Positions 1 to 64,000 of a DNA stretch of 64,000 nt are shown in pieces. This DNA is from Streptomyces sp. NBC_01298 (GTDB lineage: Bacteria; Actinomycetota; Actinomycetes; Streptomycetales; Streptomycetaceae), in contig NZ_CP108414.1 of the NCBI RefSeq assembly GCF_035978755.1, positions 310,001-374,000 of the forward strand, given 5' to 3'. Numbering within the stretch: position 1 is the first letter of the stretch; each line of letters starts with the position of its first letter. The notes under the pieces were generated by a model, which was given only the letters and a program-made list of their open reading frames with translations, was not told the DNA's origin and searched no databases. A program made the position numbers and the translations under genes.

Positions 1-170
1 GCTCGCCCTGCTCGGCACACTAGACGGCCCGAGCGTCCGCGACCCCCCGCTTGGCTTTCCGTCACGCCCAAGTGCGATGTCCGTCGGGCCCTCACCCCTC
101 CGGAGCCCGCTCCGAGTTCACGCACCCACCCGCGTCCACCCGCCCGGACCCGGGGCCGGAGAATGTGCCC

Positions 171-755
171 ATGACCGCAGAACTCGGCGCCGTACTGCCG
201 CGCCGCCGCACGGGGGAAGAACCCCTCCACCTGGACGGCTCCGCCCACGGCAACCTGCTCGGCTTCTGGGCGTGGGCCTATTCGGGACTCGTCGGCAACA
301 CGCTCCGCGGAGCGCTCGCCGAGTACATCGTCGCGCTCGCGCTCGGGGTGGCCGACCAGGGCACTCGGGTGGACTGGGACTCGGTGGACATCCGCGTGCC
401 CGGCGGCCCCAAGGTCGAGGTCAAGTCGTCCGCCTACCTCCAGGAGTGGGGCCAGGCCAGGCTGTCCGCCATCACCTTCTCCATCGCTCCCGCGGAAGGC
501 TGGGACACGGTCACCGGGGCGATCGACCCGGCCCGCCTGCGCCGCGCGGACGTGTACGTCTTCTGCCTCCTCAAACACCAGGACAAGAAGACCCTGGACC
601 CCCTGGACCTCACACAGTGGTCCTTCTACGTCCTCCCGACCTCCGTCCTCGACGAGCACAGGCCCGGCCAACGCACCCTGAACCTCGCCTCCTTGCTCAG
701 CCTGGACCCGGTTCACACCGACTTCGCCGGTCTGCGCGCCGCCGTACTCCACTGA
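171..755 (+). CDS. PD-(D/E)XK nuclease-like protein
   Basis: A 194-residue protein with no signal peptide or membrane segment. Residues 47-91 carry the spacing of a PD-(D/E)XK nuclease core: Glu51 in a helix, Asp73 in 'VDIRV', then 'VEVK' giving Glu83 and Lys85, and a following Gln91. The first ATG of the open frame lies 40 codons upstream at 51, but that extension is Pro/Arg-rich and unlike a folded N-terminus; the ATG at 171 begins the conserved-looking part. No methyltransferase, integrase or toxin partner lies next to it, so a restriction role is not supported. It could be a DNA repair nuclease or a member of a degenerate nuclease family. The motif is seen; the enzymatic function is inferred. 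Confidence 0.7.
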   Translation: MTAELGAVLPRRRTGEEPLHLDGSAHGNLLGFWAWAYSGLVGNTLRGALAEYIVALALGVADQGTRVDWDSVDIRVPGGPKVEVKSSAYLQEWGQARLSAITFSIAPAEGWDTVTGAIDPARLRRADVYVFCLLKHQDKKTLDPLDLTQWSFYVLPTSVLDEHRPGQRTLNLASLLSLDPVHTDFAGLRAAVLH

Positions 756-844
756 TCAGCGGGACCGGAAGCCCGGCCCCTCGCGGCCCCGCCGTGTGAG
801 GATGCGGCCAAGACGACTTCATGATCGGCGAGTTGAGGAGCCCC

Positions 845-1303
845 ATGCGGATGCGGATACGAACGAGCCCGCCCGTTGACGACCGCGCCGCCCCCCGGGT
901 GCCTGCGGGAAGACTCGCCGGCCTCTCCCTGATCGTCGGCTGCGCTCTGCTCCTGACGGCCTGTACGGAGCGGGAGGGGACCGCCGCGCCGGTCAGACCG
1001 ACGGTGACGAGTACGGCCGCGCCGTCGGCCGCCCTGGCACTGGCACTGGCCGACCGGTATCACCGGGCGGGCGGCGACGAGAGCGTGTACGCCATCCAGC
1101 GGGAGGCGGGTCCCGACGAGGCCCCGCTCCTGATCCTCCGGACCACGCACACCGATTCGGGCCACGCACTCTTCGAGCAGCAGCGGGACTCCGTCCTCTC
1201 CTACCTCACCCGGTCCGAGCAACTCTCCACGTCCGAGGGCTACCTGATGGACGTGTTCGGCGCGCACGGGGCCCTGCTCCACCGCTGGGACGCCCGCTCC
1301 TAG
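845..1303 (+). CDS. Small secreted lipoprotein
   Basis: A 152-residue protein with an Arg-rich N-terminus, a hydrophobic stretch (about residues 22-36) and the lipobox 'LLTAC', so it should be lipidated and anchored outside the membrane. The mature part has no recognised domain. The ATG at 845 was chosen over one at 821 because a GAGGAG ribosome site sits just in front of it. The stop codon TAG at 1301-1303 touches what looks like the outer end of an IS5-type element remnant, so the native C-terminus may have been altered by that insertion. The lipoprotein class is secure; the function is unknown. Confidence 0.75.
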   Translation: MRMRIRTSPPVDDRAAPRVPAGRLAGLSLIVGCALLLTACTEREGTAAPVRPTVTSTAAPSAALALALADRYHRAGGDESVYAIQREAGPDEAPLLILRTTHTDSGHALFEQQRDSVLSYLTRSEQLSTSEGYLMDVFGAHGALLHRWDARS

Positions 1304-1318
1304 GCCGTTTCTTAGCGA

Positions 1319-1403
1319 TCACCTCGCGGCCCAGATGTGGATGGCCGCGAGGTGGAGGGCCGCCTGGTAGACAGTCGCGGTCTTGTCGTAGCGAGTGGCC
1401 AGG
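1319..1403 (-). pseudogene. IS5-family transposase C-terminal remnant
   Basis: The last about 27 codons of a transposase: 'LATRYDKTATVYQAALHL' followed by a short hydrophobic tail ending in 'IWAAR' and TGA. This resembles the C-terminus of the common actinobacterial IS5-type transposase ('IATRYDKTA..Y.A....'). The sequence between its stop and the neighbouring lipoprotein stop (1304-1318, GGCCGTTTCTTAGC) is probably the element's terminal repeat. Everything upstream of the 'ATRYDK' stretch is missing, so the element is dead. Assignment is by motif memory; the exact IS was not determined. Confidence 0.7.
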
Positions 1404-1485
1404 ATTTCCCGCTCCCCGGGATGCCGGTCAGTAGAACGGCCCCGGCAGCCGGCTCGCGATCGACGGGCACCAGATCCAAGCTCAT
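1404..1485 (-). pseudogene. 5' fragment of a P-loop ATPase/kinase gene, cut by the IS remnant
   Basis: An ATG at 1485 with a good ribosome site (GGAGAAG, 7 bases upstream) opens a frame reading 'MSLDLVPVDREP' and then 'VLLTGIPGSGKS', a full Walker A motif. Directly after the Lys-Ser the sequence changes to the IS5 transposase tail. The 28 remaining codons look like the start of a small AAA-type kinase or ATPase whose other part has been lost. No continuation of the gene was found in the window. Confidence 0.6.
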
Positions 1486-1583
1486 ACGACTTCTCCAAAC
1501 ACAAACGATCAAGGCCTCGAGGGTACGCGCTGCCCCTGATGCGCCGAATCGGCGACCCCTTGATCCACTTTCGGCACACGCCC

Positions 1584-2336
1584 CTAGAACTCGGGCGGCT
1601 TGCGCCACACGGAGATGTGCTTCGCGGAGTCCTGGGTGAACGGCGCCCCGTCCCAGTCCGCGACGCGATGTTCCTTCTCCAGCCCGGCGATCCGTGCCAT
1701 CAGGTCGAGCTCCGCCGGCCACGCGTAGCGGTGCCGGGAGTTGTCGCGGCGGTAGCGGACGTCATCGCCGTCGCCTTCGCGGGTGAAGTGGTGCGATACG
1801 AGGATCTGCTCGACCAGGTCGAAGGTGTCGAAGCCGAGGTGCTGCTCGGAGACGTCGAACGGCACCGCGACCTGGCCGGGCGGCAGGAACCGCAGCGGCG
1901 GCACCCCCAGCTCGATGACGAACCGGCCGCCGGGCTCCAGATGGCGTGCGGCGTTGCGGAAGCACTCGATCTGCTCGTCCTGCGTGAGCAGGTTCGTGAT
2001 CGTGTTGTAGACGAGATAGACCAGGGTGAACGTGCCGGGGACGACCGTGGTGGCCATGTCGCCGATGACCACCGGGAGCGTGTCCTCATCCACCTTTCGC
2101 CGCAGCACCGCCGCCATGTGCCCGGACAGCTCGATGCCCACCACCGGCACGCCGCGCTCCCGCAGCGGGACGCCCACCCGTCCGGTCCCGATGGCGAACT
2201 CCAGGGCCCGGCCGTCTCCGGCGAGCTCCGCGAGGAAGGCGAGGGCCGGTCCGAGAGCGGCGGCCGAGGACGTCTCGGCCTCCTCGGCGTCATAGCGGTC
2301 GGCGGTCGCGCGGGTCCACAGTTCACTGCTCGTCAC
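1584..2336 (-). CDS. Class I SAM-dependent methyltransferase
   Basis: A 250-residue Rossmann-fold methyltransferase. Motif I is 'LEFAIGTGRVGVPL', followed by an acidic residue after beta-2 ('GIELSGHM') and 'VIGDMATT' for motif II/III; 'LEPGGRFVIELG' is the post-IV loop. The C-terminal half resembles small-molecule methyltransferases of the Methyltransf_25 type. A GTG at 2336 is preferred, since the upstream frame to 2441 is low-complexity and would extend into another intergenic segment; the ribosome site is weak. The substrate cannot be told from sequence and no biosynthetic partner adjoins it. Confidence 0.82.
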   Translation of the reverse strand: MTSSELWTRATADRYDAEEAETSSAAALGPALAFLAELAGDGRALEFAIGTGRVGVPLRERGVPVVGIELSGHMAAVLRRKVDEDTLPVVIGDMATTVVPGTFTLVYLVYNTITNLLTQDEQIECFRNAARHLEPGGRFVIELGVPPLRFLPPGQVAVPFDVSEQHLGFDTFDLVEQILVSHHFTREGDGDDVRYRRDNSRHRYAWPAELDLMARIAGLEKEHRVADWDGAPFTQDSAKHISVWRKPPEF

Positions 2337-2531
2337 GGGCGGCAACTCTGCCCGGCGACGAGGGGCACTGTCGACGCATTTTCCTCCCGCCGGCGGCGAC
2401 ACCGGCCCGAACGCCCCGCGCAACCCGCCCACCGGAGCCAAGGACGCCTACCTCACCGCGCTACCGACCGCCATCGCCCCCACCCCGGCGTCCCCTTTAG
2501 GCTGCGCGTCATCCACATCGTTCGGGGGATC

Positions 2532-3128
2532 ATGAACTTCAGTCGATACCGCAGACCGTCGGCCTTTCTGCTGCTGACGGCGGGAGTCGTCTTCGGCGGC
2601 GCGGCCGTAGCCGGATTCGAGGCGGGAGGCGAGGGCGCGCTGGTCCTGCTGCTCCGGCTCCGCGAACACCTCCTTCTTCTGGGATGGCTCGCCGTGGCCG
2701 CGGTGACCGGGGCGCTCCTGTTGGGACTGGCGAAGTCATCCGCCCTGCGCATGCCCCTGGTCGTCGCGGTGCTCGTCACCGGCGTCCCCCTGCTGCTCTT
2801 CGGGGGCTTCGTCTCCACACTGTTCGGGGGTTCGGACACTGTGTTGAGCACCGAATCGGCCCCGGGCCGCAGCGACCGCCACCTGGTCGTGACGGCACGG
2901 AGCGGAAACCTCGACCCGGTGTGGTGCGTCTATCTGCACCAGGGGAACCCACCGCGGGAACGCCGATGGACGGTCGGCTGCTTCAACGGCGACGCCGAGG
3001 ACAACTCGCTCAGGGAGACCGTGTGGGCGGCTCCCGACCGGATTCGCATGACCACCGAGGAAGGCGAGGTCCACGAAGTGACCATCGCCCCGGGCGGTCG
3101 GCCCGATCGGTTCGTCTCCGTCGGTTAG
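2532..3128 (+). CDS. Small membrane protein with extracytoplasmic tail
   Basis: A 198-residue protein with three predicted membrane segments (about residues 11-30, 45-68 and 73-96) followed by a soluble C-terminal domain of about 100 residues that contains two Cys ('VWCVYLHQ' and 'TVGCFNGD') likely able to form a disulfide outside the cell. A GGGGGA ribosome site precedes the ATG. The stop overlaps the stop of the convergent oxidase gene by four bases, so the two genes share their ends. No family was recognised. Confidence 0.75.
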   Translation: MNFSRYRRPSAFLLLTAGVVFGGAAVAGFEAGGEGALVLLLRLREHLLLLGWLAVAAVTGALLLGLAKSSALRMPLVVAVLVTGVPLLLFGGFVSTLFGGSDTVLSTESAPGRSDRHLVVTARSGNLDPVWCVYLHQGNPPRERRWTVGCFNGDAEDNSLRETVWAAPDRIRMTTEEGEVHEVTIAPGGRPDRFVSVG

Positions 3129-4705
3129 TGGTGCGCGCCCGCGTGCTGGTGTGTGCCGGGGGCGGACGGGAGCTTGGCGGGCGGCGGCGAGCCGCCCGGA
3201 TCTGTCACGGTGAACTGGCCCATCATGCCCTCGTCCTCGTGGTAGAGGAGGTGGCAGTGGTACATGTACGGGGTGTCCGGGTCGGCGGGGCCCTCGAACC
3301 GCATGGCTATGCGGACCGTCGTGCCGGACGGGATGAAGACGGTGTCCTTCGGTCCGCGCAACGACGGTGGAGGGGCGGCGCCGTTGATGTCGAGCACGCG
3401 GAACTGGACGTCGTGGACGTGGAAGTTGTGCGGCATGCCGTCGTCGTTGCGCAGGGTCCAGGTCTCGGCCGTGCCGCGGGTGACCGTCTCGTCCACCCGG
3501 GACATGTCCATCTTCCGGCCGTTGATGCCGGACATCTTGAGGTCGAAGAAGCGGCCGCGTACCGAGTCCTCGCCGGTGGGGAGCGTCGAGGGTGGTGTCA
3601 GCGTCCGCGGCAGCTCGGCCGACGGTCGCAGGGTGGGGGCTCCGCGCAGTTGCATCACGTCGAAGGAGTCGTCGCCGCCCCCGAAGCGCTGGTTCCAGAA
3701 GTCCAGCCCGGCGTCCAGGGGATGGGAGCGCAGGACCGTCCGCTCGCCCGGCCGTACGCGTACGACGATCTCCGCGCGCTCCCCCGGCGACAGCCGCAGG
3801 CGGTCGGTCGGGTGCGGGGCCTCGAGGAGGCCGCCGTCGGAGGCTATCTGCCGGAACTCCCGGCCGTCGTCGAAGCCGAAGGTGTAGACGCGGGCGGTGG
3901 AGGCGTTGAGCAGGCGCAGCCTGACCAACTCGTCCCGGACGGTGACGTACGGGTCCAGCGTGCCGTTGACCATCGTCCGGTCGCCGAGGAAACCCACGTT
4001 GCGCATCAGCTTGTGGCCGTGGTCGAACTTCGCGCCGTCGAAGGACACGTCCTGGACGATGACCGGGATGTCGTCGACCCCATAGGTCTTGGGCAGGGGC
4101 AGGACCGCCGACCGCTCGTCGTCCAGGAGGAACAGCCCCGCGAGTCCGCGCTGCACATGTGACTCGGTCGCGCCGTGCGGGTGCGGGTGGTACCAGAGGG
4201 TCGAGGCCGGCTGCTCGACCGTCCACTCGGGGGTCCAACTGCCGCCCGCCGGAACCGTCTGGTGCGGTCCGCCGTCCATCGCGGCGGGCAGGTGCATGCC
4301 GTGCCAGTGGACGGACGATGCCTCGGGCAGGGCGTTGGCCACCTTCACCCGGACCTTCTCCCCCTTCGCCGCGCGGAGCGTGGGACCGAGGTGGCTGCCG
4401 TTGAACCCCCAGGTGGGGGTCTTGCTCCCCGGGGTGAACTCGGTTTCTCCTGCCCGCATCCGCAGGTCGAAGACGCGTGTTCCGTCGGCCTCCACCGTGG
4501 ACGCCGCGAGGGGCGGCACGGCGAGGGCGTTGCGGAAGTCCACCGCGCCGACGGTGGACACCTTGGCTCCGGTGTAGAGCCAGGTGAAGAGCACCCCGAT
4601 GACCAGCGCGAAGGCCGCGGCCAGCGAGCAGAGGATCAGCAGCGCCCGCTTCCAGGGCGCCATCCGGCGCCTGCCGCCGGTCCCGTTCTTCCCGTTTCTC
4701 CACAT
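3125..4705 (-). CDS. Multicopper oxidase, membrane-anchored
   Basis: About 526 residues with an N-terminal membrane anchor ('ALLILCSLAAAFALVIGVLF') and then cupredoxin domains of the CotA/CueO/bilirubin-oxidase type. All four copper-ligand motifs are visible: 'HWHGMHLP', 'WYHPHPHG', 'HNFHVHDVQF' and 'YHCHLLYHEDEGMM', the last carrying the His-Cys-His of the type 1 site and an axial Met. It should oxidise phenolics or metal ions with reduction of oxygen to water on the outer face. Starts are possible at 4741, 4705 and 4663; none has a strong ribosome site, and 4705 was taken as a compromise. The C-terminus is His-rich ('HQHAGAHH'), perhaps binding metal. The multicopper oxidase identity is secure; the substrate is unknown. 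Confidence 0.9.
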   Translation of the reverse strand: MWRNGKNGTGGRRRMAPWKRALLILCSLAAAFALVIGVLFTWLYTGAKVSTVGAVDFRNALAVPPLAASTVEADGTRVFDLRMRAGETEFTPGSKTPTWGFNGSHLGPTLRAAKGEKVRVKVANALPEASSVHWHGMHLPAAMDGGPHQTVPAGGSWTPEWTVEQPASTLWYHPHPHGATESHVQRGLAGLFLLDDERSAVLPLPKTYGVDDIPVIVQDVSFDGAKFDHGHKLMRNVGFLGDRTMVNGTLDPYVTVRDELVRLRLLNASTARVYTFGFDDGREFRQIASDGGLLEAPHPTDRLRLSPGERAEIVVRVRPGERTVLRSHPLDAGLDFWNQRFGGGDDSFDVMQLRGAPTLRPSAELPRTLTPPSTLPTGEDSVRGRFFDLKMSGINGRKMDMSRVDETVTRGTAETWTLRNDDGMPHNFHVHDVQFRVLDINGAAPPPSLRGPKDTVFIPSGTTVRIAMRFEGPADPDTPYMYHCHLLYHEDEGMMGQFTVTDPGGSPPPAKLPSAPGTHQHAGAHH

Positions 4706-4758
4706 GGGAACGACGCTACGGACGGTGCGGGCGCCGGACATCGGGGAGCGACCCGGGT

Positions 4759-4809
4759 CCGACCCCGACCCCGCCCCCTAGATCGTTCAGGGGCGGTGTC
4801 GGGGTCGGG
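4759..4809. terminator. Long GC hairpin after the 2H phosphoesterase gene
   Basis: Arms at about 4759-4779 and 4789-4808 (CCGACCCCGACCCCGCCCC against GGGGCGGTGTCGGGGTCGG) pair nearly fully around a 9-base loop. It overlaps the stop codon and last codons of the gene ending at 4787 and lies upstream of the oxidase gene on the same strand, so it probably ends the upstream transcript. Confidence 0.6.
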
Positions 4810-5371
4810 GCGCGGGGTCGGCGAGCGCGAACGATGCTCGTACCCGCCACTTCGTGCCGTCGTGGACCATCAGCTCGACCGACGAGACGCGGGAGGTGAG
4901 GGGGAGCCCGTCGCCGAGGTCGGACTCGATCTCGTCCAGGACCGCGTCCTGCTGTCCTTGAGCGATGGTCAGGTGCGGCACGATCTCGGCGAACCGGCCG
5001 CCGTACGGCGGAGCCTCGGGCCAGCGCTCGGCGATCGCCTCCGTGAGCCGGATCAGCGGCGCGGCGGGTTCCGGCACGAGGTACGAGACCTCCGGGAGTC
5101 GTCCGCACCGCTCGAACCGCAGGTCGAAGGCCTGGTGGCTGCCCAGAACCTCCGCCAGGCCGGCGTGGACGAGGGGATCGATCCGGCTCTCCTCCAGGAA
5201 CGGGAAGAGCACGGTGACGTGTGCGGGAACCCCGGCGCGGGCCGACGGGTCCAGCCGTTCGCGCCACGCGCGGACGGCCGGCTCCGCCTCCGGGATCCTG
5301 ACGATCAGACCCGTCTGCCCGGCCTGGAACGTGCTGTTGCCGTCATCTGCCATGACACGGGATGATGCCAC
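4787..5371 (-). CDS. 2H phosphoesterase / 2'-5' RNA ligase family protein
   Basis: A 194-residue protein with the two His-x-Thr motifs that define the 2H phosphoesterase fold: 'HVTVLFPF' (His51) and 'PHLTIAQG' (His132). Family members act on 2'-5' linkages or cyclic phosphates of RNA or nucleotides. The GTG at 5371 is preferred to the in-frame ATG at 5353 because an AAAGGA ribosome site precedes the GTG. It is monocistronic between an M1 peptidase gene and a hairpin. The fold is confident; the substrate is not known. Confidence 0.82.
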   Translation of the reverse strand: MASSRVMADDGNSTFQAGQTGLIVRIPEAEPAVRAWRERLDPSARAGVPAHVTVLFPFLEESRIDPLVHAGLAEVLGSHQAFDLRFERCGRLPEVSYLVPEPAAPLIRLTEAIAERWPEAPPYGGRFAEIVPHLTIAQGQQDAVLDEIESDLGDGLPLTSRVSSVELMVHDGTKWRVRASFALADPAPRPRHRP

Positions 5372-5413
5372 CGGAAGATCCTTTCGCGCCCCCGGATTTC
5401 GTCTCGGACCTCG

Positions 5414-6811
5414 TCAGTTGATCCGGTGTTCCGCCCAGAACGGGGTGAGGTCCCGGGCCGTCGCCGCCTGGGCCGCGCGCTTGAAGTCCGAGGTGGTGGA
5501 GACCCCCAGCCAGTGATCGCGGACGTAGCCGCGCAGCATGGCCGCCATCGCCGGGGCGCCCAGAGCGCGTTCCAGGTCGTGCAGGGCGCAGGAGCCGCGG
5601 TGGTAGACGACCCGGACGTACTCCGAGCGGTGACCGTCCGCGTAGTAGGACATGGGGCGGGTCAGGGCGGCCGTGTCGCTGGGCCAGGCGCCCCGGTCCT
5701 CCCAGCAGGTGGTGGTGTCCATGCCGTAGTACGACTGGTTCGCGTACTGGGCGAAGCTCTCGTCCAACCAGGGATCGGCGAACTGGTCGTTGCCGACGAT
5801 GCCGTAGAACCACTGGTGGGCGATTTCGTGGACCGCGCCGGACCCGTCCGATTCGGTCCACAGCAGGACGAGGCCCGGGAACTCCATGCTGCCGAAGTCG
5901 TCGAGGTTCTCGCTCATGACGAGGTCGAGCTCACCGTACGGGTAGTGTCCGAACCGCTTCCCGAACTCGTCGACGGAGCCGACGCCGTCCTTCAGGGCCA
6001 GGGCGACACCCTCGGGCGGGGTGGCAGCGGTCCAGTAGGCGTTCAGCCGTACTCCGCCGGGCGTGGTCACCGTCTTCGACAGGAAGGGGCCCGCCGCCCA
6101 CGCGAAGTCCCGTACCCCGTGCGCGACGCTGGTGGTGACCGTGCGGCCGGGCGCGCCCGCGCGGCGGGTGGTCGTGCCCGTCGCGGGGACGACGAGCGCG
6201 CTGGGGTGGTCGAGGACGACGCGGAAGTCGCCGGTCAGGGTGTGGAAGCTCTCGCCGAAGCCGACGTCCGGGTCGAGGTGGCGGCCCTGGGCGTCGCGAA
6301 CGGACAGCAGGGGCAGCGCGTTGCCGAGGTAGCGGTGCGCGCCGTCCTTGCCGAAGCGGTGGACGCGGTCCGGGACGGTGAGGGCCACGTCGAAGGAGAT
6401 GCTGGCCCGGGCCCCGTACGGGAGCGGCGCGGGCAGGTCGATCCGCAGGGCGGTGCAGTCCACGGTCAGCGGTCGCGCGGTGCCTCCGGTGACCGCGCCG
6501 ACCCGGACCGGGGACGGCGCCTCGGGGGCTGCGCAGCCGTCGGCGCCGTTGCCCCACAGCCGGACGTCGACCGAACGCAGCGCAGTACGGGCGGAGTTGC
6601 GGAAGGACACCGTCTGGCGGCCGGTCCAGTGCGAGCCGTCGGCGTCGCCGCGCAGCGACACCTCGTAGGAGGGGCGGTCGGGCGTCGCCGCCGACGCGGG
6701 CGCGGGGCCCTCGGGCGCCGTGGGGCTCTGGGCGGCGGCCGTCTGGGGCACGCAGAGCATGACGGATGCGAGGGCGAGCAGCAGGGCCCGCCGAATCCTG
6801 AGCGAGATCAT
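5414..6811 (-). CDS. Secreted M1-family zinc aminopeptidase
   Basis: A 465-residue exported metallopeptidase. The ATG at 6811 starts a clear signal peptide ('MISLRIRRALLLALASVML', then an Ala-Gln cleavage region). The zinc site is complete: 'HEIAHQWF' supplies two His and the catalytic Glu, and 'WLDESFAQY' supplies the third ligand Glu 18 residues later. 'GSMEFPG' stands in for the GxMEN exopeptidase loop. It is shorter than cytosolic PepN (about 850 residues) and matches the small secreted actinobacterial M1 group, lacking the large C-terminal helical domain. It probably trims extracellular peptides. Upstream ATG codons to 6862 were rejected because they would mask the signal peptide. Confidence 0.9.
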   Translation of the reverse strand: MISLRIRRALLLALASVMLCVPQTAAAQSPTAPEGPAPASAATPDRPSYEVSLRGDADGSHWTGRQTVSFRNSARTALRSVDVRLWGNGADGCAAPEAPSPVRVGAVTGGTARPLTVDCTALRIDLPAPLPYGARASISFDVALTVPDRVHRFGKDGAHRYLGNALPLLSVRDAQGRHLDPDVGFGESFHTLTGDFRVVLDHPSALVVPATGTTTRRAGAPGRTVTTSVAHGVRDFAWAAGPFLSKTVTTPGGVRLNAYWTAATPPEGVALALKDGVGSVDEFGKRFGHYPYGELDLVMSENLDDFGSMEFPGLVLLWTESDGSGAVHEIAHQWFYGIVGNDQFADPWLDESFAQYANQSYYGMDTTTCWEDRGAWPSDTAALTRPMSYYADGHRSEYVRVVYHRGSCALHDLERALGAPAMAAMLRGYVRDHWLGVSTTSDFKRAAQAATARDLTPFWAEHRIN

Positions 6812-6868
6812 GACCGGCACGCTAGAACGTCCGTACGGGCGGACGGGCGTGTTCCAGGGCAACCGCCC

Positions 6869-7348
6869 TCAGGTCTCGCCCAGCCCGATGCACTTCGACT
6901 GCTGGGGAAGGTCCCGTACGGCCTTGTCGACGACGGCCAGGGCGTCCCCGGCGAGCTGGTCGGACTCGGTGAACGCCACCTCCACCGCGGGGATCCGTCC
7001 GTACGTGGTGAGCACCCGCGGCCCCGCGCGCCCGGCTCGCTCTTCGTCGAGGACCCAATCGGTGCCGTTGACGTTCATGCAGGTGTTGACCGTGGGGGCA
7101 AGGGGCTCGACACCGCAGCGCAGCACGATGGCGCCACCGCCCCAGCTCGCGGCGCCGGCTCCCTCGACCGAGTCGCGCTCCTCCCCGAGCAGTTCGTCGG
7201 GAAGCCGCGCCAGGACCCGGCGGCACTGGGGATCGGCGGCGAAGGGACCCGGCTCGACGGATCGTGCGCCGGTCAGGGCGTAGGTCCCGACGGCCACGAG
7301 CCCCAGCGCCCCGAGACCGGTCAGGACGGCCCGCTGCTTCCGGTCCAC
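6869..7348 (-). CDS. DUF3515 family membrane-anchored protein
   Basis: A protein of about 159 residues with one N-terminal membrane segment ('AVLTGLGALGLVAVGTYAL') and an outer domain with conserved Cys ('PQCRRVLARLP', 'IVLRCGV', 'NTCMNVNG', 'SKCIGLG'). This arrangement, including 'W' before 'VLRCGV', matches DUF3515, found throughout actinomycetes and often near D-Ala-D-Ala ligase genes, though not here. The GTG at 7348 has a GGAG ribosome site 6 bases upstream; the GTG at 7375 has none with proper spacing. The function of the family is unknown. Confidence 0.72.
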   Translation of the reverse strand: MDRKQRAVLTGLGALGLVAVGTYALTGARSVEPGPFAADPQCRRVLARLPDELLGEERDSVEGAGAASWGGGAIVLRCGVEPLAPTVNTCMNVNGTDWVLDEERAGRAGPRVLTTYGRIPAVEVAFTESDQLAGDALAVVDKAVRDLPQQSKCIGLGET

Positions 7349-7402
7349 TTCGCTCTCCACACCGACTGGCCGCACTCCGCTCGCAACGGCACTCCGATGA
7401 CC

Positions 7403-8056
7403 CTACCCAGTCGCGCCGGCGAGACCGGACAGTGCGGTGTGCCAGGCCGAGGTGACCGCCCCGTGGGCCGCGGCCGTTGCCTCGGGCACGCCGTCCGGCA
7501 GGAACAGGGGCGCGCCCACGTGGACGTGTACGCGCGGCCGGCGGACCGGGGCCGTGAGGACTCCGGCGAGCTGTTTGGCCGTCGTCCCGGAACTCACGCG
7601 GCGCACGCCCGCCTGACCGACGGGTCGGACGGGTGCTCCGGTGGCCAGGGCGAGGCGGGCCAGGCCGCTGCGGAAGGGCAGGGGCGCGGCTTCCCCGGAG
7701 TCGCGGCGGGCGGGAATCCCGCCTTCCCCGTACATCAGCACGCACCGGCCCGCCGCCAGCGCCCCGGCGGCGTCGGCGAGCGAACCCGCCGCGTGAGCCG
7801 TTCCCCGGCGGACCGGTACGTGCCCTTCCCGGGCGAGCGCCCCGCCCAGCACCGGGATCCGCCACAGCCCGGCCGTGGCCATGATCACGGGGTCGACGCC
7901 GAGCCGGCGCAGGGCGGCGACCACGATGACGGGGTCGGCCAGGCTGGTGTGGTTGGCGGCCAGGATGGTCCCGCCGGCCACCGGGCCCGACACGTCCTCG
8001 GACACGGTCATCCGCCCGAACACCGGAGCCAGGACGGCGGCGACGTGGCTGATCAT
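7403..8056 (-). CDS. 1-acyl-sn-glycerol-3-phosphate acyltransferase (PlsC type)
   Basis: A 217-residue lysophospholipid acyltransferase-like protein. The catalytic 'NHTSLAD' (H-x4-D) lies at about residue 35, and 'MYGEGGI' occupies the position of the usual EGTR substrate-binding motif. It should move acyl chains onto a glycerophosphate or a related lipid at the inner membrane face. The ATG at 8056 has a GGAGG site 9 bases upstream; the open frame continues upstream but there crosses a tandem-repeat intergenic region. It is divergent from the DUF2809 gene. The acceptor is uncertain because EGTR has become EGGI. Confidence 0.82.
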   Translation of the reverse strand: MISHVAAVLAPVFGRMTVSEDVSGPVAGGTILAANHTSLADPVIVVAALRRLGVDPVIMATAGLWRIPVLGGALAREGHVPVRRGTAHAAGSLADAAGALAAGRCVLMYGEGGIPARRDSGEAAPLPFRSGLARLALATGAPVRPVGQAGVRRVSSGTTAKQLAGVLTAPVRRPRVHVHVGAPLFLPDGVPEATAAAHGAVTSAWHTALSGLAGATG

Positions 8057-8166
8057 GGAATGGAACCTCCGGGACGGGGGGTGCGTCTTCGTGACCTCAG
8101 CCTGTCGGCCGCGGGGCGGTCCGTCATGAGTCGCGCTACTCAAGCGGCCTGGGTACGTGGTCCGCT

Positions 8167-8194
8167 CCGCCCTCCGCCCTCCGCCCTCCGCCCT
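8167..8194. repeat. Four tandem CCGCCCT units
   Basis: Exact 7-base units at 8167-8173, 8174-8180, 8181-8187 and 8188-8194. The complementary strand therefore carries four GGG runs spaced by four bases, which fits the G-quadruplex pattern. It lies in the 206-base gap between the divergent PlsC and DUF2809 genes, where their promoters should be. Confidence 0.85.
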
Positions 8195-8262
8195 CCGCTC
8201 CGCGACGGAGGCGGGAGCGGACCCGGAGCAGGTGGGCGACGCGCGTCTGGCAGGGTGGTCCC

Positions 8263-8715
8263 GTGACCACCTCCGTGCCCGCAAGCCGTGCCCGGGCCCT
8301 GTCGGGCCGGACCCGTACCCGTCTCTCGGCGGCCGGGGCGGTGGTCGTGACCGTCGGCGCGGGGTTGGGGCTACGGGTCGTGGCCACGGGGAGCCTCGCC
8401 AAGTACGGCGGAGACGCGCTGTACACCGTGCTGGTCTTCGCCCTCGTGGTGGCCGCCGTGCCACGGGTGACGGCACGGCGGGCCGCCGTCGTTGCTCTCG
8501 CGGTGAGTTGGGCGGTGGAGTTCCTCCAGCTCACCGGGGTGCCGGCGGAGCTTTCCCGGCACAGCGTGCTCGCCCGCCTCGTCCTCGGGTCCACCTTCAA
8601 TCCGCCCGACCTGTTCTGGTACGCGGTCGGCGCCGCGGCCTGCTGGCTCGGCCACATCGCGGCGGGCGGCCTGTCGGCACGGCCCGGTCGGAGGTTCGGC
8701 GTCGGTCAGGTCTGA
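8263..8715 (+). CDS. DUF2809 family membrane protein
   Basis: A 150-residue protein with four predicted membrane segments. The pattern 'GDALYTVLVF', then 'SWAVEFLQLT', then 'LGSTFNPPDLFWYAVG' matches DUF2809, a small integral membrane family of unknown role. Start is a GTG at 8263. It is convergent with the kinase gene; the gap of 40 bases holds the palindrome GCCGCTAGCGGC, which includes the kinase stop. Confidence 0.78.
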   Translation: MTTSVPASRARALSGRTRTRLSAAGAVVVTVGAGLGLRVVATGSLAKYGGDALYTVLVFALVVAAVPRVTARRAAVVALAVSWAVEFLQLTGVPAELSRHSVLARLVLGSTFNPPDLFWYAVGAAACWLGHIAAGGLSARPGRRFGVGQV

Positions 8716-8755
8716 GCGTTCGGGCCGACGGCGGCGGCGTTCCCCTCCCCGGCCG

Positions 8756-10339
8756 CTAGCGGCTGCGGGTCAGTGTCCCGGGGGCGCCGGCCGACTGGGC
8801 CCCTTCGGTCTCCAGGGTCAGCCGGTCGGGCTCCGCCAGGGTCAGCACGTAGAGGTTGCCCTTGGGGCAGTCGAAGGTGGCCGCGGGGTCGGTCGGATGG
8901 CTGGTCACCGCGGCGAAGACCGACCTGTCCCCGCTCGTCTGCCGCAGTTCCAGGGCCTCCGTGCACCCCAGGTTGCGCCCCGAGGCGACCTCCTTCACAT
9001 CGCTGACCTGCCGGCCCACGAGGTCTCCGACGGAACCCGGGTTCAGCGTGACCTTGACCGAGAACTCGCCCGTCCTGGCCCGCGTGAATCCGTCGGCGTC
9101 GGGGGTGCCCGGTCCCGTGCCGGTCCACGTCCCGACCCACGACTGGGGTATCGCCGCGGACGGGGCGGACGGTGGGGCCGAGCTCGCCCCGGCTCCCGCG
9201 CCGCCTCCGTTCCCGTCTCCGTTCCCGCCTCCATTCCCGCCTTCGTTTCCGTTCCACGGCATCTTGATCACGAGGGTGGCCGCCATGACGAGGACGGCCG
9301 CGGCAGCCGCCCCGGCCGCCCGGGGCACGCGTCGTGGCGCGCCGGGAAGGGCAGCGGCCGGCGTCGGCGTCACGGCGAACGCCGGGGGCGGCGTCGGCGG
9401 AACCGGCGGCATGGGGGCGGGCACGGGGAGCGGCTGGGACTCCGCCAGGGCGCGGGCGAGTCCGGCCTCGCGGTGGGTGACCTCCGCCGCCAGCGACGGC
9501 GGTACCGCCGCGCTCCACGCCTCCCCCACCGCGCCGATCCGGGCCAGTACCTCCTCGGCGGTCGGGCGCTCCCGCGGCGTCTTGGCCAGGCACTCCCCCA
9601 GGAGGGAACGGAGCCCGTCCGGAACGCCGTCGAGGGCGGGCTCGTCGTGCACGATCCGGTAGAGGAGGCCGGGGAGTGCCGGCTCCTCGCCGTCGGCCAG
9701 GAAGGGGCTGCGGCCGGTCGCCGCGTAGACGAGTACCGCGGCGAGCGAGAACACGTCCGCCGGGGCCTCGGCCACGGCTCCGGTCGCCTGCTCCGGCGCG
9801 AGGAAGCCGGGCGTGCCGATGACCGCTCCCGTACGGGTGTGGCGCGGGTCGTGCACGGCGCGCGCGATGCCGAAGTCGATGAGGAAGGGCCGCTCCCGGC
9901 CGAGCAGCACGTTCCCCGGCTTGATGTCGCGGTGCACCACACCGGCCGCCCGTACGGCCGCGAGCGCGGCGAGGAGTTCCCGGGTCAGGCTCCACAGGGC
10001 CGGCCCGGTCAGCGGTCCGTGCCGGTGCACCCACTCGCCCAGGGAGGGCGCGGCGACGTACTCGGTGGCGAGCCACTGGGGGGACGCCCCGGGGGCGCTG
10101 AAGTCCACCACCGAGACCGTCCAGGCGGACCGTACGCGGTCGTTGGCGCGGATCTCCCGCGCGAACCGGTCGACGAAGGCGGGATCCCGGCTCAGTTCCC
10201 GGTGGACGGTCTTCAGGGCCAGCGGCCGGCCGGACGCCGTACGGGCCAGGAAGACCTCGCCCATGCCTCCCTCGCCGAGCCGTGCCAGCAGGCGGTACCC
10301 GCCGATCTCCGGCGGGTCGCCGGGCCGCAGTGACTCCAC
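8756..10339 (-). CDS. Ser/Thr protein kinase with extracellular lipocalin-like tail
   Basis: A 527-residue Hanks-type kinase. Residues 14-275 form the kinase domain: glycine loop 'LGEGGMGEVF', Lys43 in 'LALK', catalytic 'HRDIKPGN' (Asp138), 'DFG' at 155-157 and 'GTPGFLAPEQ'. A Pro-rich juxtamembrane part follows, then one membrane segment (about 335-357) and a Gly/Asn-rich spacer. The outer domain of about 130 residues begins 'WVGTWTGTG' and contains two Cys; it may sense a ligand. It uses a GTG start with a GGGGGAG site. It is transcribed alone and targets cannot be predicted. Confidence 0.93.
   Translation of the reverse strand: MESLRPGDPPEIGGYRLLARLGEGGMGEVFLARTASGRPLALKTVHRELSRDPAFVDRFAREIRANDRVRSAWTVSVVDFSAPGASPQWLATEYVAAPSLGEWVHRHGPLTGPALWSLTRELLAALAAVRAAGVVHRDIKPGNVLLGRERPFLIDFGIARAVHDPRHTRTGAVIGTPGFLAPEQATGAVAEAPADVFSLAAVLVYAATGRSPFLADGEEPALPGLLYRIVHDEPALDGVPDGLRSLLGECLAKTPRERPTAEEVLARIGAVGEAWSAAVPPSLAAEVTHREAGLARALAESQPLPVPAPMPPVPPTPPPAFAVTPTPAAALPGAPRRVPRAAGAAAAAVLVMAATLVIKMPWNGNEGGNGGGNGDGNGGGAGAGASSAPPSAPSAAIPQSWVGTWTGTGPGTPDADGFTRARTGEFSVKVTLNPGSVGDLVGRQVSDVKEVASGRNLGCTEALELRQTSGDRSVFAAVTSHPTDPAATFDCPKGNLYVLTLAEPDRLTLETEGAQSAGAPGTLTRSR
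9206..9253. repeat. Four 12-base repeats coding a Gly/Asn spacer
   Basis: Units related to TCCGTTCCCGCC at 9206, 9218, 9230 and 9242, with increasing divergence. On the minus strand they encode the Gly-Gly-Asn-Gly type linker between the membrane segment and sensor domain of the kinase. Such slippage-prone units may vary the linker length between strains. Confidence 0.8.
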
Positions 10340-10444
10340 CGACTCCCCCTGTCCACAAGGCCGTTGTCCGCGCGCGTGGGCGCGCGGACGGCCGGTGGGG
10401 TCACTTTAGAGGACTGCGGCGACCGTTCGGGGGGGGCCGGATCG

Positions 10445-11173
10445 TCAGGAGGACATGATGAAGCGCAGGGCCAGACCCTGGGCGGTCATCCAGTGGGTGA
10501 CCTTGGCGAAGTCGTTCCAATACACCATGTCAACGCCGGGGAAGGCGACCTTGATCGGCTCGCCCTTCTTGCTCCCGGGCTTGGTGTCCTGGAGCTGGAC
10601 GGTCATGGTCTTCGCCGTGTCCTCGTCCATGGGGCCGTTCAGGAGCAGTGCGGCGTGCGTCTGCTTGCCCGGAGCGATGGTGTCGTACGGCGTCCCGGGC
10701 GTCGGGGCGCTCTCCTTGATCTCGGGGACCGGAAGCCGGGCGTCGCCGAGCTGGATGAGGGGGTAGCGGTAGACCTGGCACGGCTTCGTGCTGGTGTTGG
10801 TGAGGGTGAGGAGGATGTGCCGGACGGCCTTGCCGACCTCGTCCTCGGTGCTGGAGGTGATCGTGACGTCGCCCGGGGCACAGAGGGCGACGGAGCCGCC
10901 GCTGCCACCGGTGCCGGTCGGTGCCGGGGTCGGCTTCGTCGAGGGCGTGGCGCCGGGCTTCGGCGTGCTCGGGGAGGCGGTCACGCTCGGGGTGCTCGGG
11001 GCGCCGGACGTGCTCGGCGTGGCCGGGGCGCTCGGCCGGGCCGTGGGCTTGCCGTCGCCCCCGTCGTCCCCGCTGGGCGAGCACGCGGTGGTGGCCAGCA
11101 GGGCGGTGACCGTCGCGGCCCCGAGGACGCAGTACTTCCAGCCCCGGTGACTCGTGCGGGCGGCAGTGTTCAT
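10445..11173 (-). CDS. DUF4232 family lipoprotein
   Basis: A 242-residue lipoprotein. The signal ends in lipobox 'ATTAC' (about residue 31), followed by about 60 residues rich in Ser, Thr, Pro and Ala that act as a wall-spanning linker. The C-terminal 140 residues begin 'LCAPGDVTIT' and include 'HILLTLTNTSTKPCQVYRYP', the recognisable core of DUF4232, a family with paired Cys. The ATG at 11173 has a GGGGGA ribosome site. It sits upstream of the Ser/Thr kinase on the same strand, with a 105-base gap, so separate transcription is likely. Confidence 0.85.
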   Translation of the reverse strand: MNTAARTSHRGWKYCVLGAATVTALLATTACSPSGDDGGDGKPTARPSAPATPSTSGAPSTPSVTASPSTPKPGATPSTKPTPAPTGTGGSGGSVALCAPGDVTITSSTEDEVGKAVRHILLTLTNTSTKPCQVYRYPLIQLGDARLPVPEIKESAPTPGTPYDTIAPGKQTHAALLLNGPMDEDTAKTMTVQLQDTKPGSKKGEPIKVAFPGVDMVYWNDFAKVTHWMTAQGLALRFIMSS

Positions 11174-11378
11174 GGTGTTCCCCCGTTTTCGGCCCTGTAC
11201 GGCCGCTGTCGACTCCCGATGTACCGGCGCCACGGCCGGCCTGCATGAGCGGATTTCCCGTATCCGATGCGTCTCAGACGCCTGTTACAGAGCAGGGACA
11301 AGAACGGCACGCTTCGGTCCCGAAGACCGGCCGGCCGGGGGCGCCGGCGACAGGGCCGTGCCCCCGGTCCTCGGACGG

Positions 11379-11549
11379 CTACGCGCCGACCCGGAGCAGG
11401 TCGCGGCAGCCCGGGTAGAGCTTGTCGGCGGCGTCGGCGAAGGAGGCGAAGGCGCCCGTCAGCTTTGGGAGGTCCTGGGCGTACTCCACCGGGCCGATGC
11501 CCCGCTGCCAGGCGTCCTGCGCCTGGCGCAGCGACTTCGCGCCCGCCGT
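11379..11549 (-). pseudogene. C-terminal fragment of an unidentified protein
   Basis: The minus strand here reads about 56 clean codons to a TAG at 11379-11381: '[20 protein letters not shown]', then '[20 protein letters not shown]' and '[15 protein letters not shown]'. Codon use and hydrophobic periodicity look genuine, but there is no start codon and the reading dissolves upstream, where DeoR-like sequence on the other strand begins. It appears to be the stranded tail of a helical, probably secreted, protein. The family was not recognised. Confidence 0.5.
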
Positions 11550-11597
11550 ACCTCCGTCACGGTGGCCGACGGCCCCGCCTCCCGAGCGGCCCCGTTG

Positions 11598-12137
11598 GTG
11601 ACTCCTGGCCAGGCGGTGCCGCTCGACGACAGCACCACCCGCCTTCGCCTGATGCGGGAGTTCGCCGCCCGGACCCCCCTCACCGTGATCACCGATTCGC
11701 TGCCCGCGATCACGGCCCTCGCCGAGGAGCCCGGGGTCTCACTGTCGACGACGGCCGTCACCCGGGGCCGCTGCTGCCACACCTCGCCCGAGACCGTTCA
11801 GGTGAAACGGGCGATGATGGCCGCCTCGGCGCGGACCGTACTGCCGGCCGATCACACGAAGCTCACCCGCGACGGGATGTACGCGCTGACGTCCCTCCGC
11901 GACTTCGACCTGCTCGTGGTGGACGAGGGACTGCCCGAGCGGGAGGTACGGGCCCTCCGCGGCATGGGGACGGAGGTACTCGTCGTCCCCGCGCGCGGGG
12001 ACGGACTGACGTACCGGGGCTTCCGCACGGGCGCACAGGTGGTTGACCGCCGCTCGATTCGCCTGGACGCGGCCGCCCGCGAGGTCCGGCGGACGACCAG
12101 TGCAAATACGCCCCGATCTGTCCCATATCTCCCCTAG
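11598..12137 (+). pseudogene. DeoR/GlpR regulator remnant (sensor domain with internal deletion)
   Basis: The frame from 11598 to the TAG at 12137 reads as the effector-binding half of a DeoR-family repressor: '[13 protein letters not shown]', '[14 protein letters not shown]', then 'VQVKRAMMAASARTVLPADH' and 'FDLLVVDEGLP'. The N-terminal helix-turn-helix is absent. About 40 residues that normally sit between the second and third blocks, with the family's GG and phosphosugar-binding segment, are missing at the 'TRGR' junction. It ends immediately before the betaine operon operator. It is a decayed gene with no expected function. Confidence 0.65.
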
Positions 12138-12173
12138 GTGACGGCGAGTGACTCCCGTCACTTCCAGTGACGG
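12138..12173. promoter_or_regulatory. Dyad operator upstream of the betaine operon
   Basis: CCGTCACT at 12155-12162 and AGTGACGG at 12166-12173 form a perfect 8-base inverted repeat with a 3-base spacer. A third half-site, GTGACGG at 12138-12144, pairs with the same left arm, giving two overlapping dyads. It lies about 93 bases ahead of the dehydrogenase start and is the probable binding site of a choline/betaine regulator; none is encoded beside it on the upstream side. Confidence 0.6.
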
Positions 12174-12265
12174 ATGGGACATAGCTTCCAGGAACCCGGG
12201 CAAGCGGGCACGAGCACCACCACCGCGGGTAAGCCGCGGTGCCGGAATCGGAGGTACAACGAGTC

Positions 12266-13750
<1,485 letters not shown>

Positions 13751-13764
13751 AGGAGGAGCAGAGC

Positions 13765-15330
13765 ATGACGACCCCCACGCACAGCCCCGCCCACACCCCC
13801 ACGGAGCAGGAGTACGACTACGTCGTCGTCGGCGGCGGCACCGCCGGCTCCGTGATCGCCTCCCGCCTCACCGAGGACCCGGCCGTCACCGTCGCCGTCA
13901 TCGAGGGCGGCCCCAGCGACGTCGGCCGCCCCGAAGTCCTCACCCTGCGGCGCTGGATGGGCCTGCTCGGCGGCGAGCTCGACTACGACTACCCCACCAC
14001 CGAGCAGCCCCGTGGCAACTCGCACATCCGCCACAGCCGCGCCCGCGTCCTCGGCGGCTGCTCCTCGCACAACACCCTCATCGCCTTCAAGCCGCTCCCG
14101 TCCGACTGGGACGAGTGGGCGGAGTCCGGAGCCGAGGGCTGGCACTCGGCCGCCATGGACCCGTACTTCGACCGGCTCCTCAACAACATCGTCCCGGTGG
14201 ACGAGAAGGACCGCAACGCCATCGCGCGCGACTTCGTCGACTCCGCGCAGAGCGCCCTGGGCGTCCCGCGCGTCGAGGGCTTCAACCGCAAGCCCTTCCA
14301 CGAGGGCGCCGGCTTCTTCGACCTCGCCTACCACCCCGAGGACAACAAGCGCTCCTCCGCGTCGGTGGCCTACCTCCACCCCGTCATGGACGAGCGCCCC
14401 AACCTCACGATCCTCCTGGAGACCTGGGCCCACCGTCTGGAACTCGACGGCACCCGGGCGCGCGGGGTCCGCGTACGGTCCTCGGACGGTACGGAGTCCC
14501 TGGTCACCGCCCGCCGCGAGGTACTGGTGTGCGCCGGCGCGGTGGACACCCCCCGGCTGCTGCTGCACTCGGGGATCGGCCCGCGCGCGGACCTGGAAGC
14601 CCTCGGCATCCCCCCGGTGCACGACCTGCCCGGCGTGGGGGAGAACCTGCTCGACCACCCCGAGTCGGTGATCGTCTGGGAAACCGACGGCCCGATACCG
14701 GAGAACTCCGCGATGGACAGCGACGCGGGGCTGTTCGTCCGGCGCGACCCCGAATCCGCCGGACCCGACCTGATGTTCCACTTCTACCAGGTCCCCTTCA
14801 CCGACAACCCCGAGCGCATCGGCTACGAACGGCCCGCGCACGGTGTGTCGATGACCCCCAACATCCCCAAGCCCCGCAGCCGCGGCCGCCTTTACCTGAC
14901 CAGCGCGGACCCCGAGGTGAAACCGGCCCTGGACTTCCGCTACTTCACGGACGAGGACGACTACGACGGCCGGACCCTGGTGGACGGCATCAAGCTCGCC
15001 CGCGAGATAGCCGCGACCCAGCCGCTCGCCGGCTGGCTCAAGCGAGAAGTGTGCCCCGGCCCGGAGATCACCGGCGACGAAGAGCTGAGCGCCTACGCCC
15101 GCTCCGTCGCGCACACCGTCTACCACCCGGCCGGCACCTGCCGGATGGGCGCCGCCGACGACCCCGGCGCCGTCGTGGACCCGGACCTGAAGATCCGCGG
15201 GCTCGAAGGCATCCGCATCGCGGACGCCTCCGTCTTCCCCACGATGCCCGCGGTCAACCCGATGATCGGAGTGCTCATGGTCGGCGAAAAGGCAGCCGAA
15301 CTGCTGGCCCTCGAAGGCGGTACCCGGTGA
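13765..15330 (+). CDS. betA: Choline dehydrogenase-like GMC oxidoreductase
   Basis: A 521-residue FAD flavoprotein of the glucose-methanol-choline family. The dinucleotide site is '[17 protein letters not shown]', GMC signature 1 is in '[16 protein letters not shown]' and signature 2 is '[16 protein letters not shown]'. The C-terminal '[13 protein letters not shown]' and '[15 protein letters not shown]' hold the catalytic His and Asn. In this operon it should oxidise choline to betaine aldehyde for the preceding BetB. An AGGAGG site lies 8 bases before the ATG, 14 bases after the betB stop. Related enzymes oxidise other alcohols; the neighbours make choline the best guess. Confidence 0.86.
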
Positions 15331-16472
15331 ACACGACCCCTGCTGTGAAGACCACCCCCGCCGCACCCCCCGTCTTCGCCGTGGACGGCCTGTGGAAGGT
15401 CTTCGGCCCCGGGAAGGCGGCCGCGAAGGTCCCCGGCTCCGCCGGCGCCGACCTGTCCGCCGCCGAACTGCGCGAGCGCACCGGCTGCACCGCCGCCGTC
15501 CGCGACGTCACCTTCGACGTCCGCAAGGGCGAGGTCTTCGTCGTGATGGGCCTGTCCGGCTCCGGCAAGTCCACCCTCGTACGCTGCCTCACCCGGCTCA
15601 TCGAGCCCACCGCCGGAAGCGTGGCCATCGACGGCGAGGACGTCCTCGCCATGGACGCCTCCCGGCTGCGCGACCTTCGGCGCCGCCGCGCCGCCATGGT
15701 CTTCCAGCACTTCGGCCTGCTGCCGCACCGCTCCGTACTCGACAACGTGGCGTACGGACTGGAGATCCAGGGCGTCGGCCGCGCCGACCGCCGGGACAAG
15801 GCCGCCGAACTCGTCGCCAAGGTCGGCCTCGAAGGACTCGAGGAACGCCGCCCCGCCCAGCTCTCCGGCGGCCAGCAGCAGCGCGTCGGCCTGGCCCGCG
15901 CCCTCGCCGCCGACCCCGAAGTGCTCCTGTTCGACGAACCGTTCAGCGCACTCGACCCCCTCATCCGCCGTGAGATGCAGGAGGAGGTCGCCCGGCTCCA
16001 CCACGAGGAGGGCCGCACCATGGTCTTCATCACCCACGACCTCGCCGAGGCCCTGCGCCTGGGCGACCGGATCGCGCTGATGCGCGACGGCCGCATCGTG
16101 CAGCTCGGCACGCCCGAGGAGATCGTCGGCTCGCCCGCCGACGACTACGTACGGGACTTCGTCCGCGACGTCCCCCGCGAACAGGTGCTCACCGTCCGCA
16201 CCGCGATGCGCCCCGCCACCGCGGGCGAGGCCGAACAGGGACCCGCGCTGAACCCCGCCACCACCGTGGTCGAGGCCATCCAGGCCGTCGCCCGCAGCGG
16301 CGGCCCGGTCCGCGTGGTCGACCACGGCCGCTGCCTGGGCGTCGTGGACGACGCGGGGCTGCTCGCCGTCGTCGCCGGGCTCCCGGCCCCCACCGGACGG
16401 GGGGGTGGCGGCATGACCCGCCCCGCCCGCCCCGCGCCCACCGTCCCCGATGCCCGGAGGTGGTGCGCATGA
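15327..16472 (+). CDS. Glycine betaine/choline ABC transporter ATP-binding protein
   Basis: A 381-residue ATPase of the ProV/OpuAA type. Walker A 'GLSGSGKST', signature '[15 protein letters not shown]' and Walker B '[14 protein letters not shown]' are intact. About residues 25-60 hold the ProV-style insertion between the first strand and the P-loop. The C-terminal part ('[20 protein letters not shown]') is a shortened CBS-like region, the domain that senses ionic strength in OpuA. GTG at 15327 overlaps the betA stop by two bases, so translation is probably coupled. It energises the permease encoded next. Confidence 0.9.
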
Positions 16473-18541
16473 CCGCGACCCCGACCCATACCCCGACCGA
16501 CGCCCGCGCCGACGCCCGCGACAACACCCCTTCGGAAGCCCCGCAGTCCGCCGAAGGGACCGCCGGCCCGCGTCACTCGCGTACCGCGTCCGCGCAGCGG
16601 GACCGCCCCCGCAGAACCCTGCCCGGCCGCGCCGGGCGCCGGGGAGTCCTCCTCCCGATGGGCGTCGCCGTCGCCCTGCTGATCCCGCTCGCCGTGGCCT
16701 TCCCGGGCGCCGGCAGCTGGCCCGCGGCCCTGGCCGTCGACCTGTCCGGCCCGCTCGGCCGCGCCGGCGACTGGATCATCGACCACCGTGACAACCACCC
16801 GCTGTTCCTCTACTTCTTCGGCCACATCAGCAACGCCGTCGTGGTGTCCGTCCGCGCCGTGTACGTGCTCCTGCTGGCCGCCGGCTGGACCGGGGTCACC
16901 GCCCTGGCCGCCCTGGTCGCCTGGCGCCTCGCCGGCATCCGGCTGGCCCTGACCTGCGCCGCCGCCTTTGCCGCCTGCGGACTGCTCGGCATGTGGGTGC
17001 CGACCATGCAGACCCTGGCGCTGATGGCCGTCGCCGTCGCGGCCTCCGTCGTACTCGGCGCCCTGCTGGGCCTCGCCGCGGGACTCTCCCCGCGCGCCGA
17101 CCGCGCCCTGCGCCCCGTACTCGACACCATGCAGATCCTGCCGGCCTTCGCGTACCTGCTGCCGATGGTGCTGGTCTTCGGCATCGGCGTGCCCGCCGCC
17201 GTCCTCGCCACCGTGGTCTACGCCGCCCCGCCCATGGCCCGCCTCACCGCCCTCGGCCTGCGCGAGGCCGACGCGGGAGTCATGGAAGCCGCCGCCTCGC
17301 TCGGTGCCACCGGACGCCAGCGACTGCTGACCGCCCGCCTTCCGCTCGCGCGCCGACAGCTCCTGCTCGGCGTCAACCAGGCCATCATGACGGGCCTGTC
17401 CATGGCCGTCATCGCTTCCGTGATCGGCGCGGGCGGCCTGGGCGACCGCGTCTACCAGGCCCTCGCCTCCGTGGACGTCGGAGCGGCCCTGGCCGCGGGC
17501 ATCCCGATCGTGCTGCTCGCCGTGGTGCTGGACCGCACCGCCGACGCCGCGGGCCGCCGGATCGGCGCCACCGTGCCCGTCGGCGAACAGGACCTGCTGC
17601 GCCGGGTGTTCTCGGGCTGGTACGGCCTCCTCCTCACCCTCCTCGCGGCCGTGGCCGCCGCCGTCGCCGGGCGCATCGCCGGCAGCAGCCTGTGGCCCGA
17701 GTCCTGGACCGTTTCCCTCGCCGCCCCGGTGAACTCGGCCGTCGCCTGGATGACCGACCACCTCTACTCCGGCGTCCCCGTCGTCGGCGGCACCGCCGAC
17801 TGGGCCGCCCGCTTCACCGGCTGGATCCTCGACCCGCTGCGCGGCGGACTGCAGGCCGCCCCCTGGTGGCTGCTCCTGCTCGTGGCCGCCGCTCTCGCCC
17901 TGCTCGCGGGCACTTGGCGCACCGCACTCACCGCGGTCCTCGCCCTGGGCGCCGTCGGGGTGCTCGGCGTGTGGGAAGCCTCCCTGGACACGCTCTCCCA
18001 GGTCCTGGCCGCCGTGGCGGTCACCCTCGTACTGGGCTTCGCGATCGCCGTGGGAGCCGCCCGCAGCGCCCGCGCCGAGCGGCTGCTGCGGCCCGTCCTC
18101 GACGTGTGCCAGACCCTGCCGCAGTTCGTCTACCTCATCCCCGTGGTCGCGCTGTTCGGCGTCGGCCGCGCACCGGCCGCCGCGGCCGCCGTCGTGTACG
18201 CGCTGCCGGCCGTCGTCCGGATCACCGTCCAGGGCCTGCGCGAGGTGGACCCGACCGTTGTCGAATCCGCCCGCTCGCTCGGCGCGACCCGCTCGCAGCT
18301 GCTCCGTCAGGTCCAACTGCCCCTGGCCCGGCCGGCGCTGCTGCTGGCCGTCAACCAGGCCGTGGTCCTGGTCCTGGCCGTCGTCATCATCGGCGGCCTC
18401 GTCGGCGGCGGCGCGCTCGGCTACGACGTCGTCCTCGGCCTCGCCCAGGGCGACCTGGCCACCGGCCTGGTGGCCGGCGCCGCGATCGTCTGCCTCGGCC
18501 TGCTCCTCGACCGCGTCACCCAGCCCGTGAAGGAGGCCTGA
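16469..18541 (+). CDS. Tandem-fused betaine ABC transporter permease
   Basis: A 690-residue protein made of two ProW-like permease halves in one chain. Each half carries an EAA loop for contact with the ATPase: '[20 protein letters not shown]' and '[20 protein letters not shown]'. Bacillus OpuAB and E. coli ProW are single-domain proteins of about 280-350 residues, so this is a duplication-fusion, a form also found in other actinomycetes. The N-terminal 60 residues are polar and Pro/Arg-rich. The ATG at 16469 overlaps the ATPase stop (ATGA) and has a CGGAGG site. Confidence 0.9.
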
Positions 18542-18542
18542 C

Positions 18543-19526
18543 ATGCGCGACGCAACCCCCCTCACCCTGCGCGGCCGACGCGGCGCGGCCGTCCTCGCCG
18601 CCGCGACCGGACTCGCCGTCCTCACCGGCTGCGGGGCCGCCGACATGACCCGCCAGTCATCCCCGTACGCCGCCGCACAGGGCGCGAAGACCGTCACCCT
18701 CTCCGTCCAGTCGTGGGTCGGCGCCCAGGCGAACACCGCCGTCGCCTCCTACCTCCTCGAACACGAGCTGGGCTACCGCGTGGACACCGTCCAGGTCGAC
18801 GAAGTCCCCGCCTGGGACGCCCTCAGCCAGGGCCGCGTCGACGCGATCCTGGAGGACTGGGGCCACCCCGAGCAGGAGAAGCGGTACGTAGAGGGCAAGA
18901 AGACCATCACCCCCGGCGGGGACCTGGGCGTGACGGGCCACATCGGCTGGTTCGTCCCCACGTACTTCGCCGAGGCCCATCCCGACGTCACCGACTGGAA
19001 GAACCTCGACAAGTACGCCGACCAGCTGCGCACCCCCGAGAGCCGCGGCAAGGGCCAGCTGATGGACGGCTCCCCGTCCTACGTCACGAACGACAAGGCA
19101 CTGGTGAAGAACCTGGGCCTGGACTTCGAAGTGGTCTTCGCCGGCTCCGAGGCGGCCCAGATCACCCAGATCAAGCAGTTCGCCAAGGAGCACAAGCCCT
19201 TCCTGACGTACTGGTACGAGCCGCAGTGGCTCTTCGAGCGTGTCCCGATGACCGAGGTGAAGCTCCCCGAGTACACCGAAGGCTGCGCGGACGATCCGCA
19301 GAAGGTGGCCTGCGCCTACCCGAACACACCGCTGCAGAAGTACCTGAACACGCGCTTCGCGGAGTCGGACGGAAAGGCGGCCGGCTTCCTGAAGAAGTTC
19401 CACTGGACCAAGGCGCAGCAGAACGAGGTGTCCCTGATGATCGCCGAGGAGAAGCTGCCGCCGCAGCAGGCGGCGAAGAAGTGGGTGGAGCGCAACGAGA
19501 ACGTGTGGAAGCCCTGGGTGGAGTGA
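18543..19526 (+). CDS. Glycine betaine/choline-binding lipoprotein
   Basis: A 327-residue substrate-binding protein of the OpuAC/ProX type with lipobox 'LTGCGA' at about residue 30. The mature part carries 'SWVGAQANTAVASYLLEHEL', 'ILEDWGHPEQ' and several Trp residues ('HIGWFVPTYF', 'YWYEPQWLFE') that would form the aromatic cage for a trimethylammonium group. It is the last gene of the operon, starting one base after the permease stop, and is followed by a strong terminator. It delivers the ligand to the fused permease. Confidence 0.9.
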   Translation: MRDATPLTLRGRRGAAVLAAATGLAVLTGCGAADMTRQSSPYAAAQGAKTVTLSVQSWVGAQANTAVASYLLEHELGYRVDTVQVDEVPAWDALSQGRVDAILEDWGHPEQEKRYVEGKKTITPGGDLGVTGHIGWFVPTYFAEAHPDVTDWKNLDKYADQLRTPESRGKGQLMDGSPSYVTNDKALVKNLGLDFEVVFAGSEAAQITQIKQFAKEHKPFLTYWYEPQWLFERVPMTEVKLPEYTEGCADDPQKVACAYPNTPLQKYLNTRFAESDGKAAGFLKKFHWTKAQQNEVSLMIAEEKLPPQQAAKKWVERNENVWKPWVE

Positions 19527-19579
19527 CCGACCCCGCCCGTCGCGGCCGGCCCCGCACGACCGTCTCGCCGGATCGGGAG

Positions 19580-19599
19580 CCCCCCACCCCCGTGGGGGG
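19580..19599 (+). terminator. Terminator of the betaine operon
   Basis: CCCCCCAC and GTGGGGGG form a perfect 8-base stem around a CCCC loop, 54 bases after the binding-protein stop. The actinomycete style lacks a U tract. Confidence 0.75.
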
Positions 19600-19774
19600 A
19601 CTCCGCTCCAACCACCGTTTTCGTGACGCCCGTTCGGTGCGGGGACGGTCTCCACGCTAGCGCCGGGAGGATCACCTCCCCCAGGGCCGTACGTGCCAGC
19701 AAGGGGACCTACCGCGCCACGGGGGGGGGACCCTGCGGCGCCGTGTCGGGGTCTGCAGGTCGCCAACCCCCGGG

Positions 19775-19813
19775 ATGACCTGGTACTTCACGCTGGACTA
19801 CGCTCTGCCCCTG
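19775..19813 (+). promoter_or_regulatory. Probable leaderless promoter of the AraC-type gene
   Basis: ATGACC (19775-19780) and TACGCT (19799-19804) are 18 bases apart and the proposed GTG start follows the second hexamer after 8 bases, which fits a transcript starting at the start codon. No ribosome site precedes that GTG. Confidence 0.4.
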
Positions 19814-20868
19814 TGGTTTCGCACGCACATCAGGGGACGACCTCCTCCGCCCTCGCCCGTCTGACCGTCGCCGTCGCGCGGCTGGTCGGCATAGGCCCGC
19901 ACGGATACGCGCACCTGCTGGGCATGGCGCCCCACCACCTCAACGACGATCTGTGCCGCACCCCTTCGGCCACGGCCATCCGGATCGCGGAGCTCACCAC
20001 GGTGCACGCTCCCTGGGCCGAGATGTCCGTGCTGCTGGCGCGGGAGTCGGACATCGGCGCCCTCGGGGTCTGGGACTACCTGATCACCTCCGCGCCCACT
20101 CCGCTCGAAGGGATCCGGGACGCCGCGGCCCATTTCGCCACCGTCGCCGACCCCCTGACGGACGGCATGCGGATCACCGAGGACGGCGAGCACGTCACCA
20201 TCGGACACGACAATCGGGCCGACATCACCCACGAGGCGGCCTGCGGCATCCGCGGCTACGCCCTCGGCCTGTACCGGCGCCGGCTCGGCGAAGCCGCGGG
20301 GCGGCGCCTCGTTCCCCTGCGCGTCTCCCTGGCCGCCAAGGCACCCGCGCGGCACGAGGCCCTGGTCGAGCTCTACGGCACCCGGCGCATCGAGTTCGAG
20401 GCCCCGGCCAGTTCGATCACCTTCCGCACCGCCGACCTGGACTCCCCGGCCCCGCACGCCCAGCCCGGGCTGTCGGCGGTGCTCCGCCGGCACGCCGAGC
20501 AGCACCTCGCGAGCGCGATCCCGCTGCACGACTGGCCGGCCCTGTTCCGTACCGCCCTGGCCTCCGCCCACGACGAGGGCGCGCCGACCCTGTCCTCGGT
20601 GGCCCGGCGGATGGCCCTCAGCGCGCGCACCCTCCAGCGCCGCCTCGAGGAGCACGGCACGACCTGGAGCGAGGAGGTCGAGACCCTGCGGCGGGGGCAC
20701 ATCGCCCGGCTGCTCCACGACACCGACCTCAGTGTCGACTCGATCGCCGCCCGGAGCGGTTACGCGGATGCCCGCGCGCTGCGCCGGGCCGTCAAGCGCT
20801 GGTACGGGACGACGCCCGGCGCCCTGCGCCGCACCGGGCGCGGCGTCGACGCTCAGGCCGGGGTGTAG
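19813..20868 (+). CDS. AraC-family regulator with arabinose-binding-like N-terminal domain
   Basis: A protein of about 351 residues. The N-terminal 190 residues resemble the Arabinose_bd domain of the OruR/ArgR-type AraC regulators ('APWAEMSVLLARESDIGALG', then 'VEL.YGTRRIEFEAP'). The C-terminus is a double helix-turn-helix: 'LSSVARRMALSARTLQRRLE' and 'SVDSIAARSGYADARALRRA'. GTG at 19813 was picked for the leaderless promoter signal; the open frame continues upstream to 19693. Placed just after the betaine operon it might control it, but it has its own terminator-separated promoter. Its last 16 bases overlap the 3' end of the convergent LysR gene. Confidence 0.82.
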   Translation: MVSHAHQGTTSSALARLTVAVARLVGIGPHGYAHLLGMAPHHLNDDLCRTPSATAIRIAELTTVHAPWAEMSVLLARESDIGALGVWDYLITSAPTPLEGIRDAAAHFATVADPLTDGMRITEDGEHVTIGHDNRADITHEAACGIRGYALGLYRRRLGEAAGRRLVPLRVSLAAKAPARHEALVELYGTRRIEFEAPASSITFRTADLDSPAPHAQPGLSAVLRRHAEQHLASAIPLHDWPALFRTALASAHDEGAPTLSSVARRMALSARTLQRRLEEHGTTWSEEVETLRRGHIARLLHDTDLSVDSIAARSGYADARALRRAVKRWYGTTPGALRRTGRGVDAQAGV

Positions 20869-21764
20869 CCGCGGGCCCGGACGTGGTCGTGTGCGAGCCG
20901 GGTGAACGCGCGGGCGGCGGCGCTCCGGTAGGCGTTCTCGCGTCCGAGGAGGGCCACCGTGCGGGTGGGCAGGGGCGGTTCGAGGGGGACCGGGGCGAGG
21001 TGGGGGTGGTCCTCCGTGACCGCGTCGGGCAGGACGGTCGCGAGGTCCGTGCGCCGGACGATTTCGGTGAGGGTCTGGACCGAGTTGGCCTCCACCGCGA
21101 TGCGCGGACGCACCCGGTGGCCGGCCAGGTAGGCATCGATGTGCCCGCGGGTGGCGAAGTCACCGCTCAGTAGTACTAGTTGACGGTCCGCCAGGGCGGC
21201 CACGGGCAAGGGGTGGAGTGACTGCGGGCGCTCGGCGGGGCGGGCGGCGGTGACGAGGCCGAGGGTCTCGGCGTACAGCGGGGTCGCGGTGATGCCGGGC
21301 AGGTGCGGGCCGTCGAAGCCGATCCCCAGGTCGAGCTCATCGGCGAGCAGGCCGGTTTCGATGCGGTCCTGGGCCATGTCCTTGAGGTCCAGGGTGATGC
21401 CGGGATGGCGGGCGTGGAGCTCCGCCGCCAGTGGCCCGACGAGGTAGGCGGTGAAGGTCGGCGTCACCGCCAGCCGGAGGTGGCCCCGGGAGAGGTCGGC
21501 GACGTCGTGGACCGCACGTTCGGCGGCGGCGAGGTCGCGCAGGGCCCGGCGGGCGTGGTGGACGTAGGTTTCACCGGCGTCGGTGAGGCGGACGCCGGCG
21601 CGGCCGGTGCGGTCCAGGAGCTGGACGCCGAGGGTGCTTTCGAGCTGCTTGACCTGCTGGGACAGGGTCGGCTGGGAGATCCGCAGCTCTTCGGCGGCGC
21701 GGGTGAAGCCGGCGTGTTCGGCGACGGCGAGCAGGTAGCGCAGGTGACGGAGTTCCAGGGCCAT
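20853..21764 (-). CDS. LysR-family regulator of the cyanate locus
   Basis: A 303-residue LysR-type activator of the CynR group. The DNA-binding region starts at the N-terminus ('LRHLRYLLAVAEHAGFTRAA', 'ISQPTLSQQVKQLE'), followed by the periplasmic-binding-protein-like effector domain. It is divergent from the carbonic anhydrase-cyanase operon, with a palindrome between the two (21774-21790), the usual layout for a LysR regulator and its target. The ATG at 21764 is preferred over one at 21785, which lies inside the palindrome. Cyanate or bicarbonate is the likely effector by context. Confidence 0.88.
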   Translation of the reverse strand: MALELRHLRYLLAVAEHAGFTRAAEELRISQPTLSQQVKQLESTLGVQLLDRTGRAGVRLTDAGETYVHHARRALRDLAAAERAVHDVADLSRGHLRLAVTPTFTAYLVGPLAAELHARHPGITLDLKDMAQDRIETGLLADELDLGIGFDGPHLPGITATPLYAETLGLVTAARPAERPQSLHPLPVAALADRQLVLLSGDFATRGHIDAYLAGHRVRPRIAVEANSVQTLTEIVRRTDLATVLPDAVTEDHPHLAPVPLEPPLPTRTVALLGRENAYRSAAARAFTRLAHDHVRARGYTPA

Positions 21765-21773
21765 GGAGTCCAG

Positions 21774-21790
21774 TATAGATGTCATCTATA
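21774..21790. promoter_or_regulatory. LysR operator (perfect palindrome) between cyn genes
   Basis: TATAGATG, a central T, and CATCTATA form a perfect 17-base palindrome. It contains the ATAG-N7-CTAT version of the T-N11-A LysR box. CTATAGG at 21786-21792 recurs at 21818-21824, 32 bases away (three helical turns), giving a likely second contact site nearer the carbonic anhydrase promoter. Confidence 0.7.
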
Positions 21791-21887
21791 GGAGACATGG
21801 GTAATGCGTCTTGGACGCTATAGGTGCAGGTCGTGCATGGTGGATCTCGTCGGCCCCACGGGTCGGCAGTCATCGAAGGGAGTGACC

Positions 21888-22487
21888 ATGCACGACCTCA
21901 TCGAGGGCGTCGCCCAGTTCCGGCGGGAGGTCTACCCGGGCAAGGCGGAGCTCTTCGCCCGGCTCGCGACGACCCATCGCCCGCGCACCCTGTTCATCAG
22001 CTGCTCCGACGCCCGTGTGGTGCCGGAGCTGATCACCCAGAGCGAGCCGGGCGAGCTGTTCGTCATCCGCACCGCCGGCAACCTCGTCCCCGCGCACGCC
22101 CCCGGCACGGACGGGGTGGCGGCCAGCATCGAGTACGCCGTCGCGGTCCTGGGCGTGAGCGATATCGTGGTGTGCGGGCACTCCGCCTGCGGCGCGATGA
22201 CCGCCCTGGCCGAGCGGCACGACCTCAGCGGCGCACCGGCGGTCGCCGGCTGGCTGCGCCACGCGGACGCCTCGCTCGCCCGTACCGGCGACGGGGAGGA
22301 CCCCCGGAGGGTCGAGGCGCTGGTACGGGAGAACGTACGGGCACAGCTGGCGAACCTGGCCACCCACCCCTCGGTGGCCCGCGCCCTGGCCGCGGGTTCC
22401 GTGACCCTGCGCGGCTGGGTCTACGACATCCGGGCGGGGGGCGTCGAGGAGGTCGGCTCCTCCGCACCCGCCTCCCCCGCGGCCTGA
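21888..22487 (+). CDS. cynT: Beta-class carbonic anhydrase
   Basis: A 199-residue beta-carbonic anhydrase. Zinc ligands are visible in '[10 protein letters not shown]' (Cys plus the Asp-Arg dyad) and '[11 protein letters not shown]' (His and Cys). In cyn operons it supplies bicarbonate for cyanase and stops its loss as CO2. The ATG at 21888 has a GAAGGGAG site; an upstream start at 21804 would overlap the regulator half-site. It is followed after 100 bases by cyanase. The cynT symbol rests on the operon context. Confidence 0.92.
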
Positions 22488-22587
22488 CCGGCCGCCACCC
22501 CTCGGGCCCCGGGCCCGCGTCTCCCCCACTTCATCCGCCGCTCGCCCCCACCCCCGGTGGGCGGCTCACCCGAAAGGAAGCCCTCTC

Positions 22588-23058
22588 ATGGTGCACGCCC
22601 AGTTCGACAACACCGCCCGTCAGGCCCTGGCCGTCAAGGCCGTGGACGCCAAGATCCGCGAGGACCTGACCTGGCAGCGGATCGCGGACGCGGCGGGCCT
22701 GTCCGTCGCCTTCGTCACCGCTGCCGTGCTCGGCCAGCACCCGCTGCCCCGGGCCTCGGCCGAGGCCGTGGCCGCCCTGCTCGGCCTCGACGCCGACGAC
22801 GCGGTGCTGCTGCAGACCATCCCGACCCGCGGCTCGGTCCCCGGCGGCGCCCCCACCGACCCGACGATCTACCGCTTCTACGAGATGCTCCAGGTCTACG
22901 GCACCACGCTGAAGGCGCTGGTCCACGAGCAGCTCGGCGACGGGATCGTCTTCGCGATCAACTTCAAGCTCGACGTGAAGAAGGTCGCCGACCCCGACGG
23001 CGGCGAGCGCGCGGTCATCACCCTGGACGGCAAGTACCTGCCGACGAAGCCCTTCTGA
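22588..23058 (+). CDS. cynS: Cyanate hydratase (cyanase) with Ser122 replaced by Phe
   Basis: A 156-residue protein, the same length as E. coli CynS and alignable end to end without gaps. It decomposes cyanate and bicarbonate to ammonia and CO2. The N-terminal helical domain is diverged, but '[20 protein letters not shown]' supplies Arg96 and Glu99 and the C-terminus '[13 protein letters not shown]' is identical to that of E. coli. The third catalytic residue, Ser122, lies in 'GDGIISAINF' in E. coli; here the codon is TTC and the stretch reads '[10 protein letters not shown]'. That would remove the serine side chain from the active site. Identity is certain; activity is doubtful. Confidence 0.95.
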
Positions 23059-23068
23059 TCCGCCCGGA

Positions 23069-23422
23069 TCAGCGGTGGAGCCGTCGGCTCCAGTCCTCGG
23101 GGAGCCGGTCGGACGGGCCCGGGGCCGGCTGGTCCGCCGGATGGCCGGAGGGCGGGGTCAGCTCGGGGCCGGACTCGTACAGCTCGTTCGCGGCGTAGTC
23201 CCAGAACCAGTCCTCACCCGGTTCGTAGCTCTGCACCAGGGGATGTCCGGTGGACTTCCAGTGGGCGGTGGCGTGCTGGGCCGGCGAGGAGTCGCAGCAG
23301 CCGATGTGGCCGCACTGGGCGCAGCGCCGCAGGTGGAACCACCAGCCGCCCAGCGCGTCGCATTCGACGCAGCCGGCGCCGCTGGGCGGGACGTTCGGGT
23401 CGACTCCGTCGATGGCGGTCAT
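23069..23422 (-). CDS. UBP-type zinc finger protein
   Basis: A 117-residue protein with a UBP-type zinc finger: '[20 protein letters not shown]', '[20 protein letters not shown]', '[19 protein letters not shown]'. The Cys and His spacing matches the ubiquitin-binding ZnF-UBP fold, although bacteria lack ubiquitin; the pocket may bind a free C-terminal Gly-Gly of some protein. The C-terminal 25 residues are Pro-rich and disordered-looking. Its ATG overlaps the kinase stop (ATGA) and has a GAGGAG site, so it is translated with the two-component genes and likely works with them. Confidence 0.85.
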
Positions 23423-24900
23423 GCGGGCTCCTCTGAACGCTCGGGATCGGGATCGGGATCGGACTCGGGTTCCGGTGGAGTCAGCGGGAGCAGCACCTGG
23501 AAGCGGGTGTCCCCCGGCGCGGACTCGACCTGGAGGCTTCCGTGGTGCTTGTTGACCACGATTCGCCAGGAGATGTCCAGGCCCAGGCCGGTGCCCTCGC
23601 CGACGGGTTTGGTGGTGAAGAACGGGTCGAAGATCCGGCTGCGGATCTCGGCCGGGATGCCGGGCCCCGTGTCGCGGAACTCCACGAGCAGCCGGTCGCC
23701 CGATCGTGCCGTGCGGACCGTCAGGGTGCCCTCGCGGCCGGTGCTCCCGATGGCGAAGACGGCGTTGTCGATGAGGTTGGTCCACACCTGGTTGAGTTCC
23801 GCGGGGTAGGCCGGTACGTCCGGCACGGAGCGGTCGTACTCCTTGACCACCCGGATCCGGGGCCCGATCTTGCCGGAGAGCATCAGCAGGGTGCTGTCGA
23901 GGAGTTCGTGGACGTCCACGACCCGGTGCGGGGCCCGGTCGAGCTGCGAGTACTGCTTGGCGGCGTCGACGAGGTGGGAGATCCGGGTGGTGGAGTCGTC
24001 GATCTCGTCCATCAACAGCTCTGTTTCCACCGTGTAGTTGAGCCAGCCGATGGCGCTCGGCAGGAGGTCCTCGGCCACGCTCGCCGCGACGTGCTCCAGC
24101 CAGTCCGTGTCCAGGCCCGCCTGGACGAAGACCGGCGCGATCCGCCAGCCCTCGGGGACCCCGTGGTCCTCCAGCCAGTCGGCGAGTTCGTCCTCCCGGT
24201 CGGAGGCTTCCAGGGGACTCAACACCGGTGCTTTCGCGACCCGTTCGACGGTGCGTTCCTGGATGTCGATGAGTTCGGCGATCGCCTCGCGGGGGTAGTT
24301 CCCCTGGGAGATGTGGGCCAGCTTGTGCCGCATCTTGCCCACGCGTTCACGCAGGGTGGCCGTGGCCCGGACGGCCGCCGCGGCCGGGTTGTTGAGCTCG
24401 TGGGTGAGTCCGGCGGACAAGGAGCCGAGGGCGAGCAGCCGTTCGCGCTGGCCGATGGCCTGCTGGGTGCTCCTGGAGCCGAAGAAGAGCCCCTCCAGCA
24501 GGTGCGCGGCCATCGGGAACCATTCCCGCATGACGTCCGAGAAGGACTGGGCGGGCAGGACGAAGAACCGCGTCGGCTCGGTCACCCGCATCGAGTTGTT
24601 GTAGGTCTGCGGGACGCGGTCGCCCAGGTAGGCCTGCATGGCTCCCGCGTACACCCCGCGCTGCGAGGTCCGGCCGACCTCCACCTCGTCGCCGCCGACC
24701 CGGCGGGACAGCACCACGGTGCCCTCGATCATCACGTAGAAGCAGGTCGCGGGGTCGCCCTCGGTGTACACGGGGCCGGTGTCGAACCGCTCCACGCGGC
24801 CCTCGGCGCACAGCCGCCCGAGCTGCTCCGGGGTGAGCTTCTCGAACAGGAAGAGCGAGCCGATCTCCTGCGGGGAGCAGGGCATCGCCTGCCCGCTCAC
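23419..24900 (-). CDS. Histidine kinase with N-terminal cyclic-nucleotide-binding domain
   Basis: A 493-residue cytoplasmic sensor kinase without membrane segments. Residues about 15-130 form a cNMP-binding (CAP-like) barrel ('[18 protein letters not shown]', '[11 protein letters not shown]'). The phosphoacceptor is in '[12 protein letters not shown]' (about His167). An unusual helical insert follows, then the ATPase: '[16 protein letters not shown]' (N box), 'FRDTGPGIP' (G1) and '[15 protein letters not shown]' (G2). GTG at 24900 overlaps the stop of the upstream gene (GTGA) with a GGAGGAG site. Coupling to a response-regulator fusion in the same operon makes that protein its likely partner. 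Confidence 0.92.
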
Positions 24901-26573
24901 GACTCCTCCAGGTACCGGTGGACGAGCATCACGGCCATGGCTCCTTCTCCGACGGCGGACGCGACCCGTTTGGCCGACCGGGCGCGCGCGTCGCCCGCCA
25001 CGAACACGCCGGGCACGCTGGTCTCCAGGTGGTACGGCGGCCGGTCCAGCTCCCACTCGGCCGGCGGCCGTCCGTTCGGGGTGAGGTCGGGCCCGGCCAG
25101 GATGAAGCCGTGGTCGTCGCGCAGCACCGTACCGTCCAGCCAGTCGGTGAGCGGGGCGGCGCCGATGAAGACGAACATCCACTGGGTGTCGACGAGTTCG
25201 GACGCACCGGTGTCCACGTCGCGCAGGGTGAGCTGCTCCAGGTGGCCTTCGCCGTGCGCCGATTCGACGGTGGTGCGGGTGCGCACCGTGATGTTGGGCG
25301 TCTGCTCGATCTGCTGGATCAGGTAGTACGACATCGAGGCGGCCAGGGACTCCCCGCGCACCAGGAGGGTCACCGATTTCGCGCCGCGGGCGAGGTACAT
25401 GGCCGCCTGTCCGGCGGAGTTGGCGCCGCCGACGATGTACACGTCCTGTTCCAGGCAGGAGGAGGCCTCGGTGAGCGAGGAGCCGTAGTACACCCCGCGG
25501 CCGGTGAGGCCGTCGCAGCCCGGAGCGGCGAGCTGGCGGTAGGAGACGCCGGTCGCGAGGATGATGCTCCGCGCGCCGATCGCCGAGCCGTCGGAGAAGC
25601 GGACGACGCGGGCCGCGCCGTTCACCTCGAGTGCGGTGACCTCGCGTGCGGTGAGGATCTCGGCGCCGAACCGGCCGGCCTGGCGGCGGGCCCGTTCGGT
25701 GAGCTGTGCGCCGGACACCCCGTCCGGGAAGCCGAGGTAGTTCTCGATGCGGGAGCTCTGCCCGGCCTGGCCGCCGGTCGCGGACCGCTCGACCAGTACG
25801 GTGCGCAGTCCCTCGGAGGCCCCGTACAGCGCGGAGCCGAGCCCGGCCGGACCTCCGCCGATCACGACGAGGTCGTAGAAGTCGGCGGTCGGCGTGGTCG
25901 CGAGCCCCACGTGGGCGGCCAGGTCGGGGGCGTCCGGCTCGATCAGCACGGTGCCCCCGGGAGTGATCACCACGGGCAGCCGCTGTCCGTCGGATCCGGC
26001 CGCCCGCAGGAGGCGCTGTCCCTCCGGCTCCTCGCAGGAGTACCAGCGGTACGGCACCTGGTTGCGGGCCAGGAACTCCCGCACGCTCGACGAGGGTGCC
26101 GACCAGCGGTGTCCGACCACCTTGGTGGCGGGCACGGGCCGGTGGTCGCCGGTGCGCCAGGCGGTGAGGAGGTCGTCCACGACGGGGTAGAGCTTCTCCT
26201 CGGGCGGGTCCCAGGGTTTGAGGAGGTAGTGGTCGAGGTCGACCACGTTGATCGCGTCGATCGCCGCGTTGGTGTCGGCGTAGGCGGTCAGCAGGACGCG
26301 GCGCGCGCCCGGGTACACGGTGAGGGCCTGTTCGAGGAACTCGATGCCGTTCATCTGCGGCATGCGGTAGTCGGCGAGGATCACCGCCACCAGGTCACCG
26401 CGGAGCTTGAGCTCGCGCAGCGCCTCCAGGGCGGATTCGCCGGACTCGGCGCGCACGATCCGGTACCCGGAGCCGTAGCGCCGGCGCAGGTCGCGGGCGA
26501 TGGCACGGGACACTCCCGGATCGTCGTCCACGGTCAGGATCACGGTCCTCGCCGTATCGGCGGCCTCTGTCAT
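24897..26573 (-). CDS. Response regulator fused to a thioredoxin reductase-like flavoprotein
   Basis: A 558-residue fusion. Residues 8-150 are a receiver domain: acidic pair Asp16-Asp17, phosphoacceptor Asp68 in 'ILADYRMPQMNG', and Lys in 'HYLLKPWD'. Residues about 165-225 look like a glutaredoxin-type fold ('VREFLARNQVPYRWYSC'). From about 240 it is a two-domain FAD/NAD(P)H reductase: 'DLVVIGGGPAGLGSALYGAS', 'GGQAGQSSRIENYLGFP' and 'YIVGGANSAGQAAMYLARG'. The redox CxxC of thioredoxin reductases is absent: that loop reads 'YYGSSLTEASSC'. It may therefore pass electrons elsewhere. ATG at 26573 has a GGGAGAG site. It leads the operon with the kinase and zinc finger. Confidence 0.9.
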   Translation of the reverse strand: MTEAADTARTVILTVDDDPGVSRAIARDLRRRYGSGYRIVRAESGESALEALRELKLRGDLVAVILADYRMPQMNGIEFLEQALTVYPGARRVLLTAYADTNAAIDAINVVDLDHYLLKPWDPPEEKLYPVVDDLLTAWRTGDHRPVPATKVVGHRWSAPSSSVREFLARNQVPYRWYSCEEPEGQRLLRAAGSDGQRLPVVITPGGTVLIEPDAPDLAAHVGLATTPTADFYDLVVIGGGPAGLGSALYGASEGLRTVLVERSATGGQAGQSSRIENYLGFPDGVSGAQLTERARRQAGRFGAEILTAREVTALEVNGAARVVRFSDGSAIGARSIILATGVSYRQLAAPGCDGLTGRGVYYGSSLTEASSCLEQDVYIVGGANSAGQAAMYLARGAKSVTLLVRGESLAASMSYYLIQQIEQTPNITVRTRTTVESAHGEGHLEQLTLRDVDTGASELVDTQWMFVFIGAAPLTDWLDGTVLRDDHGFILAGPDLTPNGRPPAEWELDRPPYHLETSVPGVFVAGDARARSAKRVASAVGEGAMAVMLVHRYLEES

Positions 26574-26724
26574 GGCTCTCCCACCCCGAGCGGCCTGGAC
26601 TGGCGGCGTCACGGCGAGCCGCCCCCACCCGGTTCCCGTCCATCCTAGGGTCGATCGTCCGGGTCCGCGCGGACGGGCGGAGCGGGCCGGACGGCCGGGG
26701 CCGCGCGGGGCGGGATCCGGGGCG

Positions 26725-26765
26725 TCGGGATCCTGGACGGTCGGGGTCCTGGACGGTCGGGATCC
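26725..26765. repeat. 16-base direct repeat, 2.5 copies
   Basis: TCGGGATCCTGGACGG at 26725-26740, a one-base variant at 26741-26756 and a 9-base partial copy at 26757-26765. It lies in the 271-base gap between the divergent reductase fusion and TOPRIM genes and could be a binding array or a slippage product. Confidence 0.75.
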
Positions 26766-26844
26766 GGCGCGGTCCCGGCGGCCCGGCGGACCCGCCGCCG
26801 GAAATTGCGTACCGCCGCGCCGGGAAGTCGATCAGACTCCCCCC

Positions 26845-27498
26845 ATGGCTGACATGGCGGCGTTCGGGGATGCGGTGACCGCGTGGGCGGCCGGTGACGC
26901 CGGTGGGCTCGGTGACGTGGGGGACGCCGCGGAGGCGGCGGACGCGGCGCGCGGGCTCGCCGCGCGGCTGCCCGTACGCACCGTCGTGCTGCTCGAAGGG
27001 GCGAGCGACGCCGAAGCGGTCGGCGCCCTGGCCGCGGCACGGGGCCGGAACCTGGCCGCCGAAGGGATCTGCGTCCTCCCGATGGGCGGGGCCATGAGCG
27101 TCGCGCGCTTCGCCGGGTTCCTCGGTCCGCGGGGCCTGGGCCTGCGCCTGACGGGCCTGTGCGACGAGAGGGAGCGCGACTTCTACGCGCGCGGCTGGGA
27201 GCGCGCCGGCGCCGGACCGGAGGGCTTCTTCGTCTGCGCGGCGGACCTGGAGGACGAGCTCATCCGCGCGCTGGGCGTGCCCCGGGTCGAGGAACTCGTC
27301 CGCGAGGAGGGGGACCACCGCGCCCTGCGGACCTTCCTGCGCCAGCCCGCGCAGCAGGGCCGCACGGCGCAGCAGCAGGTGCGGCGCTTCCTCGGTACGA
27401 AGAAGGGGCGCAAGATCCGCTACGGGCGCGTGCTGGTCGAGGCCCTCGGCCCCGACCGCGTACCGGCGCCCCTCGAAGACCTGTTCGCGATCCTGTGA
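26845..27498 (+). CDS. TOPRIM domain protein (OLD-like)
   Basis: A 217-residue protein with a TOPRIM-type core: 'VRTVVLLEGASDAEAVGALA' carries the conserved Glu51 and 'GLCDERERDF' stands at the Asp-x-Asp position (here Asp-x-Glu). This is the kind of free-standing TOPRIM domain seen at the C-terminus of OLD-family nucleases, without the ATPase. Its C-terminal 50 residues are basic ('RRFLGTKKGRKIRYGRVLVE'), suiting contact with nucleic acid. The ATG at 26845 follows a short leader with weak ribosome site. No ABC-ATPase partner adjoins it, so a defence role is not shown. Confidence 0.72.
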   Translation: MADMAAFGDAVTAWAAGDAGGLGDVGDAAEAADAARGLAARLPVRTVVLLEGASDAEAVGALAAARGRNLAAEGICVLPMGGAMSVARFAGFLGPRGLGLRLTGLCDERERDFYARGWERAGAGPEGFFVCAADLEDELIRALGVPRVEELVREEGDHRALRTFLRQPAQQGRTAQQQVRRFLGTKKGRKIRYGRVLVEALGPDRVPAPLEDLFAIL

Positions 27499-27543
27499 CC
27501 CGCCGCCGCCCGCGGATCGGTGGCGGACCGGTGGCGGACCGGG

Positions 27544-28176
27544 TCAGCCCAGTTGCTCCAGGAAGAACGCGGCCGCGTCCTCGCCGGCCCGGACCCGGGC
27601 CGTCGGGTCGGCGGGCTCCGGGGCGAAGAAGTCGTCGTGCCGGACCGCGGGCCCGACCGAGCGGCCGCTCGCGGTGGGGATGTGGTCCAGGTAGGGCCTC
27701 GTGTCGATCTCGTACGGGGTGATCGTGTCCGCTCCGGCCCAGCGGATGGCGACCGGCACCCGTACGGCCTCCAGGCTCTCCCGGGTGACCATGGCGCCGA
27801 CTCCCGGGGACACCAGGAAGACCGCCCGCACCCGGGAGTCGGTGAGATCGTCGCCGGCGGGAGCCAGCGTGCGCTCCGGCACCTCGTCCTGCGCGTACTT
27901 CGCGCGCAGCGCCTCCAGTACGCCGGGGAACTCGGGGATCTCCGGCAGGGGCGCCTGGCCGTTGGCCACGGCCAGCAGGATGCCCGGATCGATGCGGGCC
28001 CCGGCGAGCGCCGCGGCCGTGTAGCCGCCGATGGAGAAGCCCGCCACGCCGACCGGGCCGAGGGGCTGTTCCTTGGCGTAGAGGCGGACCGGACGCGGAC
28101 GCGCCGGTTCCCGCAGGTCCGGGCGGGATGCGTCGTGCAGGACGCGTATCAGCGGTTCCGCGGTGAAGGCGATCAT
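27544..28176 (-). CDS. Dienelactone hydrolase-like protein, N-terminally truncated
   Basis: A 210-residue alpha/beta hydrolase of the predicted dienelactone hydrolase group. The nucleophile elbow is 'GVAGFSIGGYTAAALAG' (Ser48), and Asp ('WAGADTITPYE') and His ('AVRHDDFFAP') candidates complete the triad. Relatives have about 100 more residues before the elbow, including the oxyanion-hole strand; here the first start codon in frame comes only 47 residues before it. The missing region is replaced by a decaying 15-base tandem repeat reading Arg-Asp-Pro-Val-Pro in the same frame. The gene is either a short variant or a damaged copy. Confidence 0.62.
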   Translation of the reverse strand: MIAFTAEPLIRVLHDASRPDLREPARPRPVRLYAKEQPLGPVGVAGFSIGGYTAAALAGARIDPGILLAVANGQAPLPEIPEFPGVLEALRAKYAQDEVPERTLAPAGDDLTDSRVRAVFLVSPGVGAMVTRESLEAVRVPVAIRWAGADTITPYEIDTRPYLDHIPTASGRSVGPAVRHDDFFAPEPADPTARVRAGEDAAAFFLEQLG

Positions 28177-28248
28177 GGCGGGATCGTACAGAACCGGATC
28201 GTGCGGAACGGGATCGCGCGGAACGGGATCGCGCGGAACGGGATCGCG
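28174..28248. repeat. Five 15-base tandem repeats at the hydrolase start
   Basis: Three exact CGGAACGGGATCGCG units (28204-28218, 28219-28233, 28234-28248) are followed towards the gene by two diverged ones (28189-28203, 28174-28188). The hydrolase ATG lies in the most diverged unit. On the minus strand each unit codes Arg-Asp-Pro-Val-Pro or a variant, in frame with the hydrolase. Confidence 0.9.
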
Positions 28249-28265
28249 CGGACGGAAGGTCCGGG

Positions 28266-29480
28266 TCAGCGCATCTTCAGTACGTGTCCGGGGGCGAGGG
28301 CCGCGGAGATGCGCTCCGCTATGGTCTGGGCCGAATTGCCCGCGGGGCTCTTGGGGCCCTGGGTCACGGTGACGGAGATGGCGAGCTTCTCCGCCGGCAA
28401 GTAGGCCTGGATGGCCGCGTAGCCGGAGAAGGACGGGTTCGTCAGGATCCAGTCGTTGACCACGATCACGCCCAGGCCGAAGTGGTGGGCCGCCGTATTG
28501 GTCAGGAGGCAGACGGTGTCCGGGCAGGATGCCGTCGGGTGGCCGAGGCCGATGGTGCCCGGGTCAAGCTGGGTCTTGAAGGACTTCGCGGACAGCAGCT
28601 CACCGGTCCCGATACCGCGTGCGGACCGGTCCAGGTCACAGATGTTCTGGACGAGGACCGCGCCGGGAGTGGTGGTCCACGAGGGGTTCCAGAAGGTGGA
28701 CTCCTCGTAGGTGCCGCGCTCGGACGTGAAGGCGTGCAGGACCGGTTCCGGGATCTGCGGGGTGGACTGGTTGCTGGTCCCGGTCAGTCCGAACGGTCCG
28801 TACACGCGCTCCGTCAGCAGCCGGTCCAGCGGGAGTCCGCCGATCTTCTCCAGCGCCTCGCCGAGCAGGTTGAAGTTGGCGTGTGAATAGCTCCAGTTGG
28901 TGCCCGGCTCGTAGAGCAGCGGTTTGTCCGTCGCGATGTCGATGACCTCGGCCGAGGTCCACGCGCGGAACGGCTTGGCCTCCAACTCGGCCAGGAACGC
29001 CGGGTCGGTGACGTAGTCGTGCAGGCCGGAGGTCGAACTGCCCAGCATGCGCAGGGTGATCTCCGAACCGTGGGGCACGTCCGGCAACCAGCGCGAGACG
29101 GGGTCGTCGAGCGACGCCTTGCCCTCGTCCACGAGTTGGAGCAGGACGGCGCCCATGTAGACGATGGCCACGGACCCCGTACGGAATTTCATGGACGGCT
29201 CGGCCGGGACTCCCGTCATCGATTCTCCGAGGGCCGTGGTGAGCACCTCGCGGCCGTCGGAGGAGACCCGCAGCACCACCGAGTTCAGGCCGAACTCCCG
29301 CTGGGCCTGCTGCGCGATGGTACGGACCTTGAGCGCGTCGCCCTGGGCGGGTCCGGGTGAGTTCACGCATGTCCCCGGCGCCGGAGCGGCCGGCTGAACG
29401 CCGGCGGCCGCCGTCCCCGCCGGAAGGGCCGCGCCCATCAGACCGGCGACGCACAGCATGACCGTACGAGTACGTCTCAC
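28266..29480 (-). CDS. Secreted serine beta-lactamase-fold protein with altered motifs
   Basis: A 404-residue exported protein (signal peptide ending near 'GTAAAGV') of the class C beta-lactamase / D,D-carboxypeptidase / esterase fold. The usual Ser-x-x-Lys appears as 'FRTGSVAIVY', with Ile at the Lys position (106), and the Tyr-x-Asn box appears as 'WSYSHANFNLLG', with His for Asn. Ser103 and Tyr198 remain. Fold-typical flanks such as 'VLLQLVDEGKASLDDPVSRW' are normal. It is either a pseudoenzyme or a subfamily with different chemistry. GTG at 29480 follows a TACTGA hexamer closely and may be leaderless. Confidence 0.85.
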   Translation of the reverse strand: MRRTRTVMLCVAGLMGAALPAGTAAAGVQPAAPAPGTCVNSPGPAQGDALKVRTIAQQAQREFGLNSVVLRVSSDGREVLTTALGESMTGVPAEPSMKFRTGSVAIVYMGAVLLQLVDEGKASLDDPVSRWLPDVPHGSEITLRMLGSSTSGLHDYVTDPAFLAELEAKPFRAWTSAEVIDIATDKPLLYEPGTNWSYSHANFNLLGEALEKIGGLPLDRLLTERVYGPFGLTGTSNQSTPQIPEPVLHAFTSERGTYEESTFWNPSWTTTPGAVLVQNICDLDRSARGIGTGELLSAKSFKTQLDPGTIGLGHPTASCPDTVCLLTNTAAHHFGLGVIVVNDWILTNPSFSGYAAIQAYLPAEKLAISVTVTQGPKSPAGNSAQTIAERISAALAPGHVLKMR

Positions 29481-29654
29481 GAATTCAGTATGGGCGGGCC
29501 CCTCGCGCGGCGCATGCGGTGGCCGGGGGGCTGGGGAAGCGGGACGACCTCAGGCGAACCGGACGGATCCCCCCTCGCATCCCCCTCGCATCACCCTCTG
29601 GCAGCCACTCAGATCTCGAGAACTGTGCCGCGGGGACTTCCAGAGCCATGTGAT

Positions 29655-29695
29655 GTGTGCCATGTTACATCGCACACTGCATAGCCGTGTACACG
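29655..29695. promoter_or_regulatory. Two stacked palindromes upstream of the collagenase gene
   Basis: GTGTGC-C-ATGT at 29655-29665 pairs with ACAT-C-GCACAC at 29667-29677 around a central T, a 23-base dyad with a single mismatched pair. Nine bases on, CGTGTACACG (29686-29695) is a perfect 10-base palindrome. Both lie about 100-145 bases ahead of the ATG in an unusually AT-rich patch of the 318-base gap, the place for promoter and repressor sites. A CCCCTCGCATC direct repeat also occurs near 29574-29596. Confidence 0.55.
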
Positions 29696-29798
29696 ACAGA
29701 GGTGGCATCCCCACCAACTCCCGTCGACGTCACGGTCCGCATTCCCCAACCGCCGCGTTGCCAGCGCGGCCGCAGACCGGCTCGGAGGCCCACCCCTC

Positions 29799-32708
29799 AT
29801 GCGCAGTTCCCCCACCACGAAGGGCCGTGCCCGGCCCCTGATAGCCGCCCTGGCCTGCTGTCTGGGCCTGACGATGCTCGCCCCCGCCGGCCAGGCCTTC
29901 GCACGCGAGCTGAAGCCCGCCGCTCCCGCTCCGGCCGTGAAGTCCGGCGCCGCCCCGCAGCCCTCGACCCCGGCCGCCGCGGCCGCCTCCCTCAGGTCCG
30001 AGCACGCCGCACGTCCGGACGCGGACCTGTCCGAGCGCGCACCGCTCCGGGCCACCAAAGAGGCCGCGCGCACCGAACAGCGCTCGTCCAAGGCCCTGTT
30101 GGCGCCCGGCGCCGCTGCCGCCGCCGAGGCCCTCGCCGCGGCCTGCAACGTCGCGGACTTCACCTCGAAGACCGGGGCCGCGCTGGTCCAGCAGATCAAG
30201 GCCTCCGAGATGGACTGCGTGAACTCGCTGTTCCTGCTCAAGGGCAACGACGCGCAGGCCGCCTTCCGCGAGGCGCAGATGGTCTCGGTGGCCGACGCCC
30301 TGCGCACCGCCTCCGCCACCTACCCGGGCGACAACAGCACGAAGACCGGGCAGCTCGTGCTCTTCCTGCGGGCCGGCTACTACGTGCAGTGGTACAACGA
30401 GTCCACCGTCGGGACCTACGGGCCGGCTCTGAAGAGCTCGATCCGGGGCGCCCTGGACACCTTCTTCGCCGCTCCCCGCGCGGCCGACGTGACGGATGCC
30501 AACGGCCCGACCCTGGGCGAGAGCGTCATCCTGATCGACAGCGCCCAGGAGAACGCGCGCTACCTCGGCGTGGCCAAGCGGCTGCTGAGCGGCTACAACT
30601 CCTCGTACAACAGCAGCCCGTCGATGCTGGCGGCCGTCAACAACGCCTACACGGTGCTGTTCCGCGGCCACCAGACCGCCGAGTTCCTGCCGGCCGTCCA
30701 GGCCGACCCGAGCATCCTCACGGTGCTGCGCGACTTCGCCGTCACCCATGACGCGCTCCTGGGTACGGACAAGAGCTACTTGACGGCCAACGCGGGCCGC
30801 GAGCTGGGCCGCTTCCTCCAGCACTCCGCGCTCCAGGCGACCGTACGGCCGCTCGTCAAGCAGCTGCTGGACCGCACCTCGATCACCGGCCGGACCTCCT
30901 CGCTGTGGGTGCCGCTCGCCGAGATGACCACCTCGTACGACGCGGCCAACTGCTCCTACTACGGGACCTGCGACCTGCCGGCCCGGGTGCGTGCCGCCGT
31001 CCTGACGGTCAACCACACCTGCAGCCCGACCCTGCGGATCGTGGCGCAGCAGATGACCGCCGCCGAGCTCGGCGCGAGCTGCACCAGCCTGGCCAACCAG
31101 GACGCCTTCTTCCACAACGTGGTCAAGGACTCCGGCCCGGTCGCCAACGACAAGAACACCATGCTCGAGGTCGTGGCCTTCGACTCCAGCGCCGACTACG
31201 CGTCCTACGCCGGTGTCATCTTCGGGATCAGCACCAACAACGGCGGCATGTACCTGGAGGGTGACCCCTCGGTCACCGGGAACCAGCCGCGGTTCATCGC
31301 CTACGAGGCGGAGTGGGTCCGGCCGGAGTTCCAGATCTGGAACCTCAACCACGAGTACACCCACTACCTCGACGGCCGTTTCAACATGTACGGCGACTTC
31401 GACCTGGGGATGACCACCCCGACCGTGATGTGGGTCGAGGGCTTCGCCGAGTACATCTCCTACTCCTACCGCGGCGTCGCCTACGACCAGGCCGCCGTCG
31501 AGGCGGGCAAGAACACCTACAAGCTCAGCACGCTCTTCGACACCACCTACGACAACTCCGACTCCACCCGCGTCTACCGGTGGGGCTACCTGGCGGTGCG
31601 CTACCTGCTCCAGTCGCACCCGCAGGACGTGACCACGCTCCTCGGCCACTACCGCGCCGGCAACTGGGCGGCCGCCCGCACCCTGCTCACCTCCACCATC
31701 GGCACCCGCTACGACGCGGACTTCGCCGCCTGGCTGGTCAAGTGCGCGGCCGGAGACTGCGGCGGCGGCACCACCCCGCCGGCCAACAAGGCCCCGGTGG
31801 CCGGGTTCACGGCCGCGGTGAACGCCCTGGCGGTCACCTTCACCGACACCTCCACGGACGCGGACGGCACCATCGCCTCCCGCGCCTGGACCTTCGGTGA
31901 CGGCACCACCTCCACCTCCGCCAACCCGGTCAAGAGCTACGCGGCGGCCGGTACGTACACCGTCAAGCTCACGGTCACCGACAACAAGGGCGCCACCGCC
32001 ACCACCAGCAAGGCGGTCACGGTCGGCAGCGCCGGGCCCGGTGAGTGCGCCAACGCCGACGTGCGGGTGCTCGGTGACAACTGCTACCGCTCCAACGTCT
32101 CCGCGACGACCGGCAACTACGGCTACTTCTACCTGGACGTCCCGGCCGGCACCGGCTCCCTGCAGATCTCGGTCTCGGGCGGCACCGGCAACGCCGACCT
32201 CTACTACAGCCCCACCGGCTGGGCCACCACCAGCAATTACACGGCCCGCTCGGCGCAGAGCGGCAACAGCGAGTCCCTGACCGTCAACAACCCCGCAGCC
32301 GGCCGCGTCTACATCAGCCTGCACGCCGTCCAGGGCTTCGCGGGCGTCACCGTCTCGACCCGGTTCGGTACGGCCCAGGTGGAGTGCCCGGAGGCCGACG
32401 TCCGGATACTCGGCGCCGACTGCAGCCGCTCCAACGTCTCGGCCACCGCCGGGAACTACCGCTACTTCTACGTGAACGTCCCCGCCGGCACCTCCTCCCT
32501 GAAGATCTCGGTCTCGGGCGGCACCGGCAACGCCGACCTCTACTACAGCCCCACCACCTGGGCCACCACGGGCAACTACACCGCCCGCTCCGCCCAGGCC
32601 GGCAACACCGAAACCCTGACCATCACCAACCCGCCGGCCGGCTACCTCTACGTCAGCCTGCACGCAGCGCAGGACTTCGCCGGAGCCACCGTCTCCAGCC
32701 GCTTCTGA
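29799..32708 (+). CDS. Secreted M9 collagenase with PKD and two PPC domains
   Basis: A 969-residue exported metalloprotease. After the signal peptide ('LIAALACCLGLTMLAPAGQA') comes an activator domain, then the peptidase: 'NHEYTHYLDG' holds His518, Glu519 and His522, and Glu551 in 'EGFAEYISYSY' is the third zinc ligand. About residues 664-745 are a PKD domain. Two about 100-residue PPC-type domains follow (about 752-855 and 862-968), each with the 'SNVSAT.GNY.YFY' start and 'SGGTGNADLYYSP'. This is the layout of clostridial and Streptomyces collagenases, where the tail domains bind collagen. A GGAGG site precedes the ATG. Action is extracellular. Confidence 0.95.
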   Translation: MRSSPTTKGRARPLIAALACCLGLTMLAPAGQAFARELKPAAPAPAVKSGAAPQPSTPAAAAASLRSEHAARPDADLSERAPLRATKEAARTEQRSSKALLAPGAAAAAEALAAACNVADFTSKTGAALVQQIKASEMDCVNSLFLLKGNDAQAAFREAQMVSVADALRTASATYPGDNSTKTGQLVLFLRAGYYVQWYNESTVGTYGPALKSSIRGALDTFFAAPRAADVTDANGPTLGESVILIDSAQENARYLGVAKRLLSGYNSSYNSSPSMLAAVNNAYTVLFRGHQTAEFLPAVQADPSILTVLRDFAVTHDALLGTDKSYLTANAGRELGRFLQHSALQATVRPLVKQLLDRTSITGRTSSLWVPLAEMTTSYDAANCSYYGTCDLPARVRAAVLTVNHTCSPTLRIVAQQMTAAELGASCTSLANQDAFFHNVVKDSGPVANDKNTMLEVVAFDSSADYASYAGVIFGISTNNGGMYLEGDPSVTGNQPRFIAYEAEWVRPEFQIWNLNHEYTHYLDGRFNMYGDFDLGMTTPTVMWVEGFAEYISYSYRGVAYDQAAVEAGKNTYKLSTLFDTTYDNSDSTRVYRWGYLAVRYLLQSHPQDVTTLLGHYRAGNWAAARTLLTSTIGTRYDADFAAWLVKCAAGDCGGGTTPPANKAPVAGFTAAVNALAVTFTDTSTDADGTIASRAWTFGDGTTSTSANPVKSYAAAGTYTVKLTVTDNKGATATTSKAVTVGSAGPGECANADVRVLGDNCYRSNVSATTGNYGYFYLDVPAGTGSLQISVSGGTGNADLYYSPTGWATTSNYTARSAQSGNSESLTVNNPAAGRVYISLHAVQGFAGVTVSTRFGTAQVECPEADVRILGADCSRSNVSATAGNYRYFYVNVPAGTSSLKISVSGGTGNADLYYSPTTWATTGNYTARSAQAGNTETLTITNPPAGYLYVSLHAAQDFAGATVSSRF

Positions 32709-32724
32709 GCCCGTCGTCCGGCAC

Positions 32725-32762
32725 ACCGGCCCCCACCCCTGCGCACAGGGGTGGGGGCCGGT
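32725..32762. terminator. Bidirectional terminator, perfect 17-base stem
   Basis: ACCGGCCCCCACCCCTG and its exact complement surround a CGCA loop. It lies between the convergent collagenase and GH101 genes and should end both transcripts. Confidence 0.9.
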
Positions 32763-32777
32763 CCGCGTGCCCGCCCG

Positions 32778-35700
32778 TCAGGAGTAGGCCTCCACCTCCC
32801 ACAGTGAGTAGCCGTACCCGGTCGCCCGCTGGGTGCCGGTCACCCGGAGGTGGCGTCCGCTGCCGTTCAGCCCGGTCAGTTCGTCCGTCCCGCCGTCGCT
32901 CGTGGTGGTGGAGTACACGTCCCTCCAGGTGGCGCCGTCGTCCGACAGCTGCACCGTGTAGGCGCGGCCGTAGGCGACCTCCCAGTTCAGGACCACCCGG
33001 TTCACGCTCTTCACGGATCCCAGATCGATCTGGATCCACTGCGGGTCGGTGGCGAAGGCCGAGGACCAGCGGCTGGTGGCGCTGCCGTCGGTGGCGGCCG
33101 TCGCCGGGTAGTCCGCCGACTGGGCCGAGGAGGCCGTGGCCGGCTTGTTCAGGGCCAGGTTGGGCGAGGTCGTGGACCCGAGGTCGTCCACGGCCAGGTC
33201 GTCGACGACCAGGTCCCGGTCGGAGTCGGAGGTCTCCGCCGTGAGCTTGCGCATGCCGATCCAGGCGTCCGCCCCGGCCGTGAAGGTCTTGGTGAAGGTG
33301 TTCGTGGTGCGGGCCTGCGGCAGCGTGTCGGAGGAGACCTGGGCCGTACCGGCGCCCAGGGTGAAGGCGTAGTCCCCGGCCACGGACTGCTGGTACTCGA
33401 AGGTCACCTTGTACTGGTGGCCGGGCTCGAAGCGCAGGGTCTGCGGGATGGTCTGGTAGAGCAGTCCGGGGCGTTCCTCGTGGGATTTGAGGGAGTTGGC
33501 GCCGGCGAGCACGTCGTCGATCAGCTTGCCGTTCCAGCCGGCCTGCGTGTACGGGGCGTTGAGCTGGGCCAGGTGCGTGCGCGGGTCGGCCGCAGCTCCG
33601 CCCGCCGGGCCGACGACGAAGGGGTACCAGCCGGAGTCGACGTGCTCGAAGTCCTCCGCGAAGGTGTGGCCGCCCTGCGGACCGCGGGCCGTGCGCACCA
33701 CGCGCACGTCGTCGAAGCCGGCCGTTCCCGTCGCCGCGTCGGCGCGCAGGGCCAGGGTGGCGGTGGACTGGCCCGCCGGGACGTCGAACAGCACCCGCAT
33801 CCGCTGCATGGTGCTGCCGTTCTTCTCGTCCGCCCCGACGTTGTTCCGGTACGGGGAACTCGTGGCGTAGGCGCTCTGCTCGGCGCCGCCCGCCGGGGTG
33901 ACGGCCAGGGTGGCCTTGCGGCCGGTGGCGGTGGAGACGTACACGCTCGCCGCGTAGGTGCCCAGGGTCAGGCCCGTGAGCTGCTGCGACACGGAGGTGG
34001 CGCCCTGGCCGACGGTCAGCTGCGACTGGCCCACGGCGTTGCGGGTGACGGACGCGGAGCCGGCGACCGTCCACTTCGACAGGTCGCCGGAGGTGAAACC
34101 GGGGTCCCGGACCGGGCCGCCCTCACCGAATCCGGCGTCCGCCTGGACCGGCGCGGCCGAGGGGTAGACGACGTAGGGGGTCTTCGCGGTGGCGGTGACG
34201 GTGACCTTGCCGCCGGTCACCGGGAGGTCGGAGACCGGGACCCGGCCCTGGTCGGTGAGCTTGTACAGCTTGGCCGTGCCGTTCTGGGCCCAGGAGGTGG
34301 GCACGTTCCAGGTGGAGGTGCCGCCCGCGCCGCTCCAGTGGTACAGCTTCGACTCGCCGCTCTGGTTCCAGGGCAGCAAGTAGCTGTCGCCGATCAGGAC
34401 GGGGTGGCCGTCCTTGCTGATGGTGCGGGTGGCGCCGCTGAGGGTGGCGCTGACCCCGCCGTCGAAGTTGATGCGGTTGGCGGCCCATTTGCGGATGGTG
34501 AAGCCCTGGAGGTACTTGGTGGGCAGGTTGGTGGTGAAGGTGGTGGAGATGAAGTTGGCGAAGTCCTTCGTGCCCTGCCAGCCCTCGTAGGCGGTCAGGG
34601 TGCCGCCGCCGAGCAGCGGGTCTCCGGCGATCCAGTCGTCGCGCTGCTGGTTGCGGATGAAGCGCACCACCTGGGAGTTGACCCCCTTGTAGTTGCTGCC
34701 TCCGTAGTTGAGGTCGTTGGCCCAGTGCGACCAGAGGGACTGGTCCTCGAACTTGTCGGGGAACTCGGTGGTGAGCTGGTAGCCGAGGCCGTTGATCTCG
34801 CGGGCCAGGGCCTGGGAGGTGTAGCCGTCCCCGTACCAGGTGTCCACGTAGAGGAACTTGAGGTCGGGGGCGACCGCTTTGAGTTCCTGGAGGCGGGCCA
34901 GGCGCTTGCCGCTGGTGCCGTCCAGGCGGTAGTTCAGGTGGTAGGACTGGTCCAGGTAGTCCCATCCCTTGTCCGCGCCCCCGCTGTTGAGGAGCGCCGG
35001 GTCGAAGCCGCGGGCGACCGGGTAGGCCTCGGTGTCGTTGATGTGCACGCCGATGTCGGCGTTGTAACCGGCGCCCGCCGCGATCAGGGTGTTCAGGTCG
35101 GCGGCGCCGCCCTGCCGGGTGCCGACCAGCCCGTAGTCGGGGTGGGCCGAGTCGTGGCCCTCGGAGCCGTAGCCCTTGAGCAGGACGAACTGGCCCAGCC
35201 CGTCCGTGGCCCGGGCCACGCGCTTGGTCTCGTCCAGGGTCTGGAGGAAGGGATGCGTGGCCTGGGAGGCGAAGTTGTACGGGATGCGCTGCACGACCCG
35301 GCGGGCGGTGTCCTGCCAGCCCTGGGGGCTGGTCATGATCGAGCGGAAGGCGACGGCTCCGTCCTGCCAGTCGACGGCGGCGTCGGCGTTGCGGTCGCCG
35401 GTCACCACGACCTTGGCGTACGGCAGCGGTTCGGTGCCCGGAGCTCCGGCCGCGCGGTGCAGCCAGTCGCCGCTCCACAGACCGGCCCGCCGGTAGCCGG
35501 ACTTGGCCACCGTCTGCTTCTGGATCCGGCCGCTGTCCGCCGCGTTCTGGCCGGACGGACTGTCGTAGTACGAGTTGGTGGCGATCGAGGCGGCGAGGGA
35601 ACCGGTGTTGAGGATCGCGTACATGGCGCCCTGCGGGGCGGCGTCCGCGGTCGTGCCGGAGGTGAGCGGGGTGAAGGTGTCCCCGGTGCCGGTGGTGTTG

Positions 35701-36179
35701 GTGTTCATCCGGGTGGTCTCCACGGCGGCTCCGGGCTGGGAGCTGCGCACCGAGACGAGGTTGTGCTGCGGGATCGAGAGCGAGGTGACGGGTACGGCGC
35801 TGTCGGCGATCGAGGTGACGGCGAAGGTGAGGGCGCTGCCGCTGACCGACAGGGTGGCCTTGACCGTGTCCCCGTTGGCGAAGGCCATCGTGTAGTCGAC
35901 GTGGTCGGCGGCGACGGTGCTGGTCACGATCGGGGTCTGCGCGGAGCCGTTGAGGTTCACCTGGGTGAGGGGGTCCTCGTTGCCGTGGAGGACGGCGCCG
36001 GTGGCCTGGTCGGTGAACTGGACGACCCGGGGGAAGGCGGTGTCGACCTGGACCGCGAGGGCGGGTGAGGCGATGGTGACGGTTCCGGCGGCGGTGGCGG
36101 GCGCGATCCCGGCCACCAGCGTGGTGCCGAGGCCGAGGACGGCGGCGCAGAGGAGGGACGTGGGGCGGAGCGGTCTCAT
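32778..36179 (-). CDS. Secreted GH101 endo-alpha-N-acetylgalactosaminidase
   Basis: A 1133-residue exported glycosidase. After the signal peptide ('LLCAAVLGLGTTLVAGIAPA') comes a beta-sandwich, then a barrel with 'KFLYVDTWYGDGYTS' (Asp446, likely nucleophile) and 'YQLTTEFPDKFEDQ' (Glu472, likely acid/base), the arrangement of GH101. Later modules are carbohydrate-binding (about 700-990), and the last 140 residues are an F5/8C (CBM32) domain ('NLALNKPATASSAQSADYPA', 'QWIQIDLGSVKSVNRVVLNW'). GH101 enzymes release Gal-beta-1,3-GalNAc from Ser/Thr of mucin-type glycoproteins. ATG at 36179 has an AGGGAG site. The putative glycosidase gene upstream is on the same strand. Confidence 0.9.
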   Translation of the reverse strand: MRPLRPTSLLCAAVLGLGTTLVAGIAPATAAGTVTIASPALAVQVDTAFPRVVQFTDQATGAVLHGNEDPLTQVNLNGSAQTPIVTSTVAADHVDYTMAFANGDTVKATLSVSGSALTFAVTSIADSAVPVTSLSIPQHNLVSVRSSQPGAAVETTRMNTNTTGTGDTFTPLTSGTTADAAPQGAMYAILNTGSLAASIATNSYYDSPSGQNAADSGRIQKQTVAKSGYRRAGLWSGDWLHRAAGAPGTEPLPYAKVVVTGDRNADAAVDWQDGAVAFRSIMTSPQGWQDTARRVVQRIPYNFASQATHPFLQTLDETKRVARATDGLGQFVLLKGYGSEGHDSAHPDYGLVGTRQGGAADLNTLIAAGAGYNADIGVHINDTEAYPVARGFDPALLNSGGADKGWDYLDQSYHLNYRLDGTSGKRLARLQELKAVAPDLKFLYVDTWYGDGYTSQALAREINGLGYQLTTEFPDKFEDQSLWSHWANDLNYGGSNYKGVNSQVVRFIRNQQRDDWIAGDPLLGGGTLTAYEGWQGTKDFANFISTTFTTNLPTKYLQGFTIRKWAANRINFDGGVSATLSGATRTISKDGHPVLIGDSYLLPWNQSGESKLYHWSGAGGTSTWNVPTSWAQNGTAKLYKLTDQGRVPVSDLPVTGGKVTVTATAKTPYVVYPSAAPVQADAGFGEGGPVRDPGFTSGDLSKWTVAGSASVTRNAVGQSQLTVGQGATSVSQQLTGLTLGTYAASVYVSTATGRKATLAVTPAGGAEQSAYATSSPYRNNVGADEKNGSTMQRMRVLFDVPAGQSTATLALRADAATGTAGFDDVRVVRTARGPQGGHTFAEDFEHVDSGWYPFVVGPAGGAAADPRTHLAQLNAPYTQAGWNGKLIDDVLAGANSLKSHEERPGLLYQTIPQTLRFEPGHQYKVTFEYQQSVAGDYAFTLGAGTAQVSSDTLPQARTTNTFTKTFTAGADAWIGMRKLTAETSDSDRDLVVDDLAVDDLGSTTSPNLALNKPATASSAQSADYPATAATDGSATSRWSSAFATDPQWIQIDLGSVKSVNRVVLNWEVAYGRAYTVQLSDDGATWRDVYSTTTSDGGTDELTGLNGSGRHLRVTGTQRATGYGYSLWEVEAYS

Positions 36180-36201
36180 GGGGCTCCCTGGTGGCGGGTC
36201 C

Positions 36202-36292
36202 GGTACGGGGTCCTTGTGGGGCGGGGCGGTACGGGGCCTTGCGGGGGCGGGGCCTTGCGGGACGGCCGGTACGGGGCCTTGCGGGGCGGGGC
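36202..36292. repeat. Degenerate repeats of about 20 bases before GH101
   Basis: Four copies of a GGTACGGGGCCTTGCGGGG-like unit begin near 36202, 36228, 36248 (partial) and 36268. They fill most of the 129-base gap between the putative glycosidase and GH101 genes. No promoter is apparent in it, so the two genes may be one transcript. Confidence 0.75.
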
Positions 36293-36308
36293 GTCCCGGC
36301 CGGTGGGG

Positions 36309-38324
36309 TCACCAGCGCAGGACGGCCCAGCCCCGGTGCGGCAGTTCGGTGTCCGGCCGCACGGTCCGGCCCTGGCTGCCGGTGTCCGCGCGGCGGGGTT
36401 CGGCGAGGGGGGCCAGGAGGGTCGCCGCGACCACTGCCGCGTCCGGGAGGGCGGGCAGGTCCACCACGGGCCGGGCGGGGTCCTGGCAGCCGTTGGCCAC
36501 GGTCAGGGTGGTGACACCGTCGGCGTGGGAGAGGTGCGGGATAAGGTGGGGGCCGCCGCTGACCAGCGGGAGGCGGGCGTCCTCCCCCTCCAGGAAGCGG
36601 ACCGTGCGGTGCAGCAGAAGCTGCGCGTGGTCGTCGGCCGGCAGCGTGTGGGGCTCGGTCGCGGCGAGTACGGCGACGCGTCCGCCGAGGGCGTTGGTGA
36701 AGGCGGTGCGGCCCGCCCCCCAGGTGCGGCCGTCCGGAGTGCGGACCTCGCTCCACCGCCGCGTCCCGGGTGCTTCCCGGAGCCGGGCCAGGGCGGGTTG
36801 GGTGTTGACGCTGAGGAGCAGCCCCGCCAGGTCCTCGCCCGCCGCGCCGCACAGCCGCTCGGTGGCGTACGGGCCCGGCCCGCCGGTGGCGGCGGGAGCC
36901 TCGCGGTCCACCTGTTCGGCCCCGGTCAGCCCGATGAGGGGGCCGAAGCCGCGCCGGTGCAGGATCACCGCGGCGGTCCCGTCGAGCAGCAGACCGCCGG
37001 CGAGCATGGCCCGTACCGCCGGATCGCCGAAGGCCCAGGCCGACGGGCCGAACAGGGCTCGCACGGGAGCGGGTTCGGCCGTCACGGGTACTCCGTAGCG
37101 CAGCAGGAACTCGGCCGCCGGGCCCGGATCGACCGCCAGCTCGGTCAGGTCGCCGCCGTGTGCCCGTACGTGGGCCGCGGCGTCCTGGGCGAAGGGAAGG
37201 CCGACGCCGAGCGTGCGCTGCCCGCGCGGATGCTGCCGGCTGACGAGGTCCAGCGCGGGGCGGGCCCGGCGCAGGAGTTCCGCGGTCCGGGGGTGGTGGC
37301 CGGGGCGCGCTCCGTGCAGGGGGTAGAGGTTGAGCAGGAGGGCGTCCGCCCCGGAGAGCTGGGCGGCGACCATCTCCGACCAGGTCTGGACATCGGATTT
37401 GGACCAGGCGGTGTGCGGCCAGTTCTCGATCTCGGGTTCGCTGTCCACGAACTCCGGCCGCAGGGAGCGCTGCAGTTCCGGCATCCACACCTGCCGGGCG
37501 AGCTCGCGTCCGGGGGCGTCCGCGTACGGGGCGAAGTGCGGGCGGTGCGCGGCGCCCCCTCCGGGGGCCAGGGCCCCGAAGAGCGCGCTCCAGTCCCGGC
37601 CCTCCACGGAGGCGGCGTCCAGTCCGGAGCTCATCAGCCCGGTGCGGGAGCGGCCGGCCGAGCGCCGGTGCACCTCGCCGGCCACCTGCGCGGCCACCTC
37701 CTGCTGCGCGGTCCGCCACACCCGCTGCCACAGCTCGCGCAGTGGGTGCGGGGGGCCGGGGGCGGTGAGTGCGGCGACCAGTTCGGGGCGCGGGACCGGG
37801 CGTCCGGCGAGGGCGGCCAGCCGTTCCAGCATGAGGGGTTCGAAGCCGCCGCCCCAGTCCAGCGGGGCGTGGTTGTGGAAGCGGAAGTCGTCCTCCAGCC
37901 ACAGCACGCGGAAGCCCAGCTCGGCGAAGCGCCCGTAGTGTCCGGTCAGCCAGGCGCGCCAGCGCGGGCAGGCGAAGGAGGCCTGGGCCGTGGCCACTTG
38001 TCCGGCCGGGGAGACCATCGGGGCGAAGCCGCGGGTGTCGCGGCGGCCCCGGTCGGCGTGTCCGGTGGTCACCCAGGGGTTGAGGCTCACCTCGAGTCCG
38101 GCGCCGAGGAGGACCTCCTGGGCGGTGGCCGCCGCTTCGAACCAGAGGTCCTCGTCGGGTCCGGAGAGGTGGCCGGTGAAGTGCTCCTCGGCCCCGAGGA
38201 GGAGCACCACTTCGGCAACGCCCGCGTCGGTGCAGGTCTTGGCCAGTTCGGCCGCCGTGGCCCTGACGGCGTCCGGGCCTTCGTACGGGTGGATCTGGAA
38301 CCGCAGGTGGTACCGGGCACTCAC
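36309..38324 (-). CDS. Putative cytoplasmic glycoside hydrolase
   Basis: A 671-residue protein with no signal peptide. The N-terminal 350 residues have barrel-like periodicity with 'SLNPWVTTGH', 'VLWLEDDFRFHNH' and 'TGLMSSGLDA', as in GH family TIM barrels where acidic residues end strands ('WLEDDFR' may hold catalytic Asp/Glu). The later part has a Rossmann-like stretch and a small beta domain ('TLTVANGCQDPARPV'). The GTG at 38324 has a GAGGAGG site 8 bases upstream. Lying between GH101 and a ROK regulator, it could process sugars released from glycoproteins. The family assignment is an inference from fold-like features. Confidence 0.55.
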   Translation of the reverse strand: MSARYHLRFQIHPYEGPDAVRATAAELAKTCTDAGVAEVVLLLGAEEHFTGHLSGPDEDLWFEAAATAQEVLLGAGLEVSLNPWVTTGHADRGRRDTRGFAPMVSPAGQVATAQASFACPRWRAWLTGHYGRFAELGFRVLWLEDDFRFHNHAPLDWGGGFEPLMLERLAALAGRPVPRPELVAALTAPGPPHPLRELWQRVWRTAQQEVAAQVAGEVHRRSAGRSRTGLMSSGLDAASVEGRDWSALFGALAPGGGAAHRPHFAPYADAPGRELARQVWMPELQRSLRPEFVDSEPEIENWPHTAWSKSDVQTWSEMVAAQLSGADALLLNLYPLHGARPGHHPRTAELLRRARPALDLVSRQHPRGQRTLGVGLPFAQDAAAHVRAHGGDLTELAVDPGPAAEFLLRYGVPVTAEPAPVRALFGPSAWAFGDPAVRAMLAGGLLLDGTAAVILHRRGFGPLIGLTGAEQVDREAPAATGGPGPYATERLCGAAGEDLAGLLLSVNTQPALARLREAPGTRRWSEVRTPDGRTWGAGRTAFTNALGGRVAVLAATEPHTLPADDHAQLLLHRTVRFLEGEDARLPLVSGGPHLIPHLSHADGVTTLTVANGCQDPARPVVDLPALPDAAVVAATLLAPLAEPRRADTGSQGRTVRPDTELPHRGWAVLRW

Positions 38325-38376
38325 GCCGTCGGCCTCCTCGCCGTCAGCTCGCGGCCGCACTCACTCACCGCCGAGC

Positions 38377-38404
38377 AATTAGTTTGGTTAGGATCTGAAT
38401 TAAT
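38377..38404. promoter_or_regulatory. Probable ROK-regulator operator
   Basis: An AT-rich island in GC-rich DNA: AATTAGTTTGGTTAGG followed by ATCTGAATTAAT. The left half, TTAGTTTGGTTAGG, resembles the half-site of ROK-family sugar repressors (TTAGTTTGTT type), and AATTA/TAATT ends are inverted. It lies between the divergent glycosidase and ROK genes, fitting autoregulation and control of the glycosidase operon. Confidence 0.55.
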
Positions 38405-38542
38405 GAGAGCCGCGTCAACCCCGCGTGCCGCATCCACTCCGGACGCGTGCCGCATCCGCTCCCGAAGGGAAGCCGGGACGGGACGGGCGGGGCCCGGGTC
38501 CACGGGTGGCAGACTCTCGGGGGACGGCAGTGAGGAGTACCG

Positions 38543-39862
38543 GTGAGGACAGATCCGCGAAGCGTGCGGCGCGGCGGCGACGAGGGCGGGCAGGGGGATG
38601 CCGGCATCGGCCCCGTCGTGATCAACGGCCCGGCCAGGCCCGCCGGCCGGGCCTCCATCCGCCGCGCCAATCTCGGTCTCGTGCTGCGCCTCCTGCGCGA
38701 CACCGGACCGCGTTCCCGGGCCCGGATCGCCGATGACGCGGGGCTGCCGCGGCCCACGGTCACCGGGCTGGTCACCGAGCTCATCGAACTCGGCCTGGTC
38801 CGCGAGGGGGACGCCGAGCGGGACGGCTCGGTCGGGCGCCCCGGCCAGAGCGTCCGGATCGACGGCCGCGCGCTGTGCGGGATCGGCCTGGAGATCAACG
38901 TCGACTACCTGGCCGCCGTGGCCCTGACCCTGGGCGGGGACACCGTCTTCGAGCGGCGGGTCGCCCTGGACGTCCGCGGCGCCGGGCCCGAGGCCGTCCT
39001 GGACTGCGCCGCCGGGCTGGTCCGCGAAGCCCTCGCCACCCTCGACGCGGCCGCGATCGCCACGGCCGGGGTCACCGTCGCCGCTCCCGGAGTCGTGGAC
39101 ATCGCGTCGGGCACCGTCGTCTACGCCGCGAACATCGGCTGGCGCGACATCGCCGCGGTCAGCGGGATCCGCGCCCGCCTGGGGCGCGGGGCGCCCCCGC
39201 TGCGCCTGGAGAACGACGCCAAACTCGGTGCCGTGGCCGAGTACTTGGAGGCCTCCGCGGCCGGCATCCACGACCTCATCTACGTCACCGGCGAGACGGG
39301 CGTGGGCGGCGGGATCATCAGCGGCGGCCGGCTCCACCGCGGCGCCGCCGGGTTCGCGGGGGAGATCGGCCACATGCCGCTCGACCCGGGCGGGGCGCTC
39401 TGCGCCTGCGGGCGCCGGGGCTGCTGGGAGACCATGGTCGGGCTCACGGCCCTGTTGCGGCACGCCGCCGCCCCGGAGGATCCCGTCCACGACCCCTCCC
39501 TCGACCTCGAGGCCCGGCTGACGGACCTCCAGGCGCGGGCGGCCGCCGGGGACTCCCGCACGCTGGAGGCCCTGGACCGGATCGCCGACGGCCTGGGCCT
39601 CGGGCTGGCGCTGCTGGCGGACGTCCTGAATCCGCGCGCCGTGGTGCTCGGCGGCTACTTCACCTACTTCGGCGACCGGCTGGGCCCACGGGTGGAGCGG
39701 CTGATGGCCGAGCGGGTCATGGCACCGGACACGGGCGGCTGCCGCCTGCTGCTCTCCACCCTGGGCTTCACCGCGCCGGCCCGCGGCGGGGCGCTGCTCG
39801 CCCTCGACCCGGTGTACGAGGACCCGGCCCGGACGGTGGCGGCGGCGGCGACGGGGGCCTGA
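38543..39862 (+). CDS. ROK-family transcriptional regulator
   Basis: A 439-residue sugar-responsive repressor. An N-terminal winged helix (about residues 37-95: 'RRANLGLVLRLLRDTGPRSR', 'PTVTGLVTELIELGLV') precedes a ROK sugar-kinase-like domain with 'AAPGVVDIASGTVVYAANIG', 'LENDAKLGAVAEYL', 'TGVGGGIISGGRLHRGAAGF' and the zinc motif 'CACGRRGCWE'. GTG at 38543 has a GAGGAG site. It is divergent from the glycosidase/GH101 genes, with an AT-rich operator candidate in the gap; a hexosamine or galactose-type ligand is plausible. Confidence 0.93.
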   Translation: MRTDPRSVRRGGDEGGQGDAGIGPVVINGPARPAGRASIRRANLGLVLRLLRDTGPRSRARIADDAGLPRPTVTGLVTELIELGLVREGDAERDGSVGRPGQSVRIDGRALCGIGLEINVDYLAAVALTLGGDTVFERRVALDVRGAGPEAVLDCAAGLVREALATLDAAAIATAGVTVAAPGVVDIASGTVVYAANIGWRDIAAVSGIRARLGRGAPPLRLENDAKLGAVAEYLEASAAGIHDLIYVTGETGVGGGIISGGRLHRGAAGFAGEIGHMPLDPGGALCACGRRGCWETMVGLTALLRHAAAPEDPVHDPSLDLEARLTDLQARAAAGDSRTLEALDRIADGLGLGLALLADVLNPRAVVLGGYFTYFGDRLGPRVERLMAERVMAPDTGGCRLLLSTLGFTAPARGGALLALDPVYEDPARTVAAAATGA

Positions 39863-39871
39863 GGGCCCGGG

Positions 39872-39898
39872 ACCCCGACCCCGTGCGGCGGGGCCGGG
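39872..39898. terminator. Terminator between ROK and the hypothetical gene
   Basis: CCCCGACCCCG and CGGGGCCGGGG form a long stem with one mismatch and a short loop, 10 bases after the ROK stop. The next gene is convergent, so it can serve both. Confidence 0.7.
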
Positions 39899-40002
39899 GT
39901 TCCGCCGCCCGGGCAGCCGCCACGGGCCGCCTCTGGCTTCCGCGACCCGTCCGCGCCTCTGCCTCCCGACCGCGCCTCCGCCCCCTGCGTCCCGCCCGCG
40001 CC

Positions 40003-40608
40003 TCAGACCCCTGACGCCCCTGAGGCCCCTCCGGTCCAGAACGGCCGGGCAAGGAGGGCCGCGGCGCGCACCGCGGCCCCGTCCAGGACCAGCGCGGCAT
40101 CCCGCAGTCCGCGTTCCGGCCAGGCGCACGCCACCGTGAGCGGGCCCGGCGGCGGCAGCGGCCAGGTCCACAGCGTCATGCGCACGTCCCCGCCGCCGTC
40201 CGGGCCGCCCCAGGAGCCCTCGTACCCGCTGACGACCATCACGGGTCCGCGCCCGTCCCGCAGCCCGGTCTCGTCGTCCTGCTCCACGACACCGCCGTCA
40301 CCGAGCCGGAGGCGGAAAGCCGGCCAGGCGGGCCCGGTGGAATCCGCGGGGCCGTACGCCGGCCCGCCGGGAAACGGGGCGAGGCCGGGAGCCGAGGACG
40401 GGTCAGGAGGCGAGGAGGCACCGCGCGCGTGGGCCTCCACCTCGATCTCCAGCCCTGCCGGGTAGGCGAGTACGTGCCGGGCCACCACCACGACCCCGTC
40501 CGTCCGGGCGATCACCACCGGTCCCGCGACGTGTCCACCGACCATCCGCGGCGGCGCGTGCCACTCGGGCGGGTCGTACGCACTTTCCCTGTCCGGTTCC
40601 TCAAGCAC
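40003..40608 (-). CDS. Hypothetical protein
   Basis: A protein of about 201 residues with no signal peptide, membrane segment or recognised domain. It opens 'LEEPDRESAYDPPEWHAPPR', has a long Pro/Gly-rich middle, and shows beta-rich segments ('GPVVIARTDGVVVVARHVLAYP') and a Trp-rich part ('MTLWTWPLPPPGPLTVACAW'). The GTG at 40608 is preceded not by a ribosome site but by a TACGCT hexamer 9 bases away, nearly identical to the one before the AraC gene, so a leaderless transcript is likely. Function is unknown. Confidence 0.6.
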   Translation of the reverse strand: MLEEPDRESAYDPPEWHAPPRMVGGHVAGPVVIARTDGVVVVARHVLAYPAGLEIEVEAHARGASSPPDPSSAPGLAPFPGGPAYGPADSTGPAWPAFRLRLGDGGVVEQDDETGLRDGRGPVMVVSGYEGSWGGPDGGGDVRMTLWTWPLPPPGPLTVACAWPERGLRDAALVLDGAAVRAAALLARPFWTGGASGASGV

Positions 40609-40764
40609 GGGCAGAGCGTAGCTGGTTGGGGCCGGGGCGGGTATGGCCGGAGGAGAGGGAAACCGCGCGGCGGCCGGGCCACGCAAGTCTTCGGTGTCTG
40701 TTCACTCCCCCGTGACCTGCATCTTCCCGGCGGTAGGCGGCACTGCCGATGGAATGACCGAAGC

Positions 40765-40780
40765 AAAGGTCTAGACCGCT
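40765..40780. promoter_or_regulatory. dre-like (DasR) site 1
   Basis: AAAGGTCTAGACCGCT with the perfect palindromic core GGTCTAGACC. The consensus of the DasR-responsive element in Streptomyces is close to ACTGGTCTAGACCACT. It lies 131 bases before the GT2 start. Confidence 0.6.
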
Positions 40781-40831
40781 GGAGATGCGCCAATCCCGTG
40801 GCCGATTAACCGTGTTGGCCGTGCGGAAACA

Positions 40832-40847
40832 ATTGGTCTATACCTCT
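40832..40847. promoter_or_regulatory. dre-like (DasR) site 2
   Basis: ATTGGTCTATACCTCT matches the dre consensus in the half-sites GGTC and ACC with the CTATAC centre. It is 67 bases from site 1 and 64 bases before the GT2 start, a position from which a GntR-type repressor could block the promoter. A TATGGT hexamer follows at 40853-40858. Confidence 0.65.
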
Positions 40848-40910
40848 GGCGCTATGGTGGCCATGGTCAGGCCATCCGAAACGGGCGCATAGACAGCCGT
40901 GGGGGGCTTT

Positions 40911-42668
40911 ATGAGCTTTCATCATCTTCCGCAACCACCTTCCGACGAGGAGCTCTACTGGTACTTCGGCCCGCAACGACGCTGGGTCCTCATCAGCACG
41001 AGCCTCGCCTTCGTCTTCACCGCGGCGACCATGTTCACCTTCGCGCTGCGCACTCCGGCCCTGTGGGCCTTCCTCGCCGTCCTCGGGCTCAACCTCGTCG
41101 CCCTCGTCCTCTCCTCGGTGAACAGCCTGCGGCAGCGCAGGCTGACCCGGCCCTCGCACGAGGTGCTCGTGCGCGCCTGGCAGCCCGCCCGACTGCCCGG
41201 CGTGGACCTGTACCTGCCGACCTGCGGCGAGCCCCTCCCCGTTCTGGACAACGCCTACCGCGCCGTGGCATCGGTCGACTGGCCCGGCGCGCTGACCACA
41301 TGGGTCCTGGACGACGCCGACCGGCCCGAAGTCGCCGCGCTGGCGGCCTCGTACGGGTACGAGTACGTCGTACGGCCCGACCGGGGACATCTGAAGAAGG
41401 CCGGGAACCTCAATCACGCGCTGACCCTGAGCAGCGCCGAGTTCATCGCCATCCTCGACGCCGACTTCGCACCCCGGCCGGACTTCCTGCGTCATCTCGT
41501 GCCCTATCTGGCCGACCCGGCCGTCGGGATCGTGCAGAGCCCGCAGTGCTTCGACACCGACGGGTCCATGGGCTGGATCCAGCGCGCCGCGGGCTCCGCC
41601 CAGGAGTGGTTCTTCCGCTGGATCCAGCCGTCCCGGGACGCGAGCGACGCCGCCATCTGCTGCGGCAGCAACGCCGTCTACCGGCGCGCCGCCATCGACC
41701 TGGCCGGCGGCTTCGCCCGCCTCGACCACAGTGAGGACCTGTACACCGGCCTCGCCCTGCACGCCCGGGGGTTCCGCACCCTGTACGTGCCGGTGCTGGT
41801 CGCCAAGGGCACCTCCCCCGATGAGGTCACCTCCTTCGTCAACCAGCAGTACCGGTGGGCGATGGGCAACCTCCACCTCCTCACCTCGCCCGTCCTGCGG
41901 AAGATGGGCGCGCCCTGGCGGATGCGCCTGTGCTTCTACGAGGGAGTCGTCGGCTACCTGGCCGCCGCCGTGAACACCTTCGCGGCGCCGCTGCCGCCCC
42001 TGGTGATGATGTTCTGGTACCCCGACGACATCCGGCCCTGGCACGTCCTGCCGCTCCTCGCCCCGCTGTGGCTCTGGCACGTGCTGCTGCCGCGGATCAG
42101 CAGGACCCGCTGGCGGGTGGAGGTCATCCGGGCGAACGTCCTGACGAGCGTCGCCGCCACCACCGCCTTCCTGCACACCCTGCGCGGCCGCAGCGCCGAC
42201 TGGGTGCCCACCGGCACCCGGGGCCCCGCCCGCTCCGGCGGGATGGCCCGCCGGGTGGTGGGCGTCTCGCTGCTCTGGCTGGTCCTCTCCAACGGGGCTG
42301 CCGGGGCGGGCCTGGCGCTGGCCGTGGCCCGCAACGGCTGGGAGCCCAACTGGGGTCTGCTCCTCTACTTCCTGGTGCAGTGCCAGATCAACGGCCCGCT
42401 GGTCCGGGACCTGATCTCCGAGCTGCGGCCGGCGGCGGCCGCCGGGAAGTCCACCGGGGCCGCCCTCTCCGGGGACACCGCCGCCGGGCCCGGACCGGAG
42501 CCGCGCGGCGGCCGTCGCCGCAGCCTCGTACGGGCCTTCGGCGGCCACTCCCCCAGCGGCGTGCTGCCGCGCCGCTGGCCCGAGACCCTCGCCGCCTCGG
42601 CGGTGCTCCTGCTCACCGGCCTGCTGGCATCCGGGTGGGTCAACCCCATGCTTCCCTGGCTGAGTTGA
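40911..42668 (+). CDS. Cellulose synthase-like family 2 glycosyltransferase
   Basis: A 585-residue membrane glycosyltransferase. Two N-terminal membrane segments (about 24-47, 50-70) precede the GT-A domain, which begins with the cellulose-synthase hallmark 'YLPTCGEPL'. Catalytic motifs are Asp134-Asp135, Asp183-x-Asp185 ('ILDADFAP'), 'HSEDLYTG' for the base (Ser-Glu-Asp in place of Thr-Glu-Asp) and 'QQYRWAMG' (312-319) for the chain-holding QxxRW. Several more membrane segments follow and would form the export channel. It should polymerise a beta-linked glucan from a UDP-sugar and push it out. There is no PilZ domain. It starts an apparent operon with the trifunctional protein 17 bases downstream. 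Confidence 0.9.
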   Translation: MSFHHLPQPPSDEELYWYFGPQRRWVLISTSLAFVFTAATMFTFALRTPALWAFLAVLGLNLVALVLSSVNSLRQRRLTRPSHEVLVRAWQPARLPGVDLYLPTCGEPLPVLDNAYRAVASVDWPGALTTWVLDDADRPEVAALAASYGYEYVVRPDRGHLKKAGNLNHALTLSSAEFIAILDADFAPRPDFLRHLVPYLADPAVGIVQSPQCFDTDGSMGWIQRAAGSAQEWFFRWIQPSRDASDAAICCGSNAVYRRAAIDLAGGFARLDHSEDLYTGLALHARGFRTLYVPVLVAKGTSPDEVTSFVNQQYRWAMGNLHLLTSPVLRKMGAPWRMRLCFYEGVVGYLAAAVNTFAAPLPPLVMMFWYPDDIRPWHVLPLLAPLWLWHVLLPRISRTRWRVEVIRANVLTSVAATTAFLHTLRGRSADWVPTGTRGPARSGGMARRVVGVSLLWLVLSNGAAGAGLALAVARNGWEPNWGLLLYFLVQCQINGPLVRDLISELRPAAAAGKSTGAALSGDTAAGPGPEPRGGRRRSLVRAFGGHSPSGVLPRRWPETLAASAVLLLTGLLASGWVNPMLPWLS

Positions 42669-42685
42669 AAGGCTCCACGACCACC

Positions 42686-45600
42686 ATGCACTCCCCCGTC
42701 CCCTCCTCCCTTCCCGTCCCCGCACCGCCCCCCGAAGCCCCTGGAGCCCCAGGAGCCCCTGCGCCGTCCGCGCCGTCCGCCCCGCCGGCGAGCTCCGCGG
42801 GCGAGTCCGGGCCCAGTCCGCACCGGTCCGCGTTCCGGCCCGACATCGAGGGGCTGCGCGCCGTCGCCGTCCTCGCGGTCCTCGCCTTCCACGCCGGGGT
42901 GCCGGGGCTCGCGGGCGGATTCGTCGGCGTGGACGTCTTCTTCGTCGTGTCCGGCTACCTCATCACCGGCCTGCTCGTCCGCGAGGCGATCACCACCGGC
43001 CGGATCCGGCTCCTGGACTTCTTCTCCCGGCGGGCCCGCCGGCTCCTGCCCTCCGCCGCCGTCGTCCTCGGCGCGGTGGCGCTGGCCGGCGCCTGGCTGA
43101 CCGTGCCCCTGCGCCGCGCCGACCTGGAGCACGACGTGGTCGCGGCGGCGCTCTCCGTCGCCAACTGGCGGTTCGTCGCCCAGCGGACCGACTACCTCGC
43201 CGCCGGGCACGAGCAGAGCCCGCTGCTGCACTTCTGGTCCCTCGCCGTCGAGGAGCAGTTCTACCTCCTCTGGGCGCCGCTGCTCGCCCTGATCGTGCTC
43301 GCCGCGGCCCGTGCCGTACGCCGCGGCCGCGCCGTGCGTGCCACCGTGGCACTGGCCGCCGTACCGCTGGTGCTGGCTTCGTTCGCGCTGTCGCTGCGCT
43401 GGACGGACCACTCACCTTCGCTCGCGTACCTCGCCACGCCCTCGCGGGTCTGGCAGTTCGGGGTCGGCGCGCTGGTGGCCCTGCTGCCCTGGCACCTCCT
43501 GCGCGGCCCGCGCCCGCTGCGGCTGCTGTGCGGCTGGGCCGGGGGCACGGCGATCGTCTGGAGCGCACTCGCCTACGACGCGTCCACGCCCTATCCCGGC
43601 TACCCGGCCCTGGTACCGACCCTGGGGGCCGCTGCCGTGATCCTCGCCGCGATACCCGGCCGGGGCGAACGCAGCGCGCCCGGCCACTACGGGATCGGCC
43701 GGCTCCTCGCGGGGCGGGCGCCCCGGGCGGTGGGGCGGCTCTCCTACACCCTGTACCTGTGGCACTGGCCGGTGCTCGTCCTCGCCGAGGCCCGCTTCGG
43801 CCCCCAGGACTGGCCGGTGAAGGCCGCCCTCACCCTGGCCGCCGCACTGCCCGCCTACGCCACCATGCGCTGGGTCGAGCAGCCGCTGCGCCGCAGCCGT
43901 ACCGTCTCCGAACTCCCGCGCCGGGGGCTGTCGGTGGGCATCACGGCCGTGGTCCTGCCGTTGGTCCTCGCGCTCGTGGTGGGGACGACCACGCTGAACC
44001 TGCTGGGCCCGGCGACGCCCGTCCAGTCGGCCGGACTGCCCCCGGGCGCCGTCTCCGGCCCGCACCTGCTCGCCCGTACGGGCTCCGCGCCGCTGGAGGC
44101 GGGCCCGGTCGTGCCCGCCCCCGCGCAGGCGCGGGCCGACTTCCCCCCGGACGGCGCCTGCGAGGTGGCACCGGCCGTGACCCGCAGCCCGGACTGCCTG
44201 TTCGGCGCGGTGGACAGCCCGGACCGGATCGTGCTGCTCGGCGATTCGCACGCCGGCCAGTGGTTCTCCGCGATGCTCGCCATGGCCTCCCAACGCGGCT
44301 GGGCGCTACAGGAGTTGGTGAAACAGGGCTGCCCGCTGCCGCAGCTCGCGGTGGACAGCCCCCAGCTCGGCCGCGCCTATCGGGAGTGCGACACCTGGCG
44401 GGCCGACGCCCTGGAGCGGCTGCGGCGGCAGCCGAAGCCGCGGCTCATCGTGATCTCCTCGCTCAACCGCTACACCGACGATTCCGGACTGCTCGCCGAG
44501 GCCTGGGAGAAGACCCTCGAACCCCTGCGGGCCATCGGTGCGCCGATCGTCTACGTCGAAGACACGCCCGTGCCCGGTACGGACGTCCCCGCGTGCGTGT
44601 CCGGCAGCCCCGAGGACCCCGCCGCCTGCGCGTTCAGCCGTACGGACGCCCGGCAGCCCGACCCGCTGGCCCGGCGGATCGCCGCCGGCTCCCTGCCCGG
44701 CGTACGGGCCGTGAGCGTGAACCCGGTGCTGTGCCCGGGTGACGGGCCGACCTGCCCGGCCGTGCTGGACCGCATCATGCTCTACCGGGACGACGCGCAC
44801 CTGACTAACGCGGCGGTCGTCGTGCTGACCCCCCGGCTCGAGCGGCTGCTCACGGACTCGGGGGCACTGCCCGCCGTGGGCGCGTCCGCCACCGCACCCG
44901 GACAGGCCCGGCCGACGGGGCCTACGGGGCCGACGGGGTGGACCGAGGTCTTCCGGGAGGAGTTCGACGGCCCCGCGGGCAGCCCGCCGTCCTCCGCGAA
45001 CTGGCTGCACGACACCGGCACGTGCTACCCGGGCTGCCCCGCGGCCCAGTGGGGCACGGGTGAGATCGAGACGATGACCGACTCCACCGACAACGTCCGC
45101 CTCGACGGCAAGGGCGCGCTGGAGATCGTCCCCACCCGCACGGACGGCGCGTGGAAGTCGGGCCGCATCGAGACCCGGCGCTCCGATTTCGCGCCCCCGG
45201 CCGGCGGGACCCTGCGGATCGAGGCCGCGATCGCCCTGCCCGGGGTGACCGGCGCCGGGGCGGCGGGCTACTGGCCGGCGTTCTGGACGCTCGGGGCGCC
45301 GCTGCGCGACGGGTACACGGGCTGGCCGGGCGTCGGTGAGCTCGACATCATGGAATCGGTCAACGGCCGGGACAGCGTCTTCGCCACCATGCACTGCGGA
45401 ACCCTGGAAGGCGGCCCGTGCCGCGAACCGGCGGGCCTGAGCTCGGGCCCGCGGCCGTGCGGGGACTGCCGTACGGGCTTCCACACGTACGCCGTCGAGG
45501 TTGACCTCTCCCCGGGCGCCGAGGAGGTGCGCTGGTACCTGGACGGTCGCGTGCACCACCGGGTGGCCGCCTCGGAGATGGACCCGGGCACCTGGAAGCG

Positions 45601-45754
45601 GGCGGTGGACCACGGCCTCTTCCTGATCCTCAACGTGGCCATCGGCGGCAACCTCCCCCTGGCCGACGGCGCGACCCCCGGCCCGGCCACCGAACCGGGC
45701 CACCCGATGCGGGTCGACCGGGTAACGGTCTCCACGCGGGCCCGGCCCGCCTGA
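42686..45754 (+). CDS. Trifunctional fusion: acyltransferase-3, SGNH domain and GH16 glucanase
   Basis: A 1022-residue protein with three modules. Residues about 48-430 are an acyltransferase-3 membrane domain of the OafA type ('FRPDIEGLRAVAVLAVLAFH', 'GVDVFFVVSGYLITGLLVRE', 'SLAVEEQFYLLW'). Residues about 505-725 are its SGNH partner, with 'LLGDSHAGQW' (Ser520) and 'DDAHLT' (Asp702/His705). From about 750 comes a GH16 domain with the catalytic 'GELDIMESVNG' (Glu885, Glu890). It would O-acylate a polymer outside the membrane and also cleave a beta-glucan. OafA-SGNH pairs are common, but joining them to GH16 is unusual. Operon placement after the GT2 suggests the product of that enzyme is the substrate. 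Confidence 0.9.
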   Translation: MHSPVPSSLPVPAPPPEAPGAPGAPAPSAPSAPPASSAGESGPSPHRSAFRPDIEGLRAVAVLAVLAFHAGVPGLAGGFVGVDVFFVVSGYLITGLLVREAITTGRIRLLDFFSRRARRLLPSAAVVLGAVALAGAWLTVPLRRADLEHDVVAAALSVANWRFVAQRTDYLAAGHEQSPLLHFWSLAVEEQFYLLWAPLLALIVLAAARAVRRGRAVRATVALAAVPLVLASFALSLRWTDHSPSLAYLATPSRVWQFGVGALVALLPWHLLRGPRPLRLLCGWAGGTAIVWSALAYDASTPYPGYPALVPTLGAAAVILAAIPGRGERSAPGHYGIGRLLAGRAPRAVGRLSYTLYLWHWPVLVLAEARFGPQDWPVKAALTLAAALPAYATMRWVEQPLRRSRTVSELPRRGLSVGITAVVLPLVLALVVGTTTLNLLGPATPVQSAGLPPGAVSGPHLLARTGSAPLEAGPVVPAPAQARADFPPDGACEVAPAVTRSPDCLFGAVDSPDRIVLLGDSHAGQWFSAMLAMASQRGWALQELVKQGCPLPQLAVDSPQLGRAYRECDTWRADALERLRRQPKPRLIVISSLNRYTDDSGLLAEAWEKTLEPLRAIGAPIVYVEDTPVPGTDVPACVSGSPEDPAACAFSRTDARQPDPLARRIAAGSLPGVRAVSVNPVLCPGDGPTCPAVLDRIMLYRDDAHLTNAAVVVLTPRLERLLTDSGALPAVGASATAPGQARPTGPTGPTGWTEVFREEFDGPAGSPPSSANWLHDTGTCYPGCPAAQWGTGEIETMTDSTDNVRLDGKGALEIVPTRTDGAWKSGRIETRRSDFAPPAGGTLRIEAAIALPGVTGAGAAGYWPAFWTLGAPLRDGYTGWPGVGELDIMESVNGRDSVFATMHCGTLEGGPCREPAGLSSGPRPCGDCRTGFHTYAVEVDLSPGAEEVRWYLDGRVHHRVAASEMDPGTWKRAVDHGLFLILNVAIGGNLPLADGATPGPATEPGHPMRVDRVTVSTRARPA

Positions 45755-45795
45755 GCGCGCGGGTCGGCCAATAGGCCCGTCGGCCCGGGAGCCCC

Positions 45796-46361
45796 TCAGC
45801 TCTGGGGGGCGGGGCCGACGGTCTGAGTGACGCGCCACAGCCTGCGCGGGAGGTCGCCTTCCTCGAAGGGGGCGACCTCCTCCAGGGTCCAGCTCTCGGC
45901 GAGGGCGTCGACCAGGTCGCGGGAGAAGAAGTGGACGGCGAAGCCGCCGTGTTCCCAGATGCCGTCCCCGTGCCCGGTACCGGCCCGGTAGTGGGCGTCC
46001 CCGGTGTGGCGGACGGTGTAGACGAAGGAACGCCCGGCCGCAGTACCCGTCGCACCTCGGCCACCAGGGCACGGATCTCCCGGGTGGACAAGGCCATGCA
46101 CAGCAGCATGTGCGCGTCCACGGCGTCCATCGAGGCGTCCGCGAGCGGCAGCGGCTCGCGGACGTCGTGCACGGCCGTGGTGACCCGTCCGGACAGGCCC
46201 TGGGCCGCGGCGGCCGCGCGCAGTTGGTCCAGCCCCACCGGGCTGAAGTCGGTGGCCGTCACGGTGAAGCCCGCGCGGGCGAGGTACAGCGCGTCGCGAC
46301 CGTGGCCGGCGCCCAGCTCCAGCACCGGGCCGGCATCGTGCCACCGGCCCCGTCGGGCCAC
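45796..46361 (-). pseudogene. Class I methyltransferase (TehB-like) gene with a frameshift
   Basis: Two overlapping frames together give one methyltransferase. The first, from GTG at 46361, reads 'PVLELGAGHGRDALYLARAG', 'TATDFSPVGLDQLRAA' and 'EVRRVLRPG'. At about 46035 the reading passes to the next frame, 'GRSFVYTVRHTGDAHY', 'GGFAVHFFSRDLVDALAESW' and 'LEEGDLPRRLW'-like text to the stop at 45796. Adding two bases (or removing one) in the GGCCGGGCGTTCC stretch would restore 'LRPGGRSFVYT'. Relatives carry about 30 more N-terminal residues, so the start is also short. It is either inactivated or a base-call error. Confidence 0.72.
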
Positions 46362-46471
46362 CCTAGAAGGCTCGGGCCGTCACGGAACGCCCCGCATCGC
46401 CGCCCCGCCTACGGGCCACCCGTACGGCGAGCTCCGCCCCGCCCGCCCGGGAAGGGTGGGACAGTGGAGGC

Positions 46472-47200
46472 ATGTGTGGTCGATATGCCTCCTCCCGCGC
46501 GCCGGAAGACCTCTCGGGACTCTTCGATGCCCGGCTCGATCCCGGACGGGAAATCGGGCCCTCGTGGAACGTCGCGCCCACCGACGAGGTGTGGGCGGTG
46601 CTGGAGCGGGCCGACCGGGACACCGGGGAGATCGGGCGGCAGCTGCGTCCGGTGCGGTGGGGTCTGGTGCCGTCCTGGGCCAAGGACCCAGCCGTGGGAT
46701 CGCGGATGATCAACGCGCGGGTGGAGACCGTCCACGAGAAGCCGGCCTACCGCAAGGCCCTGGCAAAACGGCGCTGCCTGCTGCCCGCGGACGGCTTCTT
46801 CGAGTGGGTCGCCGTACCCGCCACCGGGTCGGCCAAGGCCTACAAGCAGCCCTATTTCATCCGCCCCGAGACGGGCTCCGTCATGGCCATGGCCGGTCTG
46901 TACGAATTCTGGCGCGACCCCGCCGTCGAGGACCGGGACGATCCGGCCGCCTGGCTCACCACGGCCACGATCATCACCACCGAGGCCACCGACGCGGCCG
47001 GCAGCATCCATCCCCGGATGCCGCTCGCCCTCGATCCCGGTGACTACGAGGCCTGGCTCGACCCCGCCCACGAGGACACGGCGGATCTCCGTGCCCTGCT
47101 CCACACCCCCGCCGGCGGGCGGCTCGCGGTGACCCCGGTCTCCACCGCCGTCAACAGCGTCCGCAACAACGGCCCCCACCTCGTCGATCCCGCCGGCTGA
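46472..47200 (+). CDS. SRAP domain DNA-protein crosslinking peptidase (YedK/HMCES family)
   Basis: A 242-residue SOS-response-associated protein. It begins 'MCGRYASS', whose Cys2 forms the thiazolidine link to abasic sites in single-stranded DNA. The Asn ('MINARVETV'), Glu ('PADGFFEWV') and His ('IHPRMPLAL') residues of the active site are all present. It shields abasic sites from nucleases. The ATG has a GGAGG site; the methyltransferase remnant is divergent. No LexA-type box was recognised in the 110-base gap. Confidence 0.95.
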   Translation: MCGRYASSRAPEDLSGLFDARLDPGREIGPSWNVAPTDEVWAVLERADRDTGEIGRQLRPVRWGLVPSWAKDPAVGSRMINARVETVHEKPAYRKALAKRRCLLPADGFFEWVAVPATGSAKAYKQPYFIRPETGSVMAMAGLYEFWRDPAVEDRDDPAAWLTTATIITTEATDAAGSIHPRMPLALDPGDYEAWLDPAHEDTADLRALLHTPAGGRLAVTPVSTAVNSVRNNGPHLVDPAG

Positions 47201-47204
47201 CCAC

Positions 47205-47270
47205 AGCACGACACCGCGGCATCTCGGCACCGCAGCAACACGGCACCGCGGCATCACGACGCGGCAACCC
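47205..47270. repeat. Short direct repeats after the SRAP gene
   Basis: Three imperfect copies of a CACCGCGGCATC-like unit (near 47212, 47229 and 47247) fill the first 65 bases of the 354-base gap between SRAP and the IPT/TIG gene. The rest of the gap (47271-47554) shows no gene; it contains the promoter region of the surface-protein gene and an extended frame without a start. Confidence 0.55.
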
Positions 47271-47554
47271 CCCATCTTGTCGGACATCCATACGAGTTCG
47301 GTGGCTGATTTCGGGGTTTCCAACGGTTTGGCGGGACGATCCGGCATTTGGTGCCCGCGGCGCCCCGGCCGCTGCGATGCTTCCGCCGGTATCACTGGGC
47401 GTCGTCTTCCAACGCGCCCTGGAATACCGGCGAACGGGCGGCACCGCCGGACGAGACCGCGTTCCGGTTCGTCGTACGGGAGCGTCCGGCCGCGGCTTCC
47501 CGGGAGTATGCGACTCCGGCCGCTGCCGGGCGGAGGCGAGAGGGGGAGACTTCG

Positions 47555-49384
47555 ATGTCTTCGACTGCTGTGTTACATGGTCCGCGTTCCCCATGGCGGC
47601 GACGCCTGCTGGCGGTGGCCGCCTCCTCGGCCCTGGCCGCGGGCGGCCTGACGGTTCTGGCGCCCCCGGCTTCGGCCGAAGGGGTGTGCGCCGCCCCGGT
47701 CCTGGTGGGTGCCACGACCACGATCACCTGCTCCGCCGGCGGTTCCGGAAGCGTGACGGTGCCCGACGGCGTCGTGAGCGGTGTGGTGACCCTGGACGGT
47801 GCCGGGGGCGGGAACGCCGCCGACGGCACCGCCGGCGGCAGGGGCGCGCACCTCGTCGCGACCCTTCCCGCCACGCCCGGGCAGACCTTCAACGTCACGG
47901 TCGGCCGCCGCGGTGCCCATGGCACCCCGAGCGCGCAGTTCGGTGTGCCGGGATTCGGAGGCGCACTCGTCGCGGTGACCACGGCCACCAACGCATTGCT
48001 GCTGACGGCCGGTTCGGGTGGCGGAGCGGGCGGAGCGGGCATCGGATCGCCCGCCTTCCGGGGCGCTGCCGGAGGTGACAGCGGCAGCGCTGGAGCCCAC
48101 GGCAACGGCCTGGTCCCCGACGCCGAGGGCGGTACGGGCGGCGGCCCGGGCAGCGACACCGCCGGCGGGGCCGCCGGCATCGGAGGGCCCGGCGCGGACA
48201 ACGAGGGCCCGGACGGCTCCCCGGGCGCCTATCCGAACGGGGCCGGCGGCGCCGCCGGCCAGGGCGTGTTCAACCCGACGGGCGCGGGCGGCCGCGGCGG
48301 CGCCGGGTACGGCGGCGGAGGCCGGGGCGGGGCCGGCGGCAGATACGGCTCCACCGGTGGGGGCGGAGGAGGTGGCGGCGGAGGGTCCAGCCTGGTCTCC
48401 GGGACGGTTCCCGACTCCCCCGTCACCCTGACGGAGGGAGTCAACTCCGGTGACGGGCGGATCGTGTTCGCCTTCACCCTCCCGCCCACGGTCACGTCCG
48501 TCGGCCCGGCCGCCGGACCCACGGCCGGGGGTACGCCCGTGACGGTCACCGGCACCAACCTGACCGGCGCCGCACTCACCTTCGGCGCGGGCAACCCGGC
48601 CACCGACGTCACGTGCACGGCGAGCTCCTGCACCGCCACCGCTCCCGCCGGGACCGGCACCGTGGACGTCCAGGCCACCACCGCCGGCGGCACCAGCGCC
48701 CCGTCGCCCGGCGGCCGGTACACCTACGTCCCCGTCCCCGTGGTGACCTCCCTCAGCCCGTCCACGGGCACGACGGCCGGCGGTACGGTCGTCACCGTCA
48801 CCGGCACCGGCCTGGACGGCGCCACCGCCATCGTCTTCGGTCCCGGCAACCCGGGCACCGGCCTCTCCTGCACCGCCACGAGCTGCACGGCCACCGCGCC
48901 CGCCCACGCCGCCGGCTCCGTGGACGTCCAGGTCACCACGCCCGGCGGCACCAGCGCGGTGACCGGCGCGGGCCGGTACACGTACCAGCTCCCGCCCGCC
49001 GACATCGACGTGGACCTGACGGCGCAGCCCGGACTCGGGCTGCTGGTCCCCTACCTCACCTACACCCTGACCACCCGCAACACCGGTCCCGGTACGGTCA
49101 CTTCGGCCACCGTCAGCGCGAGCCTGCCGCCGGGCGCGTCCGCCAACACGCTGTCCCCGGGCTGCACGGCCGCCGGATCCACCGTGACCTGCGCCTACGG
49201 GAACATCGCCAACGGGGCCGCCGTCACCAAGACGTTCCGGGTACCGCTGGGGCTGCTCTCGCTGGGGCGCGTCTCGGTCTCCGCCACCCGTACGGCATCC
49301 TCGCCGACCGACCCCAACCCGCTCAACGACAGCGCGACCGCGAGCTGCACGGTCGTCTCCGTCCTCCTGGCCACCTGCCCCTGA
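47555..49384 (+). CDS. Secreted Gly-rich protein with two IPT/TIG domains and a DUF11 domain
   Basis: A 609-residue exported protein. After the signal peptide ('RLLAVAASSALAAGGLTVLA') and a short beta domain, about 140 residues are Gly-rich ('GGAGGAGIGSPAFRGAAGG', later ten consecutive Gly). Two IPT/TIG immunoglobulin-like repeats follow ('VTSVGPAAGPTAGGTPVTVT' and 'VTSLSPSTGTTAGGTVVTVT') and the C-terminus is a DUF11 repeat ('YTLTTRNTGPGTVTSATVSA'). No sortase signal or membrane anchor is seen, so it is probably released or held in the extracellular matrix, as an adhesin or polymer-binding protein. The ATG has a GGGGGAG site. Confidence 0.85.
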   Translation: MSSTAVLHGPRSPWRRRLLAVAASSALAAGGLTVLAPPASAEGVCAAPVLVGATTTITCSAGGSGSVTVPDGVVSGVVTLDGAGGGNAADGTAGGRGAHLVATLPATPGQTFNVTVGRRGAHGTPSAQFGVPGFGGALVAVTTATNALLLTAGSGGGAGGAGIGSPAFRGAAGGDSGSAGAHGNGLVPDAEGGTGGGPGSDTAGGAAGIGGPGADNEGPDGSPGAYPNGAGGAAGQGVFNPTGAGGRGGAGYGGGGRGGAGGRYGSTGGGGGGGGGGSSLVSGTVPDSPVTLTEGVNSGDGRIVFAFTLPPTVTSVGPAAGPTAGGTPVTVTGTNLTGAALTFGAGNPATDVTCTASSCTATAPAGTGTVDVQATTAGGTSAPSPGGRYTYVPVPVVTSLSPSTGTTAGGTVVTVTGTGLDGATAIVFGPGNPGTGLSCTATSCTATAPAHAAGSVDVQVTTPGGTSAVTGAGRYTYQLPPADIDVDLTAQPGLGLLVPYLTYTLTTRNTGPGTVTSATVSASLPPGASANTLSPGCTAAGSTVTCAYGNIANGAAVTKTFRVPLGLLSLGRVSVSATRTASSPTDPNPLNDSATASCTVVSVLLATCP

Positions 49385-49432
49385 CCCGTAGCCTCCCTCC
49401 CGCACCAACGGGATTCCGTACCCGCCCGATCG

Positions 49433-49467
49433 CCGCCGGCCCGCCTCGTCACGAGGCGGGCCGGCGG
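49433..49467. terminator. Bidirectional terminator, 16-base stem
   Basis: CCGCCGGCCCGCCTCG, loop TCA, and its exact complement, between the convergent IPT/TIG and TetR genes. Confidence 0.9.
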
Positions 49468-49493
49468 TGCGTCCGGGCCGGGTCCGCCGGCGG

Positions 49494-50117
49494 TCAGGAG
49501 CCTTCCGCCGGCTCACCGTCGGTCAGTTCGTGCCCCGTGACCGCCCGGGCGTACGAGCGCAGGGCGGTGATCACCTCGGGCCGCGTGCGCCGTCCCGCGA
49601 GGACCTCCATCTGGTAGCCGTCCTCCATGGCGACGAAGTTCGCGGCGAGCAGCCGGGGCGGATCCTGGAGCAGGAAGTGCCCCTGGGCCTGGCCCAGCAC
49701 CAAGATGCCGGAGTACACCGCGATCTGGCGCTCCGTCAGGGCGCTGTCGAGCGCCGCCGCGCGGGCGTCGCGCAGGCAGCGGGGCCAGTACTCGAAGAGC
49801 AGCCGGGTCAGTGCGTCGTCGGGGCCGCCGGCCACTCCGTGGTCGATGCAGGCCCGCAGTTTGTCGCGGGCGTCGGCGAAGCGGTCGGCGGCTTCCTCGC
49901 GCTCCTGGCTGTAGCGCTCGATGGCCTGCTGGTAGGTGGCGTGGACCAGGGCGTCGAGATCGCCGTAGTAGAGCACGGCGGCGGGGGTGACCCCGGCCTG
50001 GTCGGCGACATCGCGCAGCCGCAGGCCCTCCAGTCCGCGTACCAGTACGGCGCGCTCCACCGCCTTGCCCAGCTCGGTCCGGCGGTTCTCCTTGCCGGTC
50101 CCCTTCCTGGCTGCCAC
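49494..50117 (-). CDS. TetR-family repressor of the permease-amidohydrolase operon
   Basis: A 207-residue TetR/AcrR-type regulator. Helix-turn-helix at about residues 18-60 ('RAVLVRGLEGLRLRDVADQA', 'GVTPAAVLYYGDLDALVHAT'); the rest is the helical ligand domain. GTG at 50117 has a GGAGGAG site. It is divergent from the APC permease/nitrilase pair, and the gap holds two matching inverted repeats, so it most likely represses that pair and itself. The ligand would be an amino acid, amine or amide. Confidence 0.9.
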   Translation of the reverse strand: MAARKGTGKENRRTELGKAVERAVLVRGLEGLRLRDVADQAGVTPAAVLYYGDLDALVHATYQQAIERYSQEREEAADRFADARDKLRACIDHGVAGGPDDALTRLLFEYWPRCLRDARAAALDSALTERQIAVYSGILVLGQAQGHFLLQDPPRLLAANFVAMEDGYQMEVLAGRRTRPEVITALRSYARAVTGHELTDGEPAEGS

Positions 50118-50143
50118 GCCGTCTCCTCCACAAGTTGATCATC

Positions 50144-50157
50144 TAAATCTGAGTTTA
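50144..50157. promoter_or_regulatory. TetR operator 1
   Basis: TAAATCTGAGTTTA, an inverted repeat TAAA/TTTA with a 6-base centre, within the promoter region of the TetR gene. AAATCT-NN-GTTTAAC is repeated in the same orientation at operator 2, 55 bases away. Confidence 0.6.
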
Positions 50158-50175
50158 ACGATATCGCTCGACCTA

Positions 50176-50214
50176 TTGACGGTCCAGGACCCCGGGTCTT
50201 AAATCTCGGTTTAA
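50176..50214 (+). promoter_or_regulatory. Permease promoter overlapped by TetR operator 2
   Basis: TTGACG (50176-50181) and TTAAAT (50199-50204) with a 17-base spacer form a good vegetative-type promoter. TTAAATCTCGGTTTAA (50199-50214) is an inverted repeat covering the -10 region, so a bound repressor would block polymerase. Confidence 0.65.
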
Positions 50215-50291
50215 CGCAGGGGCTCCTCCTCACGCCCTGCCGGCTCCGCCCCACGCTCTGGGCACCACACCTGCGGCCTCCAGGAGGCATC

Positions 50292-51800
50292 ATGACCAAC
50301 CCGACCGACACCGGGGCCAGAACCGGGCCCGCGCCGGCGCCCGTCCCCGTCGGCAAGGGGCTGCGCGGCGGCTCCGTGGGCCTGCTCGCCTCGGTCACCC
50401 TCGGGCTCTCGTCCGTGGCCCCGGCCTACAGCATCGCGGTCACCCTCGGCTTCGTGACGCTCGCCGTGGGAGACCTGGCTCCGGCCGCCCTGCTCCTGGG
50501 CTTCCTACCGATCCTGCTCACCGCGTTCGCGTTCCGCGAGCTGAACCGCGAGATGCCGGACTGCGGCACCAATTTCGTCTGGACCACCCGCGCCTTCGGG
50601 CCGGTGGCCGGCTGGTTCACCGGGGGCTGGGTCGTGATCGTCGCCACCCTGATCGCGATGACCGCCCTGTCCCAGGTCGGCGCCGTGTACCTGCTGAACC
50701 TGCTCGGTCTGCACTCCCTCGCCGGGAACGACGCCGCCGTCACGGCGACCGCCCTCCTCCTGCTGGCCGCGTGCACCCTGGTCTCCGTCCGCGGGCTGCA
50801 CCTGGCGGCCTCCGTGCAGTACGTGCTCCTCGGCCTGCAGATGACGGCCCTGGTCGGTTTCGGTGTGGCCGCCTTCGCCCGCGACGGCGCCGCCACCCCC
50901 TCCCTGGAGTGGCTCGACCCCAGCGCCTTCGACGGATTCGGGCCCTTCGCCGAAGCCGTCCTGCTCTGTCTGTTCATCTACTGGGGGTGGGACTCGCTGC
51001 TCGCCGCGAACGAGGAGACCCGGGACGGCGAGCGCGTGGCCGGGCAGGCCGCCGTCATCTCCACCCTCCTGCTCCTGGGCACCTACCTGTTCACCGCGTT
51101 CGCGGCGATCAGCTTCGCCGGCACCGGAACCGCGGGCCTGGGCCTCGGCAACCCGGAGAACGCAGCCGACGTCCTCACGACCCTCGCGCCTCCCGTGCTC
51201 GGCGGGCCGCTCGCCAAGGTGATGGAGCTCGCCGTCTGCGTCTCGGCGGTCTCGGCCCTGCTCACCTGTCTCGTCGGCAACTCCCGCGGCACCTTGTCCA
51301 TGGCCTCCCACGGCGCCCTGCCCCGCGCCTTCGCCCGGGTCCACCCCCGGCACCGCACGCCCGCCTTCGGAACCCTGGCCTGCGGAGCGGCGGCGGCCGG
51401 CACCCTGATCCTGCTCCGGCTCGTCTCCGCGGACATCCTCGGCGACGCCGTCCTCTGCGTCGGGCTGCTCATCGCCTGCTACTACGGCACCACCGCCCTC
51501 AGCTGCGTCTGGTACTTCCGGCGCAGCCTTCGCGACTCCCCGCGCGACCTCTTCCTGCGCGGGCTCCTGCCCCTGCTGGGCGGTCTGCTGATGCTGGCGG
51601 CCTTCGCCCGCAGCGCCTACGACATGTACGACCCCGCCTACGGCAGCACCTCCTTCCACGGCGTCGGCGGGGTCTTCCTGCTCGGCGCCGGGTCCCTCGC
51701 CGCGGGCGCCCTGGCCCTGCTGATCGCCCGCACCCGCTTCAGCCGCTTCTTCCGCGAAGGCCGTACCTCGGTCGCGGCGCTCACCGTCACCGAGGACTGA
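50292..51800 (+). CDS. APC-family amino acid/polyamine permease
   Basis: A 502-residue membrane transporter with about 12 predicted segments, starting 'GLLASVTLGLSSVAPAYSIA', the APC signature region, and continuing with 'FRELNREMPDCGTNFVWTTR' and 'WVVIVATLIAMTALSQV'. It imports an amino acid or amine with protons. The ATG has an AGGAGG site; the nitrilase-type gene starts 7 bases after its stop, so both form an operon in which the permease brings in a substrate for the hydrolase or removes its product. Confidence 0.88.
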   Translation: MTNPTDTGARTGPAPAPVPVGKGLRGGSVGLLASVTLGLSSVAPAYSIAVTLGFVTLAVGDLAPAALLLGFLPILLTAFAFRELNREMPDCGTNFVWTTRAFGPVAGWFTGGWVVIVATLIAMTALSQVGAVYLLNLLGLHSLAGNDAAVTATALLLLAACTLVSVRGLHLAASVQYVLLGLQMTALVGFGVAAFARDGAATPSLEWLDPSAFDGFGPFAEAVLLCLFIYWGWDSLLAANEETRDGERVAGQAAVISTLLLLGTYLFTAFAAISFAGTGTAGLGLGNPENAADVLTTLAPPVLGGPLAKVMELAVCVSAVSALLTCLVGNSRGTLSMASHGALPRAFARVHPRHRTPAFGTLACGAAAAGTLILLRLVSADILGDAVLCVGLLIACYYGTTALSCVWYFRRSLRDSPRDLFLRGLLPLLGGLLMLAAFARSAYDMYDPAYGSTSFHGVGGVFLLGAGSLAAGALALLIARTRFSRFFREGRTSVAALTVTED

Positions 51801-51807
51801 CCCCACC

Positions 51808-52704
51808 ATGCGCACTCTCGCCATCGCCGCACTGCAGACCACTCCCGTGGCCCACGACCTCGAAGCGAGCTGGCAGCGCTTCAGCGATCAGGTCCGCGCC
51901 ACGCACGAGCTCTTCCCCCACGTCCAGCTCGTCGTCGCCCCCGAACTGCTGCTCGCCGCCGAGGGCCCGCTGCTGCGTCCCGCGCCCGACGACTGGATGG
52001 AGCGGGCGGCCGTCACGATCCCCGGACCGCTCACCGACCGGATCTGCGCCCTCGCCAGGGAGACCGAGCTGTGGCTGGTCCCCGGCAGCCTCTACGAGCG
52101 CGCGCAGGACGGCCACGTCTACAACACGGCCCTCGCGGTCTCGCCCGAGGGCGAGATCGTCGCCCGCTACCGCAAGATCTTCCCCTGGCAGCCCTACGAA
52201 AGGGCCCGGCCCGGCCACGAGTTCACCGTCTTCGACCTCCCCGGCATCGGCCGGGCGGGCCTCGCCATCTGCTACGACGGCTCCTTCCCCGAGACGGTCC
52301 GCCAACTCGCCTGGCTGGGAGCGGAGATCGTCATCCAGCCCACCCTGACGCCCACCCGGGACCGGGAGATGGAACTCGTCTGCGCCCGCGCCAACGCCTG
52401 GACCAACCAGGTGTACGTGGTCAACGTCAACGCCGCCGACCCGGCGGGGGTCGGCGCCAGCACGATCGTCGACCCCGAAGGCCTCGTACGCCAGCAGGCC
52501 GGCCCCGGCGAGGAGGTGCTCGTCGACGTCCTGGACCTCGACGCCGTCACCCGGGTGCGCCGTTACGGCTCCACCGGGATCAACCGGCCCTGGAACCAGC
52601 TGGCCCGGTACGGGGAATCGATCGCGCTCCCGATGTACGGCGGCGCGTCCTTCCGCACACCGCACTGGCTGGAGGAGGAGAAGGAGGAGGACCCGGCCGG
52701 GTAG
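51808..52704 (+). CDS. Carbon-nitrogen hydrolase (nitrilase superfamily)
   Basis: A 298-residue amidohydrolase. The Glu-Lys-Cys triad is seen in 'VVAPELLLAA', 'YRKIFPWQPYE' and 'LAICYDGSFPETVRQLAW'. The family splits amides, nitriles or carbamoyl groups; 'CYDGSFPE' resembles aliphatic amidase and ureidopropionase-type members. It lies 7 bases downstream of an APC permease under a divergent TetR, suggesting use of an imported amide such as an omega-amide or acyl amine. The exact substrate is unknown. Confidence 0.88.
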   Translation: MRTLAIAALQTTPVAHDLEASWQRFSDQVRATHELFPHVQLVVAPELLLAAEGPLLRPAPDDWMERAAVTIPGPLTDRICALARETELWLVPGSLYERAQDGHVYNTALAVSPEGEIVARYRKIFPWQPYERARPGHEFTVFDLPGIGRAGLAICYDGSFPETVRQLAWLGAEIVIQPTLTPTRDREMELVCARANAWTNQVYVVNVNAADPAGVGASTIVDPEGLVRQQAGPGEEVLVDVLDLDAVTRVRRYGSTGINRPWNQLARYGESIALPMYGGASFRTPHWLEEEKEEDPAG

Positions 52705-52796
52705 CCGTCAAGGGCCGGAAACACGGTCGACAGGCGGGCTCCGGCGCGGTGGGATGACTCCGAACGTCCGCCGTCCGGAGCGGGCCGGGCACGGGG

Positions 52797-53602
52797 GTGC
52801 TCTTGACGAGCGAGATGGCGGCGGACACGGCGGCGCAGGCGGCCACGCCGGACGGGGAAGCCCGCCCCGTCATCGACGCGGCGCTGGTCAGGCGCCTGGT
52901 CGACGCGCAGTTCCCGCACTGGGCGGGGCTTCCCCTCCGGCTCCTCGACCCGGCCGGATCCGACCACGTGATCTACCGGCTGGGCCGGGAGCTGTCCGTC
53001 CGGCTCCCCCGCGGGCCCGGAGTCGCCGGGCAGGCCGCGAAGGAGGCCGAGTGGCTGCCACGGCTCGCCCCGCACCTCCCGCTGGCCGTCCCCGTACCGG
53101 TGGCCGTGGGCCGGCCCGGCTTCGGGTATCCATGGCCGTGGTCGGTGTCCCGCTGGCTGGACGGCGAGGTGGCGACCGCCGCGGTACTGGCCGACTCCAC
53201 CGCGGCCGCGCTCGCGGTGGCCCGGTTCCTGACCGACCTGCAGCGGTTCGCGGCCCCGGACCTCCCGGCCGGGACCGTCCCCGCGAACCTGCGCGGCGCT
53301 CCGCTGGCCGACCGGGACCGTGCGACGCGGGCCGCCATCGCGCGGGTCTCCGGCGTTTTCGACGCGGCGGCCATGACCGCACTGTGGGAGGCGGCTCTCG
53401 CCGCCCCCGGCTGGCACCGGCCACCGGTCTGGTTCCACGGGGACTTCCACACCGGCAACCTACTGACCGCCGACGGCGGCCTCAGCGCGGCCGCGGCTGG
53501 GCCCTGGCCACCGGCCTGAACGCCTACACCTTCCACGCCGCGACCGACCCCCGCGTCGCGGCGCAGACCACCCGGCAGATCACCGAGGCGCTCATCGGCT
53601 GA
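52797..53602 (+). pseudogene. Phosphotransferase (APH family) gene with a catalytic deletion
   Basis: The N-terminal kinase lobe and 'WFHGDFHTGNLLTADGG' (Brenner motif His-Gly-Asp) are intact. Right after 'LSA' (about 53495) the sequence jumps to the final helix, 'GRGWALATGLNAYT' and 'QTTRQITEALIG', in a different frame. The segment in between, which in relatives contains the metal-binding Asp-Phe-Gly and about 40 further residues, is missing. The intact frame ends prematurely at 53519. The enzyme, if made, could not bind Mg-ATP. Related full-length proteins phosphorylate aminoglycosides or other small molecules. Confidence 0.78.
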
Positions 53603-53607
53603 TCCGC

Positions 53608-54570
53608 TCACGTGTGCTCGGCCGGGTTGATCCGCGAGGTGTCGATCGCGGAGGGCGCGGTGCCCCACTTCTTCAGGATCCGCGCGTAGGTGCCGTCCTT
53701 GATCAGCTCGTTGACGGCGGCCTGGAAGGCCGGGGTCAGCGCGGAGCCCTTCTTGAAGGCGAAGCCCACGTCGAGGCGGTGGTACTCACCGAGGAAGGTG
53801 GTCTGCGCGGCGGGCTGCGCCGCCTGGTGGCGCAGCCCGTTGATCGTCGACATGACGACGTCGATCCGGCCCTGCTGGAGGGCCGTGGTGACGGCCCCGC
53901 TCTCGGAGAAGGCCTTCACCTCGTACGGCTTCTTGCCCGCGTCGGCGCAGACCTCCTTCTTGGCGGTGAGCGTCTTCTCGAAGGTCGTGCCGGCGCCGGT
54001 GCCGATGGTCAGTCCGCACAGCTGGGTGAGGTCGGAGACCTGCCCGGTCAGCACGGTGCTGCCCGTCTTGACCGCGAAGCCCTGGCCGTCGTTGATGTAG
54101 GTGACGAAATCGACGGACTTCAGGCGTTCGGTGGTGACGCCGAAGTTGCCCGTGCCGACGTCGTACTTGCCGCTGCCGAGGGCGGGGAGGATCGTCTCGA
54201 AGGAGGCGTCCTGCCGCTCCAGCTTCAACCCGAGGACCTTCGCCACCCCGGCCGCGATGTCGATGTCCAGGCCGGCCGGCGGCTTGTCCTGCCCGTCGGG
54301 GTAGTACGCCGACGGCGGCGACCCGACGGAGCCGCCGAGCCGCAGGCTGCCCGCCTTGCGGACCTCGGCGGGGAGCAGGGCCGCGATCGGCTCCACGGCC
54401 CGTACGCCCGCGACCGGATCGTCGGCCGGCGCGGGAGAGGCGAGGGCTCCGGCCACGGGAGTGGATCCGTCACCGGATCCGCAGGCCGTCAGGGCCGCCA
54501 GCAGGGGAACGGGCAGGAGGACGAGTGCGGTGCGCAGCCGCCCGCGGCGCAGTCTCGCGCGCGGGCTCAT
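53608..54570 (-). CDS. Amino acid-type ABC transporter binding lipoprotein
   Basis: A 320-residue lipoprotein (lipobox 'LTACGS') of the SBP_bac_3 family: 'GLDIDIAAGVAKVLGLKLER', 'VGTGNFGVTTERLKSVDFV', 'CGLTIGTGAGTTFEKTL', 'GRIDVVMSTINGLRHQ'. It would bind a polar or sulfur amino acid outside the cell. Its ATG overlaps the stop of the monooxygenase gene (ATGA), so both are in one operon under a Cys-containing leader. There is no permease on this strand; the divergent genes from 56434 supply two. Confidence 0.88.
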   Translation of the reverse strand: MSPRARLRRGRLRTALVLLPVPLLAALTACGSGDGSTPVAGALASPAPADDPVAGVRAVEPIAALLPAEVRKAGSLRLGGSVGSPPSAYYPDGQDKPPAGLDIDIAAGVAKVLGLKLERQDASFETILPALGSGKYDVGTGNFGVTTERLKSVDFVTYINDGQGFAVKTGSTVLTGQVSDLTQLCGLTIGTGAGTTFEKTLTAKKEVCADAGKKPYEVKAFSESGAVTTALQQGRIDVVMSTINGLRHQAAQPAAQTTFLGEYHRLDVGFAFKKGSALTPAFQAAVNELIKDGTYARILKKWGTAPSAIDTSRINPAEHT

Positions 54571-55787
54571 CCGCGGACCGCCGTCAGGGTCTGGCGGGCA
54601 GACCCGGCCCCGGACCCGGCGCCGCCGCTCGCGGCTTCCCGTTCGGTGTCCCGTGCCGCGTCCCTCGCCGCGTCCCTCGCCGCGTCCCTCGCGGCATCCC
54701 GCTTCGCGACCTCCTCGCGGACGAGCGGGATCACGTACCGGCCGAAGTCGACGGCGTCGCCGAGCAGGTCGTAGCCGCGGGCCGACAGGATGTCCACGCC
54801 GAGGTCGTAGTAGTCCAGCAGTGCCTGCGCCACCGTCTCCGGGGTGCCGACCAGGGCGTTGGAGTTGCCCGCGCCCCCGGTGGCGGCGGCGGTCGGGGTC
54901 CACAGCGCCCGGTCGTAGCGCTCCCCCGCCTCGGCGATGGCGATCAGGCGCTGCGATCCGGTGTTCTGGGGCGCCGCGGCCTCCGACACCCCGTTGCGGT
55001 GGCGCTGTACGGTCCCCGCCCGCCTGCGCTCCCTGATGGCTCCCACCGTGCGGTGGGCCTTCTCCCAGGCCAGCTCCTCGGTCGGGGCGATGATCGGCCG
55101 GAACGCGACCTGGACGCGGGGCGCCTCGGTGCGTCCCGCGGCCCGCGCGGCGGCCTGTACGGCCTCGATCTGCTGGGCCGTCTGCTCCAGGGGCTCGCCC
55201 CACAGGCAGTAGATGTCGGCCTCGGCGGCGCCGGCCGCGTAGGCGGCGGGCGAGGATCCGCCGAACGAGACGTTCGGGCGCGGCTGCTGGACGGGAAAGA
55301 CGTCGCTGACGAAGTCGTGGAAGCGGTAGTGCTCGCCCTCGTGGTCGAAGGCCTCGTGGGTGGTCCAGATCTTCTTGACGATGCGGATGTACTCGAGGGT
55401 GCGGGCGTAGCGCTCGTCCTTGCCGAGGACGTCGCCCTCGCGGCCCTGCTCGTGGTCGTTGCCGCCGGTGATGAAGTGCACGGCCAGCCGGCCGCCGCTG
55501 ATCTGGTCGAGGGTCGCGAAGGTCTTCGCGGCGAAGGTGGGGTACGACACGTTGGGCCGGTGGGCCAGCAGGATCTGCAGCCGGTCCAGCTTGCTCGCGA
55601 TGTACGCGGCGGCCGGCGCGGGGTCCGGAGTACCGGAGCCGTAGGCGAACAGCACCCGGTCCCAGCCGTGTTCCTCGTGCGCCCTGGCGAGGCGGAGCGT
55701 GTACTCCCGGTCGAAGGCGGTGCCGGATCGTGCGGTGGTTTCGGAGCCGTTGTTGGTGGCGGCTATGCCGAGGAACTCCACGGGCAT
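54567..55787 (-). CDS. LLM-class flavin monooxygenase (SsuD-like)
   Basis: A 406-residue FMN-dependent monooxygenase of the alkanesulfonate type: 'AARSGTAFDREYTLRLAR'-like N-terminus, 'FAYGSGTPDPAPAAAYIASK' and 'GRLAVHFITGGNDHEQGREG' for FMN/sulfonate contact. It should use reduced FMN to split a carbon-sulfur bond. The C-terminus ends in an oddity: repeats of 'AARD' encoded by 12-base tandem units, after which a Gly/Ser-rich tail follows. A GAAAGG site precedes the ATG. A long 313-base leader carries a peptide ending in Cys-Cys. Confidence 0.9.
   Translation of the reverse strand: MPVEFLGIAATNNGSETTARSGTAFDREYTLRLARAHEEHGWDRVLFAYGSGTPDPAPAAAYIASKLDRLQILLAHRPNVSYPTFAAKTFATLDQISGGRLAVHFITGGNDHEQGREGDVLGKDERYARTLEYIRIVKKIWTTHEAFDHEGEHYRFHDFVSDVFPVQQPRPNVSFGGSSPAAYAAGAAEADIYCLWGEPLEQTAQQIEAVQAAARAAGRTEAPRVQVAFRPIIAPTEELAWEKAHRTVGAIRERRRAGTVQRHRNGVSEAAAPQNTGSQRLIAIAEAGERYDRALWTPTAAATGGAGNSNALVGTPETVAQALLDYYDLGVDILSARGYDLLGDAVDFGRYVIPLVREEVAKRDAARDAARDAARDAARDTEREAASGGAGSGAGSARQTLTAVRG
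54655..54702. repeat. 12-base tandem repeats in the monooxygenase 3' end
   Basis: Four units of GCCGCGTCCCTC type at 54655, 54667, 54679 and 54691 code Ala-Ala-Arg-Asp repeats in the C-terminal tail of the monooxygenase; the first three are exact. Confidence 0.9.
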
Positions 55788-56100
55788 GGGTGTGGCCTTT
55801 CGGAAGGTGCGGCGGATCGCCTCAGGGCAGGGTGAACCACCCCCGGTACGGCGGTGCGTGATGATCCGTCGGCCCTGTGGTCGCGGGACGGAACGGGACA
55901 GGGGTGGGCAAAGGCGCGATGGTGCGGACGTGACGACGCCGGGCGTCGGAGGCGGGGTGCGGCGGCAGCGCGCGTACGGGTTCGGAGCAGTCCGGCCTAG
56001 CGGCGGTCGTGGCCCGCAGGACGGTTGCGCGAAGGGAGATCTCGGCCCGCGACGGGGTCACCGAGGGAGGGAAGGGCCGGTCGGACAGCCCGCTGCCGCG
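55788..56100 (-). promoter_or_regulatory. Long leader between the Cys peptide and the monooxygenase
   Basis: This 313-base stretch between the leader peptide stop and the monooxygenase start holds no gene. It is rich in GC hairpin-forming segments, e.g. GGGTG-AAC-CACCC (55830-55842). It is the expected place of a terminator/antiterminator controlled by translation of the leader peptide, but no definite competing structures could be assigned by eye. Confidence 0.45.
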
Positions 56101-56178
56101 TCAGGCGCAACAGGCCGCGGACCACACCCGACCGAAGTCGATGTAGTCGCGCGAGACCAGGCGCTGATGGGCGTTCAT
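56101..56178 (-). CDS. Cysteine-type attenuation leader peptide
   Basis: A 25-residue frame, M-N-A-H-Q-R-L-V-S-R then 'DYIDFGRVWSAACCA'. It fits the small leader peptides found before actinobacterial sulfur genes ('RLVSR..ID..R..SA.C'), which end in Cys codons so that ribosome stalling at low Cys-tRNA controls downstream expression. TTGACG (56209-56214), a 17-base spacer and TTCAAG (56186-56191) place a promoter whose transcript would begin at or near the ATG, i.e. leaderless. It precedes the monooxygenase/binding-protein operon. Confidence 0.75.
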   Translation of the reverse strand: MNAHQRLVSRDYIDFGRVWSAACCA

Positions 56179-56264
56179 GCGACTACTTGAACAGTACGAA
56201 GCGCCCTTCGTCAAGCAACGGCCCGGATGCCGGACAGCCCCGACCTCCGCCGGACCGGGCGCTG

Positions 56265-56295
56265 TTGACACGTTCGTGTGGTGCGCGCATACGAT
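56265..56295 (+). promoter_or_regulatory. Promoter of the plus-strand permease gene
   Basis: TTGACA (56265-56270) with TACGAT (56290-56295) 19 bases on, or CATACG at 17. The divergent leader-peptide promoter lies within 60 bases, so one regulator could govern both arms. The roughly 135-base leader to 56434 shows no ribosome-bound small peptide. Confidence 0.5.
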
Positions 56296-56433
56296 CGGCG
56301 GCGTTCCGGCTCCGCCCCGCACGGGCGGTCGGTCCGGCCGTGTTGAGGGACACGGCGAGCGTGACGGCGCCCGTACCCGCGTCCGGCAGCCCATGCCGCG
56401 CCCGCGATCCCTCCCACACCCCGGAGCACCTCC

Positions 56434-57471
56434 ATGACCTCCGCTTCCGACGTCTCCGACGCGCCCCGCGCGTCCGACACCTCTCCCGCTCCCGACGCCC
56501 CCGCGACCGACGCCTCTCCCGTATCCGACGCCTCTCCCGCCTACGCCCCCGGCGCCTCGCCGCCGCCGATCGTGCCGCGCCGGCGCCTCGGCCGTCAGGT
56601 GTCCGCTGCCGCGGCCCTGCTGGTCTTCGCGATGGTGCTGGCCTCCGTCGTCCGCAACGAGGCCTTCCAATGGGGCCTGGTGGTCCGGTACTTCACCACC
56701 TCCGCCGTGCTCGACGGACTCCTGCTGACCCTCTGGCTGACCGGCGTGGTGATGGTGCTGGGGTTCCTGTTCGGCACCGTCCTGGCCGTGATGCGACTGT
56801 CGGGCAACCCGGTGCTGCGCACCCTGAGCTGGGGGTACGTGTGGATCTTCCGGTCCACGCCGCTGCTGGTGCAGCTGCTGTTCTGGTTCAACATCGGCGC
56901 CCTGTACCCGACGCTCGGCCTGGGCATCCCCTACGGTCCCCAGCTCTTCACCGTCAGCACGGTCGACCTGCTCGGCCCGACCCTCACCGCCGTCATCGGC
57001 CTCACCCTGCACGAGAGCGCGTACGCCGCCGAGGTGGTGCGCGGCGGCATCCTCTCCGTGGACCCCGGCCAGACCGAGGCCGCGCAGGCGCTCGGGCTGA
57101 GCAGGCGCTGGACGCTGTACCGGATCGTGGTCCCCCAGGCGATGCGCTCGATCGTGCCGACCGCCGGGAACATGCTCATCGGCACGCTCAAGGGCACCAG
57201 CATCGTCAGCGTGCTGGCCGTGCACGACCTGCTGTACTCGGTGCAGTTGACCTACAACCAGAACTACCAGGTCATCCCGCTGCTGATGGTGGCCACGCTC
57301 TGGTACATCGCCGTCACCACCGTGCTGAGCGCGGGCCAGTACTACGTCGAGCGGTACTACGCGCGCGGCAGTTCGCGAAGCCTTCCGCCCACACCGCTAC
57401 GGCTGCTGCGCGTCCGGCTCGCCGCCCTGCGCGGCCGCCTGAACTCGGCTACGGCGCCCGACGGCCACTGA
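56434..57471 (+). CDS. Amino acid ABC transporter permease (His/Glu/Cystine type) 1
   Basis: A 345-residue inner membrane permease with an unusual N-terminal tail of about 50 residues built of Ser-Asp-Ala-Pro repeats ('SDVSDAPRASDTSPAPDAPA'). The permease body is normal for the HisM/TcyL family, including 'YVWIFRSTPLLVQLLFW' and the EAA loop 'EAAQALGLSRRWTLYRIVVP'. It is the first gene of the plus arm of the sulfur island. Together with the second permease it would form the heterodimeric channel. Start ATG at 56434 with a GGAG site. Confidence 0.88.
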   Translation: MTSASDVSDAPRASDTSPAPDAPATDASPVSDASPAYAPGASPPPIVPRRRLGRQVSAAAALLVFAMVLASVVRNEAFQWGLVVRYFTTSAVLDGLLLTLWLTGVVMVLGFLFGTVLAVMRLSGNPVLRTLSWGYVWIFRSTPLLVQLLFWFNIGALYPTLGLGIPYGPQLFTVSTVDLLGPTLTAVIGLTLHESAYAAEVVRGGILSVDPGQTEAAQALGLSRRWTLYRIVVPQAMRSIVPTAGNMLIGTLKGTSIVSVLAVHDLLYSVQLTYNQNYQVIPLLMVATLWYIAVTTVLSAGQYYVERYYARGSSRSLPPTPLRLLRVRLAALRGRLNSATAPDGH

Positions 57472-57509
57472 GTTTCATTTCACGAAGAGGCGTTGTGTGT
57501 ACGGCGGAT

Positions 57510-57603
57510 GAAATCGGAACACGATTTCGCGCATCCCGATATCCAGGCCGTTGACACCACTTCTCCGGGCTGCCTAGCTTACGCCGCAGATAAAGAGATA
57601 TCG
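57510..57603. promoter_or_regulatory. Promoter with dyads before permease 2
   Basis: TTGACA (57551-57556) and TAGCTT (57575-57580), spacer 18, form a promoter in the 200-base gap. GAAATCG-GAACA-CGATTTC (57510-57528) is a perfect 7-base dyad just upstream, and CCGATATC (near 57536) recurs inverted as GATATCGG (near 57595), flanking the promoter. These are good repressor or activator sites. The gap is markedly AT-richer than the surrounding genes. Confidence 0.5.
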
Positions 57604-57671
57604 GCGGCCTCTCCAGTCCTGCTTGACGGCTGCTTTTCGATTCTGCGCCTATTCGAAGCCGTGGAGTGTCC

Positions 57672-58634
57672 TTGACCGAATCACTGCTCCTCTCCGCGCC
57701 CGCCGGCCCCACCGGGCCGCCCGGGCCGGCCGAGCGGGTCCTCCCGCTGCGCCGGCCCGGGCGGTGGGTCGCCGGCCTCGTCGTCCTGGTGCTGGTCTCG
57801 CAGGCCGCCCACGGGCTGATCACCAATCCCTTTTACCAATGGGACCGGTTCGCGTACTGGTTCGCCCGCCCGGTGATCCTGGACGGGCTGCTCATCACCC
57901 TCCAGGTGGCCGCGTACAGCGCGGTCCTCGGCCTGGCCGGCGGCGTCCTGCTGGCCCTCGGACGGCTCTCGGGCAGTCCGGTGCTGCGGTCGGTGAGCTG
58001 GACCTACGTCTGGCTGCTGCGTTCCGTGCCGCTGATCGTCGTCCTGCTCTTCCTGTACAACCTCAGCGCCCTGTACCCCACGCTCAGCATCGGCGTGCCG
58101 TTCGGCCCCGCCTTCGTGACCTTCGACGAGTCGCGGCTCGCCACCGACATGGCGGTCGCCGTGGTCGGCCTGAGCCTGAGCGAGGCCGCCTACGCTGCCG
58201 AGATCGTCCGGGCCGGCGTGCTCTCCGTCGACCAGGGCCAGCACGAGGCGGCCGCGGCCCTCGGACTGCCCAAGCGGTACCAGTTCGCGAGCATCGTCTT
58301 CCCGCAGGCGCTCCGCTCGATCGTGCCCTCCTACGTCAACCAGCTGATCGGCCTCCTCAAGGCCACCTCACTGGTCTTCTACGTGTCCCTGCTCGACCTG
58401 TTCGGCTCGGTGCAGAGCCTGGGCAGCACCTACCCCGGGGACGTGGTGCCGCTGCTGCTGGTGGCGACCGTCTGGTACGTGGTCCTGACCAGCCTGGTCT
58501 CCGTCGTCCAGTACTACGTCGAGCGCCACTACGCCCGTGGAGCACTGCGCACCCCGGTGCCCACTCCCCTCCAGCGGGCCCGGGCGGGCCTGCGCGACCT
58601 GCGGATCCGCTACCGGAAGGAGACGGCCCGATGA
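57672..58634 (+). CDS. Amino acid ABC transporter permease 2
   Basis: A 320-residue permease similar to the previous one ('YVWLLRSVPLIVVLLFLYN', EAA loop 'EAAAALGLPKRYQFASIVFP'). The TTG at 57672 has a GGAG site 5 bases upstream; the GTG at 57666 overlaps that site and was rejected. Its stop overlaps the ATPase start (ATGA). It pairs with permease 1 as in TcyL/TcyM. Confidence 0.88.
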   Translation: MTESLLLSAPAGPTGPPGPAERVLPLRRPGRWVAGLVVLVLVSQAAHGLITNPFYQWDRFAYWFARPVILDGLLITLQVAAYSAVLGLAGGVLLALGRLSGSPVLRSVSWTYVWLLRSVPLIVVLLFLYNLSALYPTLSIGVPFGPAFVTFDESRLATDMAVAVVGLSLSEAAYAAEIVRAGVLSVDQGQHEAAAALGLPKRYQFASIVFPQALRSIVPSYVNQLIGLLKATSLVFYVSLLDLFGSVQSLGSTYPGDVVPLLLVATVWYVVLTSLVSVVQYYVERHYARGALRTPVPTPLQRARAGLRDLRIRYRKETAR

Positions 58635-59431
58635 CCGGCAGCACGAACACCGCGACCGACACGAGCGCGCGGCCCGCCGCCATCGAGGTGCACGAGGTGC
58701 ACAAGTGGTTCGGTGGCCGGCGGGTCCTGGACGGGGTGAGCCTGACCGTCGCGCCGGGCACGGTCACCGTGATCCTGGGCCGCTCCGGATCCGGCAAGTC
58801 GACCCTGCTGCGGGTGCTCAACCACCTGGAGCGGCCCGAGGCCGGACACGTCAGCATCGGCGGCGAGCTGATCGGCGTCGAGCGGCACGGGGGCCGGCTC
58901 AAGGAGCTGCGCGAACGCGCGATCCTCGCCCAGCGCGGCCGGATCGGCTTCGTCTTCCAGAACTTCAACCTCTTCCCGCACCTGACGGTCCTGGACAACA
59001 TCGCCGCGGCCCCGGTGGCCACCGGCAGGCTGTCCCGGCCGCAGGCACAGGCCCTGGCACAGGATCTGCTGCGCCGCGTGGGCCTCGGGGACCGCGGCGG
59101 CGCCTACCCGCGGCAGCTGTCCGGAGGGCAGCAGCAGCGGGTGGCCATCGCCCGGGCCCTGGCCCTGCGGCCGGGGGTCATCCTCTTCGACGAACCCACG
59201 TCGGCGCTCGACCCCGAGCTGGTCGGCGAGGTGCTCTCCGTGATCAAGGACCTGGCCACCGGCGGCACCACCCTCGTGATCGTGACCCACGAGATCGGCT
59301 TCGCCCGCGAGGTCGCCGACGAGGTCGTCTTCCTCCACGAGGGCCGGATCGTCGAACAGGGCCCGCCCGCACAGGTGCTGGACCACCCCGCGCACCCGCG
59401 CACCCGGGAGTTCCTCAGCAAGGTGCTCTGA
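58631..59431 (+). CDS. Amino acid ABC transporter ATPase
   Basis: A 266-residue ATPase of the GlnQ/TcyN type: '[13 protein letters not shown]' (Walker A), '[18 protein letters not shown]' (signature), 'VILFDEPTSALDPELV' (Walker B) and 'VTHEIGFARE'. It energises the two permeases encoded before it. ATGA overlap with permease 2. Confidence 0.94.
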   Translation: MTGSTNTATDTSARPAAIEVHEVHKWFGGRRVLDGVSLTVAPGTVTVILGRSGSGKSTLLRVLNHLERPEAGHVSIGGELIGVERHGGRLKELRERAILAQRGRIGFVFQNFNLFPHLTVLDNIAAAPVATGRLSRPQAQALAQDLLRRVGLGDRGGAYPRQLSGGQQQRVAIARALALRPGVILFDEPTSALDPELVGEVLSVIKDLATGGTTLVIVTHEIGFAREVADEVVFLHEGRIVEQGPPAQVLDHPAHPRTREFLSKVL

Positions 59432-59497
59432 GCACCCTGACCCGGCCTGACCCGTTCAGGCCTTCTCCGCCTCACCGAACATCCGAAAGGCAACACC

Positions 59498-60526
59498 ATG
59501 CAGCGCCCGTCCCTCCTTCGCACCAGACTCGTCCGCGGCCTCGGCGCCACGACCGCCGCCGTCGCCCTCGCCGCCGGACTCACCGCGTGCGGCGGTGACG
59601 CGAAGGCCACCGGCACCGCCTCGGGCTCCGGCTCGGACAAGGTGACCATCGGCGCCGTCTCCAACGGCGCCGCCCAGCAGGCGGAACTGTCCGTCCCGGT
59701 CGTCGAGTCCCTGCGCGCGCAGCTCCCGAAGGCCGTGCGCGACCGCGGTGAGCTGGTCATCGGCGTCGGCGCCCTGCCCGCGGGCTTCCCGCCGCTCGCC
59801 TACGTCGGCACCGACCAGAAGACCCTCACCGGCGCGGAGCCCGACCTCGGCCGTCTCGTCGCCGCGACCCTGGGCCTGAAGCCCGTGGTGAAGAACTCCA
59901 CCTGGGAGAACCTCTTCGTCGGCATCGACAGCGGCAAGGTCGACGTGGCCTTCTCCAACGTCACGGTCACCGAGGAGCGCAAGAAGAAGTACGACTTCGC
60001 CTCCTACCGGCAGGACAACCTGGCCTTCGAGGCCCTGAAGGAGAACACCTGGGAGTTCGGCGGCGACTACCGCAAGCTGGCGGGCAAGACGGTGTCGGTC
60101 AGCAAGGGCACCAACCAGGAGAAGATCCTCCTGGAGTGGCAGAAGAAGCTCCAGTCCGAGGGCAAGGACATCACCGTCAAGTACTTCCCCGACGCCAACA
60201 GCGTCTACCTGGCGCTGAGCGGCAAGAAGATCGACCTCAACTTCGGCCCGAACCCCTCGATCGCCTACCACATCACCCAGACCGCGAGCGGCAACGCCCC
60301 GACGCGCAACGCCGGTTCGTTCTCCGGCGCCGGTGAGACCCTCCAGGGGCTGATCGCCGCGACCGCGAAGAAGGACAGCGGACTGGCCGAGCCCGTGGCC
60401 CAGGCCATCAACCACCTCGCCAAGAGCGGCCAGTACCCGCAGCTCCTCACCGCCTGGAACCTCTCCAACGAGGCCGTGCCCACCTCCCAGGTGAACCCGC
60501 CCGGGCTGCCCACGACCAACTCCTGA
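59498..60526 (+). CDS. ABC transporter binding lipoprotein of the sulfur island
   Basis: A 342-residue lipoprotein (lipobox 'LTACGG') of the SBP_bac_3 family: 'KAVRDRGELVIGVGALPAGF', 'FVGIDSGKVDVAFSNVTVTE', 'DLNFGPNPSIAYHI'. It would capture an amino-acid-like ligand for the permease pair. It is followed by GNAT and monooxygenase genes, which suggests that the ligand is acetylated and oxidised after entry. An AAAGG site precedes the ATG. Confidence 0.9.
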   Translation: MQRPSLLRTRLVRGLGATTAAVALAAGLTACGGDAKATGTASGSGSDKVTIGAVSNGAAQQAELSVPVVESLRAQLPKAVRDRGELVIGVGALPAGFPPLAYVGTDQKTLTGAEPDLGRLVAATLGLKPVVKNSTWENLFVGIDSGKVDVAFSNVTVTEERKKKYDFASYRQDNLAFEALKENTWEFGGDYRKLAGKTVSVSKGTNQEKILLEWQKKLQSEGKDITVKYFPDANSVYLALSGKKIDLNFGPNPSIAYHITQTASGNAPTRNAGSFSGAGETLQGLIAATAKKDSGLAEPVAQAINHLAKSGQYPQLLTAWNLSNEAVPTSQVNPPGLPTTNS

Positions 60527-60585
60527 CCCCGCGGCCGCCGTCCCCGGCCCTGTCAGGCACCCCACGGAAGGAGGGCTGCGCCGCC

Positions 60586-61368
60586 ATGCCCACCACCAGC
60601 ACCACCAGCACCACCAGCACCAGTCCGGCTCCCAGCCACGTGACCCCGGCGCCCCCGGTGGCCCCGCACGTCCTCGACAACCCGGCCTGGGCCTCGCTGT
60701 CCGGCGCGCACGCGGCCTTCGCCGTGCGGGCCGGCGCCCACGCCGCCCGCTACGAACCGGACGTCGCCGTCTTCTCCGCGATCGCGGATCCGGCCGACGC
60801 CCGCTCCTGGGAAGGGCTGCGCTCCCTGGCCGGCCCCGGCGGGACCGTCTCGCTCTCCGGGGTCCTGACCCCACCCCCCGGCTGGGAGACCGTCTGGTCG
60901 GGGCGGGGGGTCCAACTGGTCGACACCTCGCTGGGCGCCGAGCCCGCCCCCGAGGCGGTGCGGCTCGGGGCGGCGGACGTGCCCGAGGTCCTGGAGCTGA
61001 TCGAGCTGACGAAGCCGGGGCCCTTCCTGCCCCGCACCATCGAGCTGGGCACGTACCTGGGCATCCGCCACCGGGGCCGGCTGGTCGCCATGGCCGGGGA
61101 GCGGCTGCGCCCGCCCGGCTGGACGGAGATCAGCGCCGTCTGCACCCATCCCGGCTTCCGCGGCAGGGGGCTGGCGACGCGGCTGGTCCGCGCCGTCGCG
61201 GCGGGCATCCGGGACCGGGGAGACGTGCCGTTCCTGCACACGGCCGCCGAGAACACCGATGCGGTACGCCTCTACGAGTCGATCGGTTTCACCGTGCGCC
61301 ACCGGCCCTTCTTCCTGGCCTTCCGGGCGCCCGGCGGTGCGGATGATATCGCCGCCACACGCATTTAA
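60586..61368 (+). CDS. GNAT N-acetyltransferase
   Basis: A 260-residue acetyltransferase. The CoA-binding core is in the C-terminal half: 'AVCTHPGFRGRGLATRLVRA' (motif A, Q/RxxGxG/A) and 'LHTAAENTDAVRLYESIGFT'. The N-terminal 100 residues are a separate domain. Its place between a binding protein and a flavin monooxygenase mirrors the acetyltransferases of the Bacillus yxe/ytm operons, which N-acetylate S-modified cysteine before oxidation. An AAGGAGG site precedes the ATG. Confidence 0.85.
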   Translation: MPTTSTTSTTSTSPAPSHVTPAPPVAPHVLDNPAWASLSGAHAAFAVRAGAHAARYEPDVAVFSAIADPADARSWEGLRSLAGPGGTVSLSGVLTPPPGWETVWSGRGVQLVDTSLGAEPAPEAVRLGAADVPEVLELIELTKPGPFLPRTIELGTYLGIRHRGRLVAMAGERLRPPGWTEISAVCTHPGFRGRGLATRLVRAVAAGIRDRGDVPFLHTAAENTDAVRLYESIGFTVRHRPFFLAFRAPGGADDIAATRI

Positions 61369-61446
61369 CAGTGCCGCATTCCTTTTCACACTCCCGCCAT
61401 TTCCTCATCCCGTATTCCGGGCACGCAATTTCCCAGGAGAGCCGAC

Positions 61447-62487
61447 GTGAAATTCCTGGCCATCACCCTGATCACGGACGGCACGGACCCGGCGACGGGC
61501 GCCCCGACCCCCACGCGCGAGCGGTTCCGCCAGGTGGTCTCCGCCGCCCTGCAGGCGGAGGAGCTCGGCTTCGACGGGTTCGGGGTCGGGGAGCGCCACG
61601 AGCGGCCGTTCCTGTCGTCCTCGCCGCCCGTGGTGCTCTCCCACATCGCGGCCCTGACCCGGCGCATCCGGCTGTACACCGCCGTGACCACCCTGAGCCT
61701 GCTCGACCCGGTGCGGGCGTACGAGGACTACGCGACGCTCGACCACCTCAGCGACGGCAGGCTCGAGCTGATGATCGGCAAGGGGAACGGCACCGCGCAG
61801 CGCGAGCTGTTCGACGTGAGCTCCGAGGACCAGTGGGAGCGCAACTCGGAGGGCTACGAGCTGTTCCGCCGGATCTGGAGCGAGGACAAGGTGACGGCGC
61901 GGCCCCGCTTCCGGCCCGCGCTGACCGGCGCCGAGGTGCTGCCCCGGCCGTACCAGCAGACGCTGCGGGTGTGGCACGGCAGTGCCACGAGCCGGGAGTC
62001 CGTGGATCTCGCGGCGCGCTACGGCGACCCGCTCTTCTCCGCGAACGTCACCCACCCGATCGGCCCGTACGCCGAGCTGATCCGCCACTACCGCGAGCGC
62101 TGGGAGCACTACGGGCACGATCCGGCCCACGCGGTCGTGGGCGCGGGCACCGCGGGCTTCCACACGGCGCCCACCTCACAGGGCGCGGTGGCCGCGTACC
62201 GGCCGGCCTTCGCGCGCTACCTCGCCGCCCACGCCGCCCAGGGCCTGGATCCGGTGTTCCCGACCCTGGAGGACTTCGTCGAGCGGAGCTCGGCCTTGAT
62301 CGGCAGCCCCGGGCAGGTGATCGAGAAGGTGCACCGCTACCACGCGGAGTTCGGCCACACGGTCCTGCACCTCCAGGCCGAGCCGGGCGGGCTGACCGAG
62401 ACCCAGCACCGCGACTCCCTCGCGCTGTTCCAGTCGGACATAGCGCCGACGCTGCGCCGCTCGATTCCGGACCCCGCCTTCACCTGA
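61447..62487 (+). CDS. LLM-class flavin-dependent oxidoreductase (luciferase family)
   Basis: A 346-residue protein of the bacterial luciferase-like superfamily: 'AEELGFDGFGVGERHERPFL', 'TAVTTLSLLDPVRAYEDYAT', 'SDGRLELMIGKGNGTAQREL'. It is not close to the SsuD-like gene of the minus arm. It probably oxidises a reduced organosulfur compound using FMNH2 or F420. GTG start with a CAGGAGA site. It ends the plus arm of the island. Confidence 0.88.
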   Translation: MKFLAITLITDGTDPATGAPTPTRERFRQVVSAALQAEELGFDGFGVGERHERPFLSSSPPVVLSHIAALTRRIRLYTAVTTLSLLDPVRAYEDYATLDHLSDGRLELMIGKGNGTAQRELFDVSSEDQWERNSEGYELFRRIWSEDKVTARPRFRPALTGAEVLPRPYQQTLRVWHGSATSRESVDLAARYGDPLFSANVTHPIGPYAELIRHYRERWEHYGHDPAHAVVGAGTAGFHTAPTSQGAVAAYRPAFARYLAAHAAQGLDPVFPTLEDFVERSSALIGSPGQVIEKVHRYHAEFGHTVLHLQAEPGGLTETQHRDSLALFQSDIAPTLRRSIPDPAFT

Positions 62488-62522
62488 GCCGGCGAAGGAG
62501 AGTTGACAGAAGCACTCCCCTG

Positions 62523-62560
62523 CACCACCCTTTCACTACTTGCCTAGTGAAAGGGTGGTG
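62523..62560. promoter_or_regulatory. Perfect 16-base dyad before the GntR gene
   Basis: CACCACCCTTTCACTA (62523-62538), spacer CTTGCC, and its exact complement TAGTGAAAGGGTGGTG (62545-62560). The right arm includes the ribosome-binding region of the GntR gene. The long perfect dyad is likely the operator of the YtrA-type regulator itself. TTGACA at 62503-62508 is the probable -35 box. Confidence 0.75.
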
Positions 62561-62566
62561 TTTGTC

Positions 62567-62956
62567 GTGCTGGAGTACCGCATCGATCGTCGCAGCGGCA
62601 TCGCCACGTACCTGCAGATCGTCCAGCAGACCAAACAGGCCCTGCGCCTGGGCCTGTTGGAGCCGGGCGACAAACTGCCGACCGCACGCGAGGTCGTCGA
62701 GGCCACCGCCATCAACCCGAACACCGTCCTGAAGGCCTACCGCGAGCTGGAGCGCGAAGGGCTCGTCGAGGCGAAGCGGGGCCTGGGCACCTTCATCCGC
62801 AAGTCCCTGGGCGGCGCTCCGGCGGAATCCCCGCTGCGCGCCGAACTCGCCGACTGGGCGCGGCGGGCACGGGAGGCGGGGATGGAGCGGGACGACGCGG
62901 CCGCGCTCTTCTCGGCCGTACTGGAAGAGCACTTCAAGGGGGACGAAGACGCATGA
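62567..62956 (+). CDS. YtrA-type GntR regulator
   Basis: A protein of about 129 residues, a short GntR of the YtrA group: winged helix 'IVQQTKQALRLGLLEPGDKL', 'PTAREVVEATAINPNTVLKA' and 'YRELEREGLVEAKRGLGTFI', then a small C-terminal tail but no large effector domain. In this group the regulator precedes ABC genes of the same operon and represses them. GTG at 62567 has GGGTGG 8 bases upstream; earlier GTG/TTG codons to 62540 lie inside the dyad. The stop overlaps the ATPase start (ATGA). Confidence 0.88.
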   Translation: MLEYRIDRRSGIATYLQIVQQTKQALRLGLLEPGDKLPTAREVVEATAINPNTVLKAYRELEREGLVEAKRGLGTFIRKSLGGAPAESPLRAELADWARRAREAGMERDDAAALFSAVLEEHFKGDEDA

Positions 62957-63840
62957 CGCACATCGTGATCGAGGCGGACGGCCTCGGCCTGCGCTACGGA
63001 CGCCGGGGAAAGTGGGCGCTGCGCGACTGCTCCTTCCGGCTGCCCGAGGGCCGGGTCTGTGCACTGGTGGGACCCAACGGGGCAGGAAAGTCCTCCCTGT
63101 TGACCATCGCCGCCGGGCTCGTCTCCCCGACGGAGGGTCACCTCCGCTCGGTGCCGCGAGAGGAACTGGCCTACGTGGCCCAGGACAAGCCGCTCTACCC
63201 GCAGCTCACCGTCGGCGAGACGCTGCGCATGGGCGGCGAGCTCAACCCCGGTCGCTGGGACGCGAGCAGGGCGGAGCAGATCGTGGAGGCGGGGGACCTC
63301 GACCCGCACGCGAAGGTCCGCTCCCTGTCCGGCGGCCAGCGCACCCGGGTCGCCCTCGCCCTGGCCCTCGGCAAACGCCCGTCCCTGCTCCTGCTCGACG
63401 AGCCGATGGCCGATCTCGACCCGCTCGCCCGGCACCGGCTCATGGGCACGCTGATGGCCGACGCCGCCGAGAACGGCACCTCCGTGGTGATGTCCTCGCA
63501 CATCCTCACCGAGCTGGAGGGCGCCTGCGACCACCTCCTCCTGGTGGATGGCGGCCGCGTCCGCCTCTCCGGCCCCATCGAGGAGATCGGCGCGGCACAC
63601 CTGCTGCTCACCGGCCCCGCCGCCGCCGGCGAGGAACTCGCCGCGTCCCACACCGTCGTCGAGGCCCGCACGACGGGCCGGCAGCTCACGGCGCTCGTCC
63701 GGCCGCGGGGCCCCGTCGACAGCACCACCTGGCAGACCACCCACCCGTCCCTGGAGGAACTCTTGCTCGCCCACCTGCGCGCGCCCGAAGCCCCGGCGTT
63801 CACCGTGGACGCCGATGCCGCCGAGGGGGTGGCGGCATGA
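62953..63840 (+). CDS. ABC transporter ATPase (YtrB-type)
   Basis: A 295-residue exporter-type ATPase: 'ALVGPNGAGKSSLLTIA', 'SLSGGQRTRVALALALG', 'LLLLDEPMADLDPLARHRL'. The C-terminal 70 residues are an extra domain typical for these genes. In the YtrA/YtrB family such transporters give cell-envelope stress or antibiotic resistance. Its stop overlaps the permease start. Confidence 0.92.
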   Translation: MTHIVIEADGLGLRYGRRGKWALRDCSFRLPEGRVCALVGPNGAGKSSLLTIAAGLVSPTEGHLRSVPREELAYVAQDKPLYPQLTVGETLRMGGELNPGRWDASRAEQIVEAGDLDPHAKVRSLSGGQRTRVALALALGKRPSLLLLDEPMADLDPLARHRLMGTLMADAAENGTSVVMSSHILTELEGACDHLLLVDGGRVRLSGPIEEIGAAHLLLTGPAAAGEELAASHTVVEARTTGRQLTALVRPRGPVDSTTWQTTHPSLEELLLAHLRAPEAPAFTVDADAAEGVAA

Positions 63841-64000
63841 GCGCGCTGACGCTGAAGGGGCCGTACTGGGTGACGGTCCGCCAGCACCGGCGGGTGCTGT
63901 GGGCGGTGCCCGCGCTCATCGGCGTAGGCCTCGTCGTGATGGTCGCGCTGCGCGTGTGGAGCGCGTACCCGACCTATGACCATCTGCACCGGCCGATCCT
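63837..64000 (+). CDS. ABC transporter permease, truncated by the window end
   Basis: The start of a membrane protein, 'MSALTLKGPYWVTVRQHRRV' with a membrane segment 'VPALIGVGLVVMVALRV', open to the window edge. ATG overlaps the ATPase stop (ATGA). It is the transmembrane partner of the ATPase. Confidence 0.8.
   Translation, partial: MSALTLKGPYWVTVRQHRRVLWAVPALIGVGLVVMVALRVWSAYPTYDHLHRPI

Follow-up and report, generated by a model that had tools for sequence, protein, structure and literature searches.

A two-gene Streptomyces locus pairing a GT2 membrane synthase with an AT3-SGNH-GH16 fusion: a putative exchangeable kit for an acylated surface polysaccharide

The window analysed here (a stretch of 64,000 nucleotides of Streptomyces sp. 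NBC_01298) contains a gene for a GT2 membrane polysaccharide synthase followed by a gene whose product unites acyltransferase (AT3), SGNH and GH16 domains (Table 1). This arrangement raises the question of whether the synthesis, acylation and cutting of one polymer are coupled at a single locus, as was proposed in a sequence-only reading of the window, which suggested a possible new acetylated-glucan system. The gene anatomy given in that reading was borne out. The fusion gene starts 17 bases after the synthase gene, whose QxxRW motif is intact (QQYRW, starting at residue 312), and its 1022-residue chain is encoded by an unbroken frame with AT3 (PF01757), SGNH (PF19040) and GH16 (match to 3dgt). 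The frameshift feared at positions 44860-44960 is ruled out, since the frame is open throughout and this stretch holds the linker between SGNH and GH16.

Table 1. Features of the two-gene locus (window positions) and partner genes found beside GT2 genes of the wider clade (locus handles)
Feature	Location	Strand	Remarks
GT2 membrane polysaccharide synthase	40911..42668	+	ATG 40911, stop ends 42668, 585 aa
AT3-SGNH-GH16 fusion, 1022 aa	42686..45754	+	ATG 42686, stop ends 45754, single open frame
AT3 membrane acyltransferase domain, residues 53-388	42842..43849	+	PF01757 (Acyl_transf_3, Pfam), 103 bits
SGNH domain, residues 500-719	44183..44842	+	PF19040 (Pfam), 111 bits; Ser521, Asp702, His705
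SGNH-GH16 linker, residues 720-744	44843..44917	+	open frame
GH16 domain, residues 745-1017, presumably extracellular	44918..45736	+	3dgt match; profile A3, 403 bits
GH16 active-site motif E885-L-D887-I-M-E890	45338..45355	+	E, D, E in 120/120 listed homologues
AT3-SGNH and GH26 beside GT2	L112, L116		
GT2, AT3 protein with two SGNH stretches, GH16 and GH26, in a row	L118:1523-9550		
GH16 alone beside GT2	L119		
AT3-SGNH alone beside GT2	L120		
PMT and GH26 beside GT2	L113, L117, L126		
PMT beside GT2	L114		
PMT beside GT2	L115		weak GH26 match, 33 bits
GH26 alone beside GT2	L121, L122		

The synthase has a GT2 fold with a complete catalytic set (D135, D183/D185, E275/D276 and QQYRW312-316), as well as the QxPH/Q motif (Q209/P211/Q212). 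All of these residues (Q312/R315/W316 in the case of QQYRW) are kept in 120/120 GT2 homologues among the matches listed. The accessible part of PMC6821405 gives D, DxD, ED, QxxRW and QxPH/Q as the motifs of UDP-forming cellulose synthases (BcsA/CelA), and the window GT2 carries this entire signature. Its assignment to the BcsA/CelA family of cellulose synthases was considered and rejected: the protein reaches 176 bits against a cut-off of 699 for the NCBIfam CelA model, no PilZ domain was matched in it by Pfam at E up to 0.1, and the gating-loop motif FxVTxK in its literal form occurs neither in this protein nor in any of the 120 listed homologues. By our own placement, WVPTG at residues 431-435 may be the counterpart of the gating loop.

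In the AT3 domain of the fusion protein, R58, H69 and GGFVGVD77-83 are complete; they are kept in 117/120 listed homologues, the other three being fragments that are gapped there. The spacing of R58 and H69 is that of R14 and H25 in OafA, whose alanine mutants lost activity according to the available part of PMC7448272. The SGNH residues are similarly constant (Ser521 in 119/120 listed homologues, with one gap, and Asp702 and His705 in 120/120). With both domains above cut-off and R58, H69, S521, D702 and H705 in place, the protein can be classed as an AT3-SGNH O-acyltransferase; its score with the SucT acetyltransferase model NF058601 is 218 bits, against an equivalog cut-off of 1275. The domain search suggested by the sequence-only reading thus recovered AT3 and SGNH by Pfam, and GH16 by match to solved structures. 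Pfam reports no GH16 in the fusion, only a match to the yeast SKN1/KRE6 family at 17.3 bits (cut-off 30), whereas comparison with solved structures gives 329 bits (E 5e-97) for residues 745-1017 against 3dgt, an endo-1,3-beta-glucanase that we take to be from Streptomyces. The motif GELDIME begins at residue 884, which puts Glu885, Asp887 and Glu890 where they had originally been placed. This homology, combined with E-x-D-x-x-E, makes the domain a predicted endo-1,3-beta-glucanase. The 11 transmembrane helices of AT3-SGNH O-acyltransferases place SGNH outside the cell, and in the fusion, which was covered by a hydropathy scan, SGNH and GH16 may likewise face outward. An anti-phage role was discarded, as neither protein was matched by PADLOC. 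Near the locus, the window also encodes an M9 collagenase with PKD and PPC domains (29799-32708), a GH101 endo-alpha-N-acetylgalactosaminidase (32778-36179) and, beside the GH101 gene on the minus strand, a 683-residue open frame (36309-38360) that has no hit in Pfam at E up to 0.001.

The fusion is no rarity, being frequent in Streptomyces and Kitasatospora. Of 8000 candidates scored on the GH16 region in a protein search, 637 had E values up to 1e-3. All three domains are present in 117 of the 120 homologues among the matches listed (the remaining three are without AT3), and the sources named among these 120 are Streptomyces and Kitasatospora. This count, together with recurrence in other genomes, rules out a one-off fusion. 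Sixty-one Streptomyces genomes, sampled evenly and including that of the window, were also scanned: a GT2 orthologue (>950 bits) was found in 8/61, and the three-part fusion adjoins it in 8/8. The locus is therefore patchily distributed, and in this sample the fusion accompanies every orthologue found. A sample of the phylum gave matches in 3/100 genomes, one being the window's own and the others L110 and L111. Two shortened arrangements were also encountered. In the metagenomic protein P0076 a shortened GT2 runs into SGNH-GH16 without AT3 in one 667-residue frame, and in L089:7383-10142 a shortened GT2 leads directly into SGNH-GH16, with AT3 missing and the frame broken. Either may be the product of deletion or misassembly.

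Scanning species genomes with the GT2 alignment gave 73 loci. Five of these were set aside, namely two in Akkermansia-labelled assemblies (L073 and L074) and three in which no SGNH was found and contig ends lie nearby (L040, L054 and L055), which left 68 testable loci. GH16 adjoins GT2 in 64/68, so that the two genes do co-occur elsewhere. It lies in the SGNH frame in 54 loci (51 whole, L039 and L043 with frame breaks, and L030 with a deletion), which, beside the 8/8 Streptomyces orthologues, answers the proposed survey for the same architecture. In the other 10 loci, from Streptosporangium and related genera (Streptosporangiaceae-type) and Longispora, GH16 is encoded by a separate gene downstream of AT3-SGNH. 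On the level of gene structure, the separate and fused versions constitute a Rosetta-stone link. The separate GH16 starts with a lipoprotein-type signal in 10/10 loci, as judged by eye. The Akkermansia-labelled metagenome-assembled genomes have GT2 genes 38-39% identical to that of the window, on contigs without partner genes, possibly as a result of binning contamination.

No GH16 was found in 4/68 loci (L011, L023, L024 and L058, from S. parvus, S. sindenensis and two further Streptomyces), in which the fusion gene stops after SGNH. In S. candidus (L030) the GH16 domain, and in Thermoactinospora rubra (L070) the separate GH16, is without the active-site stretch, although GT2, AT3 and SGNH are still recognisable; this gap may be a true deletion or an assembly error. 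GH16 or its active site is thus absent in 6/68 loci, and judging by these sequences GH16 is dispensable in places.

The genes flanking the window pair were each matched in at most 2/73 loci, against 70/73 for the fusion, which rules out a larger conserved operon. At a threshold of 40 bits, the 750,095 bases of flank outside the cassette from 71 loci contained 0 additional GH16 matches and a single additional AT3-SGNH match, and the adjacency of GT2 and fusion is therefore not due to chance. Streptomyces sp. CB00316 has a second AT3-SGNH gene (L013:1-2043), about 6 kb upstream of its cassette. As regards the origin of the fusion, a GT2 tree of 40 sequences (16/71 loci, the window and 23 wider-clade or CslA sequences) unites the fused loci, with a support of 92 as printed after re-rooting. 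They do not group together in a GH16 tree built from a subset (21 loci and the window). Given this disagreement, the fusion may have arisen in one event or in several.

The relatives of the synthase beyond these loci revealed that its partners are exchangeable. A class sample of 118 genomes gave 17 GT2 places, two of which were orthologues already known; the other 15 were examined. Twelve of them, with a GT2 of >400 bits, were counted (Table 1), while three at 211-220 bits were omitted (L123, where GH26 adjoins, and L124 and L125, with no partner). GH16 or GH26 adjoins GT2 in 9/12 places, AT3-SGNH or a PMT-like membrane glycosyltransferase does so in 9/12, and at least one cutter or decorator is present in 12/12. 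A sister GT2, at 410-463 bits, occurs at 10 places in 9/61 Streptomyces genomes, with GH26 and PMT adjoining in 9/10. Such GT2-GH26-PMT loci (L080-L084, L126, L132-L135 and L137-L139) were also seen in other genera, and no description of them was found among the literature matches listed. In the GT2 tree, AT3-SGNH and GH16 loci fall into a single clade, except for L118 and L119, which stand apart; the other combinations lie beside this clade. As read from gene content, the wider clade draws its cutter from GH16 and GH26 and its decorator from AT3-SGNH and the PMT-like glycosyltransferases. Both GH16 and GH26 include lichenase members (PMC10095428, in the part available), and the fact that they replace each other within a single synthase clade would suggest a glucan that is of mixed linkage or contains beta-1,3 bonds.

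The closest precedent for the pairing of an acylator with a cutter would be exoH-exoK of Sinorhizobium meliloti, an analogy of gene arrangement and function. In the accessible sections of PMC9558356 and PMC4916376, exoH, for an AT3 succinyltransferase, adjoins the glucanase gene exoK among the succinoglycan genes, and a title cited there describes ExoK as homologous to endo-beta-1,3-1,4-glucanases. Succinoglycan from an exoH mutant resists cleavage by ExoK and ExsH, which indicates that succinylation is needed for cutting (PMC4916376, in part). As in the window, an AT3 gene stands beside a glucanase gene, and acylation controls cutting there; however, ExoH is a stand-alone AT3 without SGNH and ExoK is separate, whereas in the window AT3, SGNH and GH16 form one chain beside a GT2. 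Succinoglycan is built of a repeating octasaccharide, by an assembly route other than a single GT2 synthase, and we take ExoK to be a member of GH16. In the symbiosis, loss of both glycanases had a slight effect and loss of succinylation abolished it (PMC4916376, same sections). By analogy, this would fit the 6/68 loci that keep GT2 and AT3-SGNH without a working GH16.

Within the genus, CslA-GlxA-CslZ likewise comprises a GT2 synthase with an outward partner (plus the further gene cslZ), and the CslA-GlxA product is a beta-1,4-glucan resistant to beta-1,3-glucanase, according to the available text of PMC11022532. The window locus is distinct from it, as had been claimed: this genome has its cslA-glxA elsewhere, with GlxA (PF21110) adjoining the other GT2, its CslA matches the window GT2 at 75 bits (91 with profile A1), and GlxA is not among the scanned neighbours of the latter. 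Synthase, endoglucanase and acylation machinery are brought together for acetylated cellulose in the Wss operon of Pseudomonas, and the Ccs operon has the same kind of gene content; the acylation proteins of both are unrelated to AT3-SGNH and the cutters belong to other GH families. The clostridial Ccs operons are named for acetylated cellulose in the part of PMC10374906 at hand.

The individual proteins have known relatives as well. The OafA/OafB-type O-acyltransferases share with the fusion AT3, SGNH and the same key residues and spacing, but the window protein has an extra C-terminal GH16; the accessible parts of PMC7448272, PMC9833829 and PMC9558356 name AT3 fusions with SGNH and alanine racemase as well as eukaryotic ones, and no glycoside hydrolase among them. 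The window GH16 is of the same family as 3dgt and shares its E-x-D-x-x-E, but is fused to a membrane protein. The mixed-linkage glucan synthases RiGT2 and BgsA have D,D,D,QxxRW in common with the window GT2; by the descriptions in the sections available (PMC10374906, PMC5567048), the partner genes differ, and RiGT2 has a PilZ domain while none is reported for BgsA, as in the window GT2. A beta-1,3/1,4 chain may be one product of the synthase.

The conserved adjacency, the unfused versions of the module and its lack of conserved flanks argue for the coupling of synthesis, acylation and cutting. This part of the sequence-only reading is supported, while “acetylated” and “glucan” stay conditional, a succinyl group or another polymer being possible. 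We consider it rather probable that they are together a self-contained kit, consisting of a channel-forming synthase and a membrane-held acylation-and-cutting enzyme encoded by the two genes, and that its product is a single extracellular polysaccharide, namely a mixed-linkage or beta-1,3-containing glucan. In the proposed order of events, GT2 would polymerise a nucleotide sugar (most likely UDP-glucose) at the cytoplasmic side and thread the growing chain through its own membrane channel, and the fusion protein would meet the chain emerging outside the cell. AT3 would take acetyl or succinyl from acyl-CoA and move this acyl group over the membrane, Ser521 of SGNH would pass it to chain hydroxyls, and GH16 would cut or transfer the chain at beta-1,3-containing stretches. 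Acylation probably sets where GH16 acts, by analogy with ExoH succinylation, which decides cutting by ExoK. The fusion would localise both steps to one place and, in tying GH16 to a membrane protein, would replace the lipid anchor of the separate GH16 and hold the cutter near the synthase.

Some wall-bound fungal GH16 enzymes are transglycosylases. It is conceivable, though unlikely, that GH16 here joins new glucan to wall polymers or re-joins chains instead of trimming them, a role that would agree with its being membrane-held (by fusion or lipid anchor) and with the weak SKN1/KRE6 match; the best-matching solved relatives, however, are named endo-1,3-beta-glucanases, and of an acceptor there was no evidence. 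The exchange of GH16 and GH26 could also mean that they mark different polymers in each subclade, and that the product is not a glucan (but e.g. a mannan or an amino-sugar polymer) and its acyl group not acetyl. We regard this as improbable, since the window GH16 is closest to beta-1,3-glucanases and the presence of GH16 and GH26 together in L118 fits one shared beta-glucan.

It is very unlikely that the fusion attacks foreign beta-glucan of fungal or plant walls, with GT2 a mere neighbour. In favour of it, some Streptomyces GH16 relatives that have additional binding domains bear names such as secreted endo-1,3-beta-glucanase. Against it, GT2 adjoins in 64/68 loci with unconserved flanks, the cutter is tethered to the membrane, and the glycoside hydrolase is swapped within one synthase clade. 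The extra domains PF03422/PF18099 (presumably binding domains), found on most of the secreted GH16 relatives listed, occur on none of the listed fused or separate module forms. The Cys780/Cys784 pair is present in 20/22 aligned module forms (2 gapped) and missing from 10/11 secreted homologues checked, the exception being P0258; P0300 and P0306, labelled secreted in the GH16 tree, carry a lipobox and were read as lipoproteins. Fusion and lipid anchor both keep the cutter at the membrane, and for this reason we take its substrate to be the chain leaving the synthase. A frame artefact or chance neighbourhood, in favour of which nothing was found, has a negligible probability in view of the single open frame, the same domains in 117/120 listed homologues and the absence of any further GH16 from the 750,095 flank bases.

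The principle of synthase, cutter and acylation is already known, as is AT3 beside a glucanase in exoH-exoK. What is new relative to the literature found is the AT3-SGNH-GH16 chain, the split forms and the partner exchange. Neither a GT2 beside such a fusion, nor the split forms, nor the exchange of GH16/GH26 and AT3-SGNH/PMT was found among the matches listed, in a search that left subscription journals mostly outside. The earlier remark that no described system with this three-part fusion was known agrees with these matches, but left the partial precedent exoH-exoK unnamed.

To conclude, in the available text of PMC11022532 one synthase-dependent glucan has in vitro proof in Streptomyces, namely the cellulose made by CslA-GlxA, and the locus described here points to a second polymer of this genus, with built-in acylation and cutting. 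A broader proposition, which we hold to be evenly balanced, is that the synthase-dependent surface polysaccharide loci of Actinobacteria include a class not yet described, organised as an exchangeable kit (GT2, a membrane-held GH16 or GH26 endo-glycanase and an outward AT3-SGNH or PMT-like decorator). The Streptomycetaceae would have merged acylator and cutter, thereby coupling both steps, and a subset of Streptomyces would have, in addition to cellulose, a second glucan that is acylated and either beta-1,3-containing or of mixed linkage. The fused, split, swapped and cutter-less versions can be regarded as natural experiments on the coupling of synthesis, decoration and trimming. An acylator and a cutter in one enzyme would also make the question posed by ExoH-ExoK, whether acylation licenses cutting, testable in vitro.
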